This document shows, piece after piece, positions 1 through 64,000 of a stretch of 64,000 nt of DNA. The stretch comes from an uncultured Holophagaceae bacterium (GTDB lineage Bacteria; Acidobacteriota; Holophagae; Holophagales; Holophagaceae): contig CAIWKE010000036.1 of NCBI GenBank assembly GCA_903913215.1, forward strand, positions 124,001 through 188,000, in the 5' to 3' direction. The position numbers and the translations under genes were made by a program. Below the pieces are notes generated by a model. It was not told the origin of the DNA. It worked only from the letters and a program-made list of their open reading frames with translations, and ran no database searches. Every line of letters starts with the position of its first letter. Position 1 is the stretch's first letter.

Positions 1-1193
1 TTGGTGGGTTTCTTGAAGGCGTCGCCGGCTATGGCACCGCGGTGGCAATTCCTGCGAGCATTCTGGCCGCGCTGGGCTGCGACCCCTTTTTCGCGGCACT
101 GATCTGCCTGGTCGCCAACACTGTGCCCACGGCCTTTGGCGCCATCGGCATCCCCGTCATCACCCTCGCGCAGCTGACCAACCTGAATGTCAACCAGCTG
201 AGCTACCAGGTGGCCCTGCAGCTGACCCTCTTCATCGTGGTGATCCCCTTCCTGCTGGTGGTGATGACCACTAAGAGCCTCAAGGGCCTGAAGGGCGTAT
301 TCGGCATCACCCTGGCCTCCGGGCTGGCCTTCGCCATTCCCGAAATGCTGGTGGCCAAGTATCTGGGCGCCGAGCTGCCTGCCCTGGTTGGCAGCGTCTG
401 CAGCATGCTGACCACGATCCTCATCGCGAAGCTCTTCTACAAGGAGGACAAGGCCGCGCAGAGCAAGCAGGAAAGCGTCTCCCTCAAGGCGGGGCTGCTG
501 GCCTGGCTGCCCTACATCCTGGTCCTGGTCTTCATCGTGGCCAGCAGTCCCCTGGTGAAGCCCGTGAACCAGGCCCTGGGCCACATCAAGTCCGCCCTGC
601 CCATCTACCAGGGGACTGGAGCGCAGCCCTTCGTATTCAAGTGGGTGGCGACCCCGGGCACCCTGATCATCATCGCCACTGTCATCGGGGGCCTGATCCA
701 GGGCGCCAAGATTGCGGCCATCGTGACGGTGTTCTTCCAGACTGTCGTCAAGCTGGCCAAGTCCGCGCTCACGGTGGTCAGCATCGTGGCCATGTCGAAG
801 ATCATGGCCTACAGCGGCATGATTTCGGCCATCGCCGTGGTCCTCGTGAGGATCTCCGGCTCCTTCTTCCCGCTCATCGCGCCCTTCATCGGCGCCCTGG
901 GGACCTTCCTCACCGGCAGCGACACGTCTTCCAATGTCCTGTTCGGCAAGCTGCAGGTGGAGGTGGCCGTGAAGACCGGCACCAACCCCTACTGGCTGGC
1001 CGCCGCCAACACTGCTGGAGCCACCGGCGGGAAGATGATCTCCCCCCAGAGCATCGCGGTGGCCACGGCGGCCACGGGGCTCACCGGCATGGAAGGCAAG
1101 CTCCTGGGCCAGACGATCAAGTACTGCTTGGTCTACGTGATCCTGCTGGGCCTCTTCGTCTACTTCGGGAGCCGACTGCCCTTCCTGAACTGA
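1..1193 (+). CDS. lldP: L-lactate permease (LctP/LldP family), 5' end missing
   Basis: Inner-membrane symporter of the lactate permease family, which takes up lactate (or glycolate) with protons. The reading frame is already open at base 3 and reads GGFLEGVAGYGTAVAIPAS, the conserved motif of this family, so the true start lies before the window and the GTG at 42 is internal. About 397 residues are present of a usual 530-560. Many hydrophobic segments follow, and the C-terminal half has the family's conserved segment GALGTFLTGSDTSSNVLFG. The stop lies inside the 3' end of the convergent metalloprotease gene (34-base overlap). The family assignment is firm; the exact substrate is inferred. Confidence 0.93.
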   Translation, partial: GGFLEGVAGYGTAVAIPASILAALGCDPFFAALICLVANTVPTAFGAIGIPVITLAQLTNLNVNQLSYQVALQLTLFIVVIPFLLVVMTTKSLKGLKGVFGITLASGLAFAIPEMLVAKYLGAELPALVGSVCSMLTTILIAKLFYKEDKAAQSKQESVSLKAGLLAWLPYILVLVFIVASSPLVKPVNQALGHIKSALPIYQGTGAQPFVFKWVATPGTLIIIATVIGGLIQGAKIAAIVTVFFQTVVKLAKSALTVVSIVAMSKIMAYSGMISAIAVVLVRISGSFFPLIAPFIGALGTFLTGSDTSSNVLFGKLQVEVAVKTGTNPYWLAAANTAGATGGKMISPQSIAVATAATGLTGMEGKLLGQTIKYCLVYVILLGLFVYFGSRLPFLN

Positions 1194-2668
1194 GGCCGGT
1201 CCAGCGCCACGCGTACCTTCATACGCCCGCTGGCGTCGGTCTCCAGAACTTCCCAGGCGAGGGCTCCACTCCGGCCCTTGGGGTTCTCGCCTGGGCCCAG
1301 GTTGAAGGCCGCGTCATCCAGTTGCCAAAGCTTGAGGGGCAGGCGGGGCTTGGGCGGCTCGGGGCTACCTGGGTGGGCGTCCACCACGCGCACGGGGCCG
1401 CGGGGCGTGCCGTGGGTCAGCTGGCTGGGATCGATGCGGGCTATCACCAGGCCCTCGTGGCCGGGGCCGCTCCGGCCACCGATGCGGCCCCGCTCGAAGC
1501 CCCAGGGACGGCGCACCTCAAAACTGAAGAAGGCGCCCTGCTTCGCGGGATCGGGCACCGTGAGCCACTGGGGCTCGGCGCCGGGGGCGCGGCTGACCGG
1601 GGCCAGCCAGCCTTCCCAGTGGGAGCCGCGCAGGTTCAGGTGCTTCACCTGGGAGCGGAAGCGACCCTGGTACCAGAGCTCGGAGCGCACCCAGGCCAGG
1701 GGATGGGAGGGGCTGTAGCCCATGTCCTCCACCCAGGGGCCCTGCTCCGGGTGGTTGCGGTCCCAGCCCCGGTACTGGCCGCCGTCCATGAGGTCCCAGA
1801 TGCCCGCCGTGAGGGCCGAGCCGTCCTCCAAGTAGAGGTCATCCACGCGGTGCTCGCCCATGCTGTGGAAGGCCTCGTGGACGATGTTCCCCAGGGGCAC
1901 CTCCTCCGTGAGGAAGAGCAGGGGCAGGCGGCTGCGCCGCCAGGGCAGGAGCAGGCTCAGGGCTTTAATGTGGGTCTCGTCACCCGTGACAGACTGCGGG
2001 TGACCCGGGGCCACAATCCACAGGTGGTCCGGCTTGCCATCGGGGCGCGGGGCTCCACTGCGGTTGTCCACGCGGTCGCAGGTGCCCCAGTCCGTTTGCA
2101 GGTGCTCCAGCACCCAGCGGGACAAGGCCGAGACGTGTTCGTCCCGGCGCGGGGTCGGGTGCTCTGTGTCACGCAACTTCACCAGTCGGCCTTCCTCCAG
2201 GAGGAGGGCCCCTTTGCTCACCTCGTAGAGGTAGTTGGCGGCGCTGGCCTGACCAGGGCGGCGCGAGAAGAGCAGGGCGCGCAGGGCCTCGGCGGAGACC
2301 TGGGAGGGCTCGTCGGGGAAGTCGAGACGGACGAGGTACACGGCTTCTCGGCGGAAGTCCGGCTCGGGGTGCAGCACCACGTCGCGGTCCCACTCGGTCG
2401 CGGGCACCAGGTCCCGGCGCCAGCCTTCCTTTTCCACGGCCAGCACCGTGTCCTCTGCGGGCAGGTCCAGATGGAACCGCCCTTCGGCATCCGTGGTGGC
2501 CACGGGCAGGTCGGTGGCCAGGCTGACGCGGGGCAGGCGGTCGGGGTAGACCCGCACGCCAGCCAGGCCCTGCCGACCATCCGTGATCCGACCCGCCACA
2601 CTGCCCGCGCTCAGCAGGGGGCTCAGCAGAGCGCCCATCAGAAGCAGGGCCAGGGCCCGGCGGTTCAT
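1160..2668 (-). CDS. Secreted M6-like zinc metalloprotease
   Basis: Predicted exported protease of 502 residues. An N-terminal signal peptide (residues 1-22, MNRRALALLLMGALLSPLLS) is followed by a carboxypeptidase-regulatory-like beta domain (about 25-90) and a catalytic region with HEAFHSMGEH near residue 264. This is a HExxH zinc site with a downstream Gly, as in the immune-inhibitor-A/M6 group. The nearby IWDLMDGG resembles the family's Met-containing turn. The third metal ligand is not the textbook spacing (His one residue early, then Arg), so activity is inferred. The ATG overlaps the stop of the upstream double-receiver gene by four bases, so the two are probably co-transcribed. The 3' end overlaps the lactate permease gene. 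Confidence 0.72.
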   Translation of the reverse strand: MNRRALALLLMGALLSPLLSAGSVAGRITDGRQGLAGVRVYPDRLPRVSLATDLPVATTDAEGRFHLDLPAEDTVLAVEKEGWRRDLVPATEWDRDVVLHPEPDFRREAVYLVRLDFPDEPSQVSAEALRALLFSRRPGQASAANYLYEVSKGALLLEEGRLVKLRDTEHPTPRRDEHVSALSRWVLEHLQTDWGTCDRVDNRSGAPRPDGKPDHLWIVAPGHPQSVTGDETHIKALSLLLPWRRSRLPLLFLTEEVPLGNIVHEAFHSMGEHRVDDLYLEDGSALTAGIWDLMDGGQYRGWDRNHPEQGPWVEDMGYSPSHPLAWVRSELWYQGRFRSQVKHLNLRGSHWEGWLAPVSRAPGAEPQWLTVPDPAKQGAFFSFEVRRPWGFERGRIGGRSGPGHEGLVIARIDPSQLTHGTPRGPVRVVDAHPGSPEPPKPRLPLKLWQLDDAAFNLGPGENPKGRSGALAWEVLETDASGRMKVRVALDRPQFRKGSRLPK

Positions 2669-3450
2669 GCCTCGACGAGCTTCTGGAGCTGGGCCAGGCG
2701 CGCCAGGAGGGCCACGCGGCGGCGGGTTTCGGCGGCCACCAGGGGTTTGTCGAGGGCATCGGCCACGGGCTCCCGCAGGCGGGACCAGGTCTCCAGTTCT
2801 CCGGGATTGTAGAGCAGGAGGATGGGCGGATGGCCCAGCTCATCGGAGTCATGGATGGCCAGGGCCAGGGTCTGGGCGCTGCCCTCCTGCAGGTCGGTGT
2901 CCAGCACCATGACATCCGGCTGATGGGCCTGGAGCATGGCCCGGGCCTGGGCCTCGCCCTGGGCCTCCAGGAAGGTGCCCTGGTCCTTGCCGTAGTGGTT
3001 TTGCACCTGGGAGCGCACCAGGGGACTGGCGGAAACCACGAGGACCTTGGGGCGGGCCGGGGGCTGGGGCCCCGAGCGCTGGGCCAGATCGTGGATGCGC
3101 AGGTGGGTCTGGATCCGCACCTGGAGCAGCAGGGTGTTGGCGGGCTTGCGGATGAAGTCGTCAGCCCCGGCGGCGTAGCTCCGGTCCTTGGCGTCCCGGC
3201 TCAGGGCCGTGAGCACAAGGATGGGCACGGCGGCGGTCCGAGGGTCGGCCTTGATGAGTTCGCAGGCCCTGAAGCCATCCATGGTGGGCATGACCGCATC
3301 CATGATGATGAGGTCCGGCACGTGCTCCTTCAGTCGCTCAATGGCCTCCAAGCCATTGTTGGCCGTGAGCAGACGGTGTCCCAGGGCCTGGATCTGCGCC
3401 TCCACCTGCCGGCGCTGAAGGGCGTTGTCCTCCACCATCAGGATGCTCAT
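2665..3450 (-). CDS. Response regulator with two receiver domains
   Basis: Stand-alone phospho-receiver protein with no DNA-binding output. Residues 1-120 form a canonical receiver: MSILMVEDN acid cluster, phospho-acceptor in LIIMDAVMP, Thr in VLTAL, Lys in FIRKPA. From about residue 135 a second, divergent receiver follows (VLVVSAS start, candidate acceptor in VMVLDTDL, Lys in LDKPL) in which the N-terminal acidic pair is lost, so it may not bind Mg2+ normally. The start chosen is the ATG at 3450; an in-frame ATG at 3504 would add 18 residues, and neither has a strong ribosome site. It overlaps the downstream protease gene by ATGA, which suggests a shared transcript. Confidence 0.8.
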   Translation of the reverse strand: MSILMVEDNALQRRQVEAQIQALGHRLLTANNGLEAIERLKEHVPDLIIMDAVMPTMDGFRACELIKADPRTAAVPILVLTALSRDAKDRSYAAGADDFIRKPANTLLLQVRIQTHLRIHDLAQRSGPQPPARPKVLVVSASPLVRSQVQNHYGKDQGTFLEAQGEAQARAMLQAHQPDVMVLDTDLQEGSAQTLALAIHDSDELGHPPILLLYNPGELETWSRLREPVADALDKPLVAAETRRRVALLARLAQLQKLVEA

Positions 3451-3550
3451 GGGGGACTTTAACTGAGGCAAGCTGTGCTCCTTGGACTGAACCGTTAGGT
3501 GCATGGTATCGGCTCGGAGATCGCCATGGTTGAAGATCCTCGGCCACGAA

Positions 3551-3579
3551 TTGACCCTGCCATGGGTGCCCGGTAAAAG
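3551..3579 (+). promoter_or_regulatory. Candidate sigma-70 promoter for lepA
   Basis: TTGACC at 3551-3556 and TAAAAG at 3574-3579 are separated by exactly 17 bases and lie about 55 bases before the lepA GTG. The -35 box matches consensus at five of six positions and the -10 box at four of six. Found by eye only. Confidence 0.45.
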
Positions 3580-3632
3580 GGCGCAGACGCTGGGGCCTAG
3601 GCCAAGTACAATGGTGGGTTCGAGGTTCCTCA

Positions 3633-5450
3633 GTGCCTGATCCCAGCCTTATACGTAATTTTTCCATTGTCGCCCACATCGACCACGGCAAATCCACCCT
3701 GGCCGACCGGCTGCTGGAGCTGACCAAGACGGTGGCGGGACGCGATATGCAGGCCCAGATCCTGGATGACATGGACCTGGAGCGGGAGCGCGGCATCACC
3801 ATCAAGGCCCACGCCGTGACGCTGAAATACCCAGCCAAAGACGGCAAAATCTACACCCTCAACCTCATCGACACGCCTGGCCACGTGGACTTCACCTACG
3901 AGGTGAGCCGCAGTCTGGCCGCCTGCGAGGGGGCCATCCTGGTTGTGGACTCCACCCAGGGCGTGGAGGCCCAGACCCTGGCCAACACCTACCTGGCCCT
4001 GGAAAACGGCCTGGAGGTCTTCCCGGTGCTGAACAAGACCGACCTGCCCAGCTCGGACCCCGTCCGGGTGCTGGAGCAGATCGACACGGTCATCGGCCTG
4101 GTGGACACGGCCCACGCCGTGAATGTGAGTGCCAAGACTGGCGAGAACTGCGACCAGGTGCTGGAGCAGATCGTCAAGTGCATCCCCGCGCCCCAGGGGG
4201 ATCCCCACGCGCCCCTGCAGGCCCTGGTCTTCGACTGCTACTACGACGCCTACCGCGGCGTGGTGAACCTTATCCGGGTCATGAATGGCACCATCAAGGC
4301 CGGGGATACCATCCGCTTCATGTCCACCGGCAGCGAGCACAAGGTGGACGAGATCGGCATCTTCGATCCGAAAATGGACAAGCAGGACTCCCTCTCCGTG
4401 GGCGAAGTGGGCTACCTGGTGGCCAACATCCGCCTGCTGGTGGATGTGAAGGTGGGCGACACGATCACCCACGCGGTGACGCTCACTACGAAGCCCGCCA
4501 CGGAGATGCTGAAGGGCTTCAAGGAGATCCAGCCTGTGGTCTTCGCGGGCATCTTCCCCACCTCCAGCGATGACTACGAGAACCTCCGCAACGCCATGGA
4601 CAAGCTGCGCCTCAACGACAGCAGCTTCACCTATGAGCCCGAGACCTCCACGGCGCTGGGGTTCGGCTTCCGCTGCGGCTTCCTGGGCCTGCTCCACATG
4701 GAGATTGTGCAGGAGCGCCTGGAGCGCGAGTTCGACCTGGACCTCATCACCACGGCCCCCAGCGTGCGCTATCACGTGCACCTGACGGACGGCAGTGAGA
4801 TCTCCGTCGACAATCCCTCGAGGCTGCCGCCGCTCCAGAAGATCGCCAAAATCGAGGAGCCCATCATCGAGGCCACCATCCTCACCCGCACCGACTTCGT
4901 GGGCGGCCTCATCAAGCTCTGCGAGGAGCGCCGCGGCATCCAGCAGAAGCTGGAATACCTGAGTCAGGACCGCGTCATGCTGGTCTACGAGCTGCCCCTC
5001 AACGAAGTGGTCATGGACTTCTACGACAAGCTCAAGTCCATTTCCAAGGGCTACGCCAGCTTCGACTACCACATGAAGCACTACACCGAGTCCGACCTGG
5101 TGAAGATGGACATCCTGGTGAACGCCGAGCCTGTGGACGCCCTCTCCATCCTGGTGCACCGGGTCAAGAGCCAGGCCCTGGGCCTCGCCCTCTGCCAGAA
5201 GATGAAGGAAGTCATCCACCAGCAGATGTTCGATGTGGCCATCCAGGCCGCCATCGGCTCCAAGATCATCGCTCGCACCAACGTGAAGGCTCGCCGCAAG
5301 GACGTCCTAGCCAAGTGCTACGGCGGCGACGTCTCCCGCAAGAAGAAGCTCCTCAACAAGCAGAAAGAGGGCAAGAAGAGAATGAAGTCCATCGGCAACG
5401 TGGAGATCCCCCAGGAAGCCTTCCTGGCGATCCTCAAGGTCGAAAACTAG
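3633..5450 (+). CDS. lepA: Translation elongation factor 4 (LepA), GTPase
   Basis: Ribosome-associated GTPase that acts on stalled or mis-translocated ribosomes. At 605 residues it has the usual length. The G1 motif AHIDHGKST lies at residues 14-22, followed by the switch region [10 protein letters not shown]3 DTPGHVDF and G4 NKTD. The C-terminal LepA-specific domain ends with the typical Lys-rich stretch ([20 protein letters not shown]). It starts at GTG 3633 with GAGG about eight bases upstream. The lepA stop and the stop of the convergent gene share the palindrome CTAG at 5447-5450. In many genomes lepA sits beside the signal peptidase gene; here it does not. Confidence 0.97.
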
Positions 5451-6328
5451 CCCACGACCTCATCGTCCTTGATCTCGCCTGCTTCAATGAGATTGGAGAG
5501 CAGGCGCTGCAGCTCGTCCTGACCTATGATGCCGCGGCGCTGGAAGAGGCGGATGAGGCCCAGCACGAGCGTGCGGGTCTGGTAGGTCTCCAGGCGGCGC
5601 ACCGTATCGCCGATGGTGCGGCTGTGGACCAGGTTGGGATTGGCCAGGGGGGGTGGGGTGCGCGGCGCAGGGGAGTTCTCGAAGAGGCCGAAGGGGTCGA
5701 TGTTCACGGGCTGGGTGCCCGCCGCGGGCTCACCGAAGAAGGGATCTCTGGGGAAGGCCACCGGCCTGGAAGGTGTGGGAGGGGGCGTGGGGGGCAGGCT
5801 CACGGGATCCAGGGTGAAGGAGACCGGCAGGGCATCGTCCTGCATCAAGGCGTTGCCCACATCCACGGTGAGGGCTCCGTTGGTGTTCTCCATGCGCCGG
5901 TAGAGGTCTGTAATGGTCTTCTTCAAAGCGCTGTGGGAGGCCACCACAGGCTCAATGTTCAGGCCCGATGCGAAGCGGGCGCTGTCGATGGCGTTCAGGT
6001 CCGAGGGGTCGGACATGGCCAGGACCAGGGATTTGGGCTCCTTGGTGCTGATGGGCAACACGGTGAATTGCTCCGCCAGCCGGTGCGGCACCAGCTTCAG
6101 GACCTGGGGGGCCACCTCGATGTTGCGCACATCCAGCTGGGGCACCCCGGTCTGGTGGCTGAGGAAGTCCATGAGGACCTCCTCGGAAATATAGCCCAGG
6201 GCCACGAGGTTGCTACCGAGCCTCCCGCGGGCGATCTTTTGGTGTGTGATCGCGCTCTGGAGCTGGGCCGGCGTGATCAGACCGCCCTCTACGAGCAGTT
6301 CACCCAGCCTCTTTGTCGGTTGCTGCAT
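5447..6328 (-). CDS. MshEN (GspE N-terminal) domain protein without ATPase
   Basis: About 293 residues. Residues 5-145 match the MshEN/GspE N-terminal fold found at the front of type II secretion and type IV pilus ATPases: [18 protein letters not shown], then [18 protein letters not shown] and [10 protein letters not shown] proline-rich linker (about 175-225) leads to a short helical C-terminal segment. No Walker motifs follow, so it is a stand-alone version; in some proteins this domain binds cyclic di-GMP, so a regulatory role in pili or secretion is possible but unproven. The start is uncertain: ATG 6328 is used, but an in-frame TTG at 6358 would add ten residues, and neither has a clear ribosome site. 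Confidence 0.75.
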
Positions 6329-6414
6329 AGGGGGTCCCGGAATTTTCTCTTGCTGCAACTGAGAGTCGTCCCCAAGGTAATTTCAATCAAGGATTTTATT
6401 CACACGGTGGCCAT

Positions 6415-7020
6415 ATGGAATCAGAGGACCTCTGGCGGGCGGCACTTCACGACTTCAACAATCTGCTCACCAGCCTCCAGGGCGTATTGGACCTGAGCGA
6501 CCCGCGTCTGCCCCTGGATCTGCGCAACCGCGCCCGCCTGGAAGCCACCCTCGAGGATGGCAAGACCCTCATCCACATGGCCCGGAGTCTGGCCCTGGGC
6601 CGCAACACGGACGCAGGCCTGGTCCCGTGGGCCGAATGGCAGGCGGGCCTCCAGGCCCGGCTGGAGCCTATGGCGGGGCTCTACCGATGCCCCATTCAGA
6701 TCTTGGACGATGGTGCCGGGACCGCAGCCTGGCCCGCGCCCCCGCTTCAGGACTGGGCCCTGGCCTTCACCCGCCAGATCCTGCCCTGGGCCGCCCCGGG
6801 GCCCCTGCTCATCGAGGCGCGGGTCGAAGCGGAGGCGTGGGTCCTTACCTGGCTGGGGGATGCGCCCCTGCCGCTGGCTTTCAAGGCGGAGTCCGCCGCG
6901 GAATCGCCACGCAACCTGGCCGCCCACTGGCTCAAGCACATGATGGGCCACCTGAACCTCTCCATCGAAGAGCAGCCCACTGGCCTGGTGGCGCGGATGG
7001 TGCGACCGTGCGTGTCCTGA
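6415..7020 (+). CDS. ChpT-like histidine phosphotransferase / truncated kinase
   Basis: 201-residue protein that begins almost at its histidine motif: LHDFNNLLTSLQGVLDL with His12, the HDxNN signature of kinase dimerization/phosphotransfer helices. The second helix follows (LEATLEDGKTLIHMARSLAL). The rest resembles an ATPase-like lobe but lacks the N, G1 and G2 ATP-binding boxes (no DNG/GxGLG), as in phosphotransferases of the ChpT type. It is the first gene of an operon with an OmpR-type regulator (13-base overlap) and a full sensor kinase, so it may pass phosphate between them or to another receiver. An alternative reading is a decayed kinase. Confidence 0.6.
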   Translation: MESEDLWRAALHDFNNLLTSLQGVLDLSDPRLPLDLRNRARLEATLEDGKTLIHMARSLALGRNTDAGLVPWAEWQAGLQARLEPMAGLYRCPIQILDDGAGTAAWPAPPLQDWALAFTRQILPWAAPGPLLIEARVEAEAWVLTWLGDAPLPLAFKAESAAESPRNLAAHWLKHMMGHLNLSIEEQPTGLVARMVRPCVS

Positions 7021-7691
7021 TCGTGGAGGACCAGTCCCGCGCCGCCCAGGAACTGCGGGCCGGCCTGGAGGCCTCGGGCATCCTGGGCTGGGTGGTGGGC
7101 AGTGCCGAGGAGGCCCTGAGTTCCCTGGACAGCGAGCGCTTCGACGCCATGGTGGTGGATGTCATGCTCCCGGGCCTCTCCGGTTTCGATCTGGTGCGGC
7201 TGCTGCGGGAGCGGGGCCGGGCCATCCCCGTGGTGTTCCTGTCCGCCAAGGCCGACCTGCAGGACCGCCTCAAGGGCCTGGAGGTGGGCGGGGACGACTA
7301 CTTGGCCAAGCCCTACAGCATCCTGGAGGTGGTGGCCCGGCTCCGCACCATCACCCGGCGCATGCAGACCGCCCCCCCGGCCCAGACCCGCCGTGTGGCG
7401 GACCTGGAGTGGGACCAGCAGTCCCGGCGCATCACACGCTCTGGCGAGCGCATCGACCTGACCCCCAAAGAATACGCCATCATGACCCTGCTGCTGGACC
7501 ACATGGGCGACGTGGTGGGGCGCAGCCAGATGATCCAGGAGGTCTGGGGCATGGACTGCGTGGTGGATGCCAATGCCGTGGACGTGCAGATTCTCCGCTT
7601 GCGCCGGAAGGTGGACGACCCCTATCCCGTGAAGCTGATCCACACGTTGCGGGGGGTGGGCCTCCTGCTGGAACCCCGTGACAGCGCATAG
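7008..7691 (+). CDS. OmpR-family response regulator
   Basis: 227-residue two-component transcription factor. The receiver (1-120) has the acidic pair in VLIVEDQ, phospho-acceptor Asp near residue 51 in MVVDVMLPG, Thr/Ser in VVFLSAK and Lys in YLAKPY. The C-terminal winged helix (about 130-225) has LTPKEYAIMTLLLDH and the recognition helix VDVQILRLRRKVDD. It starts at GTG 7008, inside the previous gene, because MRVLIVED is the normal beginning of the family. The stop overlaps the GTG of the sensor kinase gene by 14 bases, the layout expected of a cognate pair. Its target may be the downstream TonB receptor gene. Confidence 0.92.
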   Translation: MRVLIVEDQSRAAQELRAGLEASGILGWVVGSAEEALSSLDSERFDAMVVDVMLPGLSGFDLVRLLRERGRAIPVVFLSAKADLQDRLKGLEVGGDDYLAKPYSILEVVARLRTITRRMQTAPPAQTRRVADLEWDQQSRRITRSGERIDLTPKEYAIMTLLLDHMGDVVGRSQMIQEVWGMDCVVDANAVDVQILRLRRKVDDPYPVKLIHTLRGVGLLLEPRDSA

Positions 7692-9024
7692 CGGCAGCAT
7701 CGTCCACAAGCTGGAGGCGGGCTTTACGCTGTTCGCCCTGCTGCTGGCAGGCCTGCTGGCCCTCTTCATGGACCGGGCCCTGTACCGTTCTCTGGAGGCT
7801 GAGGACGCCCAGGTGCTCCAGGGCCACGCCCAGATTCTGCTTCGGGAACTGGCTGCGGGGAGGCCGCTGCGTGATCCCGAGGATGAGCCCCGGCCCGAGC
7901 GGGCCTCCTGGCGGGTGCTGGATGGCGTGGGGCGCACTCTCACCCAGAGCCGGGATCTGGTAGGCCTGGCCCTGCCTGAAGCCACGGCGGCGGCGGGGCC
8001 GCAGGACGTGGTGGCCCGGGGCCGGGCCTATTCGCTGCTGGCGCGGCCCTGGGCCTGCGGCGAGCGGCGGGGCACCCTGTTGTTGCTGTTGGATCGGAGC
8101 CATGAGGAGGCCCTCGTCCGGGACTTCCGGCGCACCCTGCTGGTGGGTGTGATCTTGGCGGGCCTGCTCTCGGCCTTGGTGGCCCGGCTTTTGGCCCGCT
8201 GGGGGCTGGCGCCTCTGGAGGCCCTCATTGCTGAGACCGGCTCCATCGGGGATCTGGACCTGGACCGGCGCCTGGCTCCGGAGCACTTCCCCCGGGAGTT
8301 GCAGGCCCTGGTGGGCACCCTGAACGATGCCCTGGCGCGGCTGCAGGAGGCCTTCGGGCGGGTGGGCAACCTGGGCGCCGAGCTGGCCCACGAGCTGCGG
8401 ACCCCCCTGCAAAATCTGCGCAGCGCCCTGGAGAACCGGGCCCGACGCTCCGCGGCCGAGCCGGTGGAACCGGCGGACCTGGGCATCCTCATCGAGGACT
8501 GCGACCGCATGGCAGCCCTCATTGAGCAGATCCTCTTCCTGGCCCGCTCCGAGCACGGGGACAGCGCCCTCAGCCTCCTCCCCATCCCCGTGCCTGACCT
8601 CCTGGAGGAGGTGCGGGGCTTCTTTGAGGCGGCGGCGGAAGAGGCTGGCGTGGCCCTGCGCATGGAGGCCGAGGCGGGACTGGTGGTGGTGGGCGATCGT
8701 CTCCTGCTCACGCGGGCTCTGCACAACCTCACCAGCAACGCCCTGCGCCACGCCCCGGCTGGAGGTCATGTGGACCTGGGGGCCCGCGCGGAGGCAGGCG
8801 GGGTCTGGCTCAGCGTGGCCGATGATGGCCCCGGCATCCCGCCGGACTGGCTGCCCCGCCTGGGCACGCCCTTCCTGCGGCCCCCGGAACACCGCTCTGC
8901 GGAGGGCCTGGGGCTGGGCCTGGCCATTGTGAAGCGCATCGTCACCATGCTGGGGGGACGCCTGGAACTCCAGAGCCAGGTGGGCCAAGGCACCCGAGTC
9001 CAATTCTGGGTTTCAGCAACCTGA
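7678..9024 (+). CDS. Membrane sensor histidine kinase
   Basis: 448-residue kinase partner of the preceding OmpR-type regulator. Two membrane segments (about 14-32 and 143-165) enclose a periplasmic sensor of roughly 110 residues. A HAMP linker precedes the dimerization domain with LAHELRTPLQNLR (phospho-accepting His238). The ATP-binding lobe shows NLTSNALRHAP (N box), DDGPGIP (G1) and GLGLGLAIVKRI (G2). The overall architecture is that of metal- or envelope-stress sensors such as CusS, but the ligand cannot be read from the sequence. GTG start. Confidence 0.9.
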   Translation: MTAHSGSIVHKLEAGFTLFALLLAGLLALFMDRALYRSLEAEDAQVLQGHAQILLRELAAGRPLRDPEDEPRPERASWRVLDGVGRTLTQSRDLVGLALPEATAAAGPQDVVARGRAYSLLARPWACGERRGTLLLLLDRSHEEALVRDFRRTLLVGVILAGLLSALVARLLARWGLAPLEALIAETGSIGDLDLDRRLAPEHFPRELQALVGTLNDALARLQEAFGRVGNLGAELAHELRTPLQNLRSALENRARRSAAEPVEPADLGILIEDCDRMAALIEQILFLARSEHGDSALSLLPIPVPDLLEEVRGFFEAAAEEAGVALRMEAEAGLVVVGDRLLLTRALHNLTSNALRHAPAGGHVDLGARAEAGGVWLSVADDGPGIPPDWLPRLGTPFLRPPEHRSAEGLGLGLAIVKRIVTMLGGRLELQSQVGQGTRVQFWVSAT

Positions 9025-9071
9025 CATTTGATTCAGGTTCATGTAAGGTTGTTCCATTCCCTGGAGCAGCC

Positions 9072-11156
9072 ATGGCGCTGTCGCACCGCCCCCTGACCTC
9101 GCTCAGCCTACTGCTTAGTGCCTCGGTATTGCTGGCCCAGGCGCCCGCGCCCTCGGCCAACGTGGAGGTCACCGCCACGCGCTTTCCCGAGGATCCGGGC
9201 AAGGTGCCCGCGTCCATTACGATCCTGACGGCCAAGGAACTGGCAGAGCGCGGCGCCACGGACCTGCGCTCGGCGCTCAGCCTGCTGGCGGGGGTTTCCA
9301 TCGCTCCGGGCGGGGACGGTGGCCCGGCGAGCAGTGTGCCGGAATTCTGGGGCCTGAAGGAGTTCGACGCCTTCCTGTTGGTGGTGGACGGGGTGCCCTG
9401 GGGCGGCGCCTTCAACCCGGCCCTCTCCACCCTGAGCCTCGAGGGTGTGGAGCGCATCGAGGTCCAGCGGGGCGCGGCCCCGGTGCTCTATGGGGCCACC
9501 TCCTTCGTGGGTGTCATCCAGATCATCCGCGGCGTGCCCGCCGACGCGCAGGGTTCCCTCCGCCTCTCCGGAGGCACCCACGGCAGCGGCGGTGCGGCCC
9601 TGACCCTGCGCCTGCCCAGCGGCCCCGGCCTGGACTCCAGCCTGATCTTGGACCATGACAAGCAGGGCTTCGCCGATGCCCGCACGGACTTCCAACGGGA
9701 CCACCTGCTCTGGCGCAACCGCCTCCAGGCCCTGGACGGCGTCTTCCGCTTCGATCTCGAAGGCACACGCCTGGACCAGTCTCCGGCCAGCCCCTTCCCC
9801 CGGGTCGGCAAGGCCCTCACGACCCTGGTGCCCCTGGATGCCAACCACAACCCCGCCGGGGCTTTCCTCCAGGACCGGCGGGTCACGCTGTCCACGGGCT
9901 ATGACCGCAGCCTGGGTGGCTCGACCCTGTGGTCCACCACCCTTTCCGTGTCCCGCTCCAGCCAGGACGTGTTCCGGGGCTTCCTGGTGGATGTGAGCAC
10001 CACCGATCCCAACGCCCACGGCTTCCGGGAGCGTCTGGATTTCACGGATGTCTACTTCGACAGCCACCTGACCTGGGACCTGGGATCTGGCTCCAAGGTG
10101 GTGGCGGGCCTGGACCACCTGCACGGCCAGGGGACGGGCACGGGCGGTGACTTCGACTACGTTGTGAACCTGGACGGCAGGAACCCGCCCTCAGGCGCCA
10201 CCCTGCCCAACCAGGCCGCCATCCGCGTGGACGACCAGCGGGATTTCTCGGGCCTCTACGTCTTCGGCCAGTGGCAGGCGGCGCCGCGCCTGGTGGTGGA
10301 GGCGGGCCTGCGCCTGACCCGCGCCAAGGAGACGCGCCAGACCTCCACCCTGGACTTTGAGAGTGGCTCCCTGGACCAGGGCCAGGATGCCCGCACCACG
10401 ACCCGCCTGTCGGGCAGCGCCGGGGCCACCTGGACCGCCTGGTCGGCCGGCGAGGACCGGGTGAATGTCTTCGCGGGCCTGCGGAGCACCTTCAAGCCTG
10501 CGGCCGTGGACCTGGGGCTCGACAGCGAGGCCCAGATCCTCAAGCCGGAGACCGCCACCAGCTACGACCTGGGCCTGAAGGCGGAGTTGCTGGGCCGGCG
10601 CCTGCAACTGGAGCTGAGCACCTTCCTCATGGACTTCCAGAACCTGGTGGTACCTCAGACCGTGGGGGGCCTGCCCAGCCTCACCAACGCAGGCACCGAG
10701 CGCTTCCAGGGAGCGGAGTTCAGCGCCGTCTTCCGCTGCTCTGGCGACGTGAGTACCCGCCTGGCCTACAGCTACCACGATGCCCGTTTCCGGGACTACG
10801 CCAAGGATTTCGGCGACGGCAGCCTCACTCAGTTGGCGGGCAAGCGCCTGGAGATGTCGCCCTACCACCTGGGCGCTCTCGGGATCACCTACGCGCCCGC
10901 TCGCGGCTTCACGGCCCACGCCGAGGCGAACTACGTGGGCTCCGTCATGCTCAACCAGCGCAACACGGCTCCCAGCGGCGGCTACACCACCCTGGCCGCA
11001 GGCCTGGGCTGGCGGGAAAAGGCCTGGGATCTGCGCCTCAGCGGCCAGAACCTCACGGACCGCCGCCCCCCGGTGTCAGAAAGCGAGCTGGGCGATGCCC
11101 AGTACTACCTGCTGCCCGGGCGGCAGGTGAGCCTCGCGGTTCATTACCGGTTCTAG
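9072..11156 (+). CDS. TonB-dependent outer-membrane receptor
   Basis: 694-residue outer-membrane active-transport receptor. A signal peptide (about 1-22) is followed by a TonB-box-like VEVTATR, a plug domain (about 40-150, with TILTAKELAERGATDLRSAL and VERIEVQRGAAPVLYGATSF) and a 22-strand-type barrel ending in the aromatic terminus AVHYRF. The plug contains VLYGATSFVGVIQII, the typical end of this domain. An ATG with GGAG upstream lies only 47 bases after the sensor kinase gene, so it may belong to the same regulated unit. The substrate (siderophore, cobalamin, metal or sugar) is unknown. It converges on the next gene with ten bases between stops. Confidence 0.93.
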   Translation: MALSHRPLTSLSLLLSASVLLAQAPAPSANVEVTATRFPEDPGKVPASITILTAKELAERGATDLRSALSLLAGVSIAPGGDGGPASSVPEFWGLKEFDAFLLVVDGVPWGGAFNPALSTLSLEGVERIEVQRGAAPVLYGATSFVGVIQIIRGVPADAQGSLRLSGGTHGSGGAALTLRLPSGPGLDSSLILDHDKQGFADARTDFQRDHLLWRNRLQALDGVFRFDLEGTRLDQSPASPFPRVGKALTTLVPLDANHNPAGAFLQDRRVTLSTGYDRSLGGSTLWSTTLSVSRSSQDVFRGFLVDVSTTDPNAHGFRERLDFTDVYFDSHLTWDLGSGSKVVAGLDHLHGQGTGTGGDFDYVVNLDGRNPPSGATLPNQAAIRVDDQRDFSGLYVFGQWQAAPRLVVEAGLRLTRAKETRQTSTLDFESGSLDQGQDARTTTRLSGSAGATWTAWSAGEDRVNVFAGLRSTFKPAAVDLGLDSEAQILKPETATSYDLGLKAELLGRRLQLELSTFLMDFQNLVVPQTVGGLPSLTNAGTERFQGAEFSAVFRCSGDVSTRLAYSYHDARFRDYAKDFGDGSLTQLAGKRLEMSPYHLGALGITYAPARGFTAHAEANYVGSVMLNQRNTAPSGGYTTLAAGLGWREKAWDLRLSGQNLTDRRPPVSESELGDAQYYLLPGRQVSLAVHYRF

Positions 11157-11166
11157 CCAGCCAGAC

Positions 11167-12705
11167 TCAGGGGGCACCGGGACTGTGCAGCACATCCCGG
11201 TGCTCCCGGTAGTAGTCCAACCCGAAGCGCGCGAAAGCTCCCTCCTGGGTCTGCATGCGGAAGAGGGTCAGGAGCGACTTGCGGGGCATGGCTGGGGCGT
11301 GGGGGTTGTAGTAGCCCTGGATGCGCAGGAACACCGTGCGCTCCTGGGCTTCCGGCAGGGGCGGCAGCTTGAAGCGCAGGTCCACCTCCTCGCCGGGCTG
11401 GCTCAGGATCTGGTAGCGGCCATCCGCTGCCTCCAGCAGGGGGCGCTGGTCGCTGCCATCCTGGCCCTTGGCGGAGAGGATGGCCACGCGCTGACCTGCG
11501 GGCTGGTCGGGTGCTAGGGCCGAAAGGGCGAGGGCATCCACCCACCAGAAACCGGTGCCGCCGCTGAGTCGAACCTGGATGGGGCCCGCCTCCTGCCAGT
11601 CCGCAGGGAAGGGCAGGGCGATGCGCCGGTAGCCGGCGGCGCCCGAGGGATAGAGGTAGCCCAGGGGGCGCCAGCGACCGCCCTGGCGTACCTCAGCGCG
11701 GAGGTCGATGCCCTCCTGGTGGCGCCAGGCCTGGATGTCTTTGGCGTCGGTGGTGTTCATGCGCTCCAGCAGGGCAGGAAAATCCTCCCCCATGGCCGCG
11801 AAGTACCGGCCTGTCACAGTCTCGAGCCAGCGGGTGCTGCGCAACTGCACCTCCAGCACCGGGCGGCCGGGGATGGGGGCGAAGGTGGCGCTCAGGCCCT
11901 CCCGCAGGGGCGGCTTCGCCTGCAGCGCGACCCGCTGCAGGTCGGTCTTCCAGACCACCTGATCCACGGCCTCCACCTGGGCCAGACAGTCCTGTCCCTC
12001 CAGATCCCGGGCCGCCAGCGGCGCCTGGGGCGGGCCGACCACCACCACCTGGGCATTCATCGTGGCCAGGGCCCGGGTGTCCCGGGCGTGGTCCACGCTC
12101 AGCAGATCCAGCCGGTCCGTGTATTGGGTCTCGTCCACCAGATTGGCCAGGCGCAGCTTCAGGTCGCCGCCACCGCGCACGGGCAACTGGAGCAGGTCCT
12201 CACGCTGGATGCTGCGGCAGATGGCGCTGGGATAACCTTCGCCCACCAGACGCTCGCCGCTGCCCTCGTCCACGTAGATGAAGGGGCAGGACTGCTTGGT
12301 GGCGATGAGGATCATGACGATTCCCACGGGAATGCCCGCGGACAGGGCCACAGCCTTCCAGGGGTTGATCTTCCAGAGGCGCACCACCTGGGCCTTTTCC
12401 AGGTCGAAGCTGACGCTCTGCCAAAGATGGCCGGGCTGCTGGGGATCCCAGCCCATGGGTGTGCCGGTGACCTCCACCACTCGGCCCGTGACCTTGGGGT
12501 AGTCCATGGCATAGGGCTCCAGTAGGACCACGCGGCCGTCGCTGTAGGTGAGTTCGAGGTTGTGGTCCCGGTCCTGCCGACCCGTCTGGAGATCCTCCGG
12601 GTGGATGGGATACCAGGAATGGCAGGCCAGCTGCCCCAGCACTAGGGCCAGGACCAGGCAGGCATGGCCCAGGCCGATCAACGTCGCGTGCAGTCGAGTG
12701 CGCAT
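11167..12705 (-). CDS. Predicted exported lipoprotein, unknown function
   Basis: 512-residue protein not assigned to a named family. The N-terminus has a basic start (MRTRLHATL), a hydrophobic run and a Cys in VLGQLACHSW, an imperfect lipobox. A second hydrophobic segment (NPWKAVALSAGIPVGIVMILIA) precedes a characteristic block SCPFIYVDEG ... ETQYTDRLDLLSVDHA. I associate this with a loosely described family of large envelope proteins, but cannot name its role. The C-terminal half looks beta-rich. The start at ATG 12705 is chosen because GGGAGG lies eight bases upstream; the longer frame to 12846 adds an unlikely leader. Divergent from miaB. Confidence 0.65.
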   Translation of the reverse strand: MRTRLHATLIGLGHACLVLALVLGQLACHSWYPIHPEDLQTGRQDRDHNLELTYSDGRVVLLEPYAMDYPKVTGRVVEVTGTPMGWDPQQPGHLWQSVSFDLEKAQVVRLWKINPWKAVALSAGIPVGIVMILIATKQSCPFIYVDEGSGERLVGEGYPSAICRSIQREDLLQLPVRGGGDLKLRLANLVDETQYTDRLDLLSVDHARDTRALATMNAQVVVVGPPQAPLAARDLEGQDCLAQVEAVDQVVWKTDLQRVALQAKPPLREGLSATFAPIPGRPVLEVQLRSTRWLETVTGRYFAAMGEDFPALLERMNTTDAKDIQAWRHQEGIDLRAEVRQGGRWRPLGYLYPSGAAGYRRIALPFPADWQEAGPIQVRLSGGTGFWWVDALALSALAPDQPAGQRVAILSAKGQDGSDQRPLLEAADGRYQILSQPGEEVDLRFKLPPLPEAQERTVFLRIQGYYNPHAPAMPRKSLLTLFRMQTQEGAFARFGLDYYREHRDVLHSPGAP

Positions 12706-12858
12706 GCATTCCTCCCGGGAAGTGCCAACGCCAAGCCGAATCGTTCGGAACTGGATTGCTGATAGCGGCCTCAGCTTAACCAAAGTCGGGGTGGGTGAGG
12801 TCGAAATAATCCAGGAGTGGCCTCGTGATGAAATGCAGCCGGGCATTCATTTCGTTAG

Positions 12859-12864
12859 TACAAT
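12859..12864 (+). promoter_or_regulatory. Possible -10 element for miaB
   Basis: TACAAT (five of six to consensus) lies 20 bases before the miaB ATG in the 178-base divergent gap. No convincing -35 box is seen at 16-18 bases upstream, so this is weak. Confidence 0.25.
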
Positions 12865-12883
12865 CAAAGGTTTGGGCGGTGCG

Positions 12884-14188
12884 ATGAAGTTTCACATCCA
12901 AACCTGGGGCTGCCAGATGAACGACCACGACGGCGAGAAGCTGTCGGGGCTGCTGTCGGTGGATGGTTTCGAGGAAGTGGCCTCCCCTGAAGAAGCGGAT
13001 TTGATCCTGCTGAACACCTGCTCCATCCGTGAGAAGGCCGTGCACAAGGTCTACTCAGAGCTGGGGCGGCTGCGCGCGGAGAAGGAACGGCGGCCCCTGC
13101 TGGTGGGCGTCACGGGCTGCCTGGCCCAGCAGGAGCAGGCGGCCCTGTTCAAGCGGGCCCCCCATATCGATTTTGTGTTGGGCACCATGGCCCTGCGCCA
13201 GCTGCCGCGCCTGGTGGCTGAGGCCCAGGCGGGCAGGGCCCGGGTCATCGATACCGGCGAATACCCGGACAACCACCTATTCCCGCCCTCCGTGACCCGC
13301 CGCCACGACTCGGCCAAGGCCATGATCACCATCACCGAGGGCTGCAACCACGCCTGCACCTATTGCATCGTGCCCACCACCCGCGGCGTGGAGCGGCACC
13401 GGCCCTTCCAGGACGTGCTGGCCGAGGCCCGCGGCCTGGTGGAGCGGGGCTACCGCGAAGTGGAGCTGCTGGGCCAGAACGTCAACAGCTACGCCGGGGG
13501 CTGCACCTTCGCGGACCTGCTGGAGCGGGTGGCTGAGATTGAAGGTCTGGAGTGGATCCGCTTCACCACCAGCCACCCCATGAACTTCACCCGGGAGCTG
13601 GCCCAGGTGCTGGTGACGAACCCCAAGGTGGTGCCCTTCCTCCACCTGCCTGTGCAGAGTGGCAGCGACCGGATCCTCAAGCGGATGCTGCGTGAGTACA
13701 CCGTTGAGGAGTATCTGGAGCGCCTGGGCTACCTAGGCGCCGCCCGGGAGCGCATGACCCTCAGCACCGATTTCATCGTGGGCTTCCCCGGCGAGACCGA
13801 CGAAGACTTCGAGGCCACCCTGGCGCTGCTCAATACCGTGGGCTTCGAGGGCAGCTTCAGCTTCGTCTATTCACCGCGCCCCGGCACGCCGTCCCTGCGC
13901 CTCAAGGACGACCTGCCCATGACGGTGAAAGCTGAGCGCCTGAGCCGGCTGCAGAAGCGCCAGACCCAGCTCACCCGCGCTGCCAATGAGCGATTCCTGG
14001 GCCGGGAGATCCCGGTGCGCGTGGAGACTCGAGGTCCCAATGACCACGGCTGGTGGCTGGGCCGCAGCGCAGAGTGGAAGACGATCCACCTTGTGACAGG
14101 GCCCGGCCGGGAGTTGCCTTTTGGGGAGCTCATCCAGGCGAAAGTGACTGTGGCCAGTCCGCACTTTCTCGGAGCGGAACCGGTCTAG
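12884..14188 (+). CDS. miaB: tRNA-2-methylthio-N6-dimethylallyladenosine synthase (MiaB)
   Basis: Radical-SAM methylthiotransferase that modifies A37 of tRNAs reading codons beginning with U. The 434-residue protein has the N-terminal cluster-binding cysteines Cys10 (TWGCQMN), Cys46 (NTCSIREKA, the family signature) and Cys79 (VTGCLAQ), the radical-SAM motif Cys154-x3-Cys158-x2-Cys161 in GCNHACTYC, and a C-terminal TRAM region (about 370-430). The CSIREKA signature separates MiaB from RimO and MtaB. The ATG at 12884 is the natural start (MKFHIQTWGCQMN); the frame extends further upstream without support. All catalytic cysteines are intact. Confidence 0.96.
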   Translation: MKFHIQTWGCQMNDHDGEKLSGLLSVDGFEEVASPEEADLILLNTCSIREKAVHKVYSELGRLRAEKERRPLLVGVTGCLAQQEQAALFKRAPHIDFVLGTMALRQLPRLVAEAQAGRARVIDTGEYPDNHLFPPSVTRRHDSAKAMITITEGCNHACTYCIVPTTRGVERHRPFQDVLAEARGLVERGYREVELLGQNVNSYAGGCTFADLLERVAEIEGLEWIRFTTSHPMNFTRELAQVLVTNPKVVPFLHLPVQSGSDRILKRMLREYTVEEYLERLGYLGAARERMTLSTDFIVGFPGETDEDFEATLALLNTVGFEGSFSFVYSPRPGTPSLRLKDDLPMTVKAERLSRLQKRQTQLTRAANERFLGREIPVRVETRGPNDHGWWLGRSAEWKTIHLVTGPGRELPFGELIQAKVTVASPHFLGAEPV

Positions 14189-14277
14189 GGTTTGTTCCAG
14201 GAAATGGCCGGGGATCCGCGGGGAAACGGCAACAAGTTGACTTATCTGGCGTCTTTTAATTCCTTTGGCCGGGGATA

Positions 14278-14323
14278 GACGGGGATTGGCGGGGATGGGA
14301 CCAGCCCGATCCCGATCCCCGTC
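14278..14323. terminator. GC-rich hairpin between miaB and aldose epimerase genes
   Basis: GACGGGGAT...GGGGAT at 14278-14296 pairs with ATCCC.ATCCCCGTC ending at 14323. The hairpin sits between convergent genes, a position fit for a two-way terminator, although no T-tract follows. The GGGGAT module also recurs at 14203-14217 and 14270-14275, so this gap may hold a small repeat. Confidence 0.4.
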
Positions 14324-14353
14324 CATTCGTTGTCTCGGGGGTGATCAGCATTC

Positions 14354-15238
14354 TCAGGGCTCAATCCCCACTAGGAAGCTCCACGCCTTCGTCCCCCCCG
14401 GCTCCACAAGAAAGCTCCCGGGCTTCTCGGCGAACTCCCCGTTGAATCCCTCGGGATCGGCGTAGCCCTGCCAGGGTTCGATGCAGAGGAAGGCGGAAGT
14501 CCCCTCTGGGCCCAGGTGGGGCTTGGTCCAGACACCCAGGTGGGGGAAGCCCTCCCATTGGAGCCTTAGGGTGGGGCCGCCTTCGGCCTCAAAGCGGAGG
14601 GCGCGGCTCTGGGTTTCCAGGAACAGGAGGGCGTCATCCTGGAAGAGGTCTTCGCGCAGGTCCAGGACCCGGTCGTGGATCGGGGTGGAGTGGGCCTCCT
14701 GCCGCAGGAGGCCCTGGGTGTCGAGGCGGCGCAAGGGGCCGGGCTCGGCCTGATCGAAAACCAGCCGGTGGGTCCCTCTGGGAAGGCCCGGGGCCAGAGG
14801 CCAGCGGAAGGCCGGGTGGAGGCCCAGACTGGCGGGCAGGGGCTCCGGGCCGGGGTTGTGCAGGGCTAGGTCCATGCGCAGGGCGGCGCCCTCCAGGGCG
14901 TAAGAGACGCTCAGCTGGAACGCAAAGGGATAGCTGGCGCGGGTGGTTGCGTCGTCCCACAGCTCCAGGCTGCAGGCAGTCTCGTCCCGACGGGTCCAGG
15001 TGAAGGCCAGGTCCCTGGCGAAGCCGTGCTTGGGCATGGGGTAACTGCGACCCTGGTGCCGCAGTTGGTCCCCGGCCAGGGCGCCCACCACGGGGAAGAG
15101 CAGGGGGGCGTGGCGGGGCCAGAGGGGGCCCGCCTCCCAGAGCAGGTCCAGGCCACGGAGGTGCAGGCCCTGGAGTTCGGCGCCCAGTGGGGCGATGGTG
15201 GCCTCGGCCTGGTCATTTCGGAGTCGATGCTTGTCCAT
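14354..15238 (-). CDS. Aldose 1-epimerase family protein (LacX-like)
   Basis: 294-residue cytosolic mutarotase-fold protein expected to interconvert anomers of a hexose or act on a phosphosugar. Family features include the N-terminal ATIAPLGAELQGLHLRGLDLLWEA, the conserved FPVVGAL, PMPKHGFARDLAF (conserved His-Gly), GLHPAFRWPL with the second His, and a C-terminal ...FLCIEPWQGYADP containing the Glu that normally acts as base. These match the LacX/aldose epimerase subgroup rather than GalM itself. Start at ATG 15238 (MDKHRLRND); the frame could begin 12 residues earlier. Divergent from the hydrolase gene at 15310. Confidence 0.85.
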   Translation of the reverse strand: MDKHRLRNDQAEATIAPLGAELQGLHLRGLDLLWEAGPLWPRHAPLLFPVVGALAGDQLRHQGRSYPMPKHGFARDLAFTWTRRDETACSLELWDDATTRASYPFAFQLSVSYALEGAALRMDLALHNPGPEPLPASLGLHPAFRWPLAPGLPRGTHRLVFDQAEPGPLRRLDTQGLLRQEAHSTPIHDRVLDLREDLFQDDALLFLETQSRALRFEAEGGPTLRLQWEGFPHLGVWTKPHLGPEGTSAFLCIEPWQGYADPEGFNGEFAEKPGSFLVEPGGTKAWSFLVGIEP

Positions 15239-15309
15239 GCGGACATGATGACGGGCCGTGGTAGATTGGCCCACCCGTCCTTCCTGCGTGCCTTCCCCGG
15301 GAGCCAGCC

Positions 15310-15843
15310 ATGCCCTTCACGGCGGACGCCATCGCCACCCTGCTCCACGCGCCCCGGGCGAACGTGGAGGCTCACTGGCCACTCCTGACCCAGGCCCTGG
15401 CGGACCTGCAGATCCTGGAGCCGCGCGTGGAGGTGGCAGTCATCGCCAGCATCGGCGCCGAGAGCTATCTCTTCGCTCCCGAGGAGGAGGTCGGCAGCGA
15501 GGCCTACTTCCGGCGGATGTACGAGTTCGACCGGGCCCTGGGCAATGTGGAGCCCGGCGATGGGCTCCGCTTCCGGGGTCGGGGCTTCCTGCCCCTGGTG
15601 GGCCGCACGCAGTACGCCCGCTTCGGCAAGCTGGTGGGCGTGGATCTGGTGGCCCACCCGGAGCTGGCCCTGGAGGCGCCGCTGGCGGCGCGGATCCTGG
15701 CCTACGACTTCATGCTGAAGGGGGTACCCAAGGCCGCCGCCGAGGAGGACTGGGTGAAGGTCCGGCGCCTGGTCCACGGGGACTTGGGGGGCTGGAAGCG
15801 CTTCAACGGGATCCTGATTCCGCTTCTCAGGCAGATTCCCTAG
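15310..15843 (+). CDS. GH19-like (chitinase/endolysin fold) hydrolase
   Basis: 177-residue protein with the core of the glycoside hydrolase 19 lysozyme-like fold: a helical segment with candidate acid AVIASIGAES (near residue 50), then a YFRRMYE segment and the strongly characteristic RFRGRGFLPLVGRTQYARFG, followed by VDLVAHPELA. In chitinases and phage endolysins this region binds and cleaves beta-1,4-linked amino sugars. No signal peptide is visible, which argues for a cytosolic, phage-derived or separately released enzyme. ATG 15310; it stands alone between a divergent epimerase gene and a chemoreceptor gene. No other phage gene is nearby. Confidence 0.72.
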   Translation: MPFTADAIATLLHAPRANVEAHWPLLTQALADLQILEPRVEVAVIASIGAESYLFAPEEEVGSEAYFRRMYEFDRALGNVEPGDGLRFRGRGFLPLVGRTQYARFGKLVGVDLVAHPELALEAPLAARILAYDFMLKGVPKAAAEEDWVKVRRLVHGDLGGWKRFNGILIPLLRQIP

Positions 15844-15885
15844 AAAATCAGGGTCTTTTGGGCCGGACTTCAATTGTCCAGGAAT

Positions 15886-15912
15886 TAAGAATCCGGCCGG
15901 TGATTCCGAACA
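15886..15912 (+). promoter_or_regulatory. Possible flagellar-type (sigma-28) promoter for the chemoreceptor
   Basis: TAAG at 15886-15889 is followed after 15 bases by TCCGAACA at 15905-15912, close to the TAAA-N15-GCCGATAA pattern of FliA-dependent chemotaxis genes. It lies 67 bases before the chemoreceptor ATG. Several positions mismatch, so this is tentative. Confidence 0.3.
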
Positions 15913-15978
15913 GAACTCACCGCCGTGGGTCTGTGGGCGGTTCTACGTACGCGAACGCCTGAACCATCGGAGTGGACC

Positions 15979-17997
15979 ATGCGAAACAACCAGCCGGTCA
16001 CCCGCTCGGAACGACAGCTCCAGACTGGGGCCTTCATCGTCTCCATGACGGACCTGCGGGGCGTGATCACCTATGTGAATGATGAGTTCATCCGGGTCAG
16101 CGGCTTTACCCAGGAAGAACTCATCGGGCAGCCCCAGAACCTGGTGCGCCATCCGGACATGCCGCCCGAGGCCTTTGAGGACATGTGGCGGACCATCAAG
16201 GCCAACAAGCCCTGGCAGGGCCTGGTCAAGAACCGCTGCAAGAACGGCGACTTCTACTGGGTGGACGCCAACGTGACACCCATCGAAGAAAACGGGGCCT
16301 TGGTCGGCTACGTCTCCATCCGCAGCAAGCCCACCCCCGCTCAGGTGGCCGAGGCGGAAGAAATGTACGCCCGGGCCCGGGCCAAGCAGCCCATGGTACT
16401 GCCCGAGAAGGAAACCTGGGTCCCCTTCCCGGAGATGGGGTTCCACCAGCGCGTCTGGGGCACGGCTTTCACGGTCCTGGGGGTCGTCCTCCTCGGCTCC
16501 GCCATCGCTTTCTTCGGGTTCCTCAACACCCGCGCCCAGGTGGCCCAGGTCAAGAACGAGGACCTTCAGACGACCCTTGCGGCCGAAGAGATGGCCTACC
16601 AGACCATCCAGCTTCAGCAGTCCCTCACGGATGCCTCCCTGACCCGGAAAGACTCTGCCATGAAGGAGGCTGAGGCCGCTGGCGCAGCCTTCGAGAAGGC
16701 CCGGGCCAGATACCGGTCCCTCACCACGTCCCCGCAGGAGCAGCGCAGCCTGGACGAGGCCGGACCTGCCTTCGAGGCGCTGCACACCTCGGGCAAGGCC
16801 ATGGTGAACGCCTATTGGACCCAGGGGAGCGCCGAGGGGAACAAGGCCATGGAGGGCTTCGACCGCGCCTCGGATGCCCTGAATGCCAAGATCAAGGAAC
16901 TGCGCGACGGAGAGGTCCGGGGCGTAGAGGCCAAGCTCAACAGCCTCGCGGCGAGCGCGGACCTCAACCTGTGGATCCTGGGTGGGGGGGCCGCCTCTGC
17001 CCTGGTGCTCAGCCTCGTCCTGTTTGGAAAACTGATCCAGATCATGGACCACCAGCTGGGCGGTGATCCCAAGGATGCCCTGGCCATCGCCAAGGCTCTG
17101 GCCGAAGGCAACCTGCGCACGGATGTGCCCATCCGCTCCGGGGACCGCAGCAGCCTCATCGCCACCCTCTGGCACACCCAGGCCCAGCTCAAGAACACCA
17201 TCAACCGCATCCGCTTCGATGCGCAGCGGGTGAAAGAGAACAGCAGCTCTATCGCCGTGGCCACCCACGAGATCGCCAGCACCAGCCATGAGCTGGCCCG
17301 CAACGCCGATGGCCAGCGCAACTCCACGGACCGAATGGCCTCGGCCATCACGGAGCTGTCAGCTTCGGTGAAGGAAGTTTCTGGCCACGTGAAGGCCAGC
17401 CACCTCCGCTCCCTGGAGGCCGCCAAGACCGCCCAGGGCGCCGATGCCGCCGGCCAGGCCGCCATCCAGGCCATGGCCAAGGTGGAAGAGGCCACGGGCC
17501 AGATGGTGGAGGCGGTCCAGGTCATCCAGGACATCGCCCGCCAGACCAACCTGCTCTCCCTGAATGCGGCCATCGAGGCCGCCACGGCGGGGCAACTGGG
17601 CAAGGGCTTTGCTGTGGTGGCTGAGGAAGTCCGCAAGCTGGCCGAGCGCAGTGATGCCTCTGCCCGGGAGATCGCCACCCTGATCGAAGGCAGCAACCGC
17701 GCAGTGGCGCAGGGCAAGGGCACCGTCCAGCAGGTGGTGCTGGCCCTGGAGAACATCCGGGACAACATCACCGAAGTGGCGGCCATGTCCTCCCAGATCG
17801 AGGCTGCTTCGGGCGAGCAGGCTACCGCCAGTGAAGAGGTGGCCCGCCAAGTGGAATTGGGCGCCGAGCAGGCGGTCCAGAACGCCAGTGCCAGCGTGCA
17901 GCTCTCCAGCACCGTGGACAGCAACGCCGCCATCACCCACCAACTCTCCCTCACCGCCGACGGCCTGGCCGCCATGGTGGGGCGGTTCAAGACCTGA
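15979..17997 (+). CDS. PAS-containing methyl-accepting chemotaxis protein
   Basis: 672-residue chemoreceptor. The N-terminus is a cytoplasmic PAS domain (about 15-125: [43 protein letters not shown]) very like the Aer redox sensor. Two membrane segments (about 160-180 and 333-353) enclose a roughly 150-residue, mostly helical region. HAMP-like and signalling coiled coils follow, with the hairpin tip near residues 520-560 ([30 protein letters not shown]). PAS plus a large extracytoplasmic loop suggests it senses both an internal redox or energy cue and an external one. ATG 15979 follows GGAG. No che genes are in the window. Confidence 0.93.
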
Positions 17998-18027
17998 CCG
18001 AACGCCGGGTGGCGTAGCCTCAAGCTC

Positions 18028-18115
18028 TGGTGCGGGTGGTGGGAATCGAACCCACATGGACTTGCGTCCGCTGGATTTTAAGTCCAGTCCGTCTGACCAA
18101 TTCCGGCACACCCGC
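18028..18115 (-). tRNA. tRNA-Leu (anticodon TAA)
   Basis: 88-base class II tRNA including an encoded 3' CCA. The acceptor stem GCGGGTG/CACCCGC, anticodon arm CTGGA-CTTAAAA-TCCAG (anticodon TAA), a long variable arm GGAC-GCAA-GTCC and T arm GTGGG-TTCGATT-CCCAC are all intact. It reads UUA/UUG leucine codons, rare in GC-rich DNA. Confidence 0.96.
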
Positions 18116-18214
18116 AGAAGCTCAGTTTACCTCATCGACGCTCATCTTCCACCCAGCCCAAGAGGGGACTGCTTGATCCTGACGGATCGGCGCCGGCCGT
18201 GGTACCTTCGGATC

Positions 18215-18541
18215 ATGCCCATGCGATTTGCCGCGCTGCTGCTGGCGCTGCTTGCCACCCCCCTGGCCGCCGAGGTCCGGGATTTGAAGGCCTTCTACCT
18301 TGAGCGCTGCGCGGTCTGCCACGGCCCGGATGGCACTGGCCGGGCCGGGGGCCAGCACCTGGGCGGTCGCAACCTCACGGAGGCCCGCTGGCTCGCCAAG
18401 CAGGAGGAGCCGCTTCTGGCGGCCACGATCCTGGCTGGGCGGGGCGCCATGCCCGGTTTCCGCCGCCAGCTGAGTGAGGCCGAGGCCCTGCGTCTGGCCA
18501 GGGACGTGATTCACGCCACAATTGGGAAAAAACACCCCTGA
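18215..18541 (+). CDS. Small periplasmic class I cytochrome c
   Basis: 108-residue exported monoheme cytochrome. A signal peptide (about 1-19, ending LATPLAAEV) is followed by one heme site CAVCH within FYLERCAVCHGPDGTG and a C-terminal Met in AMPGF, the likely sixth heme ligand. The size fits a soluble electron carrier. An ATG six bases further on (18221) is equally possible as start. It is followed at once by a second small cytochrome gene of the same type, so the two probably form a unit. Confidence 0.87.
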   Translation: MPMRFAALLLALLATPLAAEVRDLKAFYLERCAVCHGPDGTGRAGGQHLGGRNLTEARWLAKQEEPLLAATILAGRGAMPGFRRQLSEAEALRLARDVIHATIGKKHP

Positions 18542-18601
18542 ATTCGCTGCGCAGACAAGGATCTTGGCAGCATAGTGGAAGCTCCTCCCCCTGGGGTTTC
18601 C

Positions 18602-18982
18602 ATGCGCTGGCCTGCACTGATCTTGGCCCTATGCTCCTTCTGCGCTTTCGCGGCCCAGCCCGGGGCCCGGAGCCTGGACGAGCTGCGGACTTTCTTCGCC
18701 GCCAATTGCGCCCGCTGCCATGGGACCGATGGCGCCAGCTCCTCCCCCGCCTGCCGGAAGCTCTGCAGCACGGACTTCACAGATCCCAAGGTCATGGCCA
18801 AGGTGAGCGACGAGCGCCTGGTGAAGACCATCCGCAAGGGCATCTTCTTCGGCGTGGTCATGCCCCCCTTCAAGAAGCGCCTGAGCGAGGCCGAGACCCT
18901 GCTGCTGGTGCAAGGGATCCTGCGCAAGGCTGAGAAGGGCAAGCTCATTGCGGCAGGTGGTGGCGGGGCGGCGGCGCGGTAG
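18602..18982 (+). CDS. Second small periplasmic class I cytochrome c
   Basis: 126-residue exported monoheme cytochrome. Signal peptide at about 1-17 (MRWPALILALCSFCAFA), heme site CARCH in FFAANCARCHGTDG, and a likely axial Met in VVMPPFKKRLSEAE. It has two extra Cys (ACRKLC) after the heme site, not part of a second CxxCH, which could form a disulfide. The layout and the LSEAE motif resemble the preceding gene, so the pair is likely an old duplication. Start at ATG 18602; an in-frame ATG at 18575 would put nine residues before the signal peptide. Confidence 0.85.
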   Translation: MRWPALILALCSFCAFAAQPGARSLDELRTFFAANCARCHGTDGASSSPACRKLCSTDFTDPKVMAKVSDERLVKTIRKGIFFGVVMPPFKKRLSEAETLLLVQGILRKAEKGKLIAAGGGGAAAR

Positions 18983-19010
18983 CGTGGCCTTGGCGCGGTA
19001 GCATGGAGCC

Positions 19011-21311
<2,301 letters not shown>

Positions 21312-21330
21312 GTGATTCCGCATTCCTGGC

Positions 21331-21413
21331 GAAAAAAAACGCCAACCGCAGAGAACGCAGAGAGCGCAGAGAGGCTAGGCGCTTATCTGCGCTCTCGGCG
21401 GTTGGTAGTGCTG
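21331..21413. repeat. Palindromic intergenic repeat, GCAGAG family
   Basis: Short modules of the form CGCAGAGAACGCAGAGAGCG run into an inverted arm (TCTGCGCTCTCGGCGGTTGG), so the element can fold into a long hairpin between two convergent genes. The same sequence type recurs at about 60135-60167 and 60240-60272. Translated, it gives the AENAESAE pattern often seen as a false protein. Confidence 0.75.
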
Positions 21414-21902
21414 GCCTGCGCCTTTAGGCGGGGTTGGCAGCTGCCTCACCTCGAATCGCTCGGCCAGGACCTGGGTCCGGTATCGGAAGATCTGTTCGAC
21501 ATCGCCGCGCACCCAGAGGGCGGTGACGATTCTCCCGATGAGGCCGAAGCCCACGCGGTAGCGGACCTGGTCGGTCATGCGGGTGCCGCCATCTGGCAGG
21601 TCCTCGAAGCGGTGGGTGTGGTGCCAGAGGGCGTAGGGGCCCGCAATCTGGCGGTCCACGAACTGCTCCCCGGGCACAAATCTTGTGATGAGGGTCTTCC
21701 AGCGGATCGGCAGGCCCCGCACGCGGAGCCGGTATTCGAAGAGGGCACCTTCGCCCTGGGGCAGGGGCCGGGGCGTGAGCACCTCGAAGCGCAGCCAGGC
21801 AGGCGTGAGGGCCTCCAGATTGGCGGGGTCCGAAAAGAAGGCGAAGACCTCGGCCCGGGGGGCGGGGAGATCCTGGACGGAGATGAAGACTTCTTCCCTC
21901 AC
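21375..21902 (-). CDS. SRPBCC (START-like) ligand-binding family protein
   Basis: 175-residue helix-grip protein of the polyketide-cyclase/dehydrase-like group. Residues 1-150 follow the fold: an initial strand (EVFISVQDLPAPRAEVFAFFSD), then LTPAWLRFEVLT, FEYRLRVRGLPIRWKTLITRF, YALWHHTHRFEDLPDGGTRMTD and a closing helix. No catalytic residues can be assigned; such proteins usually bind a hydrophobic ligand. Its GTG/ATG region overlaps the stop of the upstream NAD-dependent epimerase gene by four bases. This pairing of YfcH-type epimerase with an SRPBCC protein is common, and some homologs fuse the two domains. Confidence 0.83.
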   Translation of the reverse strand: MREEVFISVQDLPAPRAEVFAFFSDPANLEALTPAWLRFEVLTPRPLPQGEGALFEYRLRVRGLPIRWKTLITRFVPGEQFVDRQIAGPYALWHHTHRFEDLPDGGTRMTDQVRYRVGFGLIGRIVTALWVRGDVEQIFRYRTQVLAERFEVRQLPTPPKGAGQHYQPPRAQISA

Positions 21903-22816
21903 AGCAGGTCCTCCAGGGCGGCCTGGGCCGTGGGAAAGCGGAAGGCGAAGCCCAGGTCAAGGGCATGCGCGGGCCGCACGAAGGCGCCCTGGAGCAGGAG
22001 GGCCTGGGCCAGCTCGCCCAGGGCCAGCTGCAGGATCCCCGCCGTGAGGAAGCCGGGGATGGGCAGCATGGGGCGGCCCAGGCGGTGGGCGATGAGGCGC
22101 GTGAAGGCCTCGTTGCTCAGGGGCTCTGGGGCCGTGCCGTTGAAGGCGCCCTCCCAGGCGGGATTGCCGGCTGCCTCCACCAGTATGGCCACCAGGTCCT
22201 CCAGGTGGATCCAACTGAGGCCCTGGGTGCCACTGCCAAGCTTGCAGGCCTGGTAGAAGCGCACCGGCAGGACCATCTTGGGCAGGGCGCCGCCCTCGCG
22301 GGCCAGCACCACGCCGATGCGCACCCGGGCTACGCGCACGCCCAGGTCCGAGGCCTTGAGGGCCGCGGCCTCCCAGGCTTGGCAGACCTCCGCCAGGAAG
22401 CCTGTGCCAGGCGCGCTGGCCTCGTCCACGGGGGCCCCATCGCGGGGGATGTACCAGCCGATGGCGGAGGCGTTCACCAGGGCCGCCGGGGGCCTTTGGC
22501 ACTTGGCCATGGCCTGGACGAGCCGATCTGTGGTCTGGATCCGGCTGTCCAGCAGGACCTGCTTCCGCGCCCTCGTCCAGCGGCCTTCGGCGATGCCTTC
22601 GCCCGCCAGGTTGATGACCGCGTCGGCCCCTTCCAGGAGGTTGGACAGGTGCGCCCACTCATAGCCCATGGCCCCCCAGGGCAGGTCCAGGCGCTTCGGG
22701 GCGCGGCTCAGCACCGCCACCTCGGCCCCAGCGGCTGCCAGGGCCCGCACCAGGGGACGCCCCACCAGCCCCGAGCCGCCGGCCACCACCACCCGCTTCA
22801 GCGTCGAACCAGGCAT
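21899..22816 (-). CDS. NAD-dependent epimerase, TIGR01777/YfcH type
   Basis: 305-residue short-chain dehydrogenase-fold protein. The Rossmann motif GGSGLVGRPLVRAL is at residues 13-26, followed by the family signature INLAGEGIAEGRWT, SRIQTTDRLV, and SAIGWYIPRDG (Ser and Tyr of the SDR site), then WIHLEDLV and GAFNGTAPEP, all typical of the YfcH/TIGR01777 group, whose substrate is unsettled. The start is ATG 22816 because AAGGAG lies five bases upstream; the GTG at 22822 would overlap that ribosome site. It shares a transcript with the SRPBCC gene. Confidence 0.9.
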   Translation of the reverse strand: MPGSTLKRVVVAGGSGLVGRPLVRALAAAGAEVAVLSRAPKRLDLPWGAMGYEWAHLSNLLEGADAVINLAGEGIAEGRWTRARKQVLLDSRIQTTDRLVQAMAKCQRPPAALVNASAIGWYIPRDGAPVDEASAPGTGFLAEVCQAWEAAALKASDLGVRVARVRIGVVLAREGGALPKMVLPVRFYQACKLGSGTQGLSWIHLEDLVAILVEAAGNPAWEGAFNGTAPEPLSNEAFTRLIAHRLGRPMLPIPGFLTAGILQLALGELAQALLLQGAFVRPAHALDLGFAFRFPTAQAALEDLL

Positions 22817-22838
22817 GGACACTCCTTCAAGTTGTCTA

Positions 22839-22867
22839 AGTATAAATCAGAACAAAATCCTTGTCCC
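22839..22867 (-). promoter_or_regulatory. Candidate sigma-70 promoter for the epimerase operon
   Basis: On the minus strand GGGACA (22867-22862) and TATACT (22844-22839) are 17 bases apart, with the -10 about 22 bases before the ATG at 22816. The -10 matches five of six. Confidence 0.45.
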
Positions 22868-22947
22868 GTGCCAATCCTGCTCCGGGCCTTTCGGGCTACC
22901 CTGGACCCTGGCCTTGAGTCCCGTGGACTCCTTTCGCCGAGGTGACC

Positions 22948-24591
22948 ATGCGCTACCTGCTCTCGAACCTCCCCCTGAACCTGGGCGAGGAGGCGCTGGA
23001 TCTGGCCTTGCCGCTGGCCCGCGTCCTGGGGGGCAATCCGGTGGACTACCAGGCCGTGAGCCTGGAGCGCTGCAGCCTGGACGCCCGGCACAAGGGCGCC
23101 ATCCGCTTCCTCACGGCCCTGAGCTTCGATTCCGAGCGGGCCCTGGTCTTGGGCCCCTTGCCCGGTGGCCTGAAACTGGACACGGCGCCGGAATTGGCGC
23201 CCTACGCCGTGGCCAAGTTGCCGCGCAAGCCCAGAGTCGTGGTGGTAGGCAGCGGTCCCGCCGGGACCTTCTGCGCCCTGCGCCTGCTGGATTACGGCCT
23301 TGAGCCCATCGTGCTGGAGCGGGGGCCCGCCATGGGCGAGCGGGTCCGGGCCATCACGGGACTCTGGAAGGACGGCGTGCTGGACCCGGAGGCCAACGCC
23401 CAGTTCGGCGAGGGCGGGGCGGGTACCTTCAGCGACGGCAAGCTCACCACCCGTATCGGCCACCCGGCCACCCGCTATGTGCTGGAAGCCTTCGTGCGCT
23501 TCGGCGCCAACCCCCGCATCCTCTACCTGGCCAAGCCACATGTGGGCACGGACGTCATCCGCCGCTGCGCGGTGCTGATCCGCAAAGACGCCCAGGTCCG
23601 CGGTGCCCAGTACCGCTTCCGCTCCCAGCTGGCGGATCTGCGCTTTGACGAAGCCGGCCGGCTCCGGGCGGCGGTGCTCAGCAGCGGCGAGGAGCTGCCC
23701 TGCGAGGCCCTGGTGCTGGCGCCAGGGCACAGCGCCCGGGACACCTTTGAGATGCTGCACCGCCACGGCGTGGCCATGCGCCAGAAGCCCTTCGCCATGG
23801 GCGTGCGGGTGGAGCATCCCCAGGAGCTCATCGACCGCTCCCAGTACGGCCCCAGCGCGGGCCATCCGTCCTTGCCCGCGGCGGACTACAAACTGGTCTG
23901 CAACTTCGGCCTGAATCGCGCCGCCTACAGCTTCTGCATGTGCCCCGGGGGCGAGGTGATTCAGTGCGCCAGCGAGCCCGGTGGTGTGGTGGTGAATGGC
24001 ATGAGCCTGGAGAAGCGCAACTCGGGCTTCGCCAACTCAGGCCTGGTGGCCAAGGTCAACACCGCCGACTTCGGCAGCGAGCACTTGCTGGGCGGCATGT
24101 ACTTCCAGCGCAAGTGGGAGCAGGCCGCCTTCCGCGCCGCCGGGGAGACCTACGGCGCCCCGGCCATGGCCGTGCAGGACTTCCTCAAGGGCCGCGCCAC
24201 GGGGCAGCTGCCCCGCAGCAGCTTCCGGCCCTTCGCCGTGGCCGCAGACCTCAGCACCTGCCTGCCGGATTTCGTGCGGGAACAGCTGGCCGGGGCCCTG
24301 CCGGACTTCGACAAGAAGATCCACGGTTTCACCAGCCGCGAGGCCATCCTCCTGGCCATTGAAAGCCGCACCAGCAGCCCCATCCAGCTCCTGCGGGGCG
24401 AGGATGGACAGTCCCTGTCCCACCCGGGCCTCTACCCCTGTGGCGAGGGCGCGGGCTTCGCCGGAGGCATCACCTCGGCGGCCGTGGATGGCATCCGCGT
24501 CGCCGAGTGGATCGCCCAGAGCGCCGGGGCGCCAGTGTTCCAGCCCTTCGAGAAGGCAATCAGGGCTGGGGATCTGGCGACTGAGTACTGA
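22948..24591 (+). CDS. FAD-dependent oxidoreductase (COG2509-like)
   Basis: 547-residue flavoprotein dehydrogenase of uncharacterized substrate. An N-terminal domain of about 90 residues (LSNLPLNLGEEALDLALPLA) precedes the FAD-binding Rossmann motif VVVVGSGPAGTFCALRLLDYG and LERG. A conserved block GEGGAGTFSDGKLTTRIGHP marks this family. The C-terminus has YPCGEGAGFAGGITSAAVDGIRVAEWI, the second flavin-contact motif. The start is ATG 22948, after GAGGTG; GTG 22942 is also in frame. Monocistronic, divergent from the epimerase operon, and followed by a palindromic repeat. Confidence 0.88.
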   Translation: MRYLLSNLPLNLGEEALDLALPLARVLGGNPVDYQAVSLERCSLDARHKGAIRFLTALSFDSERALVLGPLPGGLKLDTAPELAPYAVAKLPRKPRVVVVGSGPAGTFCALRLLDYGLEPIVLERGPAMGERVRAITGLWKDGVLDPEANAQFGEGGAGTFSDGKLTTRIGHPATRYVLEAFVRFGANPRILYLAKPHVGTDVIRRCAVLIRKDAQVRGAQYRFRSQLADLRFDEAGRLRAAVLSSGEELPCEALVLAPGHSARDTFEMLHRHGVAMRQKPFAMGVRVEHPQELIDRSQYGPSAGHPSLPAADYKLVCNFGLNRAAYSFCMCPGGEVIQCASEPGGVVVNGMSLEKRNSGFANSGLVAKVNTADFGSEHLLGGMYFQRKWEQAAFRAAGETYGAPAMAVQDFLKGRATGQLPRSSFRPFAVAADLSTCLPDFVREQLAGALPDFDKKIHGFTSREAILLAIESRTSSPIQLLRGEDGQSLSHPGLYPCGEGAGFAGGITSAAVDGIRVAEWIAQSAGAPVFQPFEKAIRAGDLATEY

Positions 24592-24612
24592 AAACTTTCT
24601 GAAAAATCATTT

Positions 24613-24701
24613 ACCACCAAGGCACCAAGAAAGACGAAGGAATGGCACCGAATGCATGCCGTTCATTCCTTCTTGTTTTCTTGGTGTCTTGGCGCCATGG
24701 T
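24613..24701. repeat. Palindromic intergenic repeat, ACCAAGGCACCAAG family
   Basis: ACCACCAAGGCACCAAGAAA...GAAGGAATG (24613-24644) is mirrored by CATTCCTTCTTG...TTCTTGGTGTCTTGG...CCATGGT (24664-24701). The imperfect stem of about 30 bases lies between convergent genes and could terminate both transcripts. Related half-elements lie near 31958-32017 and 59999-60111. Confidence 0.7.
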
Positions 24702-24730
24702 CGTGATCAGTTCTGCCATTTCAATAATCT

Positions 24731-25402
24731 TCAGGGCCGCAGGCTGACGGCTGTGGCGCCTTTCATCCGGCTGGGATCCATGCGGCCCAGGGTCAGGTCC
24801 ACCAGCGTCTTCTCGAAGGCGGCGGTGGCACGCTCCAGGGCCTGGTCAGCCTGCTCCCCCGTGGGAACGACCTGGGTCAGGGTGCCATAGGACAGGATCC
24901 GGCCTTCGGCGCTGCGCACCCTGTACACGAGGGTAAATTGGCAATGGGAGGGAGGAACCCGAAGTGGATCCACCATTCCCTTTGTGAAGGACAAAACCAC
25001 GGCTTCTGGAATTAACCAAGCCTTGGAGTAGGGTGGATCTTTCTCAAACAGGGGCGTGAACTTCACCCACCAGATCTCGATCTTCTTGTCGGAGGGTTGG
25101 CTCTGGAAATGGGGCGCGAGATCGCTGTCCGGCGAGGCCAGGAAGTATTTCCCGAAGGAAGGCGAGTCCCGATAGCGCCCCTTAAACTGGGTCTGGTAGG
25201 ACTGGCTCACTTCCATGTCCCCCGAGAAGATCAGCTCTGGCCTTCCTTCGGTTTGTGGCAGCACCTCCCAGATGGGTGTCTCCATTTGGACCACTGGCAG
25301 CTGCTGGATGGGGGTGACCTGGGGTGCCTTGCAGGCCAATAGGACCGGGGCAGCGCCGAGTTGGATACAGAGCAGCCTCCTCCTGTCCTCCAGCCAGCGC
25401 AT
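24731..25402 (-). CDS. Predicted lipoprotein, unknown function
   Basis: 223-residue protein with a probable lipoprotein signal: APVLLACKAP with lipobox LLAC and Cys24, though the leading part is unusually charged (MRWLEDRRR). The remainder has no motif I recognise; it contains IEIWWVKFTPLFE and ends with helical EQADQALERATAAFEKTLVD. Base composition is visibly less GC-rich than the flanking genes, and codon choice is more mixed, a possible sign of later acquisition. No clear ribosome site precedes ATG 25402, so the start is uncertain. Confidence 0.6.
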   Translation of the reverse strand: MRWLEDRRRLLCIQLGAAPVLLACKAPQVTPIQQLPVVQMETPIWEVLPQTEGRPELIFSGDMEVSQSYQTQFKGRYRDSPSFGKYFLASPDSDLAPHFQSQPSDKKIEIWWVKFTPLFEKDPPYSKAWLIPEAVVLSFTKGMVDPLRVPPSHCQFTLVYRVRSAEGRILSYGTLTQVVPTGEQADQALERATAAFEKTLVDLTLGRMDPSRMKGATAVSLRP

Positions 25403-25439
25403 GAGGTTGAAGATACCCCTGACCGTAGGGCCAATCCTC

Positions 25440-25577
25440 AGGCAGAGTCAGTATCAAAGAGGGTCAGAGCCTGGGCAATGCCGATGTTCGAACTGTAGGC
25501 AAATGTCAGCAGCCTGCCGATTCTACTTGGTGCCTTCTCGATTTCGCCTGTGGCGATACGTGCGACAAACGGACTTC
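25440..25577 (-). other. Short unassigned open frame in the gap between two minus-strand genes
   Basis: The 184-base gap 25403-25586 holds a frame open from about 25577 to a TGA at 25440, reading PFVARIATGEIEKAPSRIG and ending IAQALTLFDTDSA. It lacks a good start codon and ribosome site, and its composition is lower in GC than its neighbours. It may be the 3' remnant of a lost gene or noise. Confidence 0.2.
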
Positions 25578-25586
25578 TAGTGGTGA

Positions 25587-26504
25587 TCAGTTCTGCTCTT
25601 CCTCAACAGCGACAGCCGAAGCCCCCTGCAGAATCCGCCACTCCTCCCCGAACTGCTCGAGGAACTTCAGGGAGTAGCAGCGGAAGAAGACGTGGATGGG
25701 CAGGAAGACCACGGAGCTGAGGTAGGGCAGGAGGGCCAGGCAGCAGGTGAGGCAGCAGCCCAGCAGCATGAGCAGGGCGGCGACCAGGCCCAGGAGGAGG
25801 TTCATGAGGTAGAAGCCCACGAAGGTCCAGGCCCGTCCGGGCAGCAGCTCCTGGCGCAGCACGGACCAGACTGCGGCAGTCCCAAGGTTGCGCCGGTACA
25901 TGATGGGCACCACGAAATCCCGCAGCAGCATGGTGACCAGCACCAGCGCGAGCAGCGTTAAACAGAGCAGGCCCCCGGCCACCACCAGGGCCAGGATGGA
26001 AGCTATTCCGAAGTGGCGGGCGCGGATGTCGGGCAGGGCGAGGGCGATCCCCAGGCCAGCGATGACGAAAAAGGCGCCCCAGCCCGCCAACATCAGTTTC
26101 ACGCGAAAGGCGAAGACCTGGTTTCCCAGATCCCGGAAGCGGGCCCAGGGCTCTGCAATCTGGGTGTGATCGTGGGCCACGCCGTCCAGGAACATGAACT
26201 GGCCGCGGCTGCTCAGCCACTGAAGGAGAATGGACAGGGCCAGGATGAAGAGGAAGGCCAGGACGGCCAGGGTGATCACCAGGACCAGATGCTCGGACAC
26301 CCAGGAGAGGGCCCCCTCAAAATCGGGCCCTCCGCGGGACCGGTTGAAAGGGTTGCTGTTGTAGTTGAAGGAGCCCCCATCGGCTAGGTGGGCCAGGAAG
26401 GCGGCAAAGCCCAGCAGGAACCACTTCTTGGCCTGGAAGGGCTCGAAGAGCAGGCTCCGCATGTAGGCGTAGGCGGGTTGGATGGGATCGGTGATGGAGA
26501 TCAT
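25587..26504 (-). CDS. Multi-pass inner-membrane protein, unknown function
   Basis: 305-residue membrane protein with about six hydrophobic helices, roughly at residues 28-42, 75-98, 130-152, 160-190, 220-250 and 255-275. A conserved-looking soluble segment between helices (FMFLDGVAHDHTQIAEPWARF) and a Cys-rich helix (GCCLTCCLALLPYL) stand out. It resembles DUF-type integral membrane proteins related to the membrane part of glycerophosphodiester phosphodiesterases, but I cannot assign a role. Start ATG 26504 follows GGGAG closely; a longer frame to 26549 lacks a signal. Divergent from the polyphosphate enzyme. Confidence 0.75.
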   Translation of the reverse strand: MISITDPIQPAYAYMRSLLFEPFQAKKWFLLGFAAFLAHLADGGSFNYNSNPFNRSRGGPDFEGALSWVSEHLVLVITLAVLAFLFILALSILLQWLSSRGQFMFLDGVAHDHTQIAEPWARFRDLGNQVFAFRVKLMLAGWGAFFVIAGLGIALALPDIRARHFGIASILALVVAGGLLCLTLLALVLVTMLLRDFVVPIMYRRNLGTAAVWSVLRQELLPGRAWTFVGFYLMNLLLGLVAALLMLLGCCLTCCLALLPYLSSVVFLPIHVFFRCYSLKFLEQFGEEWRILQGASAVAVEEEQN

Positions 26505-26560
26505 GGCTCCCAGTCGCTTTCCAAAAATAACTGTTTCAGTCTGAGGCACCGGCGCCAGCA

Positions 26561-26612
26561 GGGGCTGTAACGGAATGGCAATATAAAGCCCTAATCATTC
26601 CGTAACAGCCCC
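26561..26612. promoter_or_regulatory. 17-base inverted repeat in a divergent promoter region
   Basis: GGGGCTGTAACGGAATG (26561-26577) and CATTCCGTAACAGCCCC (26596-26612) are reverse complements with one mismatch, separated by 18 bases that include an AT-rich ATATAAA. Further ATTCC motifs follow at about 20-base steps (GATTCC near 26617, CATTCC near 26635). It sits between divergent genes and may be an operator, a repeat element or a hairpin. Confidence 0.5.
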
Positions 26613-26715
26613 TAATGATTCCATGTCCTGCAAGCATTCCATGGCCCCCATGAACCCAAAATCAGCTATGGTGACCATCCAGTCGAAAAAGCATTGCTGC
26701 CCGCCGGGAGGAACC

Positions 26716-28188
26716 ATGTTCGAATCCGCGGAACTCGGTCATAAGGTCTCCAAGGAAGTCTGGGACCGGGAGCTGCCCGCCCTGCGGGAGGCGCTGTTGG
26801 ACGCCCAGTTCGATCTCACGGCGGCCAAGGTGCCGGTGGTCATCCTGGTGGCGGGCGTGGATGGCTCAGGCAAGAGCGAGACCGTGAACACCCTCAACGA
26901 GTGGATGGACCCCCGGCACATCCAGACCCACGGCCTGGATGAGCCCTCGGACGAAGAGCGCGAGCGGCCCCACATGTGGCGCTACTGGCGCATGCTGCCT
27001 CCCAAGGGGAAGATCGGCATCTTCGACGGCTCCTGGTACACCTGGCCCATCCTCGAGCGGGCGCACGGTCGCACCAAGACCTCGGACCTGGACCAGGACA
27101 TGGCCGCCGTGGCCCGGTTTGAGCAGATGCTCATCCACGAGGGCGCCCTGGTGCTGAAGTTCTGGATGCACCTCAGCAAGGAGACGCAGAAGAAGCGCCT
27201 CAAGAGCCTGGAGAAAGATCCCAAGACCCGCTGGCGGGTGACGCCCCGGGACTGGAAGCACTTTGAGATGTACGACACCTTCCGCCAAGTGGCGGAGCGG
27301 GCCCTGCGCTCCACCAGCACCGCCGAATCCCCCTGGATCGTGGTGGAGGCCACGGATCCCCGCTACCAGCGCCTCACGGTGGGGAAGATCCTGCTGGAGC
27401 GCCTGCGCGCCCGCCTCGACAACCCGCCCCCGAAGATCCATATAGCGGTTGCTCCGCCCTTGGCGGCCCTGGACGAGGTGAACATCCTCCGGGCCCTGGA
27501 CCTCACGAAGCGTCTGGACAAGAAAGACTACGAGGAAGAGCTGCTCAGCCTCCAGGGGCGCCTGAACCTCCTGACCCGGCACCGCAACTTCCGCAAGCAC
27601 GCCGTGGTGATGCTCTTCGAGGGCGTGGACGCGGCGGGGAAGGGGGGCGGCATTCGCCGCATCACCACCTCCCTCGACGCCCGGAACTATCACATCCACC
27701 CCGTGGCGGCGCCCACGGAGGATGAGCGCGCCCAGCCCTACCTCTGGCGGTTCTGGCGGCACCTGCCCCGGCGCGGCAAGGTGGCCATCTTCGACCGCAG
27801 CTGGTACGGCCGCGTCCTGGTGGAGCGCGTGGAGGGCTTCTGCTCCGAGGCGGACTGGCAGCGGGCCTACAGTGAGATCAACGACTTCGAAGATCAGATC
27901 GTCCGCAGCCGCAGCATCCTGCTCAAGTTCTGGCTCTCCATCAGCCAGGAAGAGCAGCTGCGCCGCTTCCAGGAGCGTCAGGCCACGGCCTTCAAGCGCT
28001 TCAAGATCACCGACGAGGACTGGCGCAATCGCGAGAAGTGGCCCGCCTACGAGCGCGCCATCTGCGACATGCTGGACCGCACCAGCACCGAGATCGCCCC
28101 CTGGACGCTGGTCGAGAGCGAGAACAAGTACTATGGTCGGATCAAGATTCTGAAGACCGTGGTGGAGCGGTTGGAGGACGAGCTTTAG
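26716..28188 (+). CDS. pap: Polyphosphate:AMP phosphotransferase (two-domain PPK2)
   Basis: 490-residue two-domain PPK2 enzyme, which in this subclass phosphorylates AMP to ADP using polyphosphate. The N-terminal domain has Walker A GVDGSGKSE (residues 47-55) but an altered Walker B region (IFDGSWYTWPI). The C-terminal domain keeps the complete set: EGVDAAGKGG (302-311), the lid Arg-rich DARNYHIHPVAAPTEDERAQPYLWRFW and IFDRSWYGR with Asp360. This split, with a degenerate first half and intact second half, is the known pattern of class II PPK2. ATG 26716 has an excellent GGGAGG eight bases upstream. The divergent upstream region carries a large inverted repeat. Confidence 0.93.
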   Translation: MFESAELGHKVSKEVWDRELPALREALLDAQFDLTAAKVPVVILVAGVDGSGKSETVNTLNEWMDPRHIQTHGLDEPSDEERERPHMWRYWRMLPPKGKIGIFDGSWYTWPILERAHGRTKTSDLDQDMAAVARFEQMLIHEGALVLKFWMHLSKETQKKRLKSLEKDPKTRWRVTPRDWKHFEMYDTFRQVAERALRSTSTAESPWIVVEATDPRYQRLTVGKILLERLRARLDNPPPKIHIAVAPPLAALDEVNILRALDLTKRLDKKDYEEELLSLQGRLNLLTRHRNFRKHAVVMLFEGVDAAGKGGGIRRITTSLDARNYHIHPVAAPTEDERAQPYLWRFWRHLPRRGKVAIFDRSWYGRVLVERVEGFCSEADWQRAYSEINDFEDQIVRSRSILLKFWLSISQEEQLRRFQERQATAFKRFKITDEDWRNREKWPAYERAICDMLDRTSTEIAPWTLVESENKYYGRIKILKTVVERLEDEL

Positions 28189-28202
28189 AGGTCGCGGACC
28201 TC

Positions 28203-29030
28203 TTAGACGGCGCGTTCCTTCCCGAACACGCGATCCAGCACGAGTCCGGCGGTCTCTTCGATGCTGCGGCCGGTGACATCCAGGACGGGCCAGCGGCGGT
28301 GGGTCTTGAAGACCTCATCGGCGTAGGCCAGCTCTTCCAGGATGCGGCCCATATCGCTGTAGCTGTCGGCGCTGCCCTGGGCACCCAGGCGCTTGAGGCG
28401 GTAGGCGCGGATCTCCTGGAGGCGGTCCGGCTGGATGGTGAGGCCCACGATGCGGCCCTGCGGGATGGACTCCAGCTCTGGGGGCAGGCGTACGCCGGGC
28501 ACCAGGGGCACGTTCATGACCTTGAAGCCCTCCATGGCCAGGTACATGGACAGGGGGGTCTTGCTGGTGCGGCTGATGCCCACCAGCACGATGTCCGTGT
28601 CGGCCAGGCCGCTCATGTCGATGCCGTCGTCGAACTTGAGGGCGAACTCGATGGCCTCGATGCGACGAAAATACTTGTCGCCCACGGCGTGGAAGCTGCC
28701 GGGCTGTTCCTCCGGGCGCTCCCGCAGGTAGAGCGAGAGGGTGTCCAGCAGGTTGCCGAAAAGGTCCACCTGGGTGAGGCGTTGCTCGGCGCAGCGCCGG
28801 TCGATGTAGTCGCGCATCTCGCGGGACACGGTGGTGTGGATGACCACGGCGTGCTTTTCTGCGGCCATCTGCAGCACGCGGTCCAGGTCCTCCCAGGAGC
28901 GCACGTTCTGGAAGCGGCGCACCAGGGCCGAGGCTTCCCCCTTGGCGAACTGGGTCAGCGCCGCCTGCACCATGCGGTGAGCGGTCTCTCCGGATCCGCC
29001 AGAGACGATGTAGATGGGCTGCCTGTCCAT
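28203..29030 (-). CDS. ppsR: Pyruvate,phosphate dikinase / PEP synthase regulatory protein (DUF299)
   Basis: 275-residue bifunctional ADP-dependent kinase/phosphorylase that inactivates and reactivates PEP synthase or pyruvate phosphate dikinase by modifying a Thr near its catalytic His. Diagnostic features are the N-terminal IYIVSGGSGETAHRMVQAAL and the P-loop-like VGISRTSKTPLSMYLA near residue 155, followed by YKV-like FKVMNVPLVPG. The length equals the family norm. The target enzyme gene is not in the window. It converges on the polyphosphate enzyme gene with 14 bases between stops and is divergent, by 22 bases, from a sensor kinase gene. Confidence 0.93.
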   Translation of the reverse strand: MDRQPIYIVSGGSGETAHRMVQAALTQFAKGEASALVRRFQNVRSWEDLDRVLQMAAEKHAVVIHTTVSREMRDYIDRRCAEQRLTQVDLFGNLLDTLSLYLRERPEEQPGSFHAVGDKYFRRIEAIEFALKFDDGIDMSGLADTDIVLVGISRTSKTPLSMYLAMEGFKVMNVPLVPGVRLPPELESIPQGRIVGLTIQPDRLQEIRAYRLKRLGAQGSADSYSDMGRILEELAYADEVFKTHRRWPVLDVTGRSIEETAGLVLDRVFGKERAV

Positions 29031-29052
29031 GGGAACCAGATTAACCTAAGGC

Positions 29053-30189
29053 ATGCCCTCCCACCTGCAAGCCTGGTTGTTCCTGGTCCTGCCCATCGCG
29101 GTGGTGCTGGGGAGCCTCCTGGTCCTGCTCTTCCGCTGGGCCCGACTCCGGCGCCGACCGCCCGCCGATCCCGAGTCCCTGCTTCTGAGCGCCGTCTCAG
29201 GCAGCCTGCGGGAACGCGGCGAACTCGCCGCCTCGCTGGGGGAATTGCGCACCGTCCACGAGCGGCTGCTGGATGCCCTGCCCACGGGACTGCTCTGGGT
29301 GGACCAGCGCCAGCGCCTGGCGGCCCTGAACCGCCGGGGCCAGGAGCTGCTGGGGGTGACCCCGGGGGTGCTGGGGCTGGAGGCCGCCTTCGTTCTCGAG
29401 CCTTTCCCCTGGCTGCGGGAGGCCCTGGCCGCCAGCCCGGGCCCCGCCCGCCGCCTGGACGCCGGGGGCCGCCGCTGGTCCCTCCAACGTATGGAGGCTC
29501 CAGATCGCATCGGGGCCCTGGTGGCCTTCGACGATGTCACCGAGGCGGAGCTCGAGGAACGCCGCCGCCAGCTCCAGGCCCGCTTTGCCGAGCTGGGCGA
29601 GATGACCGCCGGTGTGGCCCACCAGCTCAAGAATGGCCTGGCGGTGCTGAAGGGTCAGGGCCAGCTGTTGGCACGGGCGGGCCACGGCGAGGCTGCCCAG
29701 GGGCTCCTGGAGGAGACGGCAGAGCTGGAGCAGCTGGTGCAGCGCTTCCTCCAGTGGGCCAAGCCCCTGGAGCCATCCAACGAACCCTTGCGCCTGGAGG
29801 AAGTGGTTTCTCAGGCCCTGGCCGACATCCGGCGGCGACCCCTCAGTCAGGGGCGGACCCTCCTGTGCGAAGGTCGGGGCGGTGCCACCGGTGATTCTGT
29901 GCTGCTCCAGCAAGCCCTGGTGAACCTCCTGGAGAACGCCTGCCAGGCCAGCCCCATGGGGGGTCGTGTGCTGGTGCGCGTGAGTGAAGGGGGCATCGAG
30001 ATCCTGGACGATGGTCCCGGCCTGTCCGAGGACACCGCCATCCGCATGCTGCGCCCCTTTGAAAGCGGGCGCCCCGATGGCACCGGCCTGGGCCTGCCCT
30101 TGGCCCTGAAATGGCTCAACGCCCAGGGCGCCGACCTGCGCTTGGAACGGCGGCCCGAGGGTGGGACCTGTGCAAGCATCAGGTGGTAA
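29053..30189 (+). CDS. PAS sensor histidine kinase with one membrane anchor
   Basis: 378-residue kinase. A single N-terminal membrane helix (about 5-26) anchors a cytoplasmic PAS-like domain (about 65-170, LLDALPTGLLWVDQRQRLAALNRRG). The dimerization domain has GEMTAGVAHQLKNGLAVLKGQ with the phospho-accepting His near residue 194; the HQLKN form is unusual for HELRN. ATP-binding boxes NLLENACQASP, DDGPGLSED and GTGLGLPLALKWL are intact. It resembles NtrB/AtoS-type kinases that pair with sigma-54 activators, but no partner regulator is adjacent; nadE follows after 34 bases. Confidence 0.9.
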   Translation: MPSHLQAWLFLVLPIAVVLGSLLVLLFRWARLRRRPPADPESLLLSAVSGSLRERGELAASLGELRTVHERLLDALPTGLLWVDQRQRLAALNRRGQELLGVTPGVLGLEAAFVLEPFPWLREALAASPGPARRLDAGGRRWSLQRMEAPDRIGALVAFDDVTEAELEERRRQLQARFAELGEMTAGVAHQLKNGLAVLKGQGQLLARAGHGEAAQGLLEETAELEQLVQRFLQWAKPLEPSNEPLRLEEVVSQALADIRRRPLSQGRTLLCEGRGGATGDSVLLQQALVNLLENACQASPMGGRVLVRVSEGGIEILDDGPGLSEDTAIRMLRPFESGRPDGTGLGLPLALKWLNAQGADLRLERRPEGGTCASIRW

Positions 30190-30223
30190 GCATCCAGGCC
30201 ACTTCCACTGGTAACTTGTTGGC

Positions 30224-31933
30224 ATGCGCATCGCCCTGCTCCAGCTCAACGCCCGCCTCGGGGATCCCGAGGGCAATGGCCGCCGCGTGGAGGCCGCCTA
30301 TGCGGAGGCCCTGGCTGCCGGGGCGGAGCTGGTGCTGGCGCCGGAGCTGGCCATCCCCGGCTACCTGCTGGAGGACCGCCTCTGGGAGCCGCAGATGCGG
30401 CGCCGCATCGAGGCCGAGTCCTGGCGCCTGGCGGCCCTCAGCGGCCCCGTGCCACTGCTCTTCGGCACGGCCCGGCCCGCACCCTCGGGGCGGCTCTGGA
30501 ACGAGCTGTGGTGGTGCCAGGAGGGCCAGCTGCGCCACTGCGCCCACAAGCGCGTGCTGCCCAGCTACGACGTCTTCGACGAGCACCGCTACTTCGAGCC
30601 GGACCCCAGCGCCCAGCCTCTGGTGAGCTTCCAGGGCCACCGCATCGGCCTCTCCATCTGCGAAGACCTCTGGGCCGATCCGCAGCTGGGCAATGCCCCA
30701 GTGGGCTACGGCCTGGACCCCATCGCCGACCAGGCCGGGAGCGGCGCGACGCTCATCCTCAACGCCAGCGCCAGCCCCAGCGGTCTGGGCAGCTTCCTGC
30801 CACTGGGCACCAGCGCCCCTTGGGCCATTCCCTCGAAGGACGCCCAGCGCCGCCGCCTGCTGCCGGGCCTGGCCCAGAAGCACGGCATCCCGGTGGCCTA
30901 CGCCAGCCGCGTGGGCGCTGAGAGCTGGCTGCTTTTCGACGGCGGCTCGGGGCTGGCGCTGCCGGATGGTCGCTGGCAGGGCTGGGCGCCCTTCCGCGAG
31001 GGTGTGCTGCTGGTAAATCTCGCCGCGCCCGGCGTGGCCTGGCCGGTGTCTGAGGAGGGCCCCTGGCTGCGCAAGGCCCTGGTGACGGGCATCCGGGACA
31101 ACCTGGCCAAGCAGGGATTGGAAGCCCTGGTGCTGGGCCTTTCCGGCGGCATCGACAGCGCCGTGGCCGCGGCCCTGGCCGTGGAGGCCATCGGCCCCGG
31201 GCGCGTGCTGGGCGCGGCCCTGCCCACGCGGTTCAGCAGTGACGCAAGCTGCCACTTGGCCGAGGAGCAGGCCCGGCACCTGGGCATCGGCTTCCTGCGT
31301 CTGGATGCCGAGGCCCCCTTCGCGGGCTTCGGCGCGTCACTGGCCCAGGCGCTGCCGGGCCGTGCCTTCAGCCTCACGGATGAGAATCTCCAGAGCCGCT
31401 GCCGGGGCGCCCTGCTCATGGCGCTCACGTCAGAGCCCGAGGTGCACCGGCGCCTGGGCACGGAGCGGGTTTCCGTGCTGAACACCGGCAACAAGAGCGA
31501 GGCCGCCACGGGCTACTTCACCCTGTATGGCGATGGCATCGGCGCCTTCGCGCCCCTGGGCGATTGCCTCAAGGCCCGGGTCTACGCTGTCGCCCGGGAT
31601 CTGGGCGCCGCCGTGCCCCGGGGCGTGCTGGAGCGCCCGCCCACGGCGGAACTGCGCCCCGGCCAGACCGATGAGGCCAGCCTCCTGCCCTATGCCCAGC
31701 TGGACGCCATCCTGGGCGCCGCCCTGGAGGCCCAGCGCCCCGAGGAGGGCCTGGTGGACGATCTGGCCCTGCTACTGGAAGGCCCCGCCCTGGTCCAGGC
31801 CACGGCCGCCCTGCCGCGCATCCTGGGCCTCCTGCGCCGCACTGAATTCAAGCGCCGCCAGCTGCCGTTCGCCTTCAAGGTGAGCCCCAAGGCATTTGGG
31901 GCAGGGCGACGCATTCCGCTCACGGCGCTGTGA
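30224..31933 (+). CDS. nadE: Glutamine-dependent NAD+ synthetase
   Basis: 569-residue enzyme catalysing the last step of NAD synthesis, amidating nicotinate adenine dinucleotide with glutamine-derived ammonia. The N-terminal nitrilase-fold glutaminase (1-260) has the full triad: Glu41 (APELAIPG), Lys109 (AHKRVLPSYDVFDE) and Cys146 (SICEDLW). The synthetase domain carries the pyrophosphate loop SGGIDS at residues 307-312 and NTGNKSEAATGYFTLYGD. The length matches bacterial two-domain NadE. It lies 34 bases after the sensor kinase gene, so some read-through is possible. A repeat-rich gap and tRNA-Leu(CAA) follow. Confidence 0.95.
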   Translation: MRIALLQLNARLGDPEGNGRRVEAAYAEALAAGAELVLAPELAIPGYLLEDRLWEPQMRRRIEAESWRLAALSGPVPLLFGTARPAPSGRLWNELWWCQEGQLRHCAHKRVLPSYDVFDEHRYFEPDPSAQPLVSFQGHRIGLSICEDLWADPQLGNAPVGYGLDPIADQAGSGATLILNASASPSGLGSFLPLGTSAPWAIPSKDAQRRRLLPGLAQKHGIPVAYASRVGAESWLLFDGGSGLALPDGRWQGWAPFREGVLLVNLAAPGVAWPVSEEGPWLRKALVTGIRDNLAKQGLEALVLGLSGGIDSAVAAALAVEAIGPGRVLGAALPTRFSSDASCHLAEEQARHLGIGFLRLDAEAPFAGFGASLAQALPGRAFSLTDENLQSRCRGALLMALTSEPEVHRRLGTERVSVLNTGNKSEAATGYFTLYGDGIGAFAPLGDCLKARVYAVARDLGAAVPRGVLERPPTAELRPGQTDEASLLPYAQLDAILGAALEAQRPEEGLVDDLALLLEGPALVQATAALPRILGLLRRTEFKRRQLPFAFKVSPKAFGAGRRIPLTAL

Positions 31934-31949
31934 TCCGGGTGTTGGGCTA

Positions 31950-32050
31950 CTGATCCAACACGAAGACACAAACAAGAACAAGTGAAAGGAATACAGATCA
32001 CTACCAAGACACCAAGGAAGCCAGAGCATTGCCGTTCTGAACCCTTTGGT
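31950..32050. repeat. Half-element of the ACCAAG intergenic repeat family
   Basis: After the nadE stop, the stretch holds CACGAAGACACAAACAAGAA and then CTACCAAGACACCAAGGAAG, both close to the modules at 24613-24701 and 59999-60111. No obvious mirrored arm is present here. The rest of 31934-32146 shows no gene. Confidence 0.55.
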
Positions 32051-32146
32051 CGGGGTAGGGCCCATGTCGAGCTGAGGGTTAATAGGCGCTCTGCAAGCGG
32101 TTCATGGTGAACCATATCAAACGGCCGACAGTGCCGCAGGCACACA

Positions 32147-32171
32147 GCAAATCCCCGGCACGGGGATTTGC
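32147..32171 (-). terminator. Hairpin downstream of tRNA-Leu(CAA)
   Basis: GCAAATCCCC and GGGGATTTGC form a perfect 10-base stem with a five-base loop, directly beyond the 3' end of the tRNA gene. No T-tract follows on the minus strand. A smaller GTGCC/GGCAC inverted repeat lies just beyond it (about 32131-32143). Confidence 0.5.
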
Positions 32172-32175
32172 TCTT

Positions 32176-32259
32176 TGGTAGCCCTCCCCGGGGTCGAACC
32201 GGGATGCCTCGCGGCGACGCATTTTGAGTGCGTTGTGTCTGCCATTCCACCAGAGGGCC
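32176..32259 (-). tRNA. tRNA-Leu (anticodon CAA)
   Basis: 84-base class II tRNA with encoded CCA. The anticodon arm ACGCA-CTCAAAA-TGCGT gives anticodon CAA; the variable arm GCC-GCGA-GGC and T arm CCCGG-TTCGACC-CCGGG are intact. The acceptor stem GGCCCTC/GAGGGCT has a G-U first pair. It reads UUG leucine codons. Confidence 0.94.
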
Positions 32260-32313
32260 GAGCCCTGAAGCATACCAATCCCCGGCGGAGGGGTCCAGCC
32301 GGGAAGCTCCGGT

Positions 32314-34008
32314 TCAGTCCTCACGGGCGTAGAGGCTGAACTGGATCTCGTTGCCCTTCTCGCTGAAGGCCAGATCCTGGGCCAGGGCCTTCAGGAGGAG
32401 GATGCCCCGGCCGTAGGGGCGGGTGGCGGGAGCTTCGCTCTCGGACAGGTGTGGGCGCCAATCAAAGCCGAGACCCGGGTCCACCACGTGGACGCTCAGG
32501 TGAGAGAAGGCCCCGTTGGCCCGCTGGTGGATGCGGATCTGGAGGTCCACCGGCCCCTTGCCCCCGCTGGCGAGACGGTGGCTCCGCTCCACCTCGTAGG
32601 CCTCGAAGCCGACCTCCTTCAGGGCCGAGTCCAGGCCCAGGGAGCCGTGGTCCACGGCGTTCACGATGGCCTCCGACAGCAGGAGGGCCAGGGTCTGGGA
32701 GACATCCTTGGGTACGCCCTGGCGGCCCAGGAAGCCCACGAGGTTGGGGCCCACCTCGTCGTAGTTCACGGCGTTGGGGTGGAATTGGAGCCGCAGGCTC
32801 AGGTACTCCTCATCGGCGAGGTGGCGCAGCGAGGGGCTCGCGGGCAGCCGCACCTCGAGCTGTTCGGGGTGGTAGGGCCACAGGGACCAGCTGAGGTCAT
32901 CGGCCAGCTCCCGGTTCCCCACGCGGGTGCCGATGAGCTCCTGCAGCAGCTCCGGGAAGCCCACATCGCCACCCTGCTCGTAGAGCTCCACCAGCTCCTT
33001 CTCATCCACGATTTCCGAAAGACCGTCGCTGCAGGCGAAGAAGCAATCCCCAGGCAGGAGACAGTGGCGGTTCACGGCCAGGGACCCCAGGTCCTCCTGG
33101 ATGCCCAGCGGGATGCTGGTGGAGGCGTAGCGGGTGAGGCCGCCCCCCACATGGAAGATGAAGCTCTCGGGCATGCCGGCGTTGGCGATCTGCAGCTCAC
33201 CGGTGTGGGCGTCTAGACGGAAGAGCAGTACGCAGGAGAAGCGCCCCCAGGGCAGGAGGTTCATGAGCTTCTGGTTGATCTCCGCAAGGATGCTGGGCAA
33301 GGGCAGGTCCCGGCCCGAAAGCGTTTTGAATACCTCGATGGTGGGGATTTCAGAGATGCCGGCCATGAGCCCGTGGCCCATGGGGTCGCAGAGCATGCCG
33401 AAGTGGATGCCAGGGGCCCCCGTGTGGTAGGTGCACACATCGCCGTTGATGCGGCGCGTGGCCATGGTTTCCATCCGGAAGCCCGCGGGCATGGTGTCCC
33501 GCCCCTGCTCCAGGAGGCGGTCGAGCATGTGCTTCACCATGGAGATCTCGTCCTGCTCCTCGGCCTCCCGGGCCATGAGGCCTGAGTGGACCGCCGCCAG
33601 TTCTGCGATGGCGTGGATGCGGGTCCGTAGCTCGGTGACGTTGAAGGGCTTGGTGAGGAACTCGATGGCCCCGGCGTCCAGGCAGTCCTTGAGAACCTCC
33701 GGCTCCCCCTGGGCCGTGAATACCACCACGGGCAGGAAGACCTGGGTATCGCCGTGGCTGGCCTTGAGGATGGCGTGGATCTTCCGGGTGAACTCGGCGC
33801 CGTTCATGCCGGGCATGGCGTAGTCGGTGAGAATCAGGTCCGGGGCGTGGGCCAGGAACTTTTCCAGGCCTTCCTTGCCGTCTTTGGCCAGGAAGACCTG
33901 GAAGCCGTCCACCCGGAGGGCCGCCTGCACGAAGGCCCGGGTGATGGGGTCATCATCCACTACGAGGATCTTGTAAGTCGGCTTGTGATTCAGGTTGAGG
34001 AGGGGCAC
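32314..34008 (-). CDS. Response regulator with PP2C phosphatase and anti-sigma-type kinase domains
   Basis: 564-residue three-module protein. Residues 10-130 form a receiver (ILVVDDDP, acceptor in LILTDYAMPG, Lys in FLTKPF). Residues about 185-385 are a SpoIIE/RsbU-like PP2C phosphatase (VCTYHTGAPGIHFGMLCDPMGHG, FFACSDGLSEIVDEKE). Residues about 420-560 are an RsbW/SpoIIAB-like ATPase (LLLSEAIVNAVDHGSL, VHVVDPGLGFD, GRGILLLKALAQ). The same order occurs in HsbR-type partner-switching regulators that both phosphorylate and dephosphorylate an STAS anti-sigma antagonist. No STAS gene is adjacent. Start GTG 34008 with AAGGA upstream. Confidence 0.88.
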   Translation of the reverse strand: MPLLNLNHKPTYKILVVDDDPITRAFVQAALRVDGFQVFLAKDGKEGLEKFLAHAPDLILTDYAMPGMNGAEFTRKIHAILKASHGDTQVFLPVVVFTAQGEPEVLKDCLDAGAIEFLTKPFNVTELRTRIHAIAELAAVHSGLMAREAEEQDEISMVKHMLDRLLEQGRDTMPAGFRMETMATRRINGDVCTYHTGAPGIHFGMLCDPMGHGLMAGISEIPTIEVFKTLSGRDLPLPSILAEINQKLMNLLPWGRFSCVLLFRLDAHTGELQIANAGMPESFIFHVGGGLTRYASTSIPLGIQEDLGSLAVNRHCLLPGDCFFACSDGLSEIVDEKELVELYEQGGDVGFPELLQELIGTRVGNRELADDLSWSLWPYHPEQLEVRLPASPSLRHLADEEYLSLRLQFHPNAVNYDEVGPNLVGFLGRQGVPKDVSQTLALLLSEAIVNAVDHGSLGLDSALKEVGFEAYEVERSHRLASGGKGPVDLQIRIHQRANGAFSHLSVHVVDPGLGFDWRPHLSESEAPATRPYGRGILLLKALAQDLAFSEKGNEIQFSLYARED

Positions 34009-34088
34009 GGCGTCCTTGAGCTGGCGGGGGGGCTGGAGGCACCCTTCCTAGGGCATCGGCGGGAAGGGCGTCGAGGGATATTTAGAGC

Positions 34089-34130
34089 GTCCCGAGTTTT
34101 TGGGACATTCTCGATAACTTCATCGAGAAT
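34089..34130. promoter_or_regulatory. Two short inverted repeats in the divergent gap before the hemerythrin gene
   Basis: ATTCTCGAT (34107-34115) and ATCGAGAAT (34122-34130) are a perfect 9-base inverted repeat with a six-base spacer. Immediately before it, GTCCC...GGGAC (about 34089-34106) is another. They lie in the 276-base AT-richer gap between divergent genes, so an operator or leader hairpin is plausible. Confidence 0.4.
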
Positions 34131-34284
34131 TACATCTCTGTGACGAAGCGCAGGAAGCTTCCAGTAGCATGTCAGTGGATGGCGGGGTCAATAATTGAAA
34201 TAAAATCGCCACCTCAAGTACCTGTCCTGCCAAGCCAGTGTTTATATTCGTTTATTTGTGGTTTCAGTGGTTTAGGGGTGTCAC

Positions 34285-34689
34285 ATGGAAGTTGCGTGGA
34301 GTCCACGTTACGGCACGGGCATCGAAATCATCGACGACCAGCACCGGGAGCTCTTCCGCATTGTGGACCGCTTGCGGCGCATGGTGTCCGGGGGCATGGA
34401 CCGGAGCTTGGTGGAGGACGCGATCGTGGACCTGGTGGCCTGCTCCGAGCAGCACTTCGCCACGGAGGAAGCCTACATGGCCAAGATGGCCTACCCCGAT
34501 CTGGAGGCCCATATCACGGAGCACCTCGCCATGCTGGGCAGCCTCCAGGATCTGCTGGCGAAGTTCCGGGAGAGTGAGCAGGCCATGGCCTTGGTGGTGC
34601 CCACTTTCATGGAAGGGTGGCTCCGCCACCACATCAGCGATGGGGACTTCGGGTTCGTGTCGTTCCTGAAGTCGAGGAACCTCGTCTAA
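34285..34689 (+). CDS. Bacteriohemerythrin
   Basis: 134-residue single-domain diiron oxygen-binding protein. All seven iron ligands are present in the expected spacing: His20, His57 and Glu61 (HFATE), His76 and His80 (HITEH), His116 and Asp121 (HISDGD). Trp/Ile packing at the N-terminus (VAWSPRYGTGIEIIDDQH) is typical. It probably stores, carries or senses O2 in the cytoplasm, in keeping with a microaerophilic or anaerobic host. AGGGGTG precedes the ATG. Its stop codon TAA falls at the edge of the repeat that follows. Confidence 0.95.
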   Translation: MEVAWSPRYGTGIEIIDDQHRELFRIVDRLRRMVSGGMDRSLVEDAIVDLVACSEQHFATEEAYMAKMAYPDLEAHITEHLAMLGSLQDLLAKFRESEQAMALVVPTFMEGWLRHHISDGDFGFVSFLKSRNLV

Positions 34690-34822
34690 GAACCGGGTCA
34701 AGAAACCGCGAAAAACGCGAAAGCCCTTCTGGCCGCGAAAGGGTGACGAGGCCACATGCGAGGAAGCCAGACTGGGGTGTCGAACCCCATGGTTGCCTTC
34801 TTTCGTGGTTCCTATTTATGGG
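34685..34822. repeat. Palindromic intergenic repeat, GAAACCGCGAAA family (copy 1)
   Basis: Begins GTCTAAGAACCGGGTCAAGA and continues AAACCGCGAAAAACGCGAAAG. Its right half, GCGAGGAAGCCAGACTGGGGT, is mirrored by ACCCCATGG..GCCTTCTTTCG, forming a long imperfect stem between convergent genes. It aligns over its length with 36115-36239. The remainder of 34823-34901 shows nothing else. Confidence 0.7.
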
Positions 34823-34901
34823 TCTTCGCTGTCTTGGGAGGGTGGGGGCGAGCGATGGTAGCCCTGACCATTCCCTCCCCGGACAGCTTGTGTATCCCCG
34901 C

Positions 34902-35969
34902 CTAAACCTTAAGGGCATTCTTAGCGCACTCCGGACATACCCCGTGGGTGAATGTGGCCGCAGTTTTCTCCGATACGTATTGCTCGATCTGTGTCCAAAG
35001 ACCCTCATCGCTGCGAACCTTCTTGCACCAGGCGCAAATGGGAAGCAGGCCCTGCAGCGTGCGTACTTCCATCAACGCCTTCTCAAGCCGGGCGTTGAGC
35101 TTGCGCAGCCTATAGTTCCAAACAATCCCGACGATCATGAGCGCGCCCAGCCCCGCTATGACCTTGATGATCAATCTGTAATTGACAGGGGTCTGGACAT
35201 CGATCGATGGGTGTCTTTCGCGGACCTGTCCCCGCTCCTTGGGAGAGATCGTCCGCACGGCCCTCCCCAGAATTTCGCAGAGCAAGGGTTCCGTCTTGAG
35301 GACGCCGATGCGGAGCTCGTTTTGGTATTCCGGCATCTGCCCAGCGATCTTGAGATTGAACAGCCCCCTCTTCCTAATCGCGTAGGCGGCGACGGCGAGC
35401 GACCGCATGGTCATGTCCGCTTTCCTGGACGAAACCATGTCAAAGGCTTCGGCCTCGGTTTCGGTGATGATCACTGAAAGCTGCGGGTATCTACTCCTGA
35501 TCCAGCCTTCCACCGCGGTACCGCGGGGAAGGACGATGGACTCGGCCGGGAGTTCCGCGGGGTCGCCGATGTAGGAGTGCTCCTCCCTGGTGATGAACAC
35601 GTTGGGATCGCTGAAAATGGGCTCGGTGAAGGCCAGCCAGCCTTCACGTTCAGGGGTTTTGTTGAGGAAAGGAAGGACAAGGCATTCCCCCTTCCTGGAC
35701 CTGGCCAAACTCTCGTCCCAATTTCGGGTCGGCACGAGTTCCAAGGGAATTCCGGACCTTTCTGACACCAGCGCGATCAGATCCGCCGCGATGCCCTCGT
35801 AGCGTCCCTTCTGGTCCACGCTCTCGAAAGGGGCCCAGTCGGGATCGACGCACATCGTGACCTTTCCGAGCCTCTGCACGTATTGCCGTTCAGACGCCGA
35901 CAGTTCGACAGGAACCGGGGACTGACCAAGGAGCGGCAGGACCAAGAGTATTGCGAGCAGGGCGCGCAT
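34902..35969 (-). CDS. Membrane-anchored solute-binding protein with C-terminal Cys4-type motif
   Basis: 355-residue protein. A signal peptide (about 1-16) leads to a periplasmic family 3 solute-binding domain (about 35-255: VTMCVDPDWAPFESVDQKGRYEGIAADLIALVS). One membrane helix (about 270-290, IIKVIAGLGALMIVGIVWNY) and a short coiled coil (LRKLNARLEKALMEVRTLQG) end in LPICAWCKKVRSDEGLW ... THGVCPECA. That terminal CxxC-x30-CPxC module is commonly seen at the end of PAS/GGDEF or kinase sensors and is probably metal-binding. Here no output domain is present between sensor and motif, so it may be a truncated sensor or a partner protein. Confidence 0.82.
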   Translation of the reverse strand: MRALLAILLVLPLLGQSPVPVELSASERQYVQRLGKVTMCVDPDWAPFESVDQKGRYEGIAADLIALVSERSGIPLELVPTRNWDESLARSRKGECLVLPFLNKTPEREGWLAFTEPIFSDPNVFITREEHSYIGDPAELPAESIVLPRGTAVEGWIRSRYPQLSVIITETEAEAFDMVSSRKADMTMRSLAVAAYAIRKRGLFNLKIAGQMPEYQNELRIGVLKTEPLLCEILGRAVRTISPKERGQVRERHPSIDVQTPVNYRLIIKVIAGLGALMIVGIVWNYRLRKLNARLEKALMEVRTLQGLLPICAWCKKVRSDEGLWTQIEQYVSEKTAATFTHGVCPECAKNALKV

Positions 35970-36114
35970 CCGGAGTCCCTTTCATTTTCGAGAACACGAT
36001 CAGTTTATCTGGGCTCTCGTGGTTCGGGTGGGTAGCAGCGGGTTTACGCTGGGTCATTCCTCAGGCAGGGGTCGGATTCAGATTCAAATTCCCAACAATT
36101 CAGAGCAGATGCCT

Positions 36115-36239
36115 ATTTGTCTAGGAACCTGGTCATGAAACCGCGGAAGTCGCGAAAGGGAGATGAGGTCATACGAAAGAAGCCGGCCCCATAGCCGGCT
36201 TCTTTCGCGTTTTTCGCGGTTCCTTCTTTTTGTGGTTCC
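36115..36239. repeat. Palindromic intergenic repeat, GAAACCGCGAAA family (copy 2)
   Basis: GTCTAGGAACCTGGTCATGA opens this copy, followed by AAACCGCGGAAGTCGCGAAAG. A perfect 13-base stem GAAAGAAGCCGGC/GCCGGCTTCTTTC (36175-36206, six-base loop) is nested in a longer imperfect one ending CGCGGTTCC. It lies just beyond the 3' end of the chemoreceptor gene and could act as its terminator. The 35970-36114 part of the gap shows only promoter-sized DNA. Confidence 0.72.
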
Positions 36240-36242
36240 GGT

Positions 36243-37793
36243 CTAGATCCGGAACCTCGCCACGATGGAGTTGAGCTGCTCGGCCAGGGCGCTGAGCTCG
36301 TCCACGGTGCGGGTGGATTCCTTGATGGTGGCGGCCATTTCCTCCATGGCGGCAGCGTTCTGCTCGGCAATGGAGGTGAGGTCGCCCATGGCGGCCACCA
36401 CGGACTGGCTGTCGTGGCTCTGGGTCGAGCTCTGACCGCCGATGGTCTTCATGCGCTCGGCGGAGTCGGTGATGGCGCTCTGGATGCTGGTGAGGGCCTC
36501 ACCGGCGGTGTTCACCATCTTGGTGCCATCGGTGATGGCGCGGTTGGAGGTCTGGATGAGGGCCGTGATCTCCTTGGCGGCGGTGGCGCTGCGCTCGGCC
36601 AGCTTGCGGACTTCCTCGGCGACCACTGCGAAGCCCTTGCCGTGCTCGCCGGCCTTGGCGGCCTCGATGGCGGCGTTCAGGGAGAGCAGGTTGGTCTGGT
36701 TGGCAATCTCGGTGATCACCATCAGGATGTTGCCGATCTGCTTGGAGTTCTGGTTGATGGCCTGCATGCCCGAGATGGCGCTGCCCACGGCCGTGCCGCC
36801 CTTGTTGGCGGCCTGCTGGGCCTGATCGAAGACGATGAGGGCATCGGTCACGTTGGAGTTCACCACCTGGGAGGCCCCGGCGATGCCCTGGACGCTGGCG
36901 GTGGTGCTGGAGACGCTGGACTTCTGGTTCTCCGCCGACTGGGCGATGCTCTGCGCGGTGCTGTGCATTTCGGACATGCCCGCGGACATCTGGAGGGAGC
37001 CCGAGGCGATGTTCGTCGAGATGGCCATGACCTGCTGGACGATCTGGTGGATGTTCTCCACGAAGCGGTTGAAGTGACCGGCCAGAGCGGAGATTTCATC
37101 GTTGCCACTGACATCCAGGCGGGCCGTGAGATCGCCCTCGCCCTCGGAAATGTCGCGCATGCGGGACTGGATGTTCTCCAGGGGGGTGACGATGGTATTG
37201 CCCAGGAAGAAGGCCGCGGCGACACCAATGCCCACCATGACCACGCCCAGCAGAACCATGCCCAGGAGGGCAGCCAGCTGGTCCTTGCGGAGGCGGTCGC
37301 GGTTCACGGCCAGCATCACATAGGACTTTACGGGAGCGCCTTCGATCTTGACCAGGTCGCCCACCAGCAGGTAGCCGTTCTGCTCGACGGCGGGGTGATC
37401 CTTGGAGGCACCGGCCTTGGCCACGGCCTTGAGGAAGGCATCGGCCATGGGCTGGAGTTCCAGCTTCGCGTCCTTGGACTTGGCCTTGGTGACCACTTTG
37501 GCGGCGCCGGAGGCGTCTAGGGAGACCAGGGCGGCCTGGGAGATGTCGGTGTCGTCCTTGAGGCCGTCCAGACCCCGTTCTACCAGGCCCATGTCCTCGA
37601 ACTGGACACCGGACTGGATGCCGTCGGCCACGAGGCCCGCTAGGCTCCCGGCCTTCAGCTCCAGCCCGCTATTCAGGGCCGAATTCAATCGCCAGAGGGA
37701 GAACACCGTCGAAGACAGCCCGATCACCACAGCCAAGGCCAGGATCGAATAGAGCAGCTTTTTTCGGATGGTCAGCGTGTTAAGGAATTCCAT
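36243..37793 (-). CDS. Methyl-accepting chemotaxis protein
   Basis: 516-residue transmembrane chemoreceptor. Helix 1 (about 12-32) and helix 2 (about 178-200) bracket a periplasmic sensor of about 145 residues with a single-CACHE-like look ([21 protein letters not shown]). A HAMP domain (about 200-255) is followed by signalling helices with the conserved tip [20 protein letters not shown] and [22 protein letters not shown] precedes ATG 37793. No adjacent chemotaxis genes; the ligand is unknown. Confidence 0.95.
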
Positions 37794-37856
37794 GGTTCTC
37801 CCCTACGGAGGTGTGCCATTGAATCGGGCCACCGGGTGGGGGAGTTGAATTTTGAG

Positions 37857-37894
37857 TCTAGAGCCCACAGCCCGCAGCCTAGAGCCCGCAGCCT
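37857..37894. repeat. Short tandem duplication at the 3' end of mutS2
   Basis: CTAGAGCCCACAGCCCGCAG and CTAGAGCCCGCAGCCTA are two near-identical copies in a row, touching the mutS2 stop codon. Probably a local slippage product. Confidence 0.5.
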
Positions 37895-40310
37895 ACCGAA
37901 GGGTAACGATCGTGGCCCCGGACCCGCCCTGGGCCTGGGGGGCATCCTCCACCTTGGCGATGCCAGGATGGCCGCGCAGAGCCTCCCGCACCGCCGCCTT
38001 GAGCCGCCCAGTGCCGTGGCCGTGGACGATGCGGACGAAGCGGCGCCCTGCGGCCAGGGCCTCCTCCACAAAGCGGTAGACCTCGCTGTCCACGTCATCG
38101 CTGGCCCGGCCGATGAGGTTGATCTCGGAGTCCAGGTCCTGGACTTCGGCCCGGACCCGCACCTTGCCCGAGGGCCGGGGCGCGACTTCCCGGGCCCCGA
38201 TGGGCTCCAGCTCACCCAGGCGGCACTCCAGACGCCGCCCCTGGGGGGTCTCCAGGGTGGCCCGGTCCCCCTTGAGGACCACGACCTTGCCCTCGACGCC
38301 CAGGCCGCGGTGGCGGGCGTAGCCACCCTCCTTCACTTCCAGGGCTGGGCCACCAGCCTTGGCTTTGGCGGGTCGCATTTCGGCTTCGGCCAGGCGGCCC
38401 AGCAGCCGCACCCGCTCGTGGGCCTCGGTGCCCAGGCGGTCCGCGTTGACGGTGGCCTCCTTCTGGCGCTCCTTCAGTTCCTTCACCAGGCGCTTGCCTT
38501 CGTGGTCCAGGAACTCCAGGACCCGGGCCACCTTGTCCCGGGATTCCTGCTGGAAGGCCTCCCGGTCCGCCCGGAGCTTCTCCTCCCTTTGCCGGAGGAT
38601 CTCCCGGTCCTTGTCGGCGGCGGCCAGCTGCAGGCGCAAAGCCTCGGCCTCCTCCAGCAGGCGGCTGCGCTCCGCCTCCAGCTCCCGCAGAAAGTCCCGC
38701 CAGTCCTGCTCCCGCTGGCCCAGCACCTTGTCAGCGTGGTCCAGCACGGCCTTGGGCAGGCCCAGGCGAGCGGCGATGGTGAGGGCCCGGCTCTGGCCGG
38801 GCTGGCCCACCAGCAGGCGGTAGGTGGGGGCCAGGCGGGTCTCGTCGAACTGCACGGAAGCATTCTGGAAGCGGGTGTGGCGCAGGGCCCACTGGCTGAT
38901 GTCGCCCAGGTGGGTGGAGCAGAGGATCCAGCAGTGACGCCGCGAGAGGGTCTGCAGGAGGGCGATGCCCAGGGCCGCGCCTTCTTTCGGGTCCGTGCCC
39001 GTGCCCAGCTCGTCCAGGAGCACCAGACCGCCATCGTGAACCCGATTCAGGATCTCCTTCAGGTGCAGGATATGGCTACTGAAGGTCGAAAGACTTCCCG
39101 TGATGGTCTGGTGGTCGCCGATATCGGCATGGAGGCTGGGCAGGGCCGGAAAGCTGGAGCCCTCCCGGACCGGCACCGCGCAGCCGCAGGAGGCCAGGGC
39201 CGAGAGCAGGCCCACGGTCTTGAGCACCACGGTCTTGCCGCCGGTGTTGGAACCGGAGATTACCAGGCCGGGCCTGCCCGCCTCCAGCACCAGATTCAGG
39301 GGTACAACGGTGTGGGGCAGGGGCTCCAGGCCCATGGCCTCCCGCACCCGGGGCAGCAGCAAGGGATGCCGGGCCTCCAGCAGGCAGAGGCGGCCCTGCT
39401 GGGGATCCGTCTCCAGGTCCGGCAGCAGACCGTCGCAGAGGGAGGCCCAGCGCAGCAGGGCCAGACCCTGATCCGCCCGGGCCTGGAGCTCCTGCCAGCG
39501 GACGAAGTCCTCCCGGTGCTCCCGCAGCTCCGCCAGCAGGTCCCGCAGGTAGGCCTGCACGGCCTGGGTGTAGTCCCGGTCGGCTTCGACGAACGTGTTG
39601 TTGAGGGGCACCACTTCCATGGGCTCGATGAAGACCGTAGCGCCGGTGCCACTGCGGTCCAGCACCAGCCCCGGGATCTGGCTGCGGCGCTCGCTGCGCA
39701 CCGGGAGGCAGAAGCGGCCGTTGCGCTCGACGATCATGGCCTCGTTGCAGGCCTCGGGGGAGCCGCGCAGAACCTTCTGCAGCTTCGCCTGTACCGCCTG
39801 GAAGGCCGCCTGGCGCTGGCGGTGCAGGCCCGCCAGGGCGGGAATGCGCAGGGGGTCCAGCTGGCCGTCCTCGGTGAAGGTCCGGGCCAGGCGCTCGCCC
39901 AGGGGGCCTGGATCGGGCAGCAGGGCCGCCGTGACCTGGAGGCGGTCGATGCCCAGGTGGGTGCCCGCAGGGGCAGGCCGGGCCTCGGGCCAGGGCAGGG
40001 CCGCAAGGGTCGCGAGCAGCTTGGCCATGCCCCGCAGGCCATCCCGCAGCTGGCGCCAGTGCTCGGGCAGCAGCCAGCCCGCGGGGTTCAGCAACTCCCC
40101 CAGAGCCTCGTCCATGGCCAGCACCGGCAGGCGTTCCGGCGCTGCGGCCCAGGTGTCCTGCAGCTCCAGTTGGTGCAGCCGCCGTTGCCCCGCGTGGCCG
40201 TCCCAGGGCTGCATGAGCCCCAGGGCGCTGCGGGCAGAGGCCGTGCGGGCCCCACCCTGGATGAGGTGGAGGGCTTCGGGGAGTTCCAGGACTTCAAGTT
40301 CAGGGTTCAT
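37893..40310 (-). CDS. mutS2: Endonuclease MutS2
   Basis: 805-residue MutS2, implicated in suppressing recombination or rescuing collided ribosomes. Clamp and lever helices fill the N-terminal half; the ATPase has Walker A SGSNTGGKTV, Walker B LVLLDELGTGTDPKEG and the STHL signal. A long coiled coil (about 510-620, rich in Arg/Glu) leads to a KOW-like segment and the C-terminal Smr nuclease domain with IVHGHGTGRLKAAVRE. MutS1-type mismatch-binding domains are absent, which marks it as MutS2. Start set at ATG 40310 (MNPELEVLEL); the frame extends 20 residues upstream. It lies 82 bases after a response-regulator gene on the same strand. Confidence 0.94.
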   Translation of the reverse strand: MNPELEVLELPEALHLIQGGARTASARSALGLMQPWDGHAGQRRLHQLELQDTWAAAPERLPVLAMDEALGELLNPAGWLLPEHWRQLRDGLRGMAKLLATLAALPWPEARPAPAGTHLGIDRLQVTAALLPDPGPLGERLARTFTEDGQLDPLRIPALAGLHRQRQAAFQAVQAKLQKVLRGSPEACNEAMIVERNGRFCLPVRSERRSQIPGLVLDRSGTGATVFIEPMEVVPLNNTFVEADRDYTQAVQAYLRDLLAELREHREDFVRWQELQARADQGLALLRWASLCDGLLPDLETDPQQGRLCLLEARHPLLLPRVREAMGLEPLPHTVVPLNLVLEAGRPGLVISGSNTGGKTVVLKTVGLLSALASCGCAVPVREGSSFPALPSLHADIGDHQTITGSLSTFSSHILHLKEILNRVHDGGLVLLDELGTGTDPKEGAALGIALLQTLSRRHCWILCSTHLGDISQWALRHTRFQNASVQFDETRLAPTYRLLVGQPGQSRALTIAARLGLPKAVLDHADKVLGQREQDWRDFLRELEAERSRLLEEAEALRLQLAAADKDREILRQREEKLRADREAFQQESRDKVARVLEFLDHEGKRLVKELKERQKEATVNADRLGTEAHERVRLLGRLAEAEMRPAKAKAGGPALEVKEGGYARHRGLGVEGKVVVLKGDRATLETPQGRRLECRLGELEPIGAREVAPRPSGKVRVRAEVQDLDSEINLIGRASDDVDSEVYRFVEEALAAGRRFVRIVHGHGTGRLKAAVREALRGHPGIAKVEDAPQAQGGSGATIVTLR

Positions 40311-40392
40311 GGGCACGCGGATCCAATCCCATCCAGCATGCGGCCCGGTGGGCGGGTCGGGAAGCGCCAAGTCTGGGGGGCCCCCTTGGACC

Positions 40393-41547
40393 TCAGACCA
40401 TCCGGTTGATGAGAACGGGCTGGGTGAGGCCCTGGCTCTGCGAATAGTTCCGCAGCCACTCGATGTGGAGCTGGTTCAGGTGAGTGCCCTTGGCCAGCAC
40501 CACAGCCTCATAGGCCCCGGAGACCACATCATCGCCCAGGACCATGCCGGGCTGCAGCTCATCCAGGGGCAGGGCCACGATGCCCTCTGGGTTGTGGTCC
40601 TGAACCACCCGGAGCACCTGACCCAGGGCTGCAACCACCGTGGGATCGTACCGGGAGCCGGCGCCCAGCTCTATCTGGGCGAAGGCGGTGGCTTGGGTGC
40701 CCCTTGTGCGAAGGCGGTCCGTGTAGTCCAGAACCACCTTGAGGATGCGGGCCCCCAGAGGCAGCTGCGCACCAGCCACCCGGTCCCGGGGATAGCCCAC
40801 GCCATTGAAGCCCTTGTGGCTGTACTTGATCATCTGGGCCACGGTCTGGAGCCGGGGGATGTGAGCGATGAGCTCGGAGCCCATCTCCGGGCCCCGAAGG
40901 AGGGCGTCGTGCTCCATGGGGCTGAGGCGCTCACCCCGTAGGAGCTTGCCCTGCACCTCACTGGAGATGGCCAGGTCACCCACCCGCGACAGCAGGGCGG
41001 CAATACCGATATCCCAGGAGGACGCCAGTTCGAGCGCCTCGGCGATGGCCATGGCCAGGTTCCGGACTTCCTGGCTGCGCCCGGAGCCGGTGGGGTCGAA
41101 GAGGGCCAGCAGGCCCACCAGGGCCTGGATGCTGCCGCTGAGGGTGTCTTCCAGGAGGGTTCGCTCAGCCGTGATGAGCTCGAACTGGGCCACGGCATCC
41201 CACAATACCTGGAGCAGGTCCTGCCCGTCGATGGGCTTGGTGAGGAAGCGGAACACGTGGCCCTTGTTGACGGCCTCCACGGCCGTATTCAGTTCCGCCT
41301 GGCCTGTGAGCATGATCTTGACGGTGTCTGGCGAGCGGGTGCCGAGGCGGTCCAGGAACTGGACGCCGTCCATGCCCGGCATCCGGAAGTCCGAGAGCAC
41401 CACGGCCAGGGGACCTGGTGTGGCGAGGGCCTCCAGGCCCGCCTGCCCGGTCTCGGCCGTGAGCACTTCGAAGTCCGCCTGAAGCAGCCTTCGCAGAGCC
41501 CGCAACAACAGAACATCGTCATCCACCAGCAGGATGCGTGGCTTCAT
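40393..41547 (-). CDS. Response regulator with degenerate HD-GYP domain
   Basis: 384-residue protein. Residues 1-120 form an intact receiver (ILLVDDDV, acceptor in VVLSDFRMPG, FLTKPI). The C-terminal part aligns with RpfG-type HD-GYP cyclic-di-GMP phosphodiesterases: SHKGFNGVGYPRDRV, LGARILKVVLDYTDRL and YDPTVVAAL are kept. However, the metal-binding HD pair in the usual LLHDIGK is replaced by LLSRVGD, and the HVRRV and HP motifs are lost. It is therefore probably a ligand-binding or signalling pseudo-enzyme. ATGA overlap with the upstream HDOD regulator gene indicates one operon, led by the large sensor kinase. Confidence 0.85.
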   Translation of the reverse strand: MKPRILLVDDDVLLLRALRRLLQADFEVLTAETGQAGLEALATPGPLAVVLSDFRMPGMDGVQFLDRLGTRSPDTVKIMLTGQAELNTAVEAVNKGHVFRFLTKPIDGQDLLQVLWDAVAQFELITAERTLLEDTLSGSIQALVGLLALFDPTGSGRSQEVRNLAMAIAEALELASSWDIGIAALLSRVGDLAISSEVQGKLLRGERLSPMEHDALLRGPEMGSELIAHIPRLQTVAQMIKYSHKGFNGVGYPRDRVAGAQLPLGARILKVVLDYTDRLRTRGTQATAFAQIELGAGSRYDPTVVAALGQVLRVVQDHNPEGIVALPLDELQPGMVLGDDVVSGAYEAVVLAKGTHLNQLHIEWLRNYSQSQGLTQPVLINRMV

Positions 41548-42755
41548 GGGGTGCTCCCCGGCTGAGCCTGTTGCCACTGAGCCAGGAGCCGCTCCCAGTG
41601 CGCCTCCAGGGACAGTGTCTGGGTGAAGGGCACGCTGTTGCTTGCGAGGCGGGCGCCATCGAAGAACAGGTTCGGCGGCTGGGCCCTTCCGGGGCAGAAG
41701 TGGGCGGCGTAGATGGCCAGGGAGACCAGGGAGCTGTGCGCTTCCAGGTGCTCGCAGTGATGGGCGCGGACCACGGCGCCGAAAGTTTCCGGCAGGGCCC
41801 AGAGACTCAGGAGGGCGGCGCCCACCCGGCAGTGGTCCGTGCCCAGGACTTTCCGTTCCTGGGACAGCATGCTCTCCCCCTCCCGCACGATCATCTGCAG
41901 GATCTCCCCGTAGTGGAGGACGGGGGAGGTCGCCAGGACCACCACGCCCACATCATGCAGCAGGCCCACCGAGTAGGCCTCCGCGGCCAGGGCTGCATCC
42001 CCCGTGGCCGCCAGCACCCAGGTGCTGGCCCGTTGCGCCACCTCCTGGGAATGGGCCCAGACGCCTTCCAGATCCAGGCCTGCCGCCAGTGCTTCGGTAG
42101 GGGCCATGCGCTGGCCCCGCTGCTCGAGCAGCTCGCGGAGGTTGCTGACGCCCAGGAACGCCACGGCCTGCTGGAGGTCTGTGATGGGTCGGCCTGCGGC
42201 GAGATAGGCGGAGTTCACCAGCTTGAGGATGGTCATGGCGAGGCCGATGTCCTGGCCCACCACTTGGCCCATGGCACCCAGGTCAGGGTCGGGCTGGTCC
42301 AGGAGCGCCCTCAGGGCGGCCACATGCTTCGGCAGGCTGGGGATCCGCTCCAGGCTTGTCACCAGGTGGCGGGTCAGGAGGTTCTCGACATCGAGGTCAT
42401 CGAGGTTGAGGTTGGCCAGGATGGCAAGCTGGCGCTGGGGCTCGATGGGCTTGGTGAGGAAGCGGTGGTACCACCCCTCCGTCTCGAGGATCCGCTGCAG
42501 GGGGGTGTGGCCCGAAAGCACCATGCGGATGGCGTCGGGCTGGTGGTGCAGGCAGGCCTTCAGCACAGCGGTGCCGTCCAGGCCAGGCATCTGCATATCG
42601 GTCATGACCAGGTGGAAGGGGGTATGGGAGAGCAGTTCCACGGCCTGTTCTCCTGAGGACGCCGTGATCACCTCCCACGTGGGCCAGCGGGAGAGGATGG
42701 TGCGGTAGAGGGCCCGCAGCACCATGGGTTCGTCGTCCACCAGCAGAATCCGCAT
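41544..42755 (-). CDS. Response regulator with HDOD domain
   Basis: 403-residue protein: an intact receiver (1-120; ILLVDDEP, acceptor in VMTDMQMPG, FLTKPI), then an HDOD domain (about 140-340; IPSLPKHVAALRALL, DIGLAMTILKLVNSAYL, AVAFLGVSNLRELL, SVGLLHDVGVVVLA). HDOD proteins act as signalling scaffolds in several bacteria and usually lack enzymatic activity. Three bases separate its start from the stop of the large sensor kinase, and it overlaps the next regulator gene by four bases. This makes a three-gene phosphorelay with two alternative outputs. Confidence 0.92.
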   Translation of the reverse strand: MRILLVDDEPMVLRALYRTILSRWPTWEVITASSGEQAVELLSHTPFHLVMTDMQMPGLDGTAVLKACLHHQPDAIRMVLSGHTPLQRILETEGWYHRFLTKPIEPQRQLAILANLNLDDLDVENLLTRHLVTSLERIPSLPKHVAALRALLDQPDPDLGAMGQVVGQDIGLAMTILKLVNSAYLAAGRPITDLQQAVAFLGVSNLRELLEQRGQRMAPTEALAAGLDLEGVWAHSQEVAQRASTWVLAATGDAALAAEAYSVGLLHDVGVVVLATSPVLHYGEILQMIVREGESMLSQERKVLGTDHCRVGAALLSLWALPETFGAVVRAHHCEHLEAHSSLVSLAIYAAHFCPGRAQPPNLFFDGARLASNSVPFTQTLSLEAHWERLLAQWQQAQPGSTP

Positions 42756-42758
42756 GGC

Positions 42759-45700
42759 CTAGGCCCCCTTCCCGGCGGGGGCGGCCGAGGCCTTGGTCAG
42801 CGGCAGCTGGATGATGAAGGTCGTGCCCTCACCCGGCACCGACTCGCAGCGGAGGCTGCCCCCGTGAAGGTTCACGATGACCTGGTAGCAGACCGTGAGC
42901 CCCTGACCCGTCCCCTTGCCCACGTCCTTGGTGGTGAAGAAGGGGTCGTACATCTTCTTGAGCACCGGCTCGGGAATGCCGACGCCGTTGTCGCTGATCC
43001 GGATCTCCACGCCCTGGTCCTGTCGCCGCGTGGAGAGGACCATCTTCCCATCCAGGGTCTCCGAGGGGGGGCGCTCGCGGATGGCGTCAGCGGCGTTGAC
43101 GATGAAGTTCAGGAAGGCCTGGTTCAACTCCACGGGCAGGCCATGGATGAGCGGCAGGGTCGGGTCCAGGTCCAGTTCCAGCTCTGCGATGTACTTCCAC
43201 TCATTGCGGGCGACGGTGGAAGTAGTCATCAGGCACTGGTTGAGATCCACGCTTGACCAGTCCCGCCCGCCCGGATGGGAGAACTCCTTCATGGCCCGGA
43301 CGATCTTCGTGATGCGGTCGATGCCCTCCATGGACTCACTGATGGCGAGCGGCATCTCCTCCTGCAGGAAGTCCAGGTTCAGCTCCCGTCGGAGGGCTTC
43401 CAGCTGCTCGGTCTGGGGCTGGGGCAGTCCTGCGAGGTGGTCCTGGCAGGCTTTCTGGAAGCGGGACAATTTGCTGTAGCCCTCCTTCAGGAACCCCAGA
43501 TTGTTGCCCAGAAACTGGGTGGGGGTGTTGATCTCGTGGGCGATGCCCGCCGCCAGGTGGCCGATGGATTCCATCTTCCGGGCCTGCTCCAGTTCCACGA
43601 GGACCATGCGATTGCTGGCCTCGCTCTTGGCCCTGGCCTCCATCTCCTCGATGAGGTCAAGGTTCATCTGGTCGAGCTCTCGGGTGCGCTCCGCCACCCG
43701 GCGCTCCAGCTCCAGGCGGGTGTCAGTCCGCTCGATTTTCGAGCCCAGGGCCTTGCCCGTCAGTCGGAGGATCTCGCGGTGGGCGGAGGGCCAGGGCAGC
43801 CCGTTCGAATCATCCATGAACCCGATGGCCCCCCACCACTGGCCCCGCACATGGACCGGCACGACCAGGATGTTGGTCGAGAGGGGGTGGCCGAGTTGGA
43901 AGGGCACCAACTCCGGGAAGCTGTTGCTGGGCCCATGGACCAGCTGGTCCGCCTTCAGCCGGTCGTTCCAGTGTGCAAACCCCGCGGCCCTCGTGGGTAT
44001 GCGGTGGAACAAGGGGGACTGGAGCTTGGGCGGGACGCCTTCGCGACACCACTCGAAGACCATGTCGGCCCAGACCTCCTCATCGGTGTCGGGGTTCCCG
44101 ATGACCTGTAAGATCTGGACCCTGCTGGCGCTGCTGGCCCGGCCGATGGATTCGAGGAAGGCTGGGATCCTTTCCTGCCACACGAGTGAATCCAGTAGGG
44201 TGATGACCCCCGAGCTGATGGCCTCCAGGATCTGGTCCTTCCGGGCCAGGGACTGCTCCAGGTTTTTCCGGGCGCTGATGTCGGCATGGGTGCCGATCAT
44301 GCGCGTCGGCACACCTACGGCGTCCCACCCCACCACTTGTCCACGGTCCAGGACCCAGAGGAAGTGGCCATCCCGGTGCAGGAAGCGGTGCTCGCTAAGA
44401 TACAGAGGACTGCGGCCCTCCAGGTGTTCCTGGAGCTCCGCCAGGGTGCGCTCCCGGTCCTCGGGGTGGAGCCGGGAACTCCACTCTTCCAGCTGGTTGC
44501 TGAGCTCGCCCGGGAGGTAGCCAATCATGCGCTTCCAGGTGTCGGAGAAGATCACGGTGTCAGCGAGGATGTCCCAGTCCCAGAGTCCATCCCCGCTGCC
44601 CTCGACGGCCAGAGCCAGTCGTTCTTCACTGATCCGGAGGGCCTCGGCGATGCGGAGCTTCTCCGTCACATCCTGAAAGGAGATCACCGCCCCCACAATG
44701 CCCTGGTCCCGCCGGATGGGGTTGATGGCCTTGGAGACGCGAATGAAACTGCCGTCCTTGCGGAGGTAGGCCTCCGCCTCCGAGCGGAAGGGCAGCCCCG
44801 TTCGGATAACCTCCTGGGACTCACAGGCAGACTCAGGAATGGCCTCATTCGCCTGGGGGTGCCAGTGGAAGAGGTCATGGGCCCGGCGACCCAGGAGCTC
44901 CTCCGTGGACCAGCCGAGGATCTCCCCGGCCCTGGGGTTCACGAAGGTGATGCAGCCTGCCTCGTCAAGCACATACAGGCCGTCGGCCATGGTGTGGGTG
45001 ATCTCGTCCAGGCGGTTGAGGGCTTCGGCGTTCTCCTGGATCAGGATGGTCTGGATGTCCCGGTTTTCGATGAGATCCTGGATGCGGTCCCGGATGGCCC
45101 TGGACATGGCGTTGAAGGTCGCCCCCAGGCGGCCCACATCGTCGGTGCCCTCCCAAACCGGCGGTGGGAAGAGCTCCCCCCGGGCCACGGCCTCGCTGGC
45201 CAGAGTCAGGGCCGTGAGATGGCGGGTGAGCCAGAAGCCCACCACGGTCAACAGGCCTGCGGAGAGCAACAGTTCGCCGAGGGCGATGAGGATGCCCTGG
45301 GTCAGCAGTTCCCGGTGGGCGGCCAGGATCTGGGCCAGGTTCACGCCGAAGTGCACCGTGCCGAGGTTCTGGCCCGCTTCCTGGATGGGCGCCACCACGT
45401 TGTAGCGCGGGGTGCCCTGGGTTCCGTAGAGGTGAAAGCTCCGATCTGCGGCTGGCAGCGGCTGGGCCGGATCCCAGCCGCTCATGGCCACGGGCTTGCC
45501 GCGGCTGTCCCGCACGGCCAAGTAGTCGATGCCCTGGGTGGCGGCACATTCGTCCAGGATGGCTTTCACCGTGGCCGAGTCCCGCTGGGCCAGGGGGGCG
45601 ATGAGGGCAGCCTGCAGCACAGGAGTCATCTGGGCCGCGTGCTGGGCGGCCTGCTCGGTCATCTTGCCCGAGAGCAGCCGGAGGCTGTTGGCCACCAGCA

Positions 45701-45782
45701 GGGTGAGCATGGTCGCCTCGATGAGGATGGCGGCCAGCAGCATCCGCCCCCGGATGGAGCGGCCCGGCAGGCGGAGCCTCAT
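42759..45782 (-). CDS. Large multi-sensor histidine kinase (CACHE-like, HAMP, PAS, PAS, GAF-like)
   Basis: About 1007 residues. Membrane helices (about 14-36 and 160-185) flank a periplasmic domain (ECAATQGIDYLAVRDSRGKPVAMSG); then HAMP, a PAS domain (ADGLYVLDEAGCITFVNPRAGEILGW), a second PAS with PAC (GDGLWDWDILADTVIFSDTWKRMIGY), a GAF-like domain (about 540-710), a coiled coil (RRVAERTRELDQMNLDLIEE) and the kinase core GIAHEINTPTQFLGNNLG with ATP boxes NFIVNAADAI, DNGVGIPE and GTGQGLTVCYQVI. First gene of the operon with two regulators, which are its likely targets. The start is uncertain: ATG 45782, or ATG 45839 (19 residues longer); neither has a ribosome site. Confidence 0.9.
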   Translation of the reverse strand: MRLRLPGRSIRGRMLLAAILIEATMLTLLVANSLRLLSGKMTEQAAQHAAQMTPVLQAALIAPLAQRDSATVKAILDECAATQGIDYLAVRDSRGKPVAMSGWDPAQPLPAADRSFHLYGTQGTPRYNVVAPIQEAGQNLGTVHFGVNLAQILAAHRELLTQGILIALGELLLSAGLLTVVGFWLTRHLTALTLASEAVARGELFPPPVWEGTDDVGRLGATFNAMSRAIRDRIQDLIENRDIQTILIQENAEALNRLDEITHTMADGLYVLDEAGCITFVNPRAGEILGWSTEELLGRRAHDLFHWHPQANEAIPESACESQEVIRTGLPFRSEAEAYLRKDGSFIRVSKAINPIRRDQGIVGAVISFQDVTEKLRIAEALRISEERLALAVEGSGDGLWDWDILADTVIFSDTWKRMIGYLPGELSNQLEEWSSRLHPEDRERTLAELQEHLEGRSPLYLSEHRFLHRDGHFLWVLDRGQVVGWDAVGVPTRMIGTHADISARKNLEQSLARKDQILEAISSGVITLLDSLVWQERIPAFLESIGRASSASRVQILQVIGNPDTDEEVWADMVFEWCREGVPPKLQSPLFHRIPTRAAGFAHWNDRLKADQLVHGPSNSFPELVPFQLGHPLSTNILVVPVHVRGQWWGAIGFMDDSNGLPWPSAHREILRLTGKALGSKIERTDTRLELERRVAERTRELDQMNLDLIEEMEARAKSEASNRMVLVELEQARKMESIGHLAAGIAHEINTPTQFLGNNLGFLKEGYSKLSRFQKACQDHLAGLPQPQTEQLEALRRELNLDFLQEEMPLAISESMEGIDRITKIVRAMKEFSHPGGRDWSSVDLNQCLMTTSTVARNEWKYIAELELDLDPTLPLIHGLPVELNQAFLNFIVNAADAIRERPPSETLDGKMVLSTRRQDQGVEIRISDNGVGIPEPVLKKMYDPFFTTKDVGKGTGQGLTVCYQVIVNLHGGSLRCESVPGEGTTFIIQLPLTKASAAPAGKGA

Positions 45783-45938
45783 CGGGTGCCCAGGAGTATG
45801 TTTTCGACCACGAAAGCCCTCACTTCCAAGGACTGCCATGGGAAGAAGGAGCTCAGGCCGGCCTTATCTGGAGGCTAAGGGCCCTTCGGGGTCAGGGCTA
45901 TAAGCTCGATCAACTAGGTGGCCTTAATTGTTTTTGAC

Positions 45939-45963
45939 AAAAAAAGGCCCGCTTCCGCGGGCC
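45939..45963 (-). terminator. Intrinsic terminator of rpsU
   Basis: On the minus strand GGCCCGC-GGAA-GCGGGCC (45963-45946) is followed by seven T (45945-45939), 34 bases after the rpsU stop. A textbook factor-independent terminator. Confidence 0.9.
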
Positions 45964-45996
45964 TTGATCATCGTGACGCAATGCGTCGTGCTGGTA

Positions 45997-46203
45997 TCAA
46001 CCGATCATGCGACGTTCTTGAGCCAGACGCTTGAGGGTCTTCTTACGGGCGGCGAGCATCTTCCGCTTACGCTTGGCGCTGGGCTTCTCGTAGTGCTGAC
46101 GCTTCTTCAGCTCGCTGAGAATGCCGGACTTTTCGCATTTCCGCTTGAAGCGGCGAAGGGCGAACTCGAACGTTTCGTCTTCTTTGACCTTGACCAAAGG
46201 CAT
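45997..46203 (-). CDS. rpsU: 30S ribosomal protein bS21
   Basis: 68-residue, strongly basic small-subunit protein: [21 protein letters not shown] is the standard N-terminus, followed by [15 protein letters not shown] and the Arg/Lys-rich tail with [14 protein letters not shown] 46203 is fixed by a near-perfect AAAGGAGGTG 8-9 bases upstream; an upstream in-frame start is unsupported. Own terminator follows, so it appears to be transcribed alone. In many bacteria rpsU lies with dnaG and rpoD; here it does not. Confidence 0.97.
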
Positions 46204-46346
46204 GTGGATGCACCTCCTTTCCCGTGGATTTCGGCCTAGGCTTAGGTTCCGCACCGGACCGAACGAGAAGCTTAGCGTGAAACCAGTTTGATGGCCAGCA
46301 TCATTCCCCCCCGCTACCCTGGTGGATTCACCGTCATTGGAACCAC

Positions 46347-48332
46347 ATGCCCCGACCCCTGCTCCTGATCATGGATGGCGAGTCTGCCCGCACGCCGGGG
46401 CTGGCCGCGGCCCTGGAGGCCGATGGCTGGTCCGTGGCCTGTCTACACTCTCGGGAGGCGGCGGCCTTTCTGACCCGGGGCCAGGCCCCAGACCTGCTCC
46501 TGCTGGACAGAGCCGCCCCAGGCGAGGCCTATGCTGCGGCCGACTCCCTCCGGGGGCGCTTCGGCGCCATCCCCCTGCTGGTGCTCACGGACGGAACGGT
46601 CCCTCCCGCGCAGAACCTCCAGCGGGCCCAGGTTCAGGCCTTCCTGGATCTGGCCCTGTCCGATGCGGCCCTGGCCACCTCCATCCGGCAATACCGCCCG
46701 GACAGCACCAAGCTCAGCTCCATGGACATCTTCGGGGGGCTGCTGGAGGAACTGGAGGAGATGGAGGCCCACGCCCCCGTGGTGCCGCCCCGGCCCACCG
46801 CAGGCCGCCCTGTCGCGCCGGTCCAGGCGGACTTCCTGGAGGGCCTGCTGCGGGAAACTCTGGCCGGCCTGCCCCAGGCCACCCCGGAGCTCGAGCACCT
46901 GCCCATCCCCACCGTGACCGTGGTCCAGCCCCGCCTGCCGACCAGCGTGCCCGAGTCGGCTCCTGTGTCTGTGCCCGTGGCCCTGGGCCCTTCGGACTTC
47001 ACCTTCAGCGGCATCTCAGGGGTGCAGGATCCTTTCGCCTGGGTGCCGAACCTGGGCCCGGAGACACCGGCGTCGACGCCGCGTCCCCGGCTGGAAGCTG
47101 AGGGAGGGTCTGGTCAGGGATCCAGCGCGGTACTGCCGGGCGGGGTACTGGAGGAGTACGGCAACTACTTCCTCATCGAGAAGATCGCCGTGGGTGGCAT
47201 GGCGGAGCTCTACAAGGCCCAGCAGCGAGGAGTGCAGGGCTTCCAGAAGATTGTGGCCATCAAGCGCATCCTGCCCCACTTCAGCGAGAACGAGGACTTC
47301 GTCACCATGTTCATCGACGAGGCCAAGCTGGCAGCCCAGCTGACCCACCCGAACATCGTGCAGATCTTCGACCTGGGGAAGGCCGGCAGCTCTTACTACA
47401 TCGCCATGGAATACGTGAATGGCCGGGACCTGCGGACCCTCCTCAAGAAGGTGCGGGACTACGGCCTCCCCTTCCCGGAGCAGGTGGCGGCCTTCGTGGT
47501 GATGAAGGTGGCTGCGGCCCTGGACTACGCTCACCGCAAGCGGGGCTTCGATGACCGTGAGCTGAAGCTGGTCCACCGGGACATCAGCCCCCAGAACGTG
47601 ATCCTCTCCGCCGAAGGGGCCGTGAAGCTGGTGGACTTCGGCATCGCCAAGGCTGCCACCAAGGCCAGCCACACCGTGGCTGGGGCCCTCAAGGGCAAGC
47701 TGCTCTACATGAGTCCCGAGCAGGCCACGGGCCAGCCTCTGGACAACCGCTCAGACCTCTACTCACTGGGGCTCGTCCTGTTCGAGTTGCTCACCGGGGA
47801 GCGCTGCTTCCAGGCCGACTCGGAGCTGGGCGTTCTGGAGAAGGTGCGCCTGGGCCGCATCACGGACATCACCCGCCTGAATCCCAACCTCTCCAAGGAC
47901 ATGCTGGCCATTGTGAACCGAGCCCTGCAGAAGGGCGTGGACCACCGTTATCCCTCCGCCCGGTTCATGGAGCGGGACTTGCGGGAGTACCTGCAGCGCC
48001 AGGGCACGACCCTCACGGAGCATGACGTGGCGGAATACATGCAGGCGCTCCTGGGCGATTCCCGGGAGGTCCTGGAACACCTGGTCGCCACCCGCTTCCC
48101 CACCCCCATCAGCCTAGCGAGCGGGGTGCATCCGGTCCTGGGCAGCTTCGTGGAGCCAGAGGCCTCAGGGGCACGGGAAGAGAACACCCTCGCCCTGGTT
48201 CCGGAACCCGCCCCGACCTCCAAGCCGGAACCGGTCCCTGCCCGCCCCGCCCGGCCGCGCTGGCTCCTGCCCCTGATCCTGACCTTGGCTGTGATCCTTG
48301 TCATCATGCTGGTCGTGGCACGCTGGTCTTGA
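46347..48332 (+). CDS. Tail-anchored Ser/Thr protein kinase with receiver-like N-terminus
   Basis: 661-residue Hanks-type kinase. Residues 1-120 look like a response-regulator receiver ([19 protein letters not shown]), but the acidic pocket is altered and no conserved Lys is seen, so phosphorylation is doubtful. After a Pro-rich linker, the kinase (about 268-545) has the Gly loop [12 protein letters not shown], catalytic Lys306 (VAIKRIL), Asp412 ([10 protein letters not shown]), DFG Asp430 and SPEQATG. A C-terminal hydrophobic helix (about 634-657) places it in the membrane with no extracytoplasmic domain. Divergent from rpsU; followed 52 bases later by a small coiled-coil gene. Confidence 0.91.
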
Positions 48333-48384
48333 TATAAGTTAGACTCGACTTTTTCACATACGATCCTCAACTCAGGAGCACGTC

Positions 48385-48615
48385 ATGGATCTCAGCCAGG
48401 ACCAGAAGGCCTTCTATGAAACCACCCGCGAGCGCTGCCGCTCCGAGGTCTCGCAGATCAACAACACCATCGCCTCCGAGGTTCAGCGCGTGAAGGACCT
48501 CCTCACCAGCCTCAGCAACCGCAAGACCGCCGTCCTGCAGATGTACGGCGCCGCCTGCGAAGTGCTCGGCGAAGAGAACGACCTTGCCGAAGAGTCCATC
48601 GAGATCGAGTTCTGA
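48385..48615 (+). CDS. Small acidic coiled-coil protein, unknown
   Basis: 76-residue soluble protein. Residues 10-55 are a regular amphipathic helix (EVSQINNTIASEVQRVKDLL, then TSLSNRKTAVLQMYGAACEV) and the tail is very acidic (EENDLAEESIEIEF). CAGGAG six to seven bases before the ATG is a good ribosome site, and codon use matches the neighbours, so it is a real gene. It could be a partner of the kinase upstream, but that rests on position alone. Confidence 0.65.
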   Translation: MDLSQDQKAFYETTRERCRSEVSQINNTIASEVQRVKDLLTSLSNRKTAVLQMYGAACEVLGEENDLAEESIEIEF

Positions 48616-48641
48616 TCGCGCTGCTCGGCTAAAAAACAGTT

Positions 48642-48890
48642 TTATTCGCCGAGTTTCATCAACGGAGCCGCGCACTTCTGGCAGTTGGTGAGGTGGGCGG
48701 GGTTCTTCTTGCCGCAGTGGCTGCAGACTTGGACGTGCTCTTTCTTGCGGCGCCAGATGCGGAGGTAGAGAATCCCCAGGATGATGACCAGCAGCAGGCC
48801 CTTCTGGGCGGGCTGCAGGAAGAAACCTGTAGGGCTCTTGGCGGGCTGCTTGGGCGCCTCTTCCAGGCTGAGGGTGTTGGGCTGGTTCAT
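48642..48890 (-). CDS. Small membrane protein with zinc ribbon
   Basis: 82-residue protein. A Pro/Ala-rich start is followed by one membrane helix (about 29-44, KGLLLVIILGILYLRIW), a basic patch (RRKKEH) and a C-terminal zinc ribbon with two Cys pairs, VCSHCGKKN and NCQKCAAP. The topology would put the ribbon in the cytoplasm. Overlaps scpB by four bases, so it is translated from the same message. Function unknown. Confidence 0.75.
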   Translation of the reverse strand: MNQPNTLSLEEAPKQPAKSPTGFFLQPAQKGLLLVIILGILYLRIWRRKKEHVQVCSHCGKKNPAHLTNCQKCAAPLMKLGE

Positions 48891-49606
48891 GCCATTCCTT
48901 CGTCAGGGGCTTCGGGGTCGAGCAGGGCTTCATCGACCCCTTCGTCAGCATTCGGCTCTGGGTCCACGTTGAGGAGCACGCCGCCGCCGAAGAGGCCATC
49001 CTCGGGCATGGGGGGCTCCAGGGCCGCCAGGGCCTCAGCTTCCATGCGGCTCTCGCCGAAGTCCGCCAGCTGGGGCAGGTCGTGGAGGCTCTTGAGGCCG
49101 AAATGGAGCAGGAAGGCCTGGGTTGTGGCGTAGGTCATGGGGCGGCCCACCACGGGCTTGCGGCCTGCGGGGATGATGAGCTGGCGCTCCAGCAGGCTCT
49201 TCACCTGGTTGGCGCTGCTGGTGACGCCGCGGATGGCATTCAGTTCCGTGATGGTGACCGGCTGCCGGTAGGCGATGATGGCCAGGGCCTCGATCTGCGC
49301 TGGGGTGAGCTTGCCGCTGCGGGTGGTGGTCACCAGGCGGGAGACCATCTCCTTGTAGACGGGGCTGGTGGCCATGCGCCAGCCACCGCCCACTTCCAGC
49401 AGACGCAGGCCGCAGGCGCCCTGGAGGCGCTCCTGGAGCTTCTCGATGCCCTGCTGCAGGGCGCCATCACCCAGGCCCGTCAGCTCGCGCAGGCGGGGCA
49501 GGTCCAGCACCTCGCCGGCGGCGGTGAAGAGGGCCTCCAGGGCGCCCATGAGGTCGCCGCCTTCATCCCAGAGGGGATCTTGATGGAAGATGTCCGTGTC
49601 GTTCAC
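48887..49606 (-). CDS. scpB: Segregation and condensation protein B
   Basis: 239-residue kleisin-associated subunit of the SMC-ScpAB condensin. The N-terminal winged helix (ALEALFTAAGEVLDLPRLREL) is followed by the second winged helix with LTPAQIEALAIIAYRQPVTITELNAIRGV and the signature LLERQLIIPAGRKPVVGRPMTYATT. The C-terminus has an acidic tail. scpA, often its neighbour, is not in the window; instead it overlaps psd upstream and the zinc-ribbon gene downstream by four bases each, an operon of psd, scpB and the small membrane protein. Confidence 0.94.
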   Translation of the reverse strand: MNDTDIFHQDPLWDEGGDLMGALEALFTAAGEVLDLPRLRELTGLGDGALQQGIEKLQERLQGACGLRLLEVGGGWRMATSPVYKEMVSRLVTTTRSGKLTPAQIEALAIIAYRQPVTITELNAIRGVTSSANQVKSLLERQLIIPAGRKPVVGRPMTYATTQAFLLHFGLKSLHDLPQLADFGESRMEAEALAALEPPMPEDGLFGGGVLLNVDPEPNADEGVDEALLDPEAPDEGMA

Positions 49607-50535
49607 CGGTAGGCCCCCAGCCGCTGTCCAACCCGCATCTCGCCCACCGTGTGGAGGGGAGCCCAGTCCGCTGCCCGGGGGCCGCCGATGAGCAGCACCA
49701 CGGTGGAGCCGAACTCGAAGGTGCCCAGATCCTCGCCAGCGGTGCAGGGCAGGTGGTCCACCGTGAACCCGCCATCCCTCGCCAGGGCGCGGCCACCCAG
49801 CCAGTGGGGATCAATGACCACGCCGCCCACGTGGGTGGCACCCACCAGGATGGCGGCCACTTCCAGGCCCTCGCAGGGCCCACTGCCCGTGGCGGTCCAG
49901 GTGGCGCGGCGGTTCCGTTCGTAGAGCCGGGGCACGTGGCCGGTGCTGGCATCGTTCACGGGCCAGAGCTCACCCTCCACCCGGCTCACAGCGCTGACCC
50001 GGCCCTCGAAGGGCACATGGATGCGGTGGTAGTCCTTGGGCGAAAGATACAGCGTGAGGAAGTGGCCCCCCTCGAAGCGGACGGCCTGGGGATCGTGCTT
50101 GAGCAGTTCTGCCACCCGGTAGGGCAGGCCCTTGGCCTGGATGGCCAGGCCCGCCTCGATGCGGCCGCAGGCGATGATGCGGCCGTCCACGGGGCTGTTC
50201 AGGAAGCCGGGCAGGGCCTCCGCCTGGGGCCGCAGCCCCGGCTTCAGGCGCCGCGTGAAGAGGGCCTGCAGGCTGGGGTAGTCGGCGAGCTGAAGCTCAG
50301 CCTCGTCCAACCGGATGCTGTAGTGGGCAGCGAAGCGGCCCAGCAGCGGCTCGCGCCAGCCCTGGGGCAGGCTGCAGGTGGCGGCCCAGCCCACCAACCG
50401 GGAGCCGACCTTCTTGGGATACAGGCCCAGGAGGCGCAGGGACAGGGGGCCCGGTGTCCACCACAGGACGTAGCCGACCCAGAGCAGGGCCAGAACAAGC
50501 GCGCAGCGCGCCGGGGACAACCAGGATCCAGGCAT
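49603..50535 (-). CDS. psd: Phosphatidylserine decarboxylase proenzyme
   Basis: 310-residue inner-membrane enzyme making phosphatidylethanolamine. One N-terminal membrane segment (about 10-28), then LQALFTRRLKPGLRP, SPVDGRI, the conserved YLSPKDYHRIHVPFEG (Asp/His) and the self-cleavage site EFGSTVVLLIG, where cleavage between Gly and Ser yields the pyruvoyl group. Length is that of the E. coli-type enzyme. ATG 50535 is the first plausible start; an open frame extends upstream to 50895 without support. Psd is normally paired with pssA, which is not in the window. Confidence 0.93.
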   Translation of the reverse strand: MPGSWLSPARCALVLALLWVGYVLWWTPGPLSLRLLGLYPKKVGSRLVGWAATCSLPQGWREPLLGRFAAHYSIRLDEAELQLADYPSLQALFTRRLKPGLRPQAEALPGFLNSPVDGRIIACGRIEAGLAIQAKGLPYRVAELLKHDPQAVRFEGGHFLTLYLSPKDYHRIHVPFEGRVSAVSRVEGELWPVNDASTGHVPRLYERNRRATWTATGSGPCEGLEVAAILVGATHVGGVVIDPHWLGGRALARDGGFTVDHLPCTAGEDLGTFEFGSTVVLLIGGPRAADWAPLHTVGEMRVGQRLGAYR

Positions 50536-50611
50536 GCCCCCAGGATAACCGGGCCCCTGAAGAATCCGCCCTGGGCTACTGATCAGGCCACGCCCGTGGC
50601 ATCTTGGAGGG

Positions 50612-51400
50612 ATGAGCCTTCTCCACGTCCTCACCGTCATGGCCGCCGCCTTCCTCGCCGGGGCCATCAATTCCATCGCGGGAGGCGGGACGCTGGTGTC
50701 CTTCCCGGCCCTGCTGGGCATCGGCCTGACCGGCCAGCAGGCCAATGTGACCAGCACCCTGGCCCTCTGGCCGGGCTCCATGGGCGGCTTCTGGGGGCAC
50801 CGGGAGGATCTGGCGGGGATCAAGGACTTCGCCAAGCGCCTCATGCCGCCCTCGCTCATCGGCGGGGCCCTGGGTGCCTGGCTCATGCTGATCACCTCGC
50901 AGAAGCTCTTTGATCAGCTGGTGCCCTGGCTCATCCTGGTGGCGACGGTGCTGCTGGCGGCCAATGATCCCGTTGCCAAGCTGCTGAAGAAGATCCACGG
51001 CCACGAGCGCACGCCGGGCTGGTGGGTCGCGGCCATCGCCTTCCAGTTCATCGTGGGCATCTACGGCGGCTACTTTGGCGCGGGCATCGGCATCCTCATG
51101 CTGGCGGCCCTGAGCCTGCTGGGTCTCACGGACATCCACCAGATGAACGGCCTCAAGAACCTGCTGGCCATGAGCATGAATGGCATCGCCATTCTCGCCT
51201 TCATGCTGATGGAATACTTCCGCCACCCGGGCAATGCCAAGTGGATCCTCGTGGCGCCCATGGCCGTGGCCGCAGGGTTGGGCGGGCTCTTCGGCTCTCA
51301 CATGGCCCACCGCGTGGGCCGTGCCACCGTCCGCTATGGCGTGGTGAGCATCGGCTTCCTGCTGGCCGCCTGGTACTTCTACAAAACTTACGCAATCTGA
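50612..51400 (+). CDS. TauE/SafE-family membrane exporter
   Basis: 262-residue membrane protein with seven to eight helices. The family repeat is visible twice: AGAINSIAGGGTLVSFPALLGIGL near residue 20 and GIYGGYFGAGIGILMLAALSLLG near residue 150. Members export sulfite, sulfoacetate or related organosulfur anions, or import taurine-type compounds. Its position about 2.7 kb before the sulfate-assimilation operon makes sulfite handling attractive, but it is separately transcribed and the substrate is unproven. Confidence 0.9.
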   Translation: MSLLHVLTVMAAAFLAGAINSIAGGGTLVSFPALLGIGLTGQQANVTSTLALWPGSMGGFWGHREDLAGIKDFAKRLMPPSLIGGALGAWLMLITSQKLFDQLVPWLILVATVLLAANDPVAKLLKKIHGHERTPGWWVAAIAFQFIVGIYGGYFGAGIGILMLAALSLLGLTDIHQMNGLKNLLAMSMNGIAILAFMLMEYFRHPGNAKWILVAPMAVAAGLGGLFGSHMAHRVGRATVRYGVVSIGFLLAAWYFYKTYAI

Positions 51401-51409
51401 AGTTGGCTG

Positions 51410-51492
51410 GGCAGGAGCTCAGCGCTGCGGTGATGGGCGCGGGCTGAAGGGCTCGGTGGTCGCGCTGAGCTGGGGTGAAAAGCTCTGGTCAG
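51410..51492. repeat. Inverted-repeat element, AGCTCAGCGC family (copy A)
   Basis: AGCTCAGCGC (51416-51425) and GCGCTGAGCT (51462-51471) form a perfect 10-base inverted repeat, followed by a GCTCTGGTC tail at 51482-51490. A homologous element lies at 53855-53965. It sits between convergent genes. Confidence 0.65.
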
Positions 51493-51494
51493 GG

Positions 51495-52106
51495 CTACCA
51501 GCTAAGGACGAAGTTGGCTTCGAGGGTGTTGTAGCTGAGGCTCTGGTAGGTGCCCAGCACCGTGCGCAGCTCCACGCTGAAGCGCCGGTGCAGGGTCCAA
51601 CCCAGGCCCGCTGCAATGGCGGGCTGGTTCTTGGTGGAGGTGTCGTCGACGTTGTAGACCCGGGTACTGGTTGTGAGCCGGTCGGCGGTGCTGTACTTGC
51701 CGAAGCTGTGCACCTTCCAGGCCTTCAGGTAGGCCCCCGCCACGAAGTAGAGTTTCCCCTCGGGGCCGTTGGGACGATAGAGGCCGTCGACTCCGTAGGA
51801 CCAGGCGCTCCAGTGGGCGGCCTCGTCACCCAGATCCGAGTATTTCGTGGATTTGTAGGAGTAGTGGTTGTCGACGGTGGGGAAGATCTGGTGGCCCAGG
51901 GTGGGGCGAACGGCCAGGGTGGCTGTGAGGGGAATGGTCAGGGAGAGGGCCGTGTTGAAGCCCACCTTGGAGGCCACCTCGGAGCGGAAGTCGCCCTGGG
52001 CGCTGGCGGCGCCCAGTTGGAGGTTGAGGCTCATGGGGACGGCGGCTGAGGCGACGGCGCAGGCACCCAGGCCGAGCAGCAGGACTTTCGTGGAGAAGGT
52101 GGGCAT
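51495..52106 (-). CDS. Predicted outer-membrane beta-barrel protein
   Basis: 203-residue exported protein: signal peptide (about 1-22, LLLGLGACAVASAAVP), then alternating polar/hydrophobic strands rich in Tyr, Trp and Ser, and a C-terminal strand NTLEANFVLSW ending in Trp, as is common in outer-membrane barrels. Likely eight strands. No family can be named. It begins 17 bases after the SGNH-type lipoprotein gene and probably shares its message. Confidence 0.7.
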   Translation of the reverse strand: MPTFSTKVLLLGLGACAVASAAVPMSLNLQLGAASAQGDFRSEVASKVGFNTALSLTIPLTATLAVRPTLGHQIFPTVDNHYSYKSTKYSDLGDEAAHWSAWSYGVDGLYRPNGPEGKLYFVAGAYLKAWKVHSFGKYSTADRLTTSTRVYNVDDTSTKNQPAIAAGLGWTLHRRFSVELRTVLGTYQSLSYNTLEANFVLSW

Positions 52107-52123
52107 CGGGGTTCCTGGATCGG

Positions 52124-52750
52124 CTAGTAGTACGCGGGCATGACGGCCTGGATGACCACGGGCTTGCCGCTCATGCTGTGGAGGTAGTTCACGATGATCT
52201 CGACGTTGGCCACGACTTCGGGGATGGGCACCCCCGCGTGCAGGTCGTTGTTCCCGATCATGAGGAAGTAGCAGTCGATGTCCGGGTGGATCAGGGTGTC
52301 CAGGCGCTTGATGACATCACCGGAAGTCTCGCCGTCCACGCCCATGTTGTAGGCCTTGATGCCCAGCAGGTCATCCCAGGTGGCGGGCTTGGTGCCGTTC
52401 TGGACCATGGCCACATAGGTGCGATTGGTGATGGAGTCGCCCACCATCCCTGCGCAGGTGACGGCATTGGCCTTGATGTACGAGGCCAGGCGGGCATCCA
52501 CCCAGCGCAGGTAGCCCAACTCCGAGAGGTGCTCTCCGTCGGGCATGTAGAAAAAGACCAGGGGCTTGCCATCACTGCCCACCAGGATCGAGTAGGTATC
52601 GAGGTAGGTGTCCTTCAGCTGGGTGGCCTTGTCGGCCAGGGCCATGTTCAGGGCCCGGACTTGGATGTTGCTGAGGTGCCCATCGTAGGTGTGGCTGCAA
52701 CTCATCAGCAGGCAGGCTCCCAGTGGCAGAAGTAGGGATCTGATGCGCAA
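52124..52750 (-). CDS. Lipoprotein with circularly permuted SGNH hydrolase motifs
   Basis: 208-residue predicted lipoprotein (lipobox LLMSC, Cys18), started by TTG 52750 after GGAGG. It has all blocks of an SGNH/GDSL esterase, but in rotated order. The block usually last, with catalytic Asp and His, comes first (MPDGEHLSELGYLRW, Asp71 and His74), preceded by the segment that normally sits before it (VRALNMALADKATQLKD). The usual first block follows: GMVGDSITNR (Ser106), then NMGVDGETSGDV (Gly), then LMIGNNDL (Asn168). The chain ends at KPVVIQAVMPAYY, normally mid-protein. The joint lies between an N-terminal signal and a natural stop, so it is not a frameshift. Substrate unknown; an esterase or acyl-hydrolase at the cell envelope is likely. 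Confidence 0.78.
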   Translation of the reverse strand: MRIRSLLLPLGACLLMSCSHTYDGHLSNIQVRALNMALADKATQLKDTYLDTYSILVGSDGKPLVFFYMPDGEHLSELGYLRWVDARLASYIKANAVTCAGMVGDSITNRTYVAMVQNGTKPATWDDLLGIKAYNMGVDGETSGDVIKRLDTLIHPDIDCYFLMIGNNDLHAGVPIPEVVANVEIIVNYLHSMSGKPVVIQAVMPAYY

Positions 52751-52933
52751 CCAACCTCCGGTGGGTAAGGCGCCAGAGCAGCCACGGCGCGATCAAGGGA
52801 CTATCCAGCTTAAAGCAGACCCGGCCTTGGATTCTGAGGTAGAGGAAAAGAATCCAGTTCAGGGCAAAGTGGTCACACGGAACGGGAAAAAATCAATATT
52901 GAGGCCTACAATGATTGGTTTGGAGGAGATCCC

Positions 52934-53857
52934 TTGGTCCGTGGGCACTGGAAGGCTGCCAAGAAGGCCTGGCTCTGGAGCCTCCAGGTGTACCAGCACC
53001 CTCCTGGCGGGCGCTTCCACTTCAAGCGGCACCTGCGCTGGGCTACGGCCGCAGCCCTGCGGCCCGGGGCCTCCCTGGAGTGGTTCTCATTCCACGAGGA
53101 TCCAGCCCATGCTGGCTTCGTGGCGGCCAATCCCCGCCTGGTCTTCCGGGCCATGACCAGCTACATGTCTGTGCGCTGGGGGCTCAGGCGGCGCATCAAG
53201 GTCATCCAGGACACCTACAGCCTCATCGCCCGCCGGGGGGGCTTCCTGGCGGAGGCCCTGCAACGACCCGAGGGCGCCGTCCTGGCCAGGCTGGATCTGG
53301 AGCGGGGCGTGCAGGCCCGGATCCGCCTGGGCAGTGACGCGCAGTTTCGCAAGGAGGGTGAGCTTTCCGTGTTCCTGGAGGTGGAGGGGATGGAGGGCTC
53401 CGTCACCGGCATGGCCCTCAGCCTGGAGCAGGAAGGCGAGTGGGTGCTCCGAATTGGCGGGATGCAGGGGCGCAAGGGCGGGGAAGAAGAGACCATCAAG
53501 CTCCTGACCAAGGCCATGCACGGCCTGCGACCCAAGAACCTCATGATCCTGCTGGCCCAGGAGCTGGCCCTGGTGCTGGGCATTCCGGCCATTCGCGGCG
53601 TGGGGAACGGCATTCAGGTCTTCCGGGCCCGGCTGAACAATCCCTTCGTGCCCAAGCGCAAGATCCGCTTCGACTTCGACGCCCTCTGGACCGAAGTGGG
53701 CGGGGTGGAGCTGGAGGATGGCTGGTTCGGCCTGCCCCTCACCACGCCCAGGCGCGGTCCCGACGAAATCAAACCCAACAAGCGCTCCATGTACGCCAAG
53801 CGCTACGCCATGCTCGATGACCTGAGGCATCAAATCTGGGAACAGCTGGCGCTCTGA
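52934..53857 (+). CDS. VirK/YbjX family protein (DUF535)
   Basis: 307-residue protein of the VirK/YbjX family, known from enterobacteria for envelope or peptide-resistance phenotypes without a defined reaction. Matching features are VRWGLRRRIKVIQDTYSLI, a central block VFLEVEGMEGSVTGMALSLEQ, RKGGEEETIKLLTKAMHGLRPKNLM and the C-terminal KPNKRSMYAKRYAMLDDL. Start TTG 52934 is supported by GGAGGAG five bases upstream; the ATG at 52911 is out of frame. Divergent from the permuted hydrolase gene. Confidence 0.82.
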   Translation: MVRGHWKAAKKAWLWSLQVYQHPPGGRFHFKRHLRWATAAALRPGASLEWFSFHEDPAHAGFVAANPRLVFRAMTSYMSVRWGLRRRIKVIQDTYSLIARRGGFLAEALQRPEGAVLARLDLERGVQARIRLGSDAQFRKEGELSVFLEVEGMEGSVTGMALSLEQEGEWVLRIGGMQGRKGGEEETIKLLTKAMHGLRPKNLMILLAQELALVLGIPAIRGVGNGIQVFRARLNNPFVPKRKIRFDFDALWTEVGGVELEDGWFGLPLTTPRRGPDEIKPNKRSMYAKRYAMLDDLRHQIWEQLAL

Positions 53858-53965
53858 AGGGCTCGGTTCCGCTGGGCGGCCGGATCGAACTCAGCGCGGC
53901 TGGGGTGGTGGCAGGCCGGAGGTATGGGAGGTCGCGCTGAGCTGGGTGTAGGGCTCTGGTCGTTC
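53855..53965. repeat. Inverted-repeat element, AGCTCAGCGC family (copy B)
   Basis: CTCAGCGCG (53890-53898) pairs with CGCGCTGAG (53933-53941). Flanking stretches AAGGGCTCGGT before and GCTGGGTGTAGGGCTCTGGTC after match copy A. It starts at the stop codon of the VirK/YbjX gene. Confidence 0.65.
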
Positions 53966-53968
53966 TGT

Positions 53969-54030
53969 GGGTTTGAATATATAAGTAAATTAATCAACAA
54001 ACTTGACAATTCATCGAAACCCACCGATCC
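53969..54030 (+). promoter_or_regulatory. AT-rich upstream region and -35 box of the sulfate operon
   Basis: A run of A/T (TTTGAATATATAAGTAAATT, 53971 on), unusual in this GC-rich region, precedes a perfect TTGACA at 54003-54008, 59 bases before the first gene. The -10 at 17 bases (GATCCT) is poor, as expected for a promoter needing an activator. An UP-like element or activator site is inferred. Confidence 0.35.
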
Positions 54031-54066
54031 TGATGATCCGCCCCCTGGCGGCACCTGGAGCGCGCG

Positions 54067-54921
54067 ATGCCCGGTCCCACCCAAGTTGAAGCCATCCCCC
54101 GTGGGCTCCCCGGCTTCGTGAGCCTGGTGGGCGCTGGGCCGGGCTGCCCGGACCTCATCACGGTGCGGGGGCTGCGGGCCCTGGAGCGGGCCGAGGTGAT
54201 CCTCTACGACGCCCTGCTGGACCCCTCCTTCCAGGACCTTTTCCCGGCCTCGGCCCTGGTCATTGCCGTCGGCAAGCGCTGCGGGCAGGCCAGCGTCCTC
54301 CAGTCCGAGATCCACCAGCTCCTGCTGCTGCACGCCCGTGCCGGACGCCGGGTGGTGCGTCTCAAGGGGGGCGACCCCCTGGTCTTCGGCCGGGGCGGGG
54401 AGGAGGCCCTGGCCCTGGAGGCTGCGGGCCTGCCCTTCGAAGTCGTCCCCGGCGTGAGCGCCCTGCTGGCTGGGGCTGCCGGAGCTGGGTTTCCCCTCAC
54501 CCACCGGGCGGTGAGCCGCCGCATCACGGTCCTGGAGGGCCACCACCTGCCCGAAACGTCTGCCGCCTGGCGGGACCTGGCGGCCAGCGGCGGCACCCTG
54601 GCGGTCTACATGGGCACCCGCACCTTGCAGGCCCTGGCCGGGAAGCTCCTGGAGCATGGTGCTGCGCCCAATCTGCCCGTGGCCCTGGTGGAAAAGGCCC
54701 AGTGTCCGGGCCAGACCAGCACCTTCTCCACCCTGGCCCATGCCGCCGCCGGGGCTCTGCAGCCCGCCACCGATGGTCCCGGCCTGGTCTTCATCGGCGA
54801 ATCCCTCCACCACCGCTTCCACCCCACCCTGGAGTCCACCCATGAGCCTGTTGCCGCTGTTTCTGGATCTGCGCGGGAAGCGGGTGCTGGTGGTGGGCGG
54901 CGGCAGCGTCGCGCTGGCTAA
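54067..54921 (+). CDS. cobA: Uroporphyrinogen-III C-methyltransferase (SUMT)
   Basis: 284-residue enzyme that makes precorrin-2, the first committed step to siroheme. It has the SUMT signature VSLVGAGPGCPDLITVRGLRAL (from about residue 18), VGKRCG, the second signature VVRLKGGDPLVFGRGGEE and PGVSALLAGAAGAGFPLTHR. The catalytic core ends near residue 255; the last 26 residues (Gly/Arg-rich) are encoded in the 80-base overlap with the next gene and look like frame-shifted reading of its start. First gene of the sulfate-reduction operon, supplying siroheme to the sulfite reductase. CTGGAG six bases before ATG. Confidence 0.95.
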   Translation: MPGPTQVEAIPRGLPGFVSLVGAGPGCPDLITVRGLRALERAEVILYDALLDPSFQDLFPASALVIAVGKRCGQASVLQSEIHQLLLLHARAGRRVVRLKGGDPLVFGRGGEEALALEAAGLPFEVVPGVSALLAGAAGAGFPLTHRAVSRRITVLEGHHLPETSAAWRDLAASGGTLAVYMGTRTLQALAGKLLEHGAAPNLPVALVEKAQCPGQTSTFSTLAHAAAGALQPATDGPGLVFIGESLHHRFHPTLESTHEPVAAVSGSAREAGAGGGRRQRRAG

Positions 54922-55435
54922 GCTGCGGGCCCTGGCGCCCACAGGATGCAGCGTGAGGGCCGTGTCCCTGAGCTTCACTCCAGCCTGCCTCGAGGCTCTG
55001 GCGGGCTTCGAGCTGGATCTGCAGGAGCGGGCGTTTCAGCCGACAGATCTAGACGGGGTGCACCTGGTCATCAGCGCCACCAACGATCCGGCGGCCAACG
55101 CTCAGGTGGCAGAGCAGACCCGGGCCCGGGGCCTCTGGCTCAACGCGGTGGATGACGTGGCCTCCTGCGATGCGCTGTTTCCCAGCATCCTGCGCCGAGG
55201 GCCCTTCGTGGCGGCCATTTCCACCGAGGGTGCGTTCGCGGGCCTGAGCCGGGTGCTGCGCGAGGCCCTGGAGGCCCTGGTGCCTGAGGCCGCGGTCCCG
55301 GACTTCGAGGCCCTGGTCCAGTTCCGCCAGCAGCTCAAGCAGAGCCTGCCCGATCCCGAACGCCGCGCCACCGTTCTGCGCGAACTGCTCCGCCAGCTCC
55401 AGCAGGATGTCCTGCCCGCCGAGGTCCACTCATGA
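54842..55435 (+). CDS. Precorrin-2 dehydrogenase / sirohydrochlorin ferrochelatase-type protein
   Basis: 197-residue NAD-dependent enzyme equal to the N-terminal part of CysG: MSLLPLFLDLRGKRVLVVGGGSVALAK is the Rossmann motif, followed by LVISATNDPAANAQVAEQ and LWLNAVDDVASCDALFPSI. It oxidizes precorrin-2 to sirohydrochlorin and may insert iron, although the C-terminal dimerization part is short. In enterobacteria this and SUMT are one CysG protein; here the order is reversed, with separate overlapping genes. Its stop overlaps the sulfite reductase start by four bases. Confidence 0.9.
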   Translation: MSLLPLFLDLRGKRVLVVGGGSVALAKLRALAPTGCSVRAVSLSFTPACLEALAGFELDLQERAFQPTDLDGVHLVISATNDPAANAQVAEQTRARGLWLNAVDDVASCDALFPSILRRGPFVAAISTEGAFAGLSRVLREALEALVPEAAVPDFEALVQFRQQLKQSLPDPERRATVLRELLRQLQQDVLPAEVHS

Positions 55436-57078
55436 GCACGCCGACCCTGCATCCCATCGAGACCCTCAAGGCCGAGTCCAAGCACCTGCGCGGAAACCTG
55501 GCCGAGGAGCTGGCCAGCCCCGACCCCTCGTTTTCCAAGGACGGCCAGACCCTGGTGAAGTTCCACGGCTTCTACGAGCAGAAGGAGCGTGGCGCATCGG
55601 AGAAGCCCCCGATCCTGATGCTGCGGGGCCGCATCCCCGGTGGGCGCCTCAGCGCGGCTCAGTACCTGGCCTGGGACGAGCTGGCGGACCGCTACGGTGA
55701 CAGCACCCTGCGCCTCACCTCGCGCCAGAGCATCGAGCTGCATGGCGTCCTCAAGGGCGACCTGAAGGCCACCCTGCAGGGCCTTCATGCCGCCCTGCAG
55801 ACCACCAAGGGGGCCTGTGGGGACGTGGTCCGCACCGTGACTCAGGCCCCCAATCCCTGGCTGCGCCCGGACCTGGCCCAGCTGGACGCCGTGGTGGACC
55901 GGCTGGCCGCCCACTTTGCGGCGGTGTCCAACGCTTATGCCGAACTCTGGCTGGACGGCGAGCAGGTGAATCCCGAAAAAGAGGTGGAGTGGAACTTCGG
56001 TGCCAGCTATCTGCCCCGCAAGTTCAAGTTCAGCGTCACCGTGGCGGGCGAGAATCTGGTGGACCTCTACACCAACGATATGGGCCTGGCCGCCACCTTT
56101 GCCAGCGATGGGTGCCTGGACGGCTTCTTCGTGGTGGCCGGGGGCGGCATGGGCATGTCCCACGGCGACGACACCACCTTCCCCCGCGTGGCGGACCTGC
56201 TTGGTTGGATCCCCGAGGCGGCGCTCCTTGCCGTGGCCGAGGCCGTCGTGGGCGTGCACCGGGACGAGGGCAACCGGGGCGACCGCAAGCGGGCCCGCCT
56301 CAAATACGTCATCGCCAATAAGGGCCTCGCCTGGTTCAAGGCGGAGGTGGAGGCCCGCGCCGGGCTGGTCTTCGAGCACGGCCGCCTGCCGGCCTGGAAT
56401 ACGTCGTCGGTGCTGGGCTGGCTGGATCGCACGGACGGCAGCCTGGCCCTGGGCCTGTCGATTCCCGCGGGGCGCATCGCCGGGGCCCGCAAGGCGGCTC
56501 TGAAGGAACTCATCGCCACCTTTGAACCGGGCCTGCAGTTGAGCCCCGACCAGGACCTCATCCTCCTGGGCCTGCGCCGCGAGGACCTGGTCGCCGTGGA
56601 AGCCCTCTTCGCCCGCCACGGCCAGCCGCTGGTGGCGCCGGATCCCCTGGCCTCCCGGGCCATGGCCTGCGTGGCGCTGCCCCTCTGCGGCATGGCCCTC
56701 ACCGAAGGGGAGCGGGCCCTGCCCAGCTACCTCGATGTGGTGCGCGGCGCCCTGGAGCGTCAGGGCCTCGGGGGCCGGGGTCTCATCTTCCGAGTCACCG
56801 GCTGCGCCAACGGCTGCGCCCGGCCCTACACCGCAGAGCTGGCCCTGGTGGGCCAGACCGCCAAGAGCTACGCGTTGTATGTGGGCGGCGATCCCGAGGG
56901 CACACGCCTGGGCTTCCCCGTGACGCACAAGTTGGAAGTGGAGCACCTGCCTCAGGCACTGGATCGCCTGTTCGGCGCCTGGGCCGTGGCCGGTGCCACC
57001 GAGGCCTTCGGCGACTTCGCCCACCGGACCGGGGCGGAGGCCCTGCGGGCCCTTCTGGAGACCGGAGCCCAAGCATGA
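55432..57078 (+). CDS. cysI: Nitrite/sulfite reductase hemoprotein
   Basis: 548-residue siroheme and [4Fe-4S] reductase converting sulfite to sulfide by six electrons. The twofold repeat of the family is seen (TLRLTSRQSIELHGV in the first half; GLIFRVTGCANGC in the second). Cluster ligands are Cys413 and Cys419 (CVALPLC) and Cys458 and Cys462 (CANGC). A nitrite reductase role cannot be excluded from sequence alone, but the operon with cysH, cysD and cysN makes sulfite the likely substrate. No CysJ flavoprotein gene is near, suggesting ferredoxin as the electron donor. Confidence 0.93.
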   Translation: MSTPTLHPIETLKAESKHLRGNLAEELASPDPSFSKDGQTLVKFHGFYEQKERGASEKPPILMLRGRIPGGRLSAAQYLAWDELADRYGDSTLRLTSRQSIELHGVLKGDLKATLQGLHAALQTTKGACGDVVRTVTQAPNPWLRPDLAQLDAVVDRLAAHFAAVSNAYAELWLDGEQVNPEKEVEWNFGASYLPRKFKFSVTVAGENLVDLYTNDMGLAATFASDGCLDGFFVVAGGGMGMSHGDDTTFPRVADLLGWIPEAALLAVAEAVVGVHRDEGNRGDRKRARLKYVIANKGLAWFKAEVEARAGLVFEHGRLPAWNTSSVLGWLDRTDGSLALGLSIPAGRIAGARKAALKELIATFEPGLQLSPDQDLILLGLRREDLVAVEALFARHGQPLVAPDPLASRAMACVALPLCGMALTEGERALPSYLDVVRGALERQGLGGRGLIFRVTGCANGCARPYTAELALVGQTAKSYALYVGGDPEGTRLGFPVTHKLEVEHLPQALDRLFGAWAVAGATEAFGDFAHRTGAEALRALLETGAQA

Positions 57079-57782
57079 CCACCTTCCCCCAGCCACCCCC
57101 GGGCCTGGAGGCCCAGGCCCTCGTGCAGTGGGCCGCCGACACCTTTCGCGAAGACCTGGCCCTGGCCTGCAGCGCCGGGGTCGAAGACAGCGTCCTGGTG
57201 CACTTGGCGGCCCAGACGGGGCACCGAGTCCGCGTTTTCATGCTCGACACTGGCCGCCTCCACCCGGAGACCCACGAGACGTTTGACCGGCTGCGCCTGA
57301 GTTATCCCCAGCTGCGCTTCGAGGTCTACAGCCCCGAGGCCGATGAGGTAGAAGCTCTGGTGGCGGGGCAGGGGCTCTTCGGCTTCCGGGATAGCCTGGT
57401 GGCCCGCCACACCTGCTGCGAGGTGCGCAAGCTGGCGCCCCTGCGTCGGGCTCTGGCGGGCTCCCGCGCCTGGCTTACGGGCCTGCGCCGGGAGCAGAGC
57501 CCCACCCGCGCGGACCTGCTGGCGACGGAGCCCGACGGGGGCAGCCCCGAGCGCCTCAAGGTCGCGCCCCTCCTGGACTGGGATCTCGCCCGCACCTGGG
57601 CCTTCGTCTCGAAGCACCACATCCCCACCCATCCCCTGCATCAGGCGGGCTTCCCCTCCATCGGCTGCGCCCCCTGCACCCGCGCCATCGAGCCTGGCGA
57701 GGATCTTCGCGCGGGCCGCTGGTGGTGGGAGCGCCCGGAGCACAAGGAATGCGGCCTCCACAACCGACCTGGGAAAGCCTGA
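57075..57782 (+). CDS. cysH: Adenylyl-sulfate (APS) reductase, thioredoxin-dependent
   Basis: 235-residue reductase of activated sulfate to sulfite. It carries both Cys pairs that bind a [4Fe-4S] cluster, Cys114-Cys115 (HTCCEVRKLAPL) and Cys198/Cys201 (GCAPCTR), which mark the APS-type rather than the cluster-free PAPS-type. The catalytic C-terminal KECGLH is present. Also seen are the nucleotide loop CSAGVEDSVLVH and RPGEDLRAGRWWWE-like segment. No cysC kinase gene is in the window, which agrees with use of APS. Overlaps the sulfite reductase gene by ATGA. Confidence 0.94.
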   Translation: MTTFPQPPPGLEAQALVQWAADTFREDLALACSAGVEDSVLVHLAAQTGHRVRVFMLDTGRLHPETHETFDRLRLSYPQLRFEVYSPEADEVEALVAGQGLFGFRDSLVARHTCCEVRKLAPLRRALAGSRAWLTGLRREQSPTRADLLATEPDGGSPERLKVAPLLDWDLARTWAFVSKHHIPTHPLHQAGFPSIGCAPCTRAIEPGEDLRAGRWWWERPEHKECGLHNRPGKA

Positions 57783-57784
57783 CC

Positions 57785-58690
57785 ATGACGCAGACTCTGA
57801 CGCACCTCGAAGCCCTGGAGGCCGAGGCCATCCACATCCTGCGGGAGGTGGCGGGCCAGTGCCAGAACCCGGCCCTGCTCTTCAGCGGCGGCAAGGACAG
57901 CCTCGTGCTGCTGCGCCTGGCGGAAAAGGCCTTCCGGCCCTGCCGCTTCCCCTTTCCTCTGCTGCACATCGACACTGGCCACAACTACCCCGAGGTGATC
58001 GCCTTCCGTGATCAGCGGGCTGCGGAGCTGGGCGAGAAGCTCATCGTCCGTAACCTGGAGGACAGTATGAAGGCCGGGAGCATCGTGCTCCGTCATCCGG
58101 GTGAAAGCCGCAACCGCCACCAGAGCGTGACCCTGCTGGAGGCCGTGGCGGAGTTCCAGTTCGACTGCCTCATCGGCGGCGCCCGCCGGGACGAAGAGAA
58201 AGCCCGGGCCAAGGAGCGCATCTTCAGCTTTCGTGACGAGTTCGGCCAGTGGGATCCCAAGCACCAGCGACCGGAGCTGTGGAACCTTTACAACGCCCGC
58301 ATCCACCCCGGTGAGCACATCCGTGCCTTCCCCATCTCCAACTGGACAGAGCTGGATGTCTGGCAGTACATCGCCCAGGAGGAGCTGGAACTGCCCTCCA
58401 TCTACTTCGCCCACCACCGCGAGGTGGTGGTGCTGTCCGGCGGCGCCCTGCTGCCCGTGACACCCCTGACGCCCGTCCCCGCTGGGGCCCAGTCCGTGTG
58501 GCGCAGCGTCCGCTTCCGCACCGTGGGGGACATCAGCTGCACGGCGCCGGTGCTCAGCGAGGCCACCACCCTGGACGCCATCGTCAAGGAGACGGCCACC
58601 ACCGAGATCACCGAGCGGGGCGCCACCCGCCTGGACGACCAGACCTCGGAAGCCTCCATGGAACAGCGTAAGAAGGAAGGGTACTTCTGA
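57785..58690 (+). CDS. cysD: Sulfate adenylyltransferase subunit 2
   Basis: 301-residue catalytic subunit of ATP sulfurylase. The PP-loop FSGGKDSLVLLRLAEKAF, the DTGHNYPEVIAFRD segment and a C-terminal ...RKKEGYF are standard. It activates sulfate to APS using energy from GTP hydrolysis by CysN. Start ATG 57785 (MTQTLTHLEALEAE), two bases after the cysH stop; the stop TGA and the cysN ATG share one base (TGATG), so the pair is translationally coupled. Confidence 0.96.
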   Translation: MTQTLTHLEALEAEAIHILREVAGQCQNPALLFSGGKDSLVLLRLAEKAFRPCRFPFPLLHIDTGHNYPEVIAFRDQRAAELGEKLIVRNLEDSMKAGSIVLRHPGESRNRHQSVTLLEAVAEFQFDCLIGGARRDEEKARAKERIFSFRDEFGQWDPKHQRPELWNLYNARIHPGEHIRAFPISNWTELDVWQYIAQEELELPSIYFAHHREVVVLSGGALLPVTPLTPVPAGAQSVWRSVRFRTVGDISCTAPVLSEATTLDAIVKETATTEITERGATRLDDQTSEASMEQRKKEGYF

Positions 58691-59979
58691 TGACCACGGA
58701 TGCCTTACTCCCGACCTTGACCGACCACGGCCTCCTCCGCTTCCTCACCTGCGGAAGCGTGGACGATGGCAAGAGTACCCTCATCGGCCGCCTGCTCTAT
58801 GACAGCAAGGCCATCCTGGCGGATGCCCTGGATGCCTTGGCCGTGTCCAGCCGCAAGCGGGGCCTTGAGGAAGTGGACCTCTCGTTGCTCACGGACGGAC
58901 TGGTGGCCGAGCGCGAGCAGGGCATCACCATCGACGTGGCCTACCGCTACTTCAGCACCGGCACCCGCAAGTACATCCTGGCGGACACGCCGGGCCATGA
59001 GCAGTACACCCGGAACATGGTGACCGGGGCCTCCACCGCGGACCTGGCCATCGTGCTCATCGATGCCCGTCGGGGGGTCCTGTCCCAGACTCGGCGCCAC
59101 ATGACCCTGGCGCACCTCATGGGTATCCGCCACGTCGTGGTGGCCATCAACAAGATGGATCTGGTGGGCTACGACGAGGCCGTCTTCCAGAGCATCCGCA
59201 GCGACGTGGAAGGCCTGGCCCGGAAGCTGGAACTGCCTGACCTCCACTACCTTCCCCTGTCCGCTCTCAAGGGCGACATGGTGGTGGAGCGCGGAGAGCA
59301 CCTCGATTGGTACACCGGCCCCACCCTCATGGCCCTGCTGGAGGGTGTGGAGTTGGGCCTCGAGGACCTGGAGGCGCCCTTCCGCTTTCCTGTGCAGCTG
59401 GTCTGCCGCCCCCGCAGCAGCTCCCACCCGGACTACCGGGGCTACCAGGGCCGCATCGAAAGCGGCTCCGTGGCCCGGGGCGATGTGGTGACCATCCTGC
59501 CCTCAGGCACTCGCACCACCGTGCGCCGAGTGGAGCTCTTCGGCCGCGACCTGGACCGGGGCGTGGTGGGCCAGAGCGTGACCCTGCACCTGGACGACGA
59601 GGTGGACATCAGCCGCGGCGACCTCATCGCCGGGGCCGTGGGCGCTCCGGCCCGCAGCCGGGACCTGAACGCCACCCTCTGCTGGCTTGACGAGCGTCCC
59701 CTGGATCCGATGAGCCGCCTGGTGCTGCGCCACGGCACCCGGGAGGTGCGCGCCAAGGTGACCGCCATCCTGGGCCGCCTGGACCTCCAGGCCCTGGAGT
59801 CCCTGCCCGCCGAGGAGCTGCGCATGAACGACATCGCCACCGTGAGCCTGCGCCTCCAGCAGCCCATCGCCGCCGATCCCCATTCCTGGGTCCGCAACGG
59901 CGGCACCTTCATCCTCATCGACGAAGCCACCCACGCCACCGTTGCCGCGGGGCTGGTACTGGCGCAGGAGACGTACTAG
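58690..59979 (+). CDS. cysN: Sulfate adenylyltransferase subunit 1 (GTPase)
   Basis: 429-residue EF-Tu-like GTPase driving APS formation with CysD. G1 GSVDDGKST, G2 region EREQGITIDVAYRYF, G3 DTPGHEQYTRNM, G4 NKMD and two beta-barrel domains are present. It lacks a C-terminal CysC (APS kinase) domain, consistent with the APS-type CysH in the same operon. Last gene of the reduction operon; a 315-base repeat-rich gap follows before the sulfate transporter genes. Confidence 0.96.
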   Translation: MTTDALLPTLTDHGLLRFLTCGSVDDGKSTLIGRLLYDSKAILADALDALAVSSRKRGLEEVDLSLLTDGLVAEREQGITIDVAYRYFSTGTRKYILADTPGHEQYTRNMVTGASTADLAIVLIDARRGVLSQTRRHMTLAHLMGIRHVVVAINKMDLVGYDEAVFQSIRSDVEGLARKLELPDLHYLPLSALKGDMVVERGEHLDWYTGPTLMALLEGVELGLEDLEAPFRFPVQLVCRPRSSSHPDYRGYQGRIESGSVARGDVVTILPSGTRTTVRRVELFGRDLDRGVVGQSVTLHLDDEVDISRGDLIAGAVGAPARSRDLNATLCWLDERPLDPMSRLVLRHGTREVRAKVTAILGRLDLQALESLPAEELRMNDIATVSLRLQQPIAADPHSWVRNGGTFILIDEATHATVAAGLVLAQETY

Positions 59980-60294
59980 TGATTTGGAAAAGAAAAAACT
60001 GATCCACCACGAAGACTCGAAGACTCGAAAAAAAAACAAGAAATGAAGACATAAAGAAAAGCAGAACTGCTCTCCACCAAGACACCAGGGCACCAAGGAA
60101 AAGCAAGAAGGGGTCTCCCAGATATCGGTGTCCTTCCTCTGCGCTCTCTGCGTTCTCTGCGGTTAAACAGCTTTTCAATCCAACAGGAGTCCCCATGACC
60201 GATAGCTGTCGCCACTGCTGATGGACTCACCCTGCCTTATTCTCTCTGCGCTCTCAGCGTTCTCTGTGGTTGATCTTTTTCTTTTGGAATTCTC
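59980..60294. repeat. Repeat-rich 315-base gap between sulfate operon halves
   Basis: No gene is seen. The left part (about 59999-60111) carries CACGAAGACTCGAAGACTCG and CCACCAAGACACCAGGGCAC modules of the ACCAAG family. The right part has two direct copies of CTCTGCGCTCTCTGCGTTCT (about 60137-60167) and CTCTGCGCTCTCAGCGTTCT (about 60243-60272), the GCAGAG family seen at 21331-21413. A promoter for the transporter may lie between them. Frames such as AENAESAE here are not proteins. Confidence 0.7.
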
Positions 60295-61290
60295 ATGAAA
60301 AGCTCGTTCAAACTCCTCGTTCTTCTCGCTGCGCTGGGCTCACTGGCCCAGGCTCAGGTGAAGCTTCTGAATGTTTCCTACGACCCCACGCGGGAGCTGT
60401 ACCAGGCGCTCAACCCGGTGTTCGCGGCGCAGTGGAAGGCCAAGACGGGCCAGGTCGTCACCATCTCCCAGTCCCATGGGGGCTCGGGCAAGCAGGCCCG
60501 CTCGGTCATCGACGGGCTGCCTGCGGATGTGGTGACCCTGGCCCTGGCCCACGACATCGACGCCTTGGCTTCGCAGCGGCAGCTGCTTCCTGCGGATTGG
60601 CAGAAGCGCCTGCCGGGCAACAGCGCGCCCTACCTGTCCACCATCGTTTTCCTGGTGCGGGCGGGCAATCCCAAGGGCATCCACGACTGGAATGACCTGC
60701 TGAAGCCCGGCGTCCAGATCATCACGCCTAATCCCAAGACCAGCGGCGGTGCCCGCTGGAACTACCTGGCGGCCTGGGGCCAGGCCTTGAAGCAGAAGGG
60801 CGGTTCGGAAGCCAAGGCCCGCACCTATGTGACGGAACTCTTCAAGCGGGTGCCCGTGCTGGACAGCGGGGCCCGGGGCGCTACCACCACCTTCGTGGAG
60901 CGGGGCCTGGGCGATGTGCTGCTGGCCTGGGAGAACGAGGGCCTGCTGGTGACCGAGGGCACGGGCAAGGGCAAGTTCGAGGTGGTGCTGCCTTCCAGCA
61001 GCATCCTGGCTGAGCCCACCGTGGCCTGGGTGGACAAGGTGGTGCAGAAGAAGGGCACCGCCGCCGTGGCCAAGGCCTACCTGGAATTCCTCTACACCCC
61101 TGAGGCCCAGGCCATCATCGCCCAGAATGGCTACCGTCCCTCGGATCCCAAGGCCCTAGCCAAGGCCGGAGCGAAGTTTCCGAAGCTGAAGCTGTTCACC
61201 ATTGCCGAGGTGTTCGGCGGCTGGGACCGCGCCCATGAAGCCCACTTCAAGGACGGCGGCAGCTTCGATCAGATCGTGGGCCAGAAGTGA
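60295..61290 (+). CDS. sbp: Sulfate ABC transporter substrate-binding protein
   Basis: 331-residue periplasmic sulfate/thiosulfate receptor. Signal peptide (about 1-20, ending LGSLAQA), then the family sequence [44 protein letters not shown], the sulfate loops [10 protein letters not shown] and [24 protein letters not shown]. First gene of the transporter unit; the stop overlaps the GTG of cysT by four bases. The ribosome site before ATG 60295 is weak, which may mean lower expression or an unusual leader. Confidence 0.95.
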
Positions 61291-62093
61291 GCTTCACCCG
61301 CCGTCCCGGGTTTGGCCTCAGCCTGGGCGTGACCCTGCTGGGGACGAGCCTGATGGTCCTCCTGCCTCTGGCGGGCCTGGCCCTCAAGGCCGCGCACGCC
61401 AAGCCGGGGACCTTCGCGGCGGTGCTCAGCAGTCCGCGCATCCAGACGGCCTGCCTGTTCAGCCTGGGGGCCGCCCTGGCGGCGGCCCTCTTCAATCTGG
61501 TTTGGGGCACCCTCATCGCCTGGGTGCTGGTGCGCTATCCCTTCCCGGGGCGGCGTCTGGCGGATGCCCTGGTGGACCTGCCCTTCGCCCTGCCCACGGC
61601 GGTGGCGGGGCTCACCCTGGCCTCGCTCTACGGGCCCAAGGGCTGGCTCGGCCACCTGCTCCCCTTCCCCCTGGTCTACAACCGCCTGGGTGTAGTGCTG
61701 GCCCTCAGCTTCGTGAGCCTGCCCTTCATGGTCCGCAGCATCCAGCCCGTGCTCGAGGAGCTGCCCCGGGACATGGAGGAGGCCGCTGCCTGCCTGGGCG
61801 CCTCCCGCTGGGCCACGCTGCGGCGCGTGGTGCTACCTCAGCTGCTGCCGGCCATCCTCAGCGGCTTCGCGCTCTCCTTCGCGCGGGCCGTGGGAGAGTA
61901 CGGCAGCGTGGTCTTCATATCCGGCAATCTCCCCTTCAAGACGGAAATCGCGCCCCTGCTCATCGTGGTGAAGCTGGAGCAGTACGACTACGACGGGGCC
62001 GTGGCGCTGGCCGTCATCATGCTGGGCGTTTCGCTCCTGGTGCTCACCAGCATCCACTTCCTGAACCGCCTGGGGAGCCGCCGCCATGTCTGA
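61287..62093 (+). CDS. cysT: Sulfate ABC transporter permease CysT
   Basis: 268-residue inner-membrane subunit with about six helices. The binding-protein-dependent transport motif [25 protein letters not shown] (about residues 155-180) is the contact to CysA. Starts at GTG 61287, overlapping sbp; the eight-base overlap with cysW supports coupled translation. The first permease after the binding-protein gene, hence CysT (CysU). Confidence 0.94.
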
Positions 62094-62934
62094 GCCCCGC
62101 GTTCCCGCCCTGGGTGTGGGTGAGCCCCGCTGGCTGCGCTGGAGCCTCACGGCCCTGACTGTGGTCTTCCTGCTGGTGTTTCTGGTGCTGCCCTTGGTGA
62201 ACATCTTCCATGCGGCCTTCTCTGAGGGCTGGCGCGTATTCATGGCCAGCCTTCACGATGAGAACGCCGCCCTGGCCATCCGCCTGAGCCTCATCAGCAC
62301 GGTCTCGGCGGTGCTCATCAGTGGCGTCTTCGGGCTGGCGGCGGCCTGGCTCCTGGGCCGCCACCGCATCCCCGGCCACGGCTTCTGGGTGGCGGTGCTG
62401 GACCTGCCCTTCGCCATCTCACCCGTGGTGGCGGGCCTCATGTTCGTGCTGCTCTTCGGCCTGGGCGGCTGGTTCGGCCCCTGGCTGGATCGCCACGGCT
62501 ATCAGCTCATCTTCGCCAAGCCCGGCATTGTGCTGGTCACGGCCTTCGTCACCTTCCCCTTCGTGGCCCGGGAGCTGCTGCCCCTGGTGCAGGCCCTGGG
62601 CCCCGAGGCGGAGGAGGCCGCCAAGCTGCTGGGGGCCAGCCCCTGGCAGACCTTCTGGCGCGTGACCCTGCCTGCCCTGAAGTGGGGCCTGCTCTACGGC
62701 GTCATCCTTTGCGCGAGCCGCGCCATGGGCGAGTTCGGCGCTGTGAGCGTGGTAAGTGGCCACATCCGCGGCGAGACCATGACCCTGCCCCTGCACATCG
62801 AGGCGGTCTACAACGAGTACCAGTTCGGCGCCGCCTTCGCCTGCGCCAGCCTCCTGAGCCTCATGGCCCTGGTGAGCCTGGGCCTCAAATCCTTCGTCGG
62901 GTGGCGCGCGCGCCGGGAACGGGAGTCCGCATGA
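62086..62934 (+). CDS. cysW: Sulfate ABC transporter permease CysW
   Basis: 282-residue inner-membrane subunit with six helices. The coupling motif [23 protein letters not shown] is present, and family-specific [22 protein letters not shown] is highly conserved in CysW. Overlaps cysT by eight bases and cysA by four (ATGA). Confidence 0.95.
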
Positions 62935-63923
62935 GCATCGAAGTCCGCAATCTGTCGAAGCGTCTGGGCGGCAAGACCATCCTGGATCATGTGGACCTGG
63001 AGATCCCCGAGGGCGGCCTGGTGGCGCTGCTGGGGCCCAGCGGCTCGGGCAAGACCACGCTGCTGCGGGTCATCGCGGGGCTGGAGACGCCCGACGAGGG
63101 CGAGGTGCTGGTGCGGGGTGAGGCGAGCACAGCCCAGCGGCCCCAGGACCGGAACGTGGGCTTCGTATTCCAGCACTACGCGCTGTTCCCCCACATGAGC
63201 GTGCGCCAGAACATCGCCTTCGGCCTGGACGTGAAGCCCCGGGCTCAGCGGCCCTCCCGGGACATCATCCGCGCCCGGGTGGACGAGCTGCTGGCGCTCA
63301 TCCAGCTGGACAGCTACGGCCACCGCCTGCCTGCAGAGCTGAGTGGGGGCCAGCGCCAGCGGGTGGCCCTGGCCCGGGCCCTGGCCGTGGAACCCAAGGT
63401 GCTGCTCCTGGACGAGCCCTTTGGGGCCCTGGACGCCCAAGTCCGCGCCGAGCTGCGCCAGTGGCTCCGTCGCCTGCACGATGTCTCCAAGGTCACCACG
63501 GTGCTGGTCACCCACGATCAGGAGGAGGCCATGGAAGTGGCCGACACCGTGGCGGTCATGAACAAGGCCCGCATTGAGCAGGTTGGCCATCCCCGGGACA
63601 TCTACGACCACCCCGCCACGGCCTTCGTGGCCCGCTTCGTGGGCCAGATGAACCAGCTCCATCAGGTGCCCGGCGGCACGGCCTTCGCCCGCCCCCACGA
63701 GATGGAGCTGAGCCTGGATCCGGCTGCTGGCGAGCCCGCCCAGGTGGTGAGTCTGTTGGCCATGGGGCCCCTTGCTCGGTTGCGCCTGCAGGAAGCCTCA
63801 GGCCGGGAGCTGGAGGTGCAATTGGGTTGGGAGCGCCTGGCCCAGCTCCAGCTCAAGGAGGGAAGCCCCGTCTACGTGCGGGCCGGACGGGTGCAGATCC
63901 TCCAAGAGGAATACAGCATCTAG
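62931..63923 (+). CDS. cysA: Sulfate ABC transporter ATP-binding protein
   Basis: 330-residue ATPase. Walker [10 protein letters not shown] (about residue 35), Q-loop in [14 protein letters not shown] signature [15 protein letters not shown], Walker [13 protein letters not shown] and switch His in [10 protein letters not shown] are all intact. The C-terminal part (about 240-330) is a short TOBE-like regulatory domain. Start ATG 62931 ([13 protein letters not shown]); the longer upstream frame is a shadow of cysW. Confidence 0.95.
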
Positions 63924-63972
63924 AATGAAGCTGCCGCCGTCCTCCGCTGCCCGGTTCGCCCTGGAGTCCTCC

Positions 63973-64000
63973 ATGTCCCACCTCATCCGACCCTCTGCTG
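63973..64000 (+). CDS. Possible start of the next gene, cut by the window end
   Basis: ATG 63973 with GGAG seven bases upstream begins an open frame MSHLIRPSA that runs off the window. Only nine codons are visible, so it may equally be chance. Confidence 0.22.

Follow-up and report, generated by a model that had tools for sequence, protein, structure and literature searches.

The window analysed here is a stretch of 64,000 nucleotides from an uncultured Holophagaceae bacterium, and its minus strand encodes a small putative lipoprotein of the SGNH hydrolase superfamily in which the last conserved sequence block comes first (Table 1). The lipoprotein signal comprises the first 18 residues and ends with LLMSC, a lipobox that was judged by eye. 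Translation starts at a TTG codon (52748-52750), which is common to all nine aligned orthologs and is preceded by GGAGG in most of them; the conserved TTG start perhaps results in lower expression.

The next gene begins 17 nt downstream and encodes a barrel-like protein that matches the Pfam family OMP_b-brl below the cut-off and whose relatives elsewhere in the family are all distant. It is probably part of the same operon. The divergently oriented DUF535 gene also occurs in other genomes of the family that lack the permuted gene, and is not dependent on it. As far as the contigs extend, the neighbourhood formed by these three genes is retained in genomes with different outer flanks. The barrel and DUF535 genes hint at a role in the modification of envelope glycans or lipids.

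Table 1. Features of the permuted SGNH lipoprotein locus (positions refer to the window).
Feature	Position	Strand	Remarks
Putative circularly permuted SGNH hydrolase lipoprotein gene	52124..52750	-	208 aa + TAG, TTG start; orthologs in ten genomes
Ribosome-binding site GGAGG	52755..52759	-	4 nt ahead of the TTG start
Signal peptide, residues 1-17	52700..52750	-	varies among orthologs
Lipobox Cys18	52697..52699	-	invariant, 9/9 aligned orthologs
Residues 27-93, corresponding to the C-terminal third of the canonical SGNH fold, here first	52472..52672	-	PDB, Pfam and pairwise alignments
Block V DGEH (Asp71, His74)	52529..52540	-	invariant in aligned orthologs
Residues 94-206, corresponding to the N-terminal two thirds of the canonical SGNH fold, here last	52133..52471	-	Pfam, pairwise and structure matches
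Block I GDSIT (nucleophile Ser106)	52427..52441	-	invariant in aligned orthologs
Block II GVDGETSGDV (oxyanion Gly137)	52313..52342	-	Gly137 invariant in aligned orthologs
Block III GNND (oxyanion Asn168)	52244..52255	-	invariant in aligned orthologs
New C-terminus, YY + TAG, right after strand beta-4	52124..52132	-	tail variable in orthologs
Downstream gene, outer-membrane beta-barrel-like protein, 203 aa	51495..52106	-	adjoins the permuted gene in 10/10 genomes
Divergent neighbour DUF535 (VirK/YbjX family)	52934..53857	+	flanks the permuted gene wherever the contig reaches far enough

Evidence for a circular permutation

The protein contains the motifs of the SGNH superfamily, i.e., the GDS serine, the Block II glycine, the Block III asparagine and the DxxH sequence of Block V, and these follow each other as H-S-G-N along the chain instead of the canonical S-G-N-H order of Lipase_GDSL_2 proteins. 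When the native sequence was compared with the Pfam profile Lipase_GDSL_2 (PF13472), it was recognized with an E-value of 1.4e-14 and a score of 55.5 bits, as against a curated cut-off of 32.9. This match consists of two stretches, of which the best aligns residues 103-204 with profile positions 2-111. On their own, residues 27-93 give a weak match (E 0.011) to profile positions 127-176, and equally weak matches to the same place (E 0.005 to 0.015) were obtained for all five orthologs tried. A phmmer search of the PDB with the native sequence likewise matched the sialate O-acetylesterase entries 6njc and 7pzg in two stretches each, in swapped order. After rotation to the canonical order, with residues 93-205 set ahead of residues 26-92, PF13472 is matched continuously from position 2 to 176 of 178, and 6njc in one stretch covering its residues 24-196.

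Each half was also compared with nine canonical relatives by Smith-Waterman alignment, using 300 shuffles per comparison. Residues 27-93 align with the canonical C-terminal third with Z-scores of 7.9-14.2, with the exception of one relative, for which the Z-score of 4.6 lies below its best shuffle. Residues 94-206 align with the first two thirds, about canonical residues 11-104, with Z-scores of 11-19.

The AlphaFold2 model obtained from an input of permuted proteins and unaltered fragments of canonical viral relatives has a pLDDT of 87.7 and a pTM of 0.82, and all five models score alike; an input of only five permuted sequences yielded a poor model with a pLDDT of 54. In the predicted structure, a helix comprising residues 77-94, which corresponds to the canonical last helix, is connected by a four-residue turn to strand 99-103, the canonical beta-1, and the chain ends just past strand 198-201, the canonical beta-4. 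Ser106, His74 and Asp71 would probably lie close together in this fold. With Foldseek and VIA-align, TesA, AlinE4, CrmE10 and the Bacteroides sialate O-acetylesterase matched residues ~94-208 through their N-terminal two thirds, in most cases at 2 to 3.7 A. That aligners tied to sequence order match just this part of the protein is as expected for a circular permutant. Neither AlgX nor PatB1, which are discussed below, is among the structure matches listed, an observation that carries no weight either way.

A sequence-only reading of the window had already proposed an SGNH protein with its last block in front, and the match that is split and swapped in the native sequence and continuous after rotation bears this out. 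Its numbering of Asp71, His74, Ser106 and Asn168 was correct, and Gly137 could be located as well. It had placed the cut in the loop before the last third of the fold, in agreement with the present assignment to the segment that joins strand beta-4 to the next helix. The proposed lipoprotein signal at the new N-terminus agrees with the invariance of Cys18 in nine orthologs, and the proposed retention of all catalytic residues with that of Ser106, Gly137, Asn168, Asp71 and His74. We consider it highly probable (roughly 0.87) that the open reading frame encodes a real circular permutant of a canonical Lipase_GDSL_2 esterase, and that this protein is exported to the cell envelope and tethered there by a lipid.

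Conservation, distribution and origin

Homologues with the same block order exist: full-length orthologs are present in 10 of 47 genomes of the same Holophagaceae genus. Nine of these ten permuted proteins were included in the ortholog alignment, where they display 67-75% identity to the protein of the window and differ mainly in the signal peptide and in a few residues past the last strand. The pairwise dN/dS ratio of the gene is ~0.17, with 0.16 for the first half, 0.19 for the second half and 0.55 for the signal region (residues 1-26). Thus, the permuted order is maintained by purifying selection across ten related genomes.

These data also bear on the possibility that the block order reflects an assembly artefact or one half of a tandem SGNH repeat, both raised as caveats in the sequence-only reading, or a frame accident. 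Although tandem SGNH proteins do occur in the phylum (L096, see below), the permuted gene is found on separate contigs in ten genomes, has its own start, signal peptide and stop, is under purifying selection and has no second SGNH domain beside it at the locus. The occurrence in ten genomes, the invariant residues, the dN/dS ratio and the conserved barrel gene exclude an assembly error, a pseudogene and a tandem-repeat half, and the probability left to explanations of this kind is negligible.

A maximum-likelihood tree was calculated for 61 domains, with the permuted sequences rotated and no AlgX sequences included. The ten permuted proteins form one clade (100/100) with a long stem, which is nested among proteins of canonical order. 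This indicates that the permuted order probably arose once, while the long branches leave the exact sister of the clade uncertain. A search with a permuted profile revealed no other permutants in 396 Acidobacteriota genomes, and none were detected in 77 genomes of the family or in plasmid and phage collections; all relatives on viral contigs whose open reading frames were read have the canonical order. As far as searched, with a scan of GTDB contigs that reaches only near relatives, profile searches of the phylum, and searches of the plasmid and phage collections, the permutant is confined to one genus. A match on a Microvirga plasmid, covering query residues 55-204, was considered as a second permutant and rejected, because its open reading frame has the canonical order and the extended alignment is therefore spurious. 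The corresponding canonical SGNH protein of the Microvirga ossetica plasmid (L115:3920-4654) is unannotated in the collection used.

Circular permutations usually arise by tandem duplication of a gene and subsequent loss of the outer parts. The permuted lipoprotein may have originated in the same way. In G011, a genome that contains the DUF535 gene and lacks the permuted gene, no SGNH gene is present at the corresponding place, and none was detected in the short flanks of six other such DUF535 loci; a direct ancestor was thus not found in place. Another Acidobacteriota genome contains a 526-aa frame with two tandem SGNH domains (L096:670-2247, minus strand). A protein of this type is the kind of intermediate that would be expected for a permutation by duplication; the L096 protein itself does not lie near the permutant clade.

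Relation to known SGNH proteins

In the broad sense, the SGNH superfamily includes permuted families (PMC9487903). AlgX/AlgJ, PatB1 of the DHHW family and WssI are circularly permuted SGNH proteins with an H-S-G-x order (PMC9487903, PMC4148444, PMC5697884, PMC10302187), and the suggestion of the sequence-only reading that no described family has this order was therefore wrong (PMC9487903, PMC4148444, PMC10302187). AlgX/AlgJ are characterized by a GTSYS motif in Block I, a tyrosine at Block III and DxH in Block V, and PatB1 and the DHHW family by the motifs KDS and TDHHW (PMC9487903).

The protein described here could be regarded as a short member of this group of permuted O-acetyltransferases, with which it shares the H-S-G-N succession of blocks (PMC9487903, PMC4148444, PMC10302187) and the envelope location. 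AlgX/AlgJ and WssI are indeed circularly permuted envelope proteins with the H-S-G-x order (PMC9487903, PMC4148444, PMC10302187), and PatB1 contains a circularly permuted SGNH core (PMC9487903). However, AlgX/AlgJ and WssI are larger O-acetyltransferases or esterases with extra elements, GTSYS, a Block III tyrosine or aspartate and DxH, while the permutant carries the canonical GDSIT, Asn168 and DGEH. PatB1, a Gram-positive protein with a beta-sandwich-like cap, differs by its KDS and TDHHW motifs, neither of which is found in the permutant. Pfam searches detected no ALGX or DHHW match at E-values up to 1, in contrast to the Lipase_GDSL_2 match at 1e-14, and in the tree, from which AlgX sequences were absent, the permutant nests among canonical Lipase_GDSL_2 proteins. 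Membership in the AlgX/PatB1/WssI group is accordingly very improbable.

Its closest counterparts are proteins of canonical order. The best sequence match in the PDB, with an E-value of 8e-14 for the rotated profile, is the sialate O-acetylesterase of Bacteroides/Phocaeicola vulgatus (6njc, 7pzg), which has the same blocks and can be superposed with residues 96-208 over its N-terminal two thirds. It differs from the permutant by its S-G-N-H order and its intact loop after beta-4, and the identity between both proteins is about 24-25%. Within the phylum, the closest canonical relatives found (E 1.6e-16) are Lipase_GDSL_2 proteins of another Acidobacteriota family (L078-L081). One of them, L078, likewise resembles a lipoprotein, with an LSC lipobox recognized by eye. 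In contrast to the permutant, these proteins have the canonical order and a loop after beta-4 that is ~12 residues longer.

The new aspect is thus best called an independent and compact permutant of an ordinary Lipase_GDSL_2 esterase that retains canonical motifs, as similar re-ordering had so far been described only for distant and altered members of the SGNH superfamily. Few natural circular permutants still have canonical relatives in which the motifs are unchanged. The apparently single event and the availability of canonical cousins for comparison make the consequences of the permutation for folding, stability and the position of the anchor directly testable. Because a partial GDSL lipase of ordinary type is all that annotation by profiles reports for the protein, other permutants may be hidden among such entries.

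Active site and membrane anchor

By homology, Ser106 would act as the nucleophile that is activated by His74-Asp71 and attacks an ester, while Gly137 and Asn168 would provide the oxyanion hole. The protein would act as an esterase, most likely by removing O-acetyl or acyl groups from an envelope glycan or lipid; the substrate is a guess based on the ~25% identity to a sialate O-acetylesterase.

A permuted SGNH fold that has lost catalysis, for example a lipoprotein that plugs the neighbouring outer-membrane barrel or assists in its assembly, would also be compatible with the strict pairing of the lipoprotein gene and the small barrel gene in 10/10 genomes. Pairs of lipoproteins and barrels are frequent in bacterial envelopes. 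A dead enzyme would, however, not usually keep five catalytic residues and their surrounding motifs invariant at 67-75% identity, and a non-catalytic role is therefore unlikely.

For the presumably active enzyme that we favour, the permutation could have consequences for its orientation. The permutant is probably anchored to the membrane via a lipid on Cys18, which is located 10 residues ahead of the first helix. In the SGNH fold, the active site is found at the C-terminal ends of the parallel beta strands. A canonical N-terminus enters before beta-1, on the side opposite the active site. The N-terminus of the permutant would be located in the loop that follows beta-4, on the same side as the active site. 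With the N-terminus moved to this side, the active site should turn toward the membrane. In L078, unlike in the permutant, the lipid anchor precedes beta-1 and is located several tens of residues ahead of the GDS motif. As the loop after beta-4 is longer in the closest canonical relatives, the cut in the permutant may also open the active site.

One tentative and rather doubtful explanation for the fixation of the permutation is that the moved anchor re-aims the esterase and gives it, jointly with the co-encoded barrel protein, access to acyl or acetyl groups at the membrane surface. If true, circular permutation would alter where an enzyme acts and leave its chemistry unchanged.

The sequence between GDSIT and a conserved tryptophan contains an insertion of ~12 residues (52382-52426, residues 109-123 of the permutant), which is missing in the canonical relatives aligned and differs between two subgroups of the permuted proteins.
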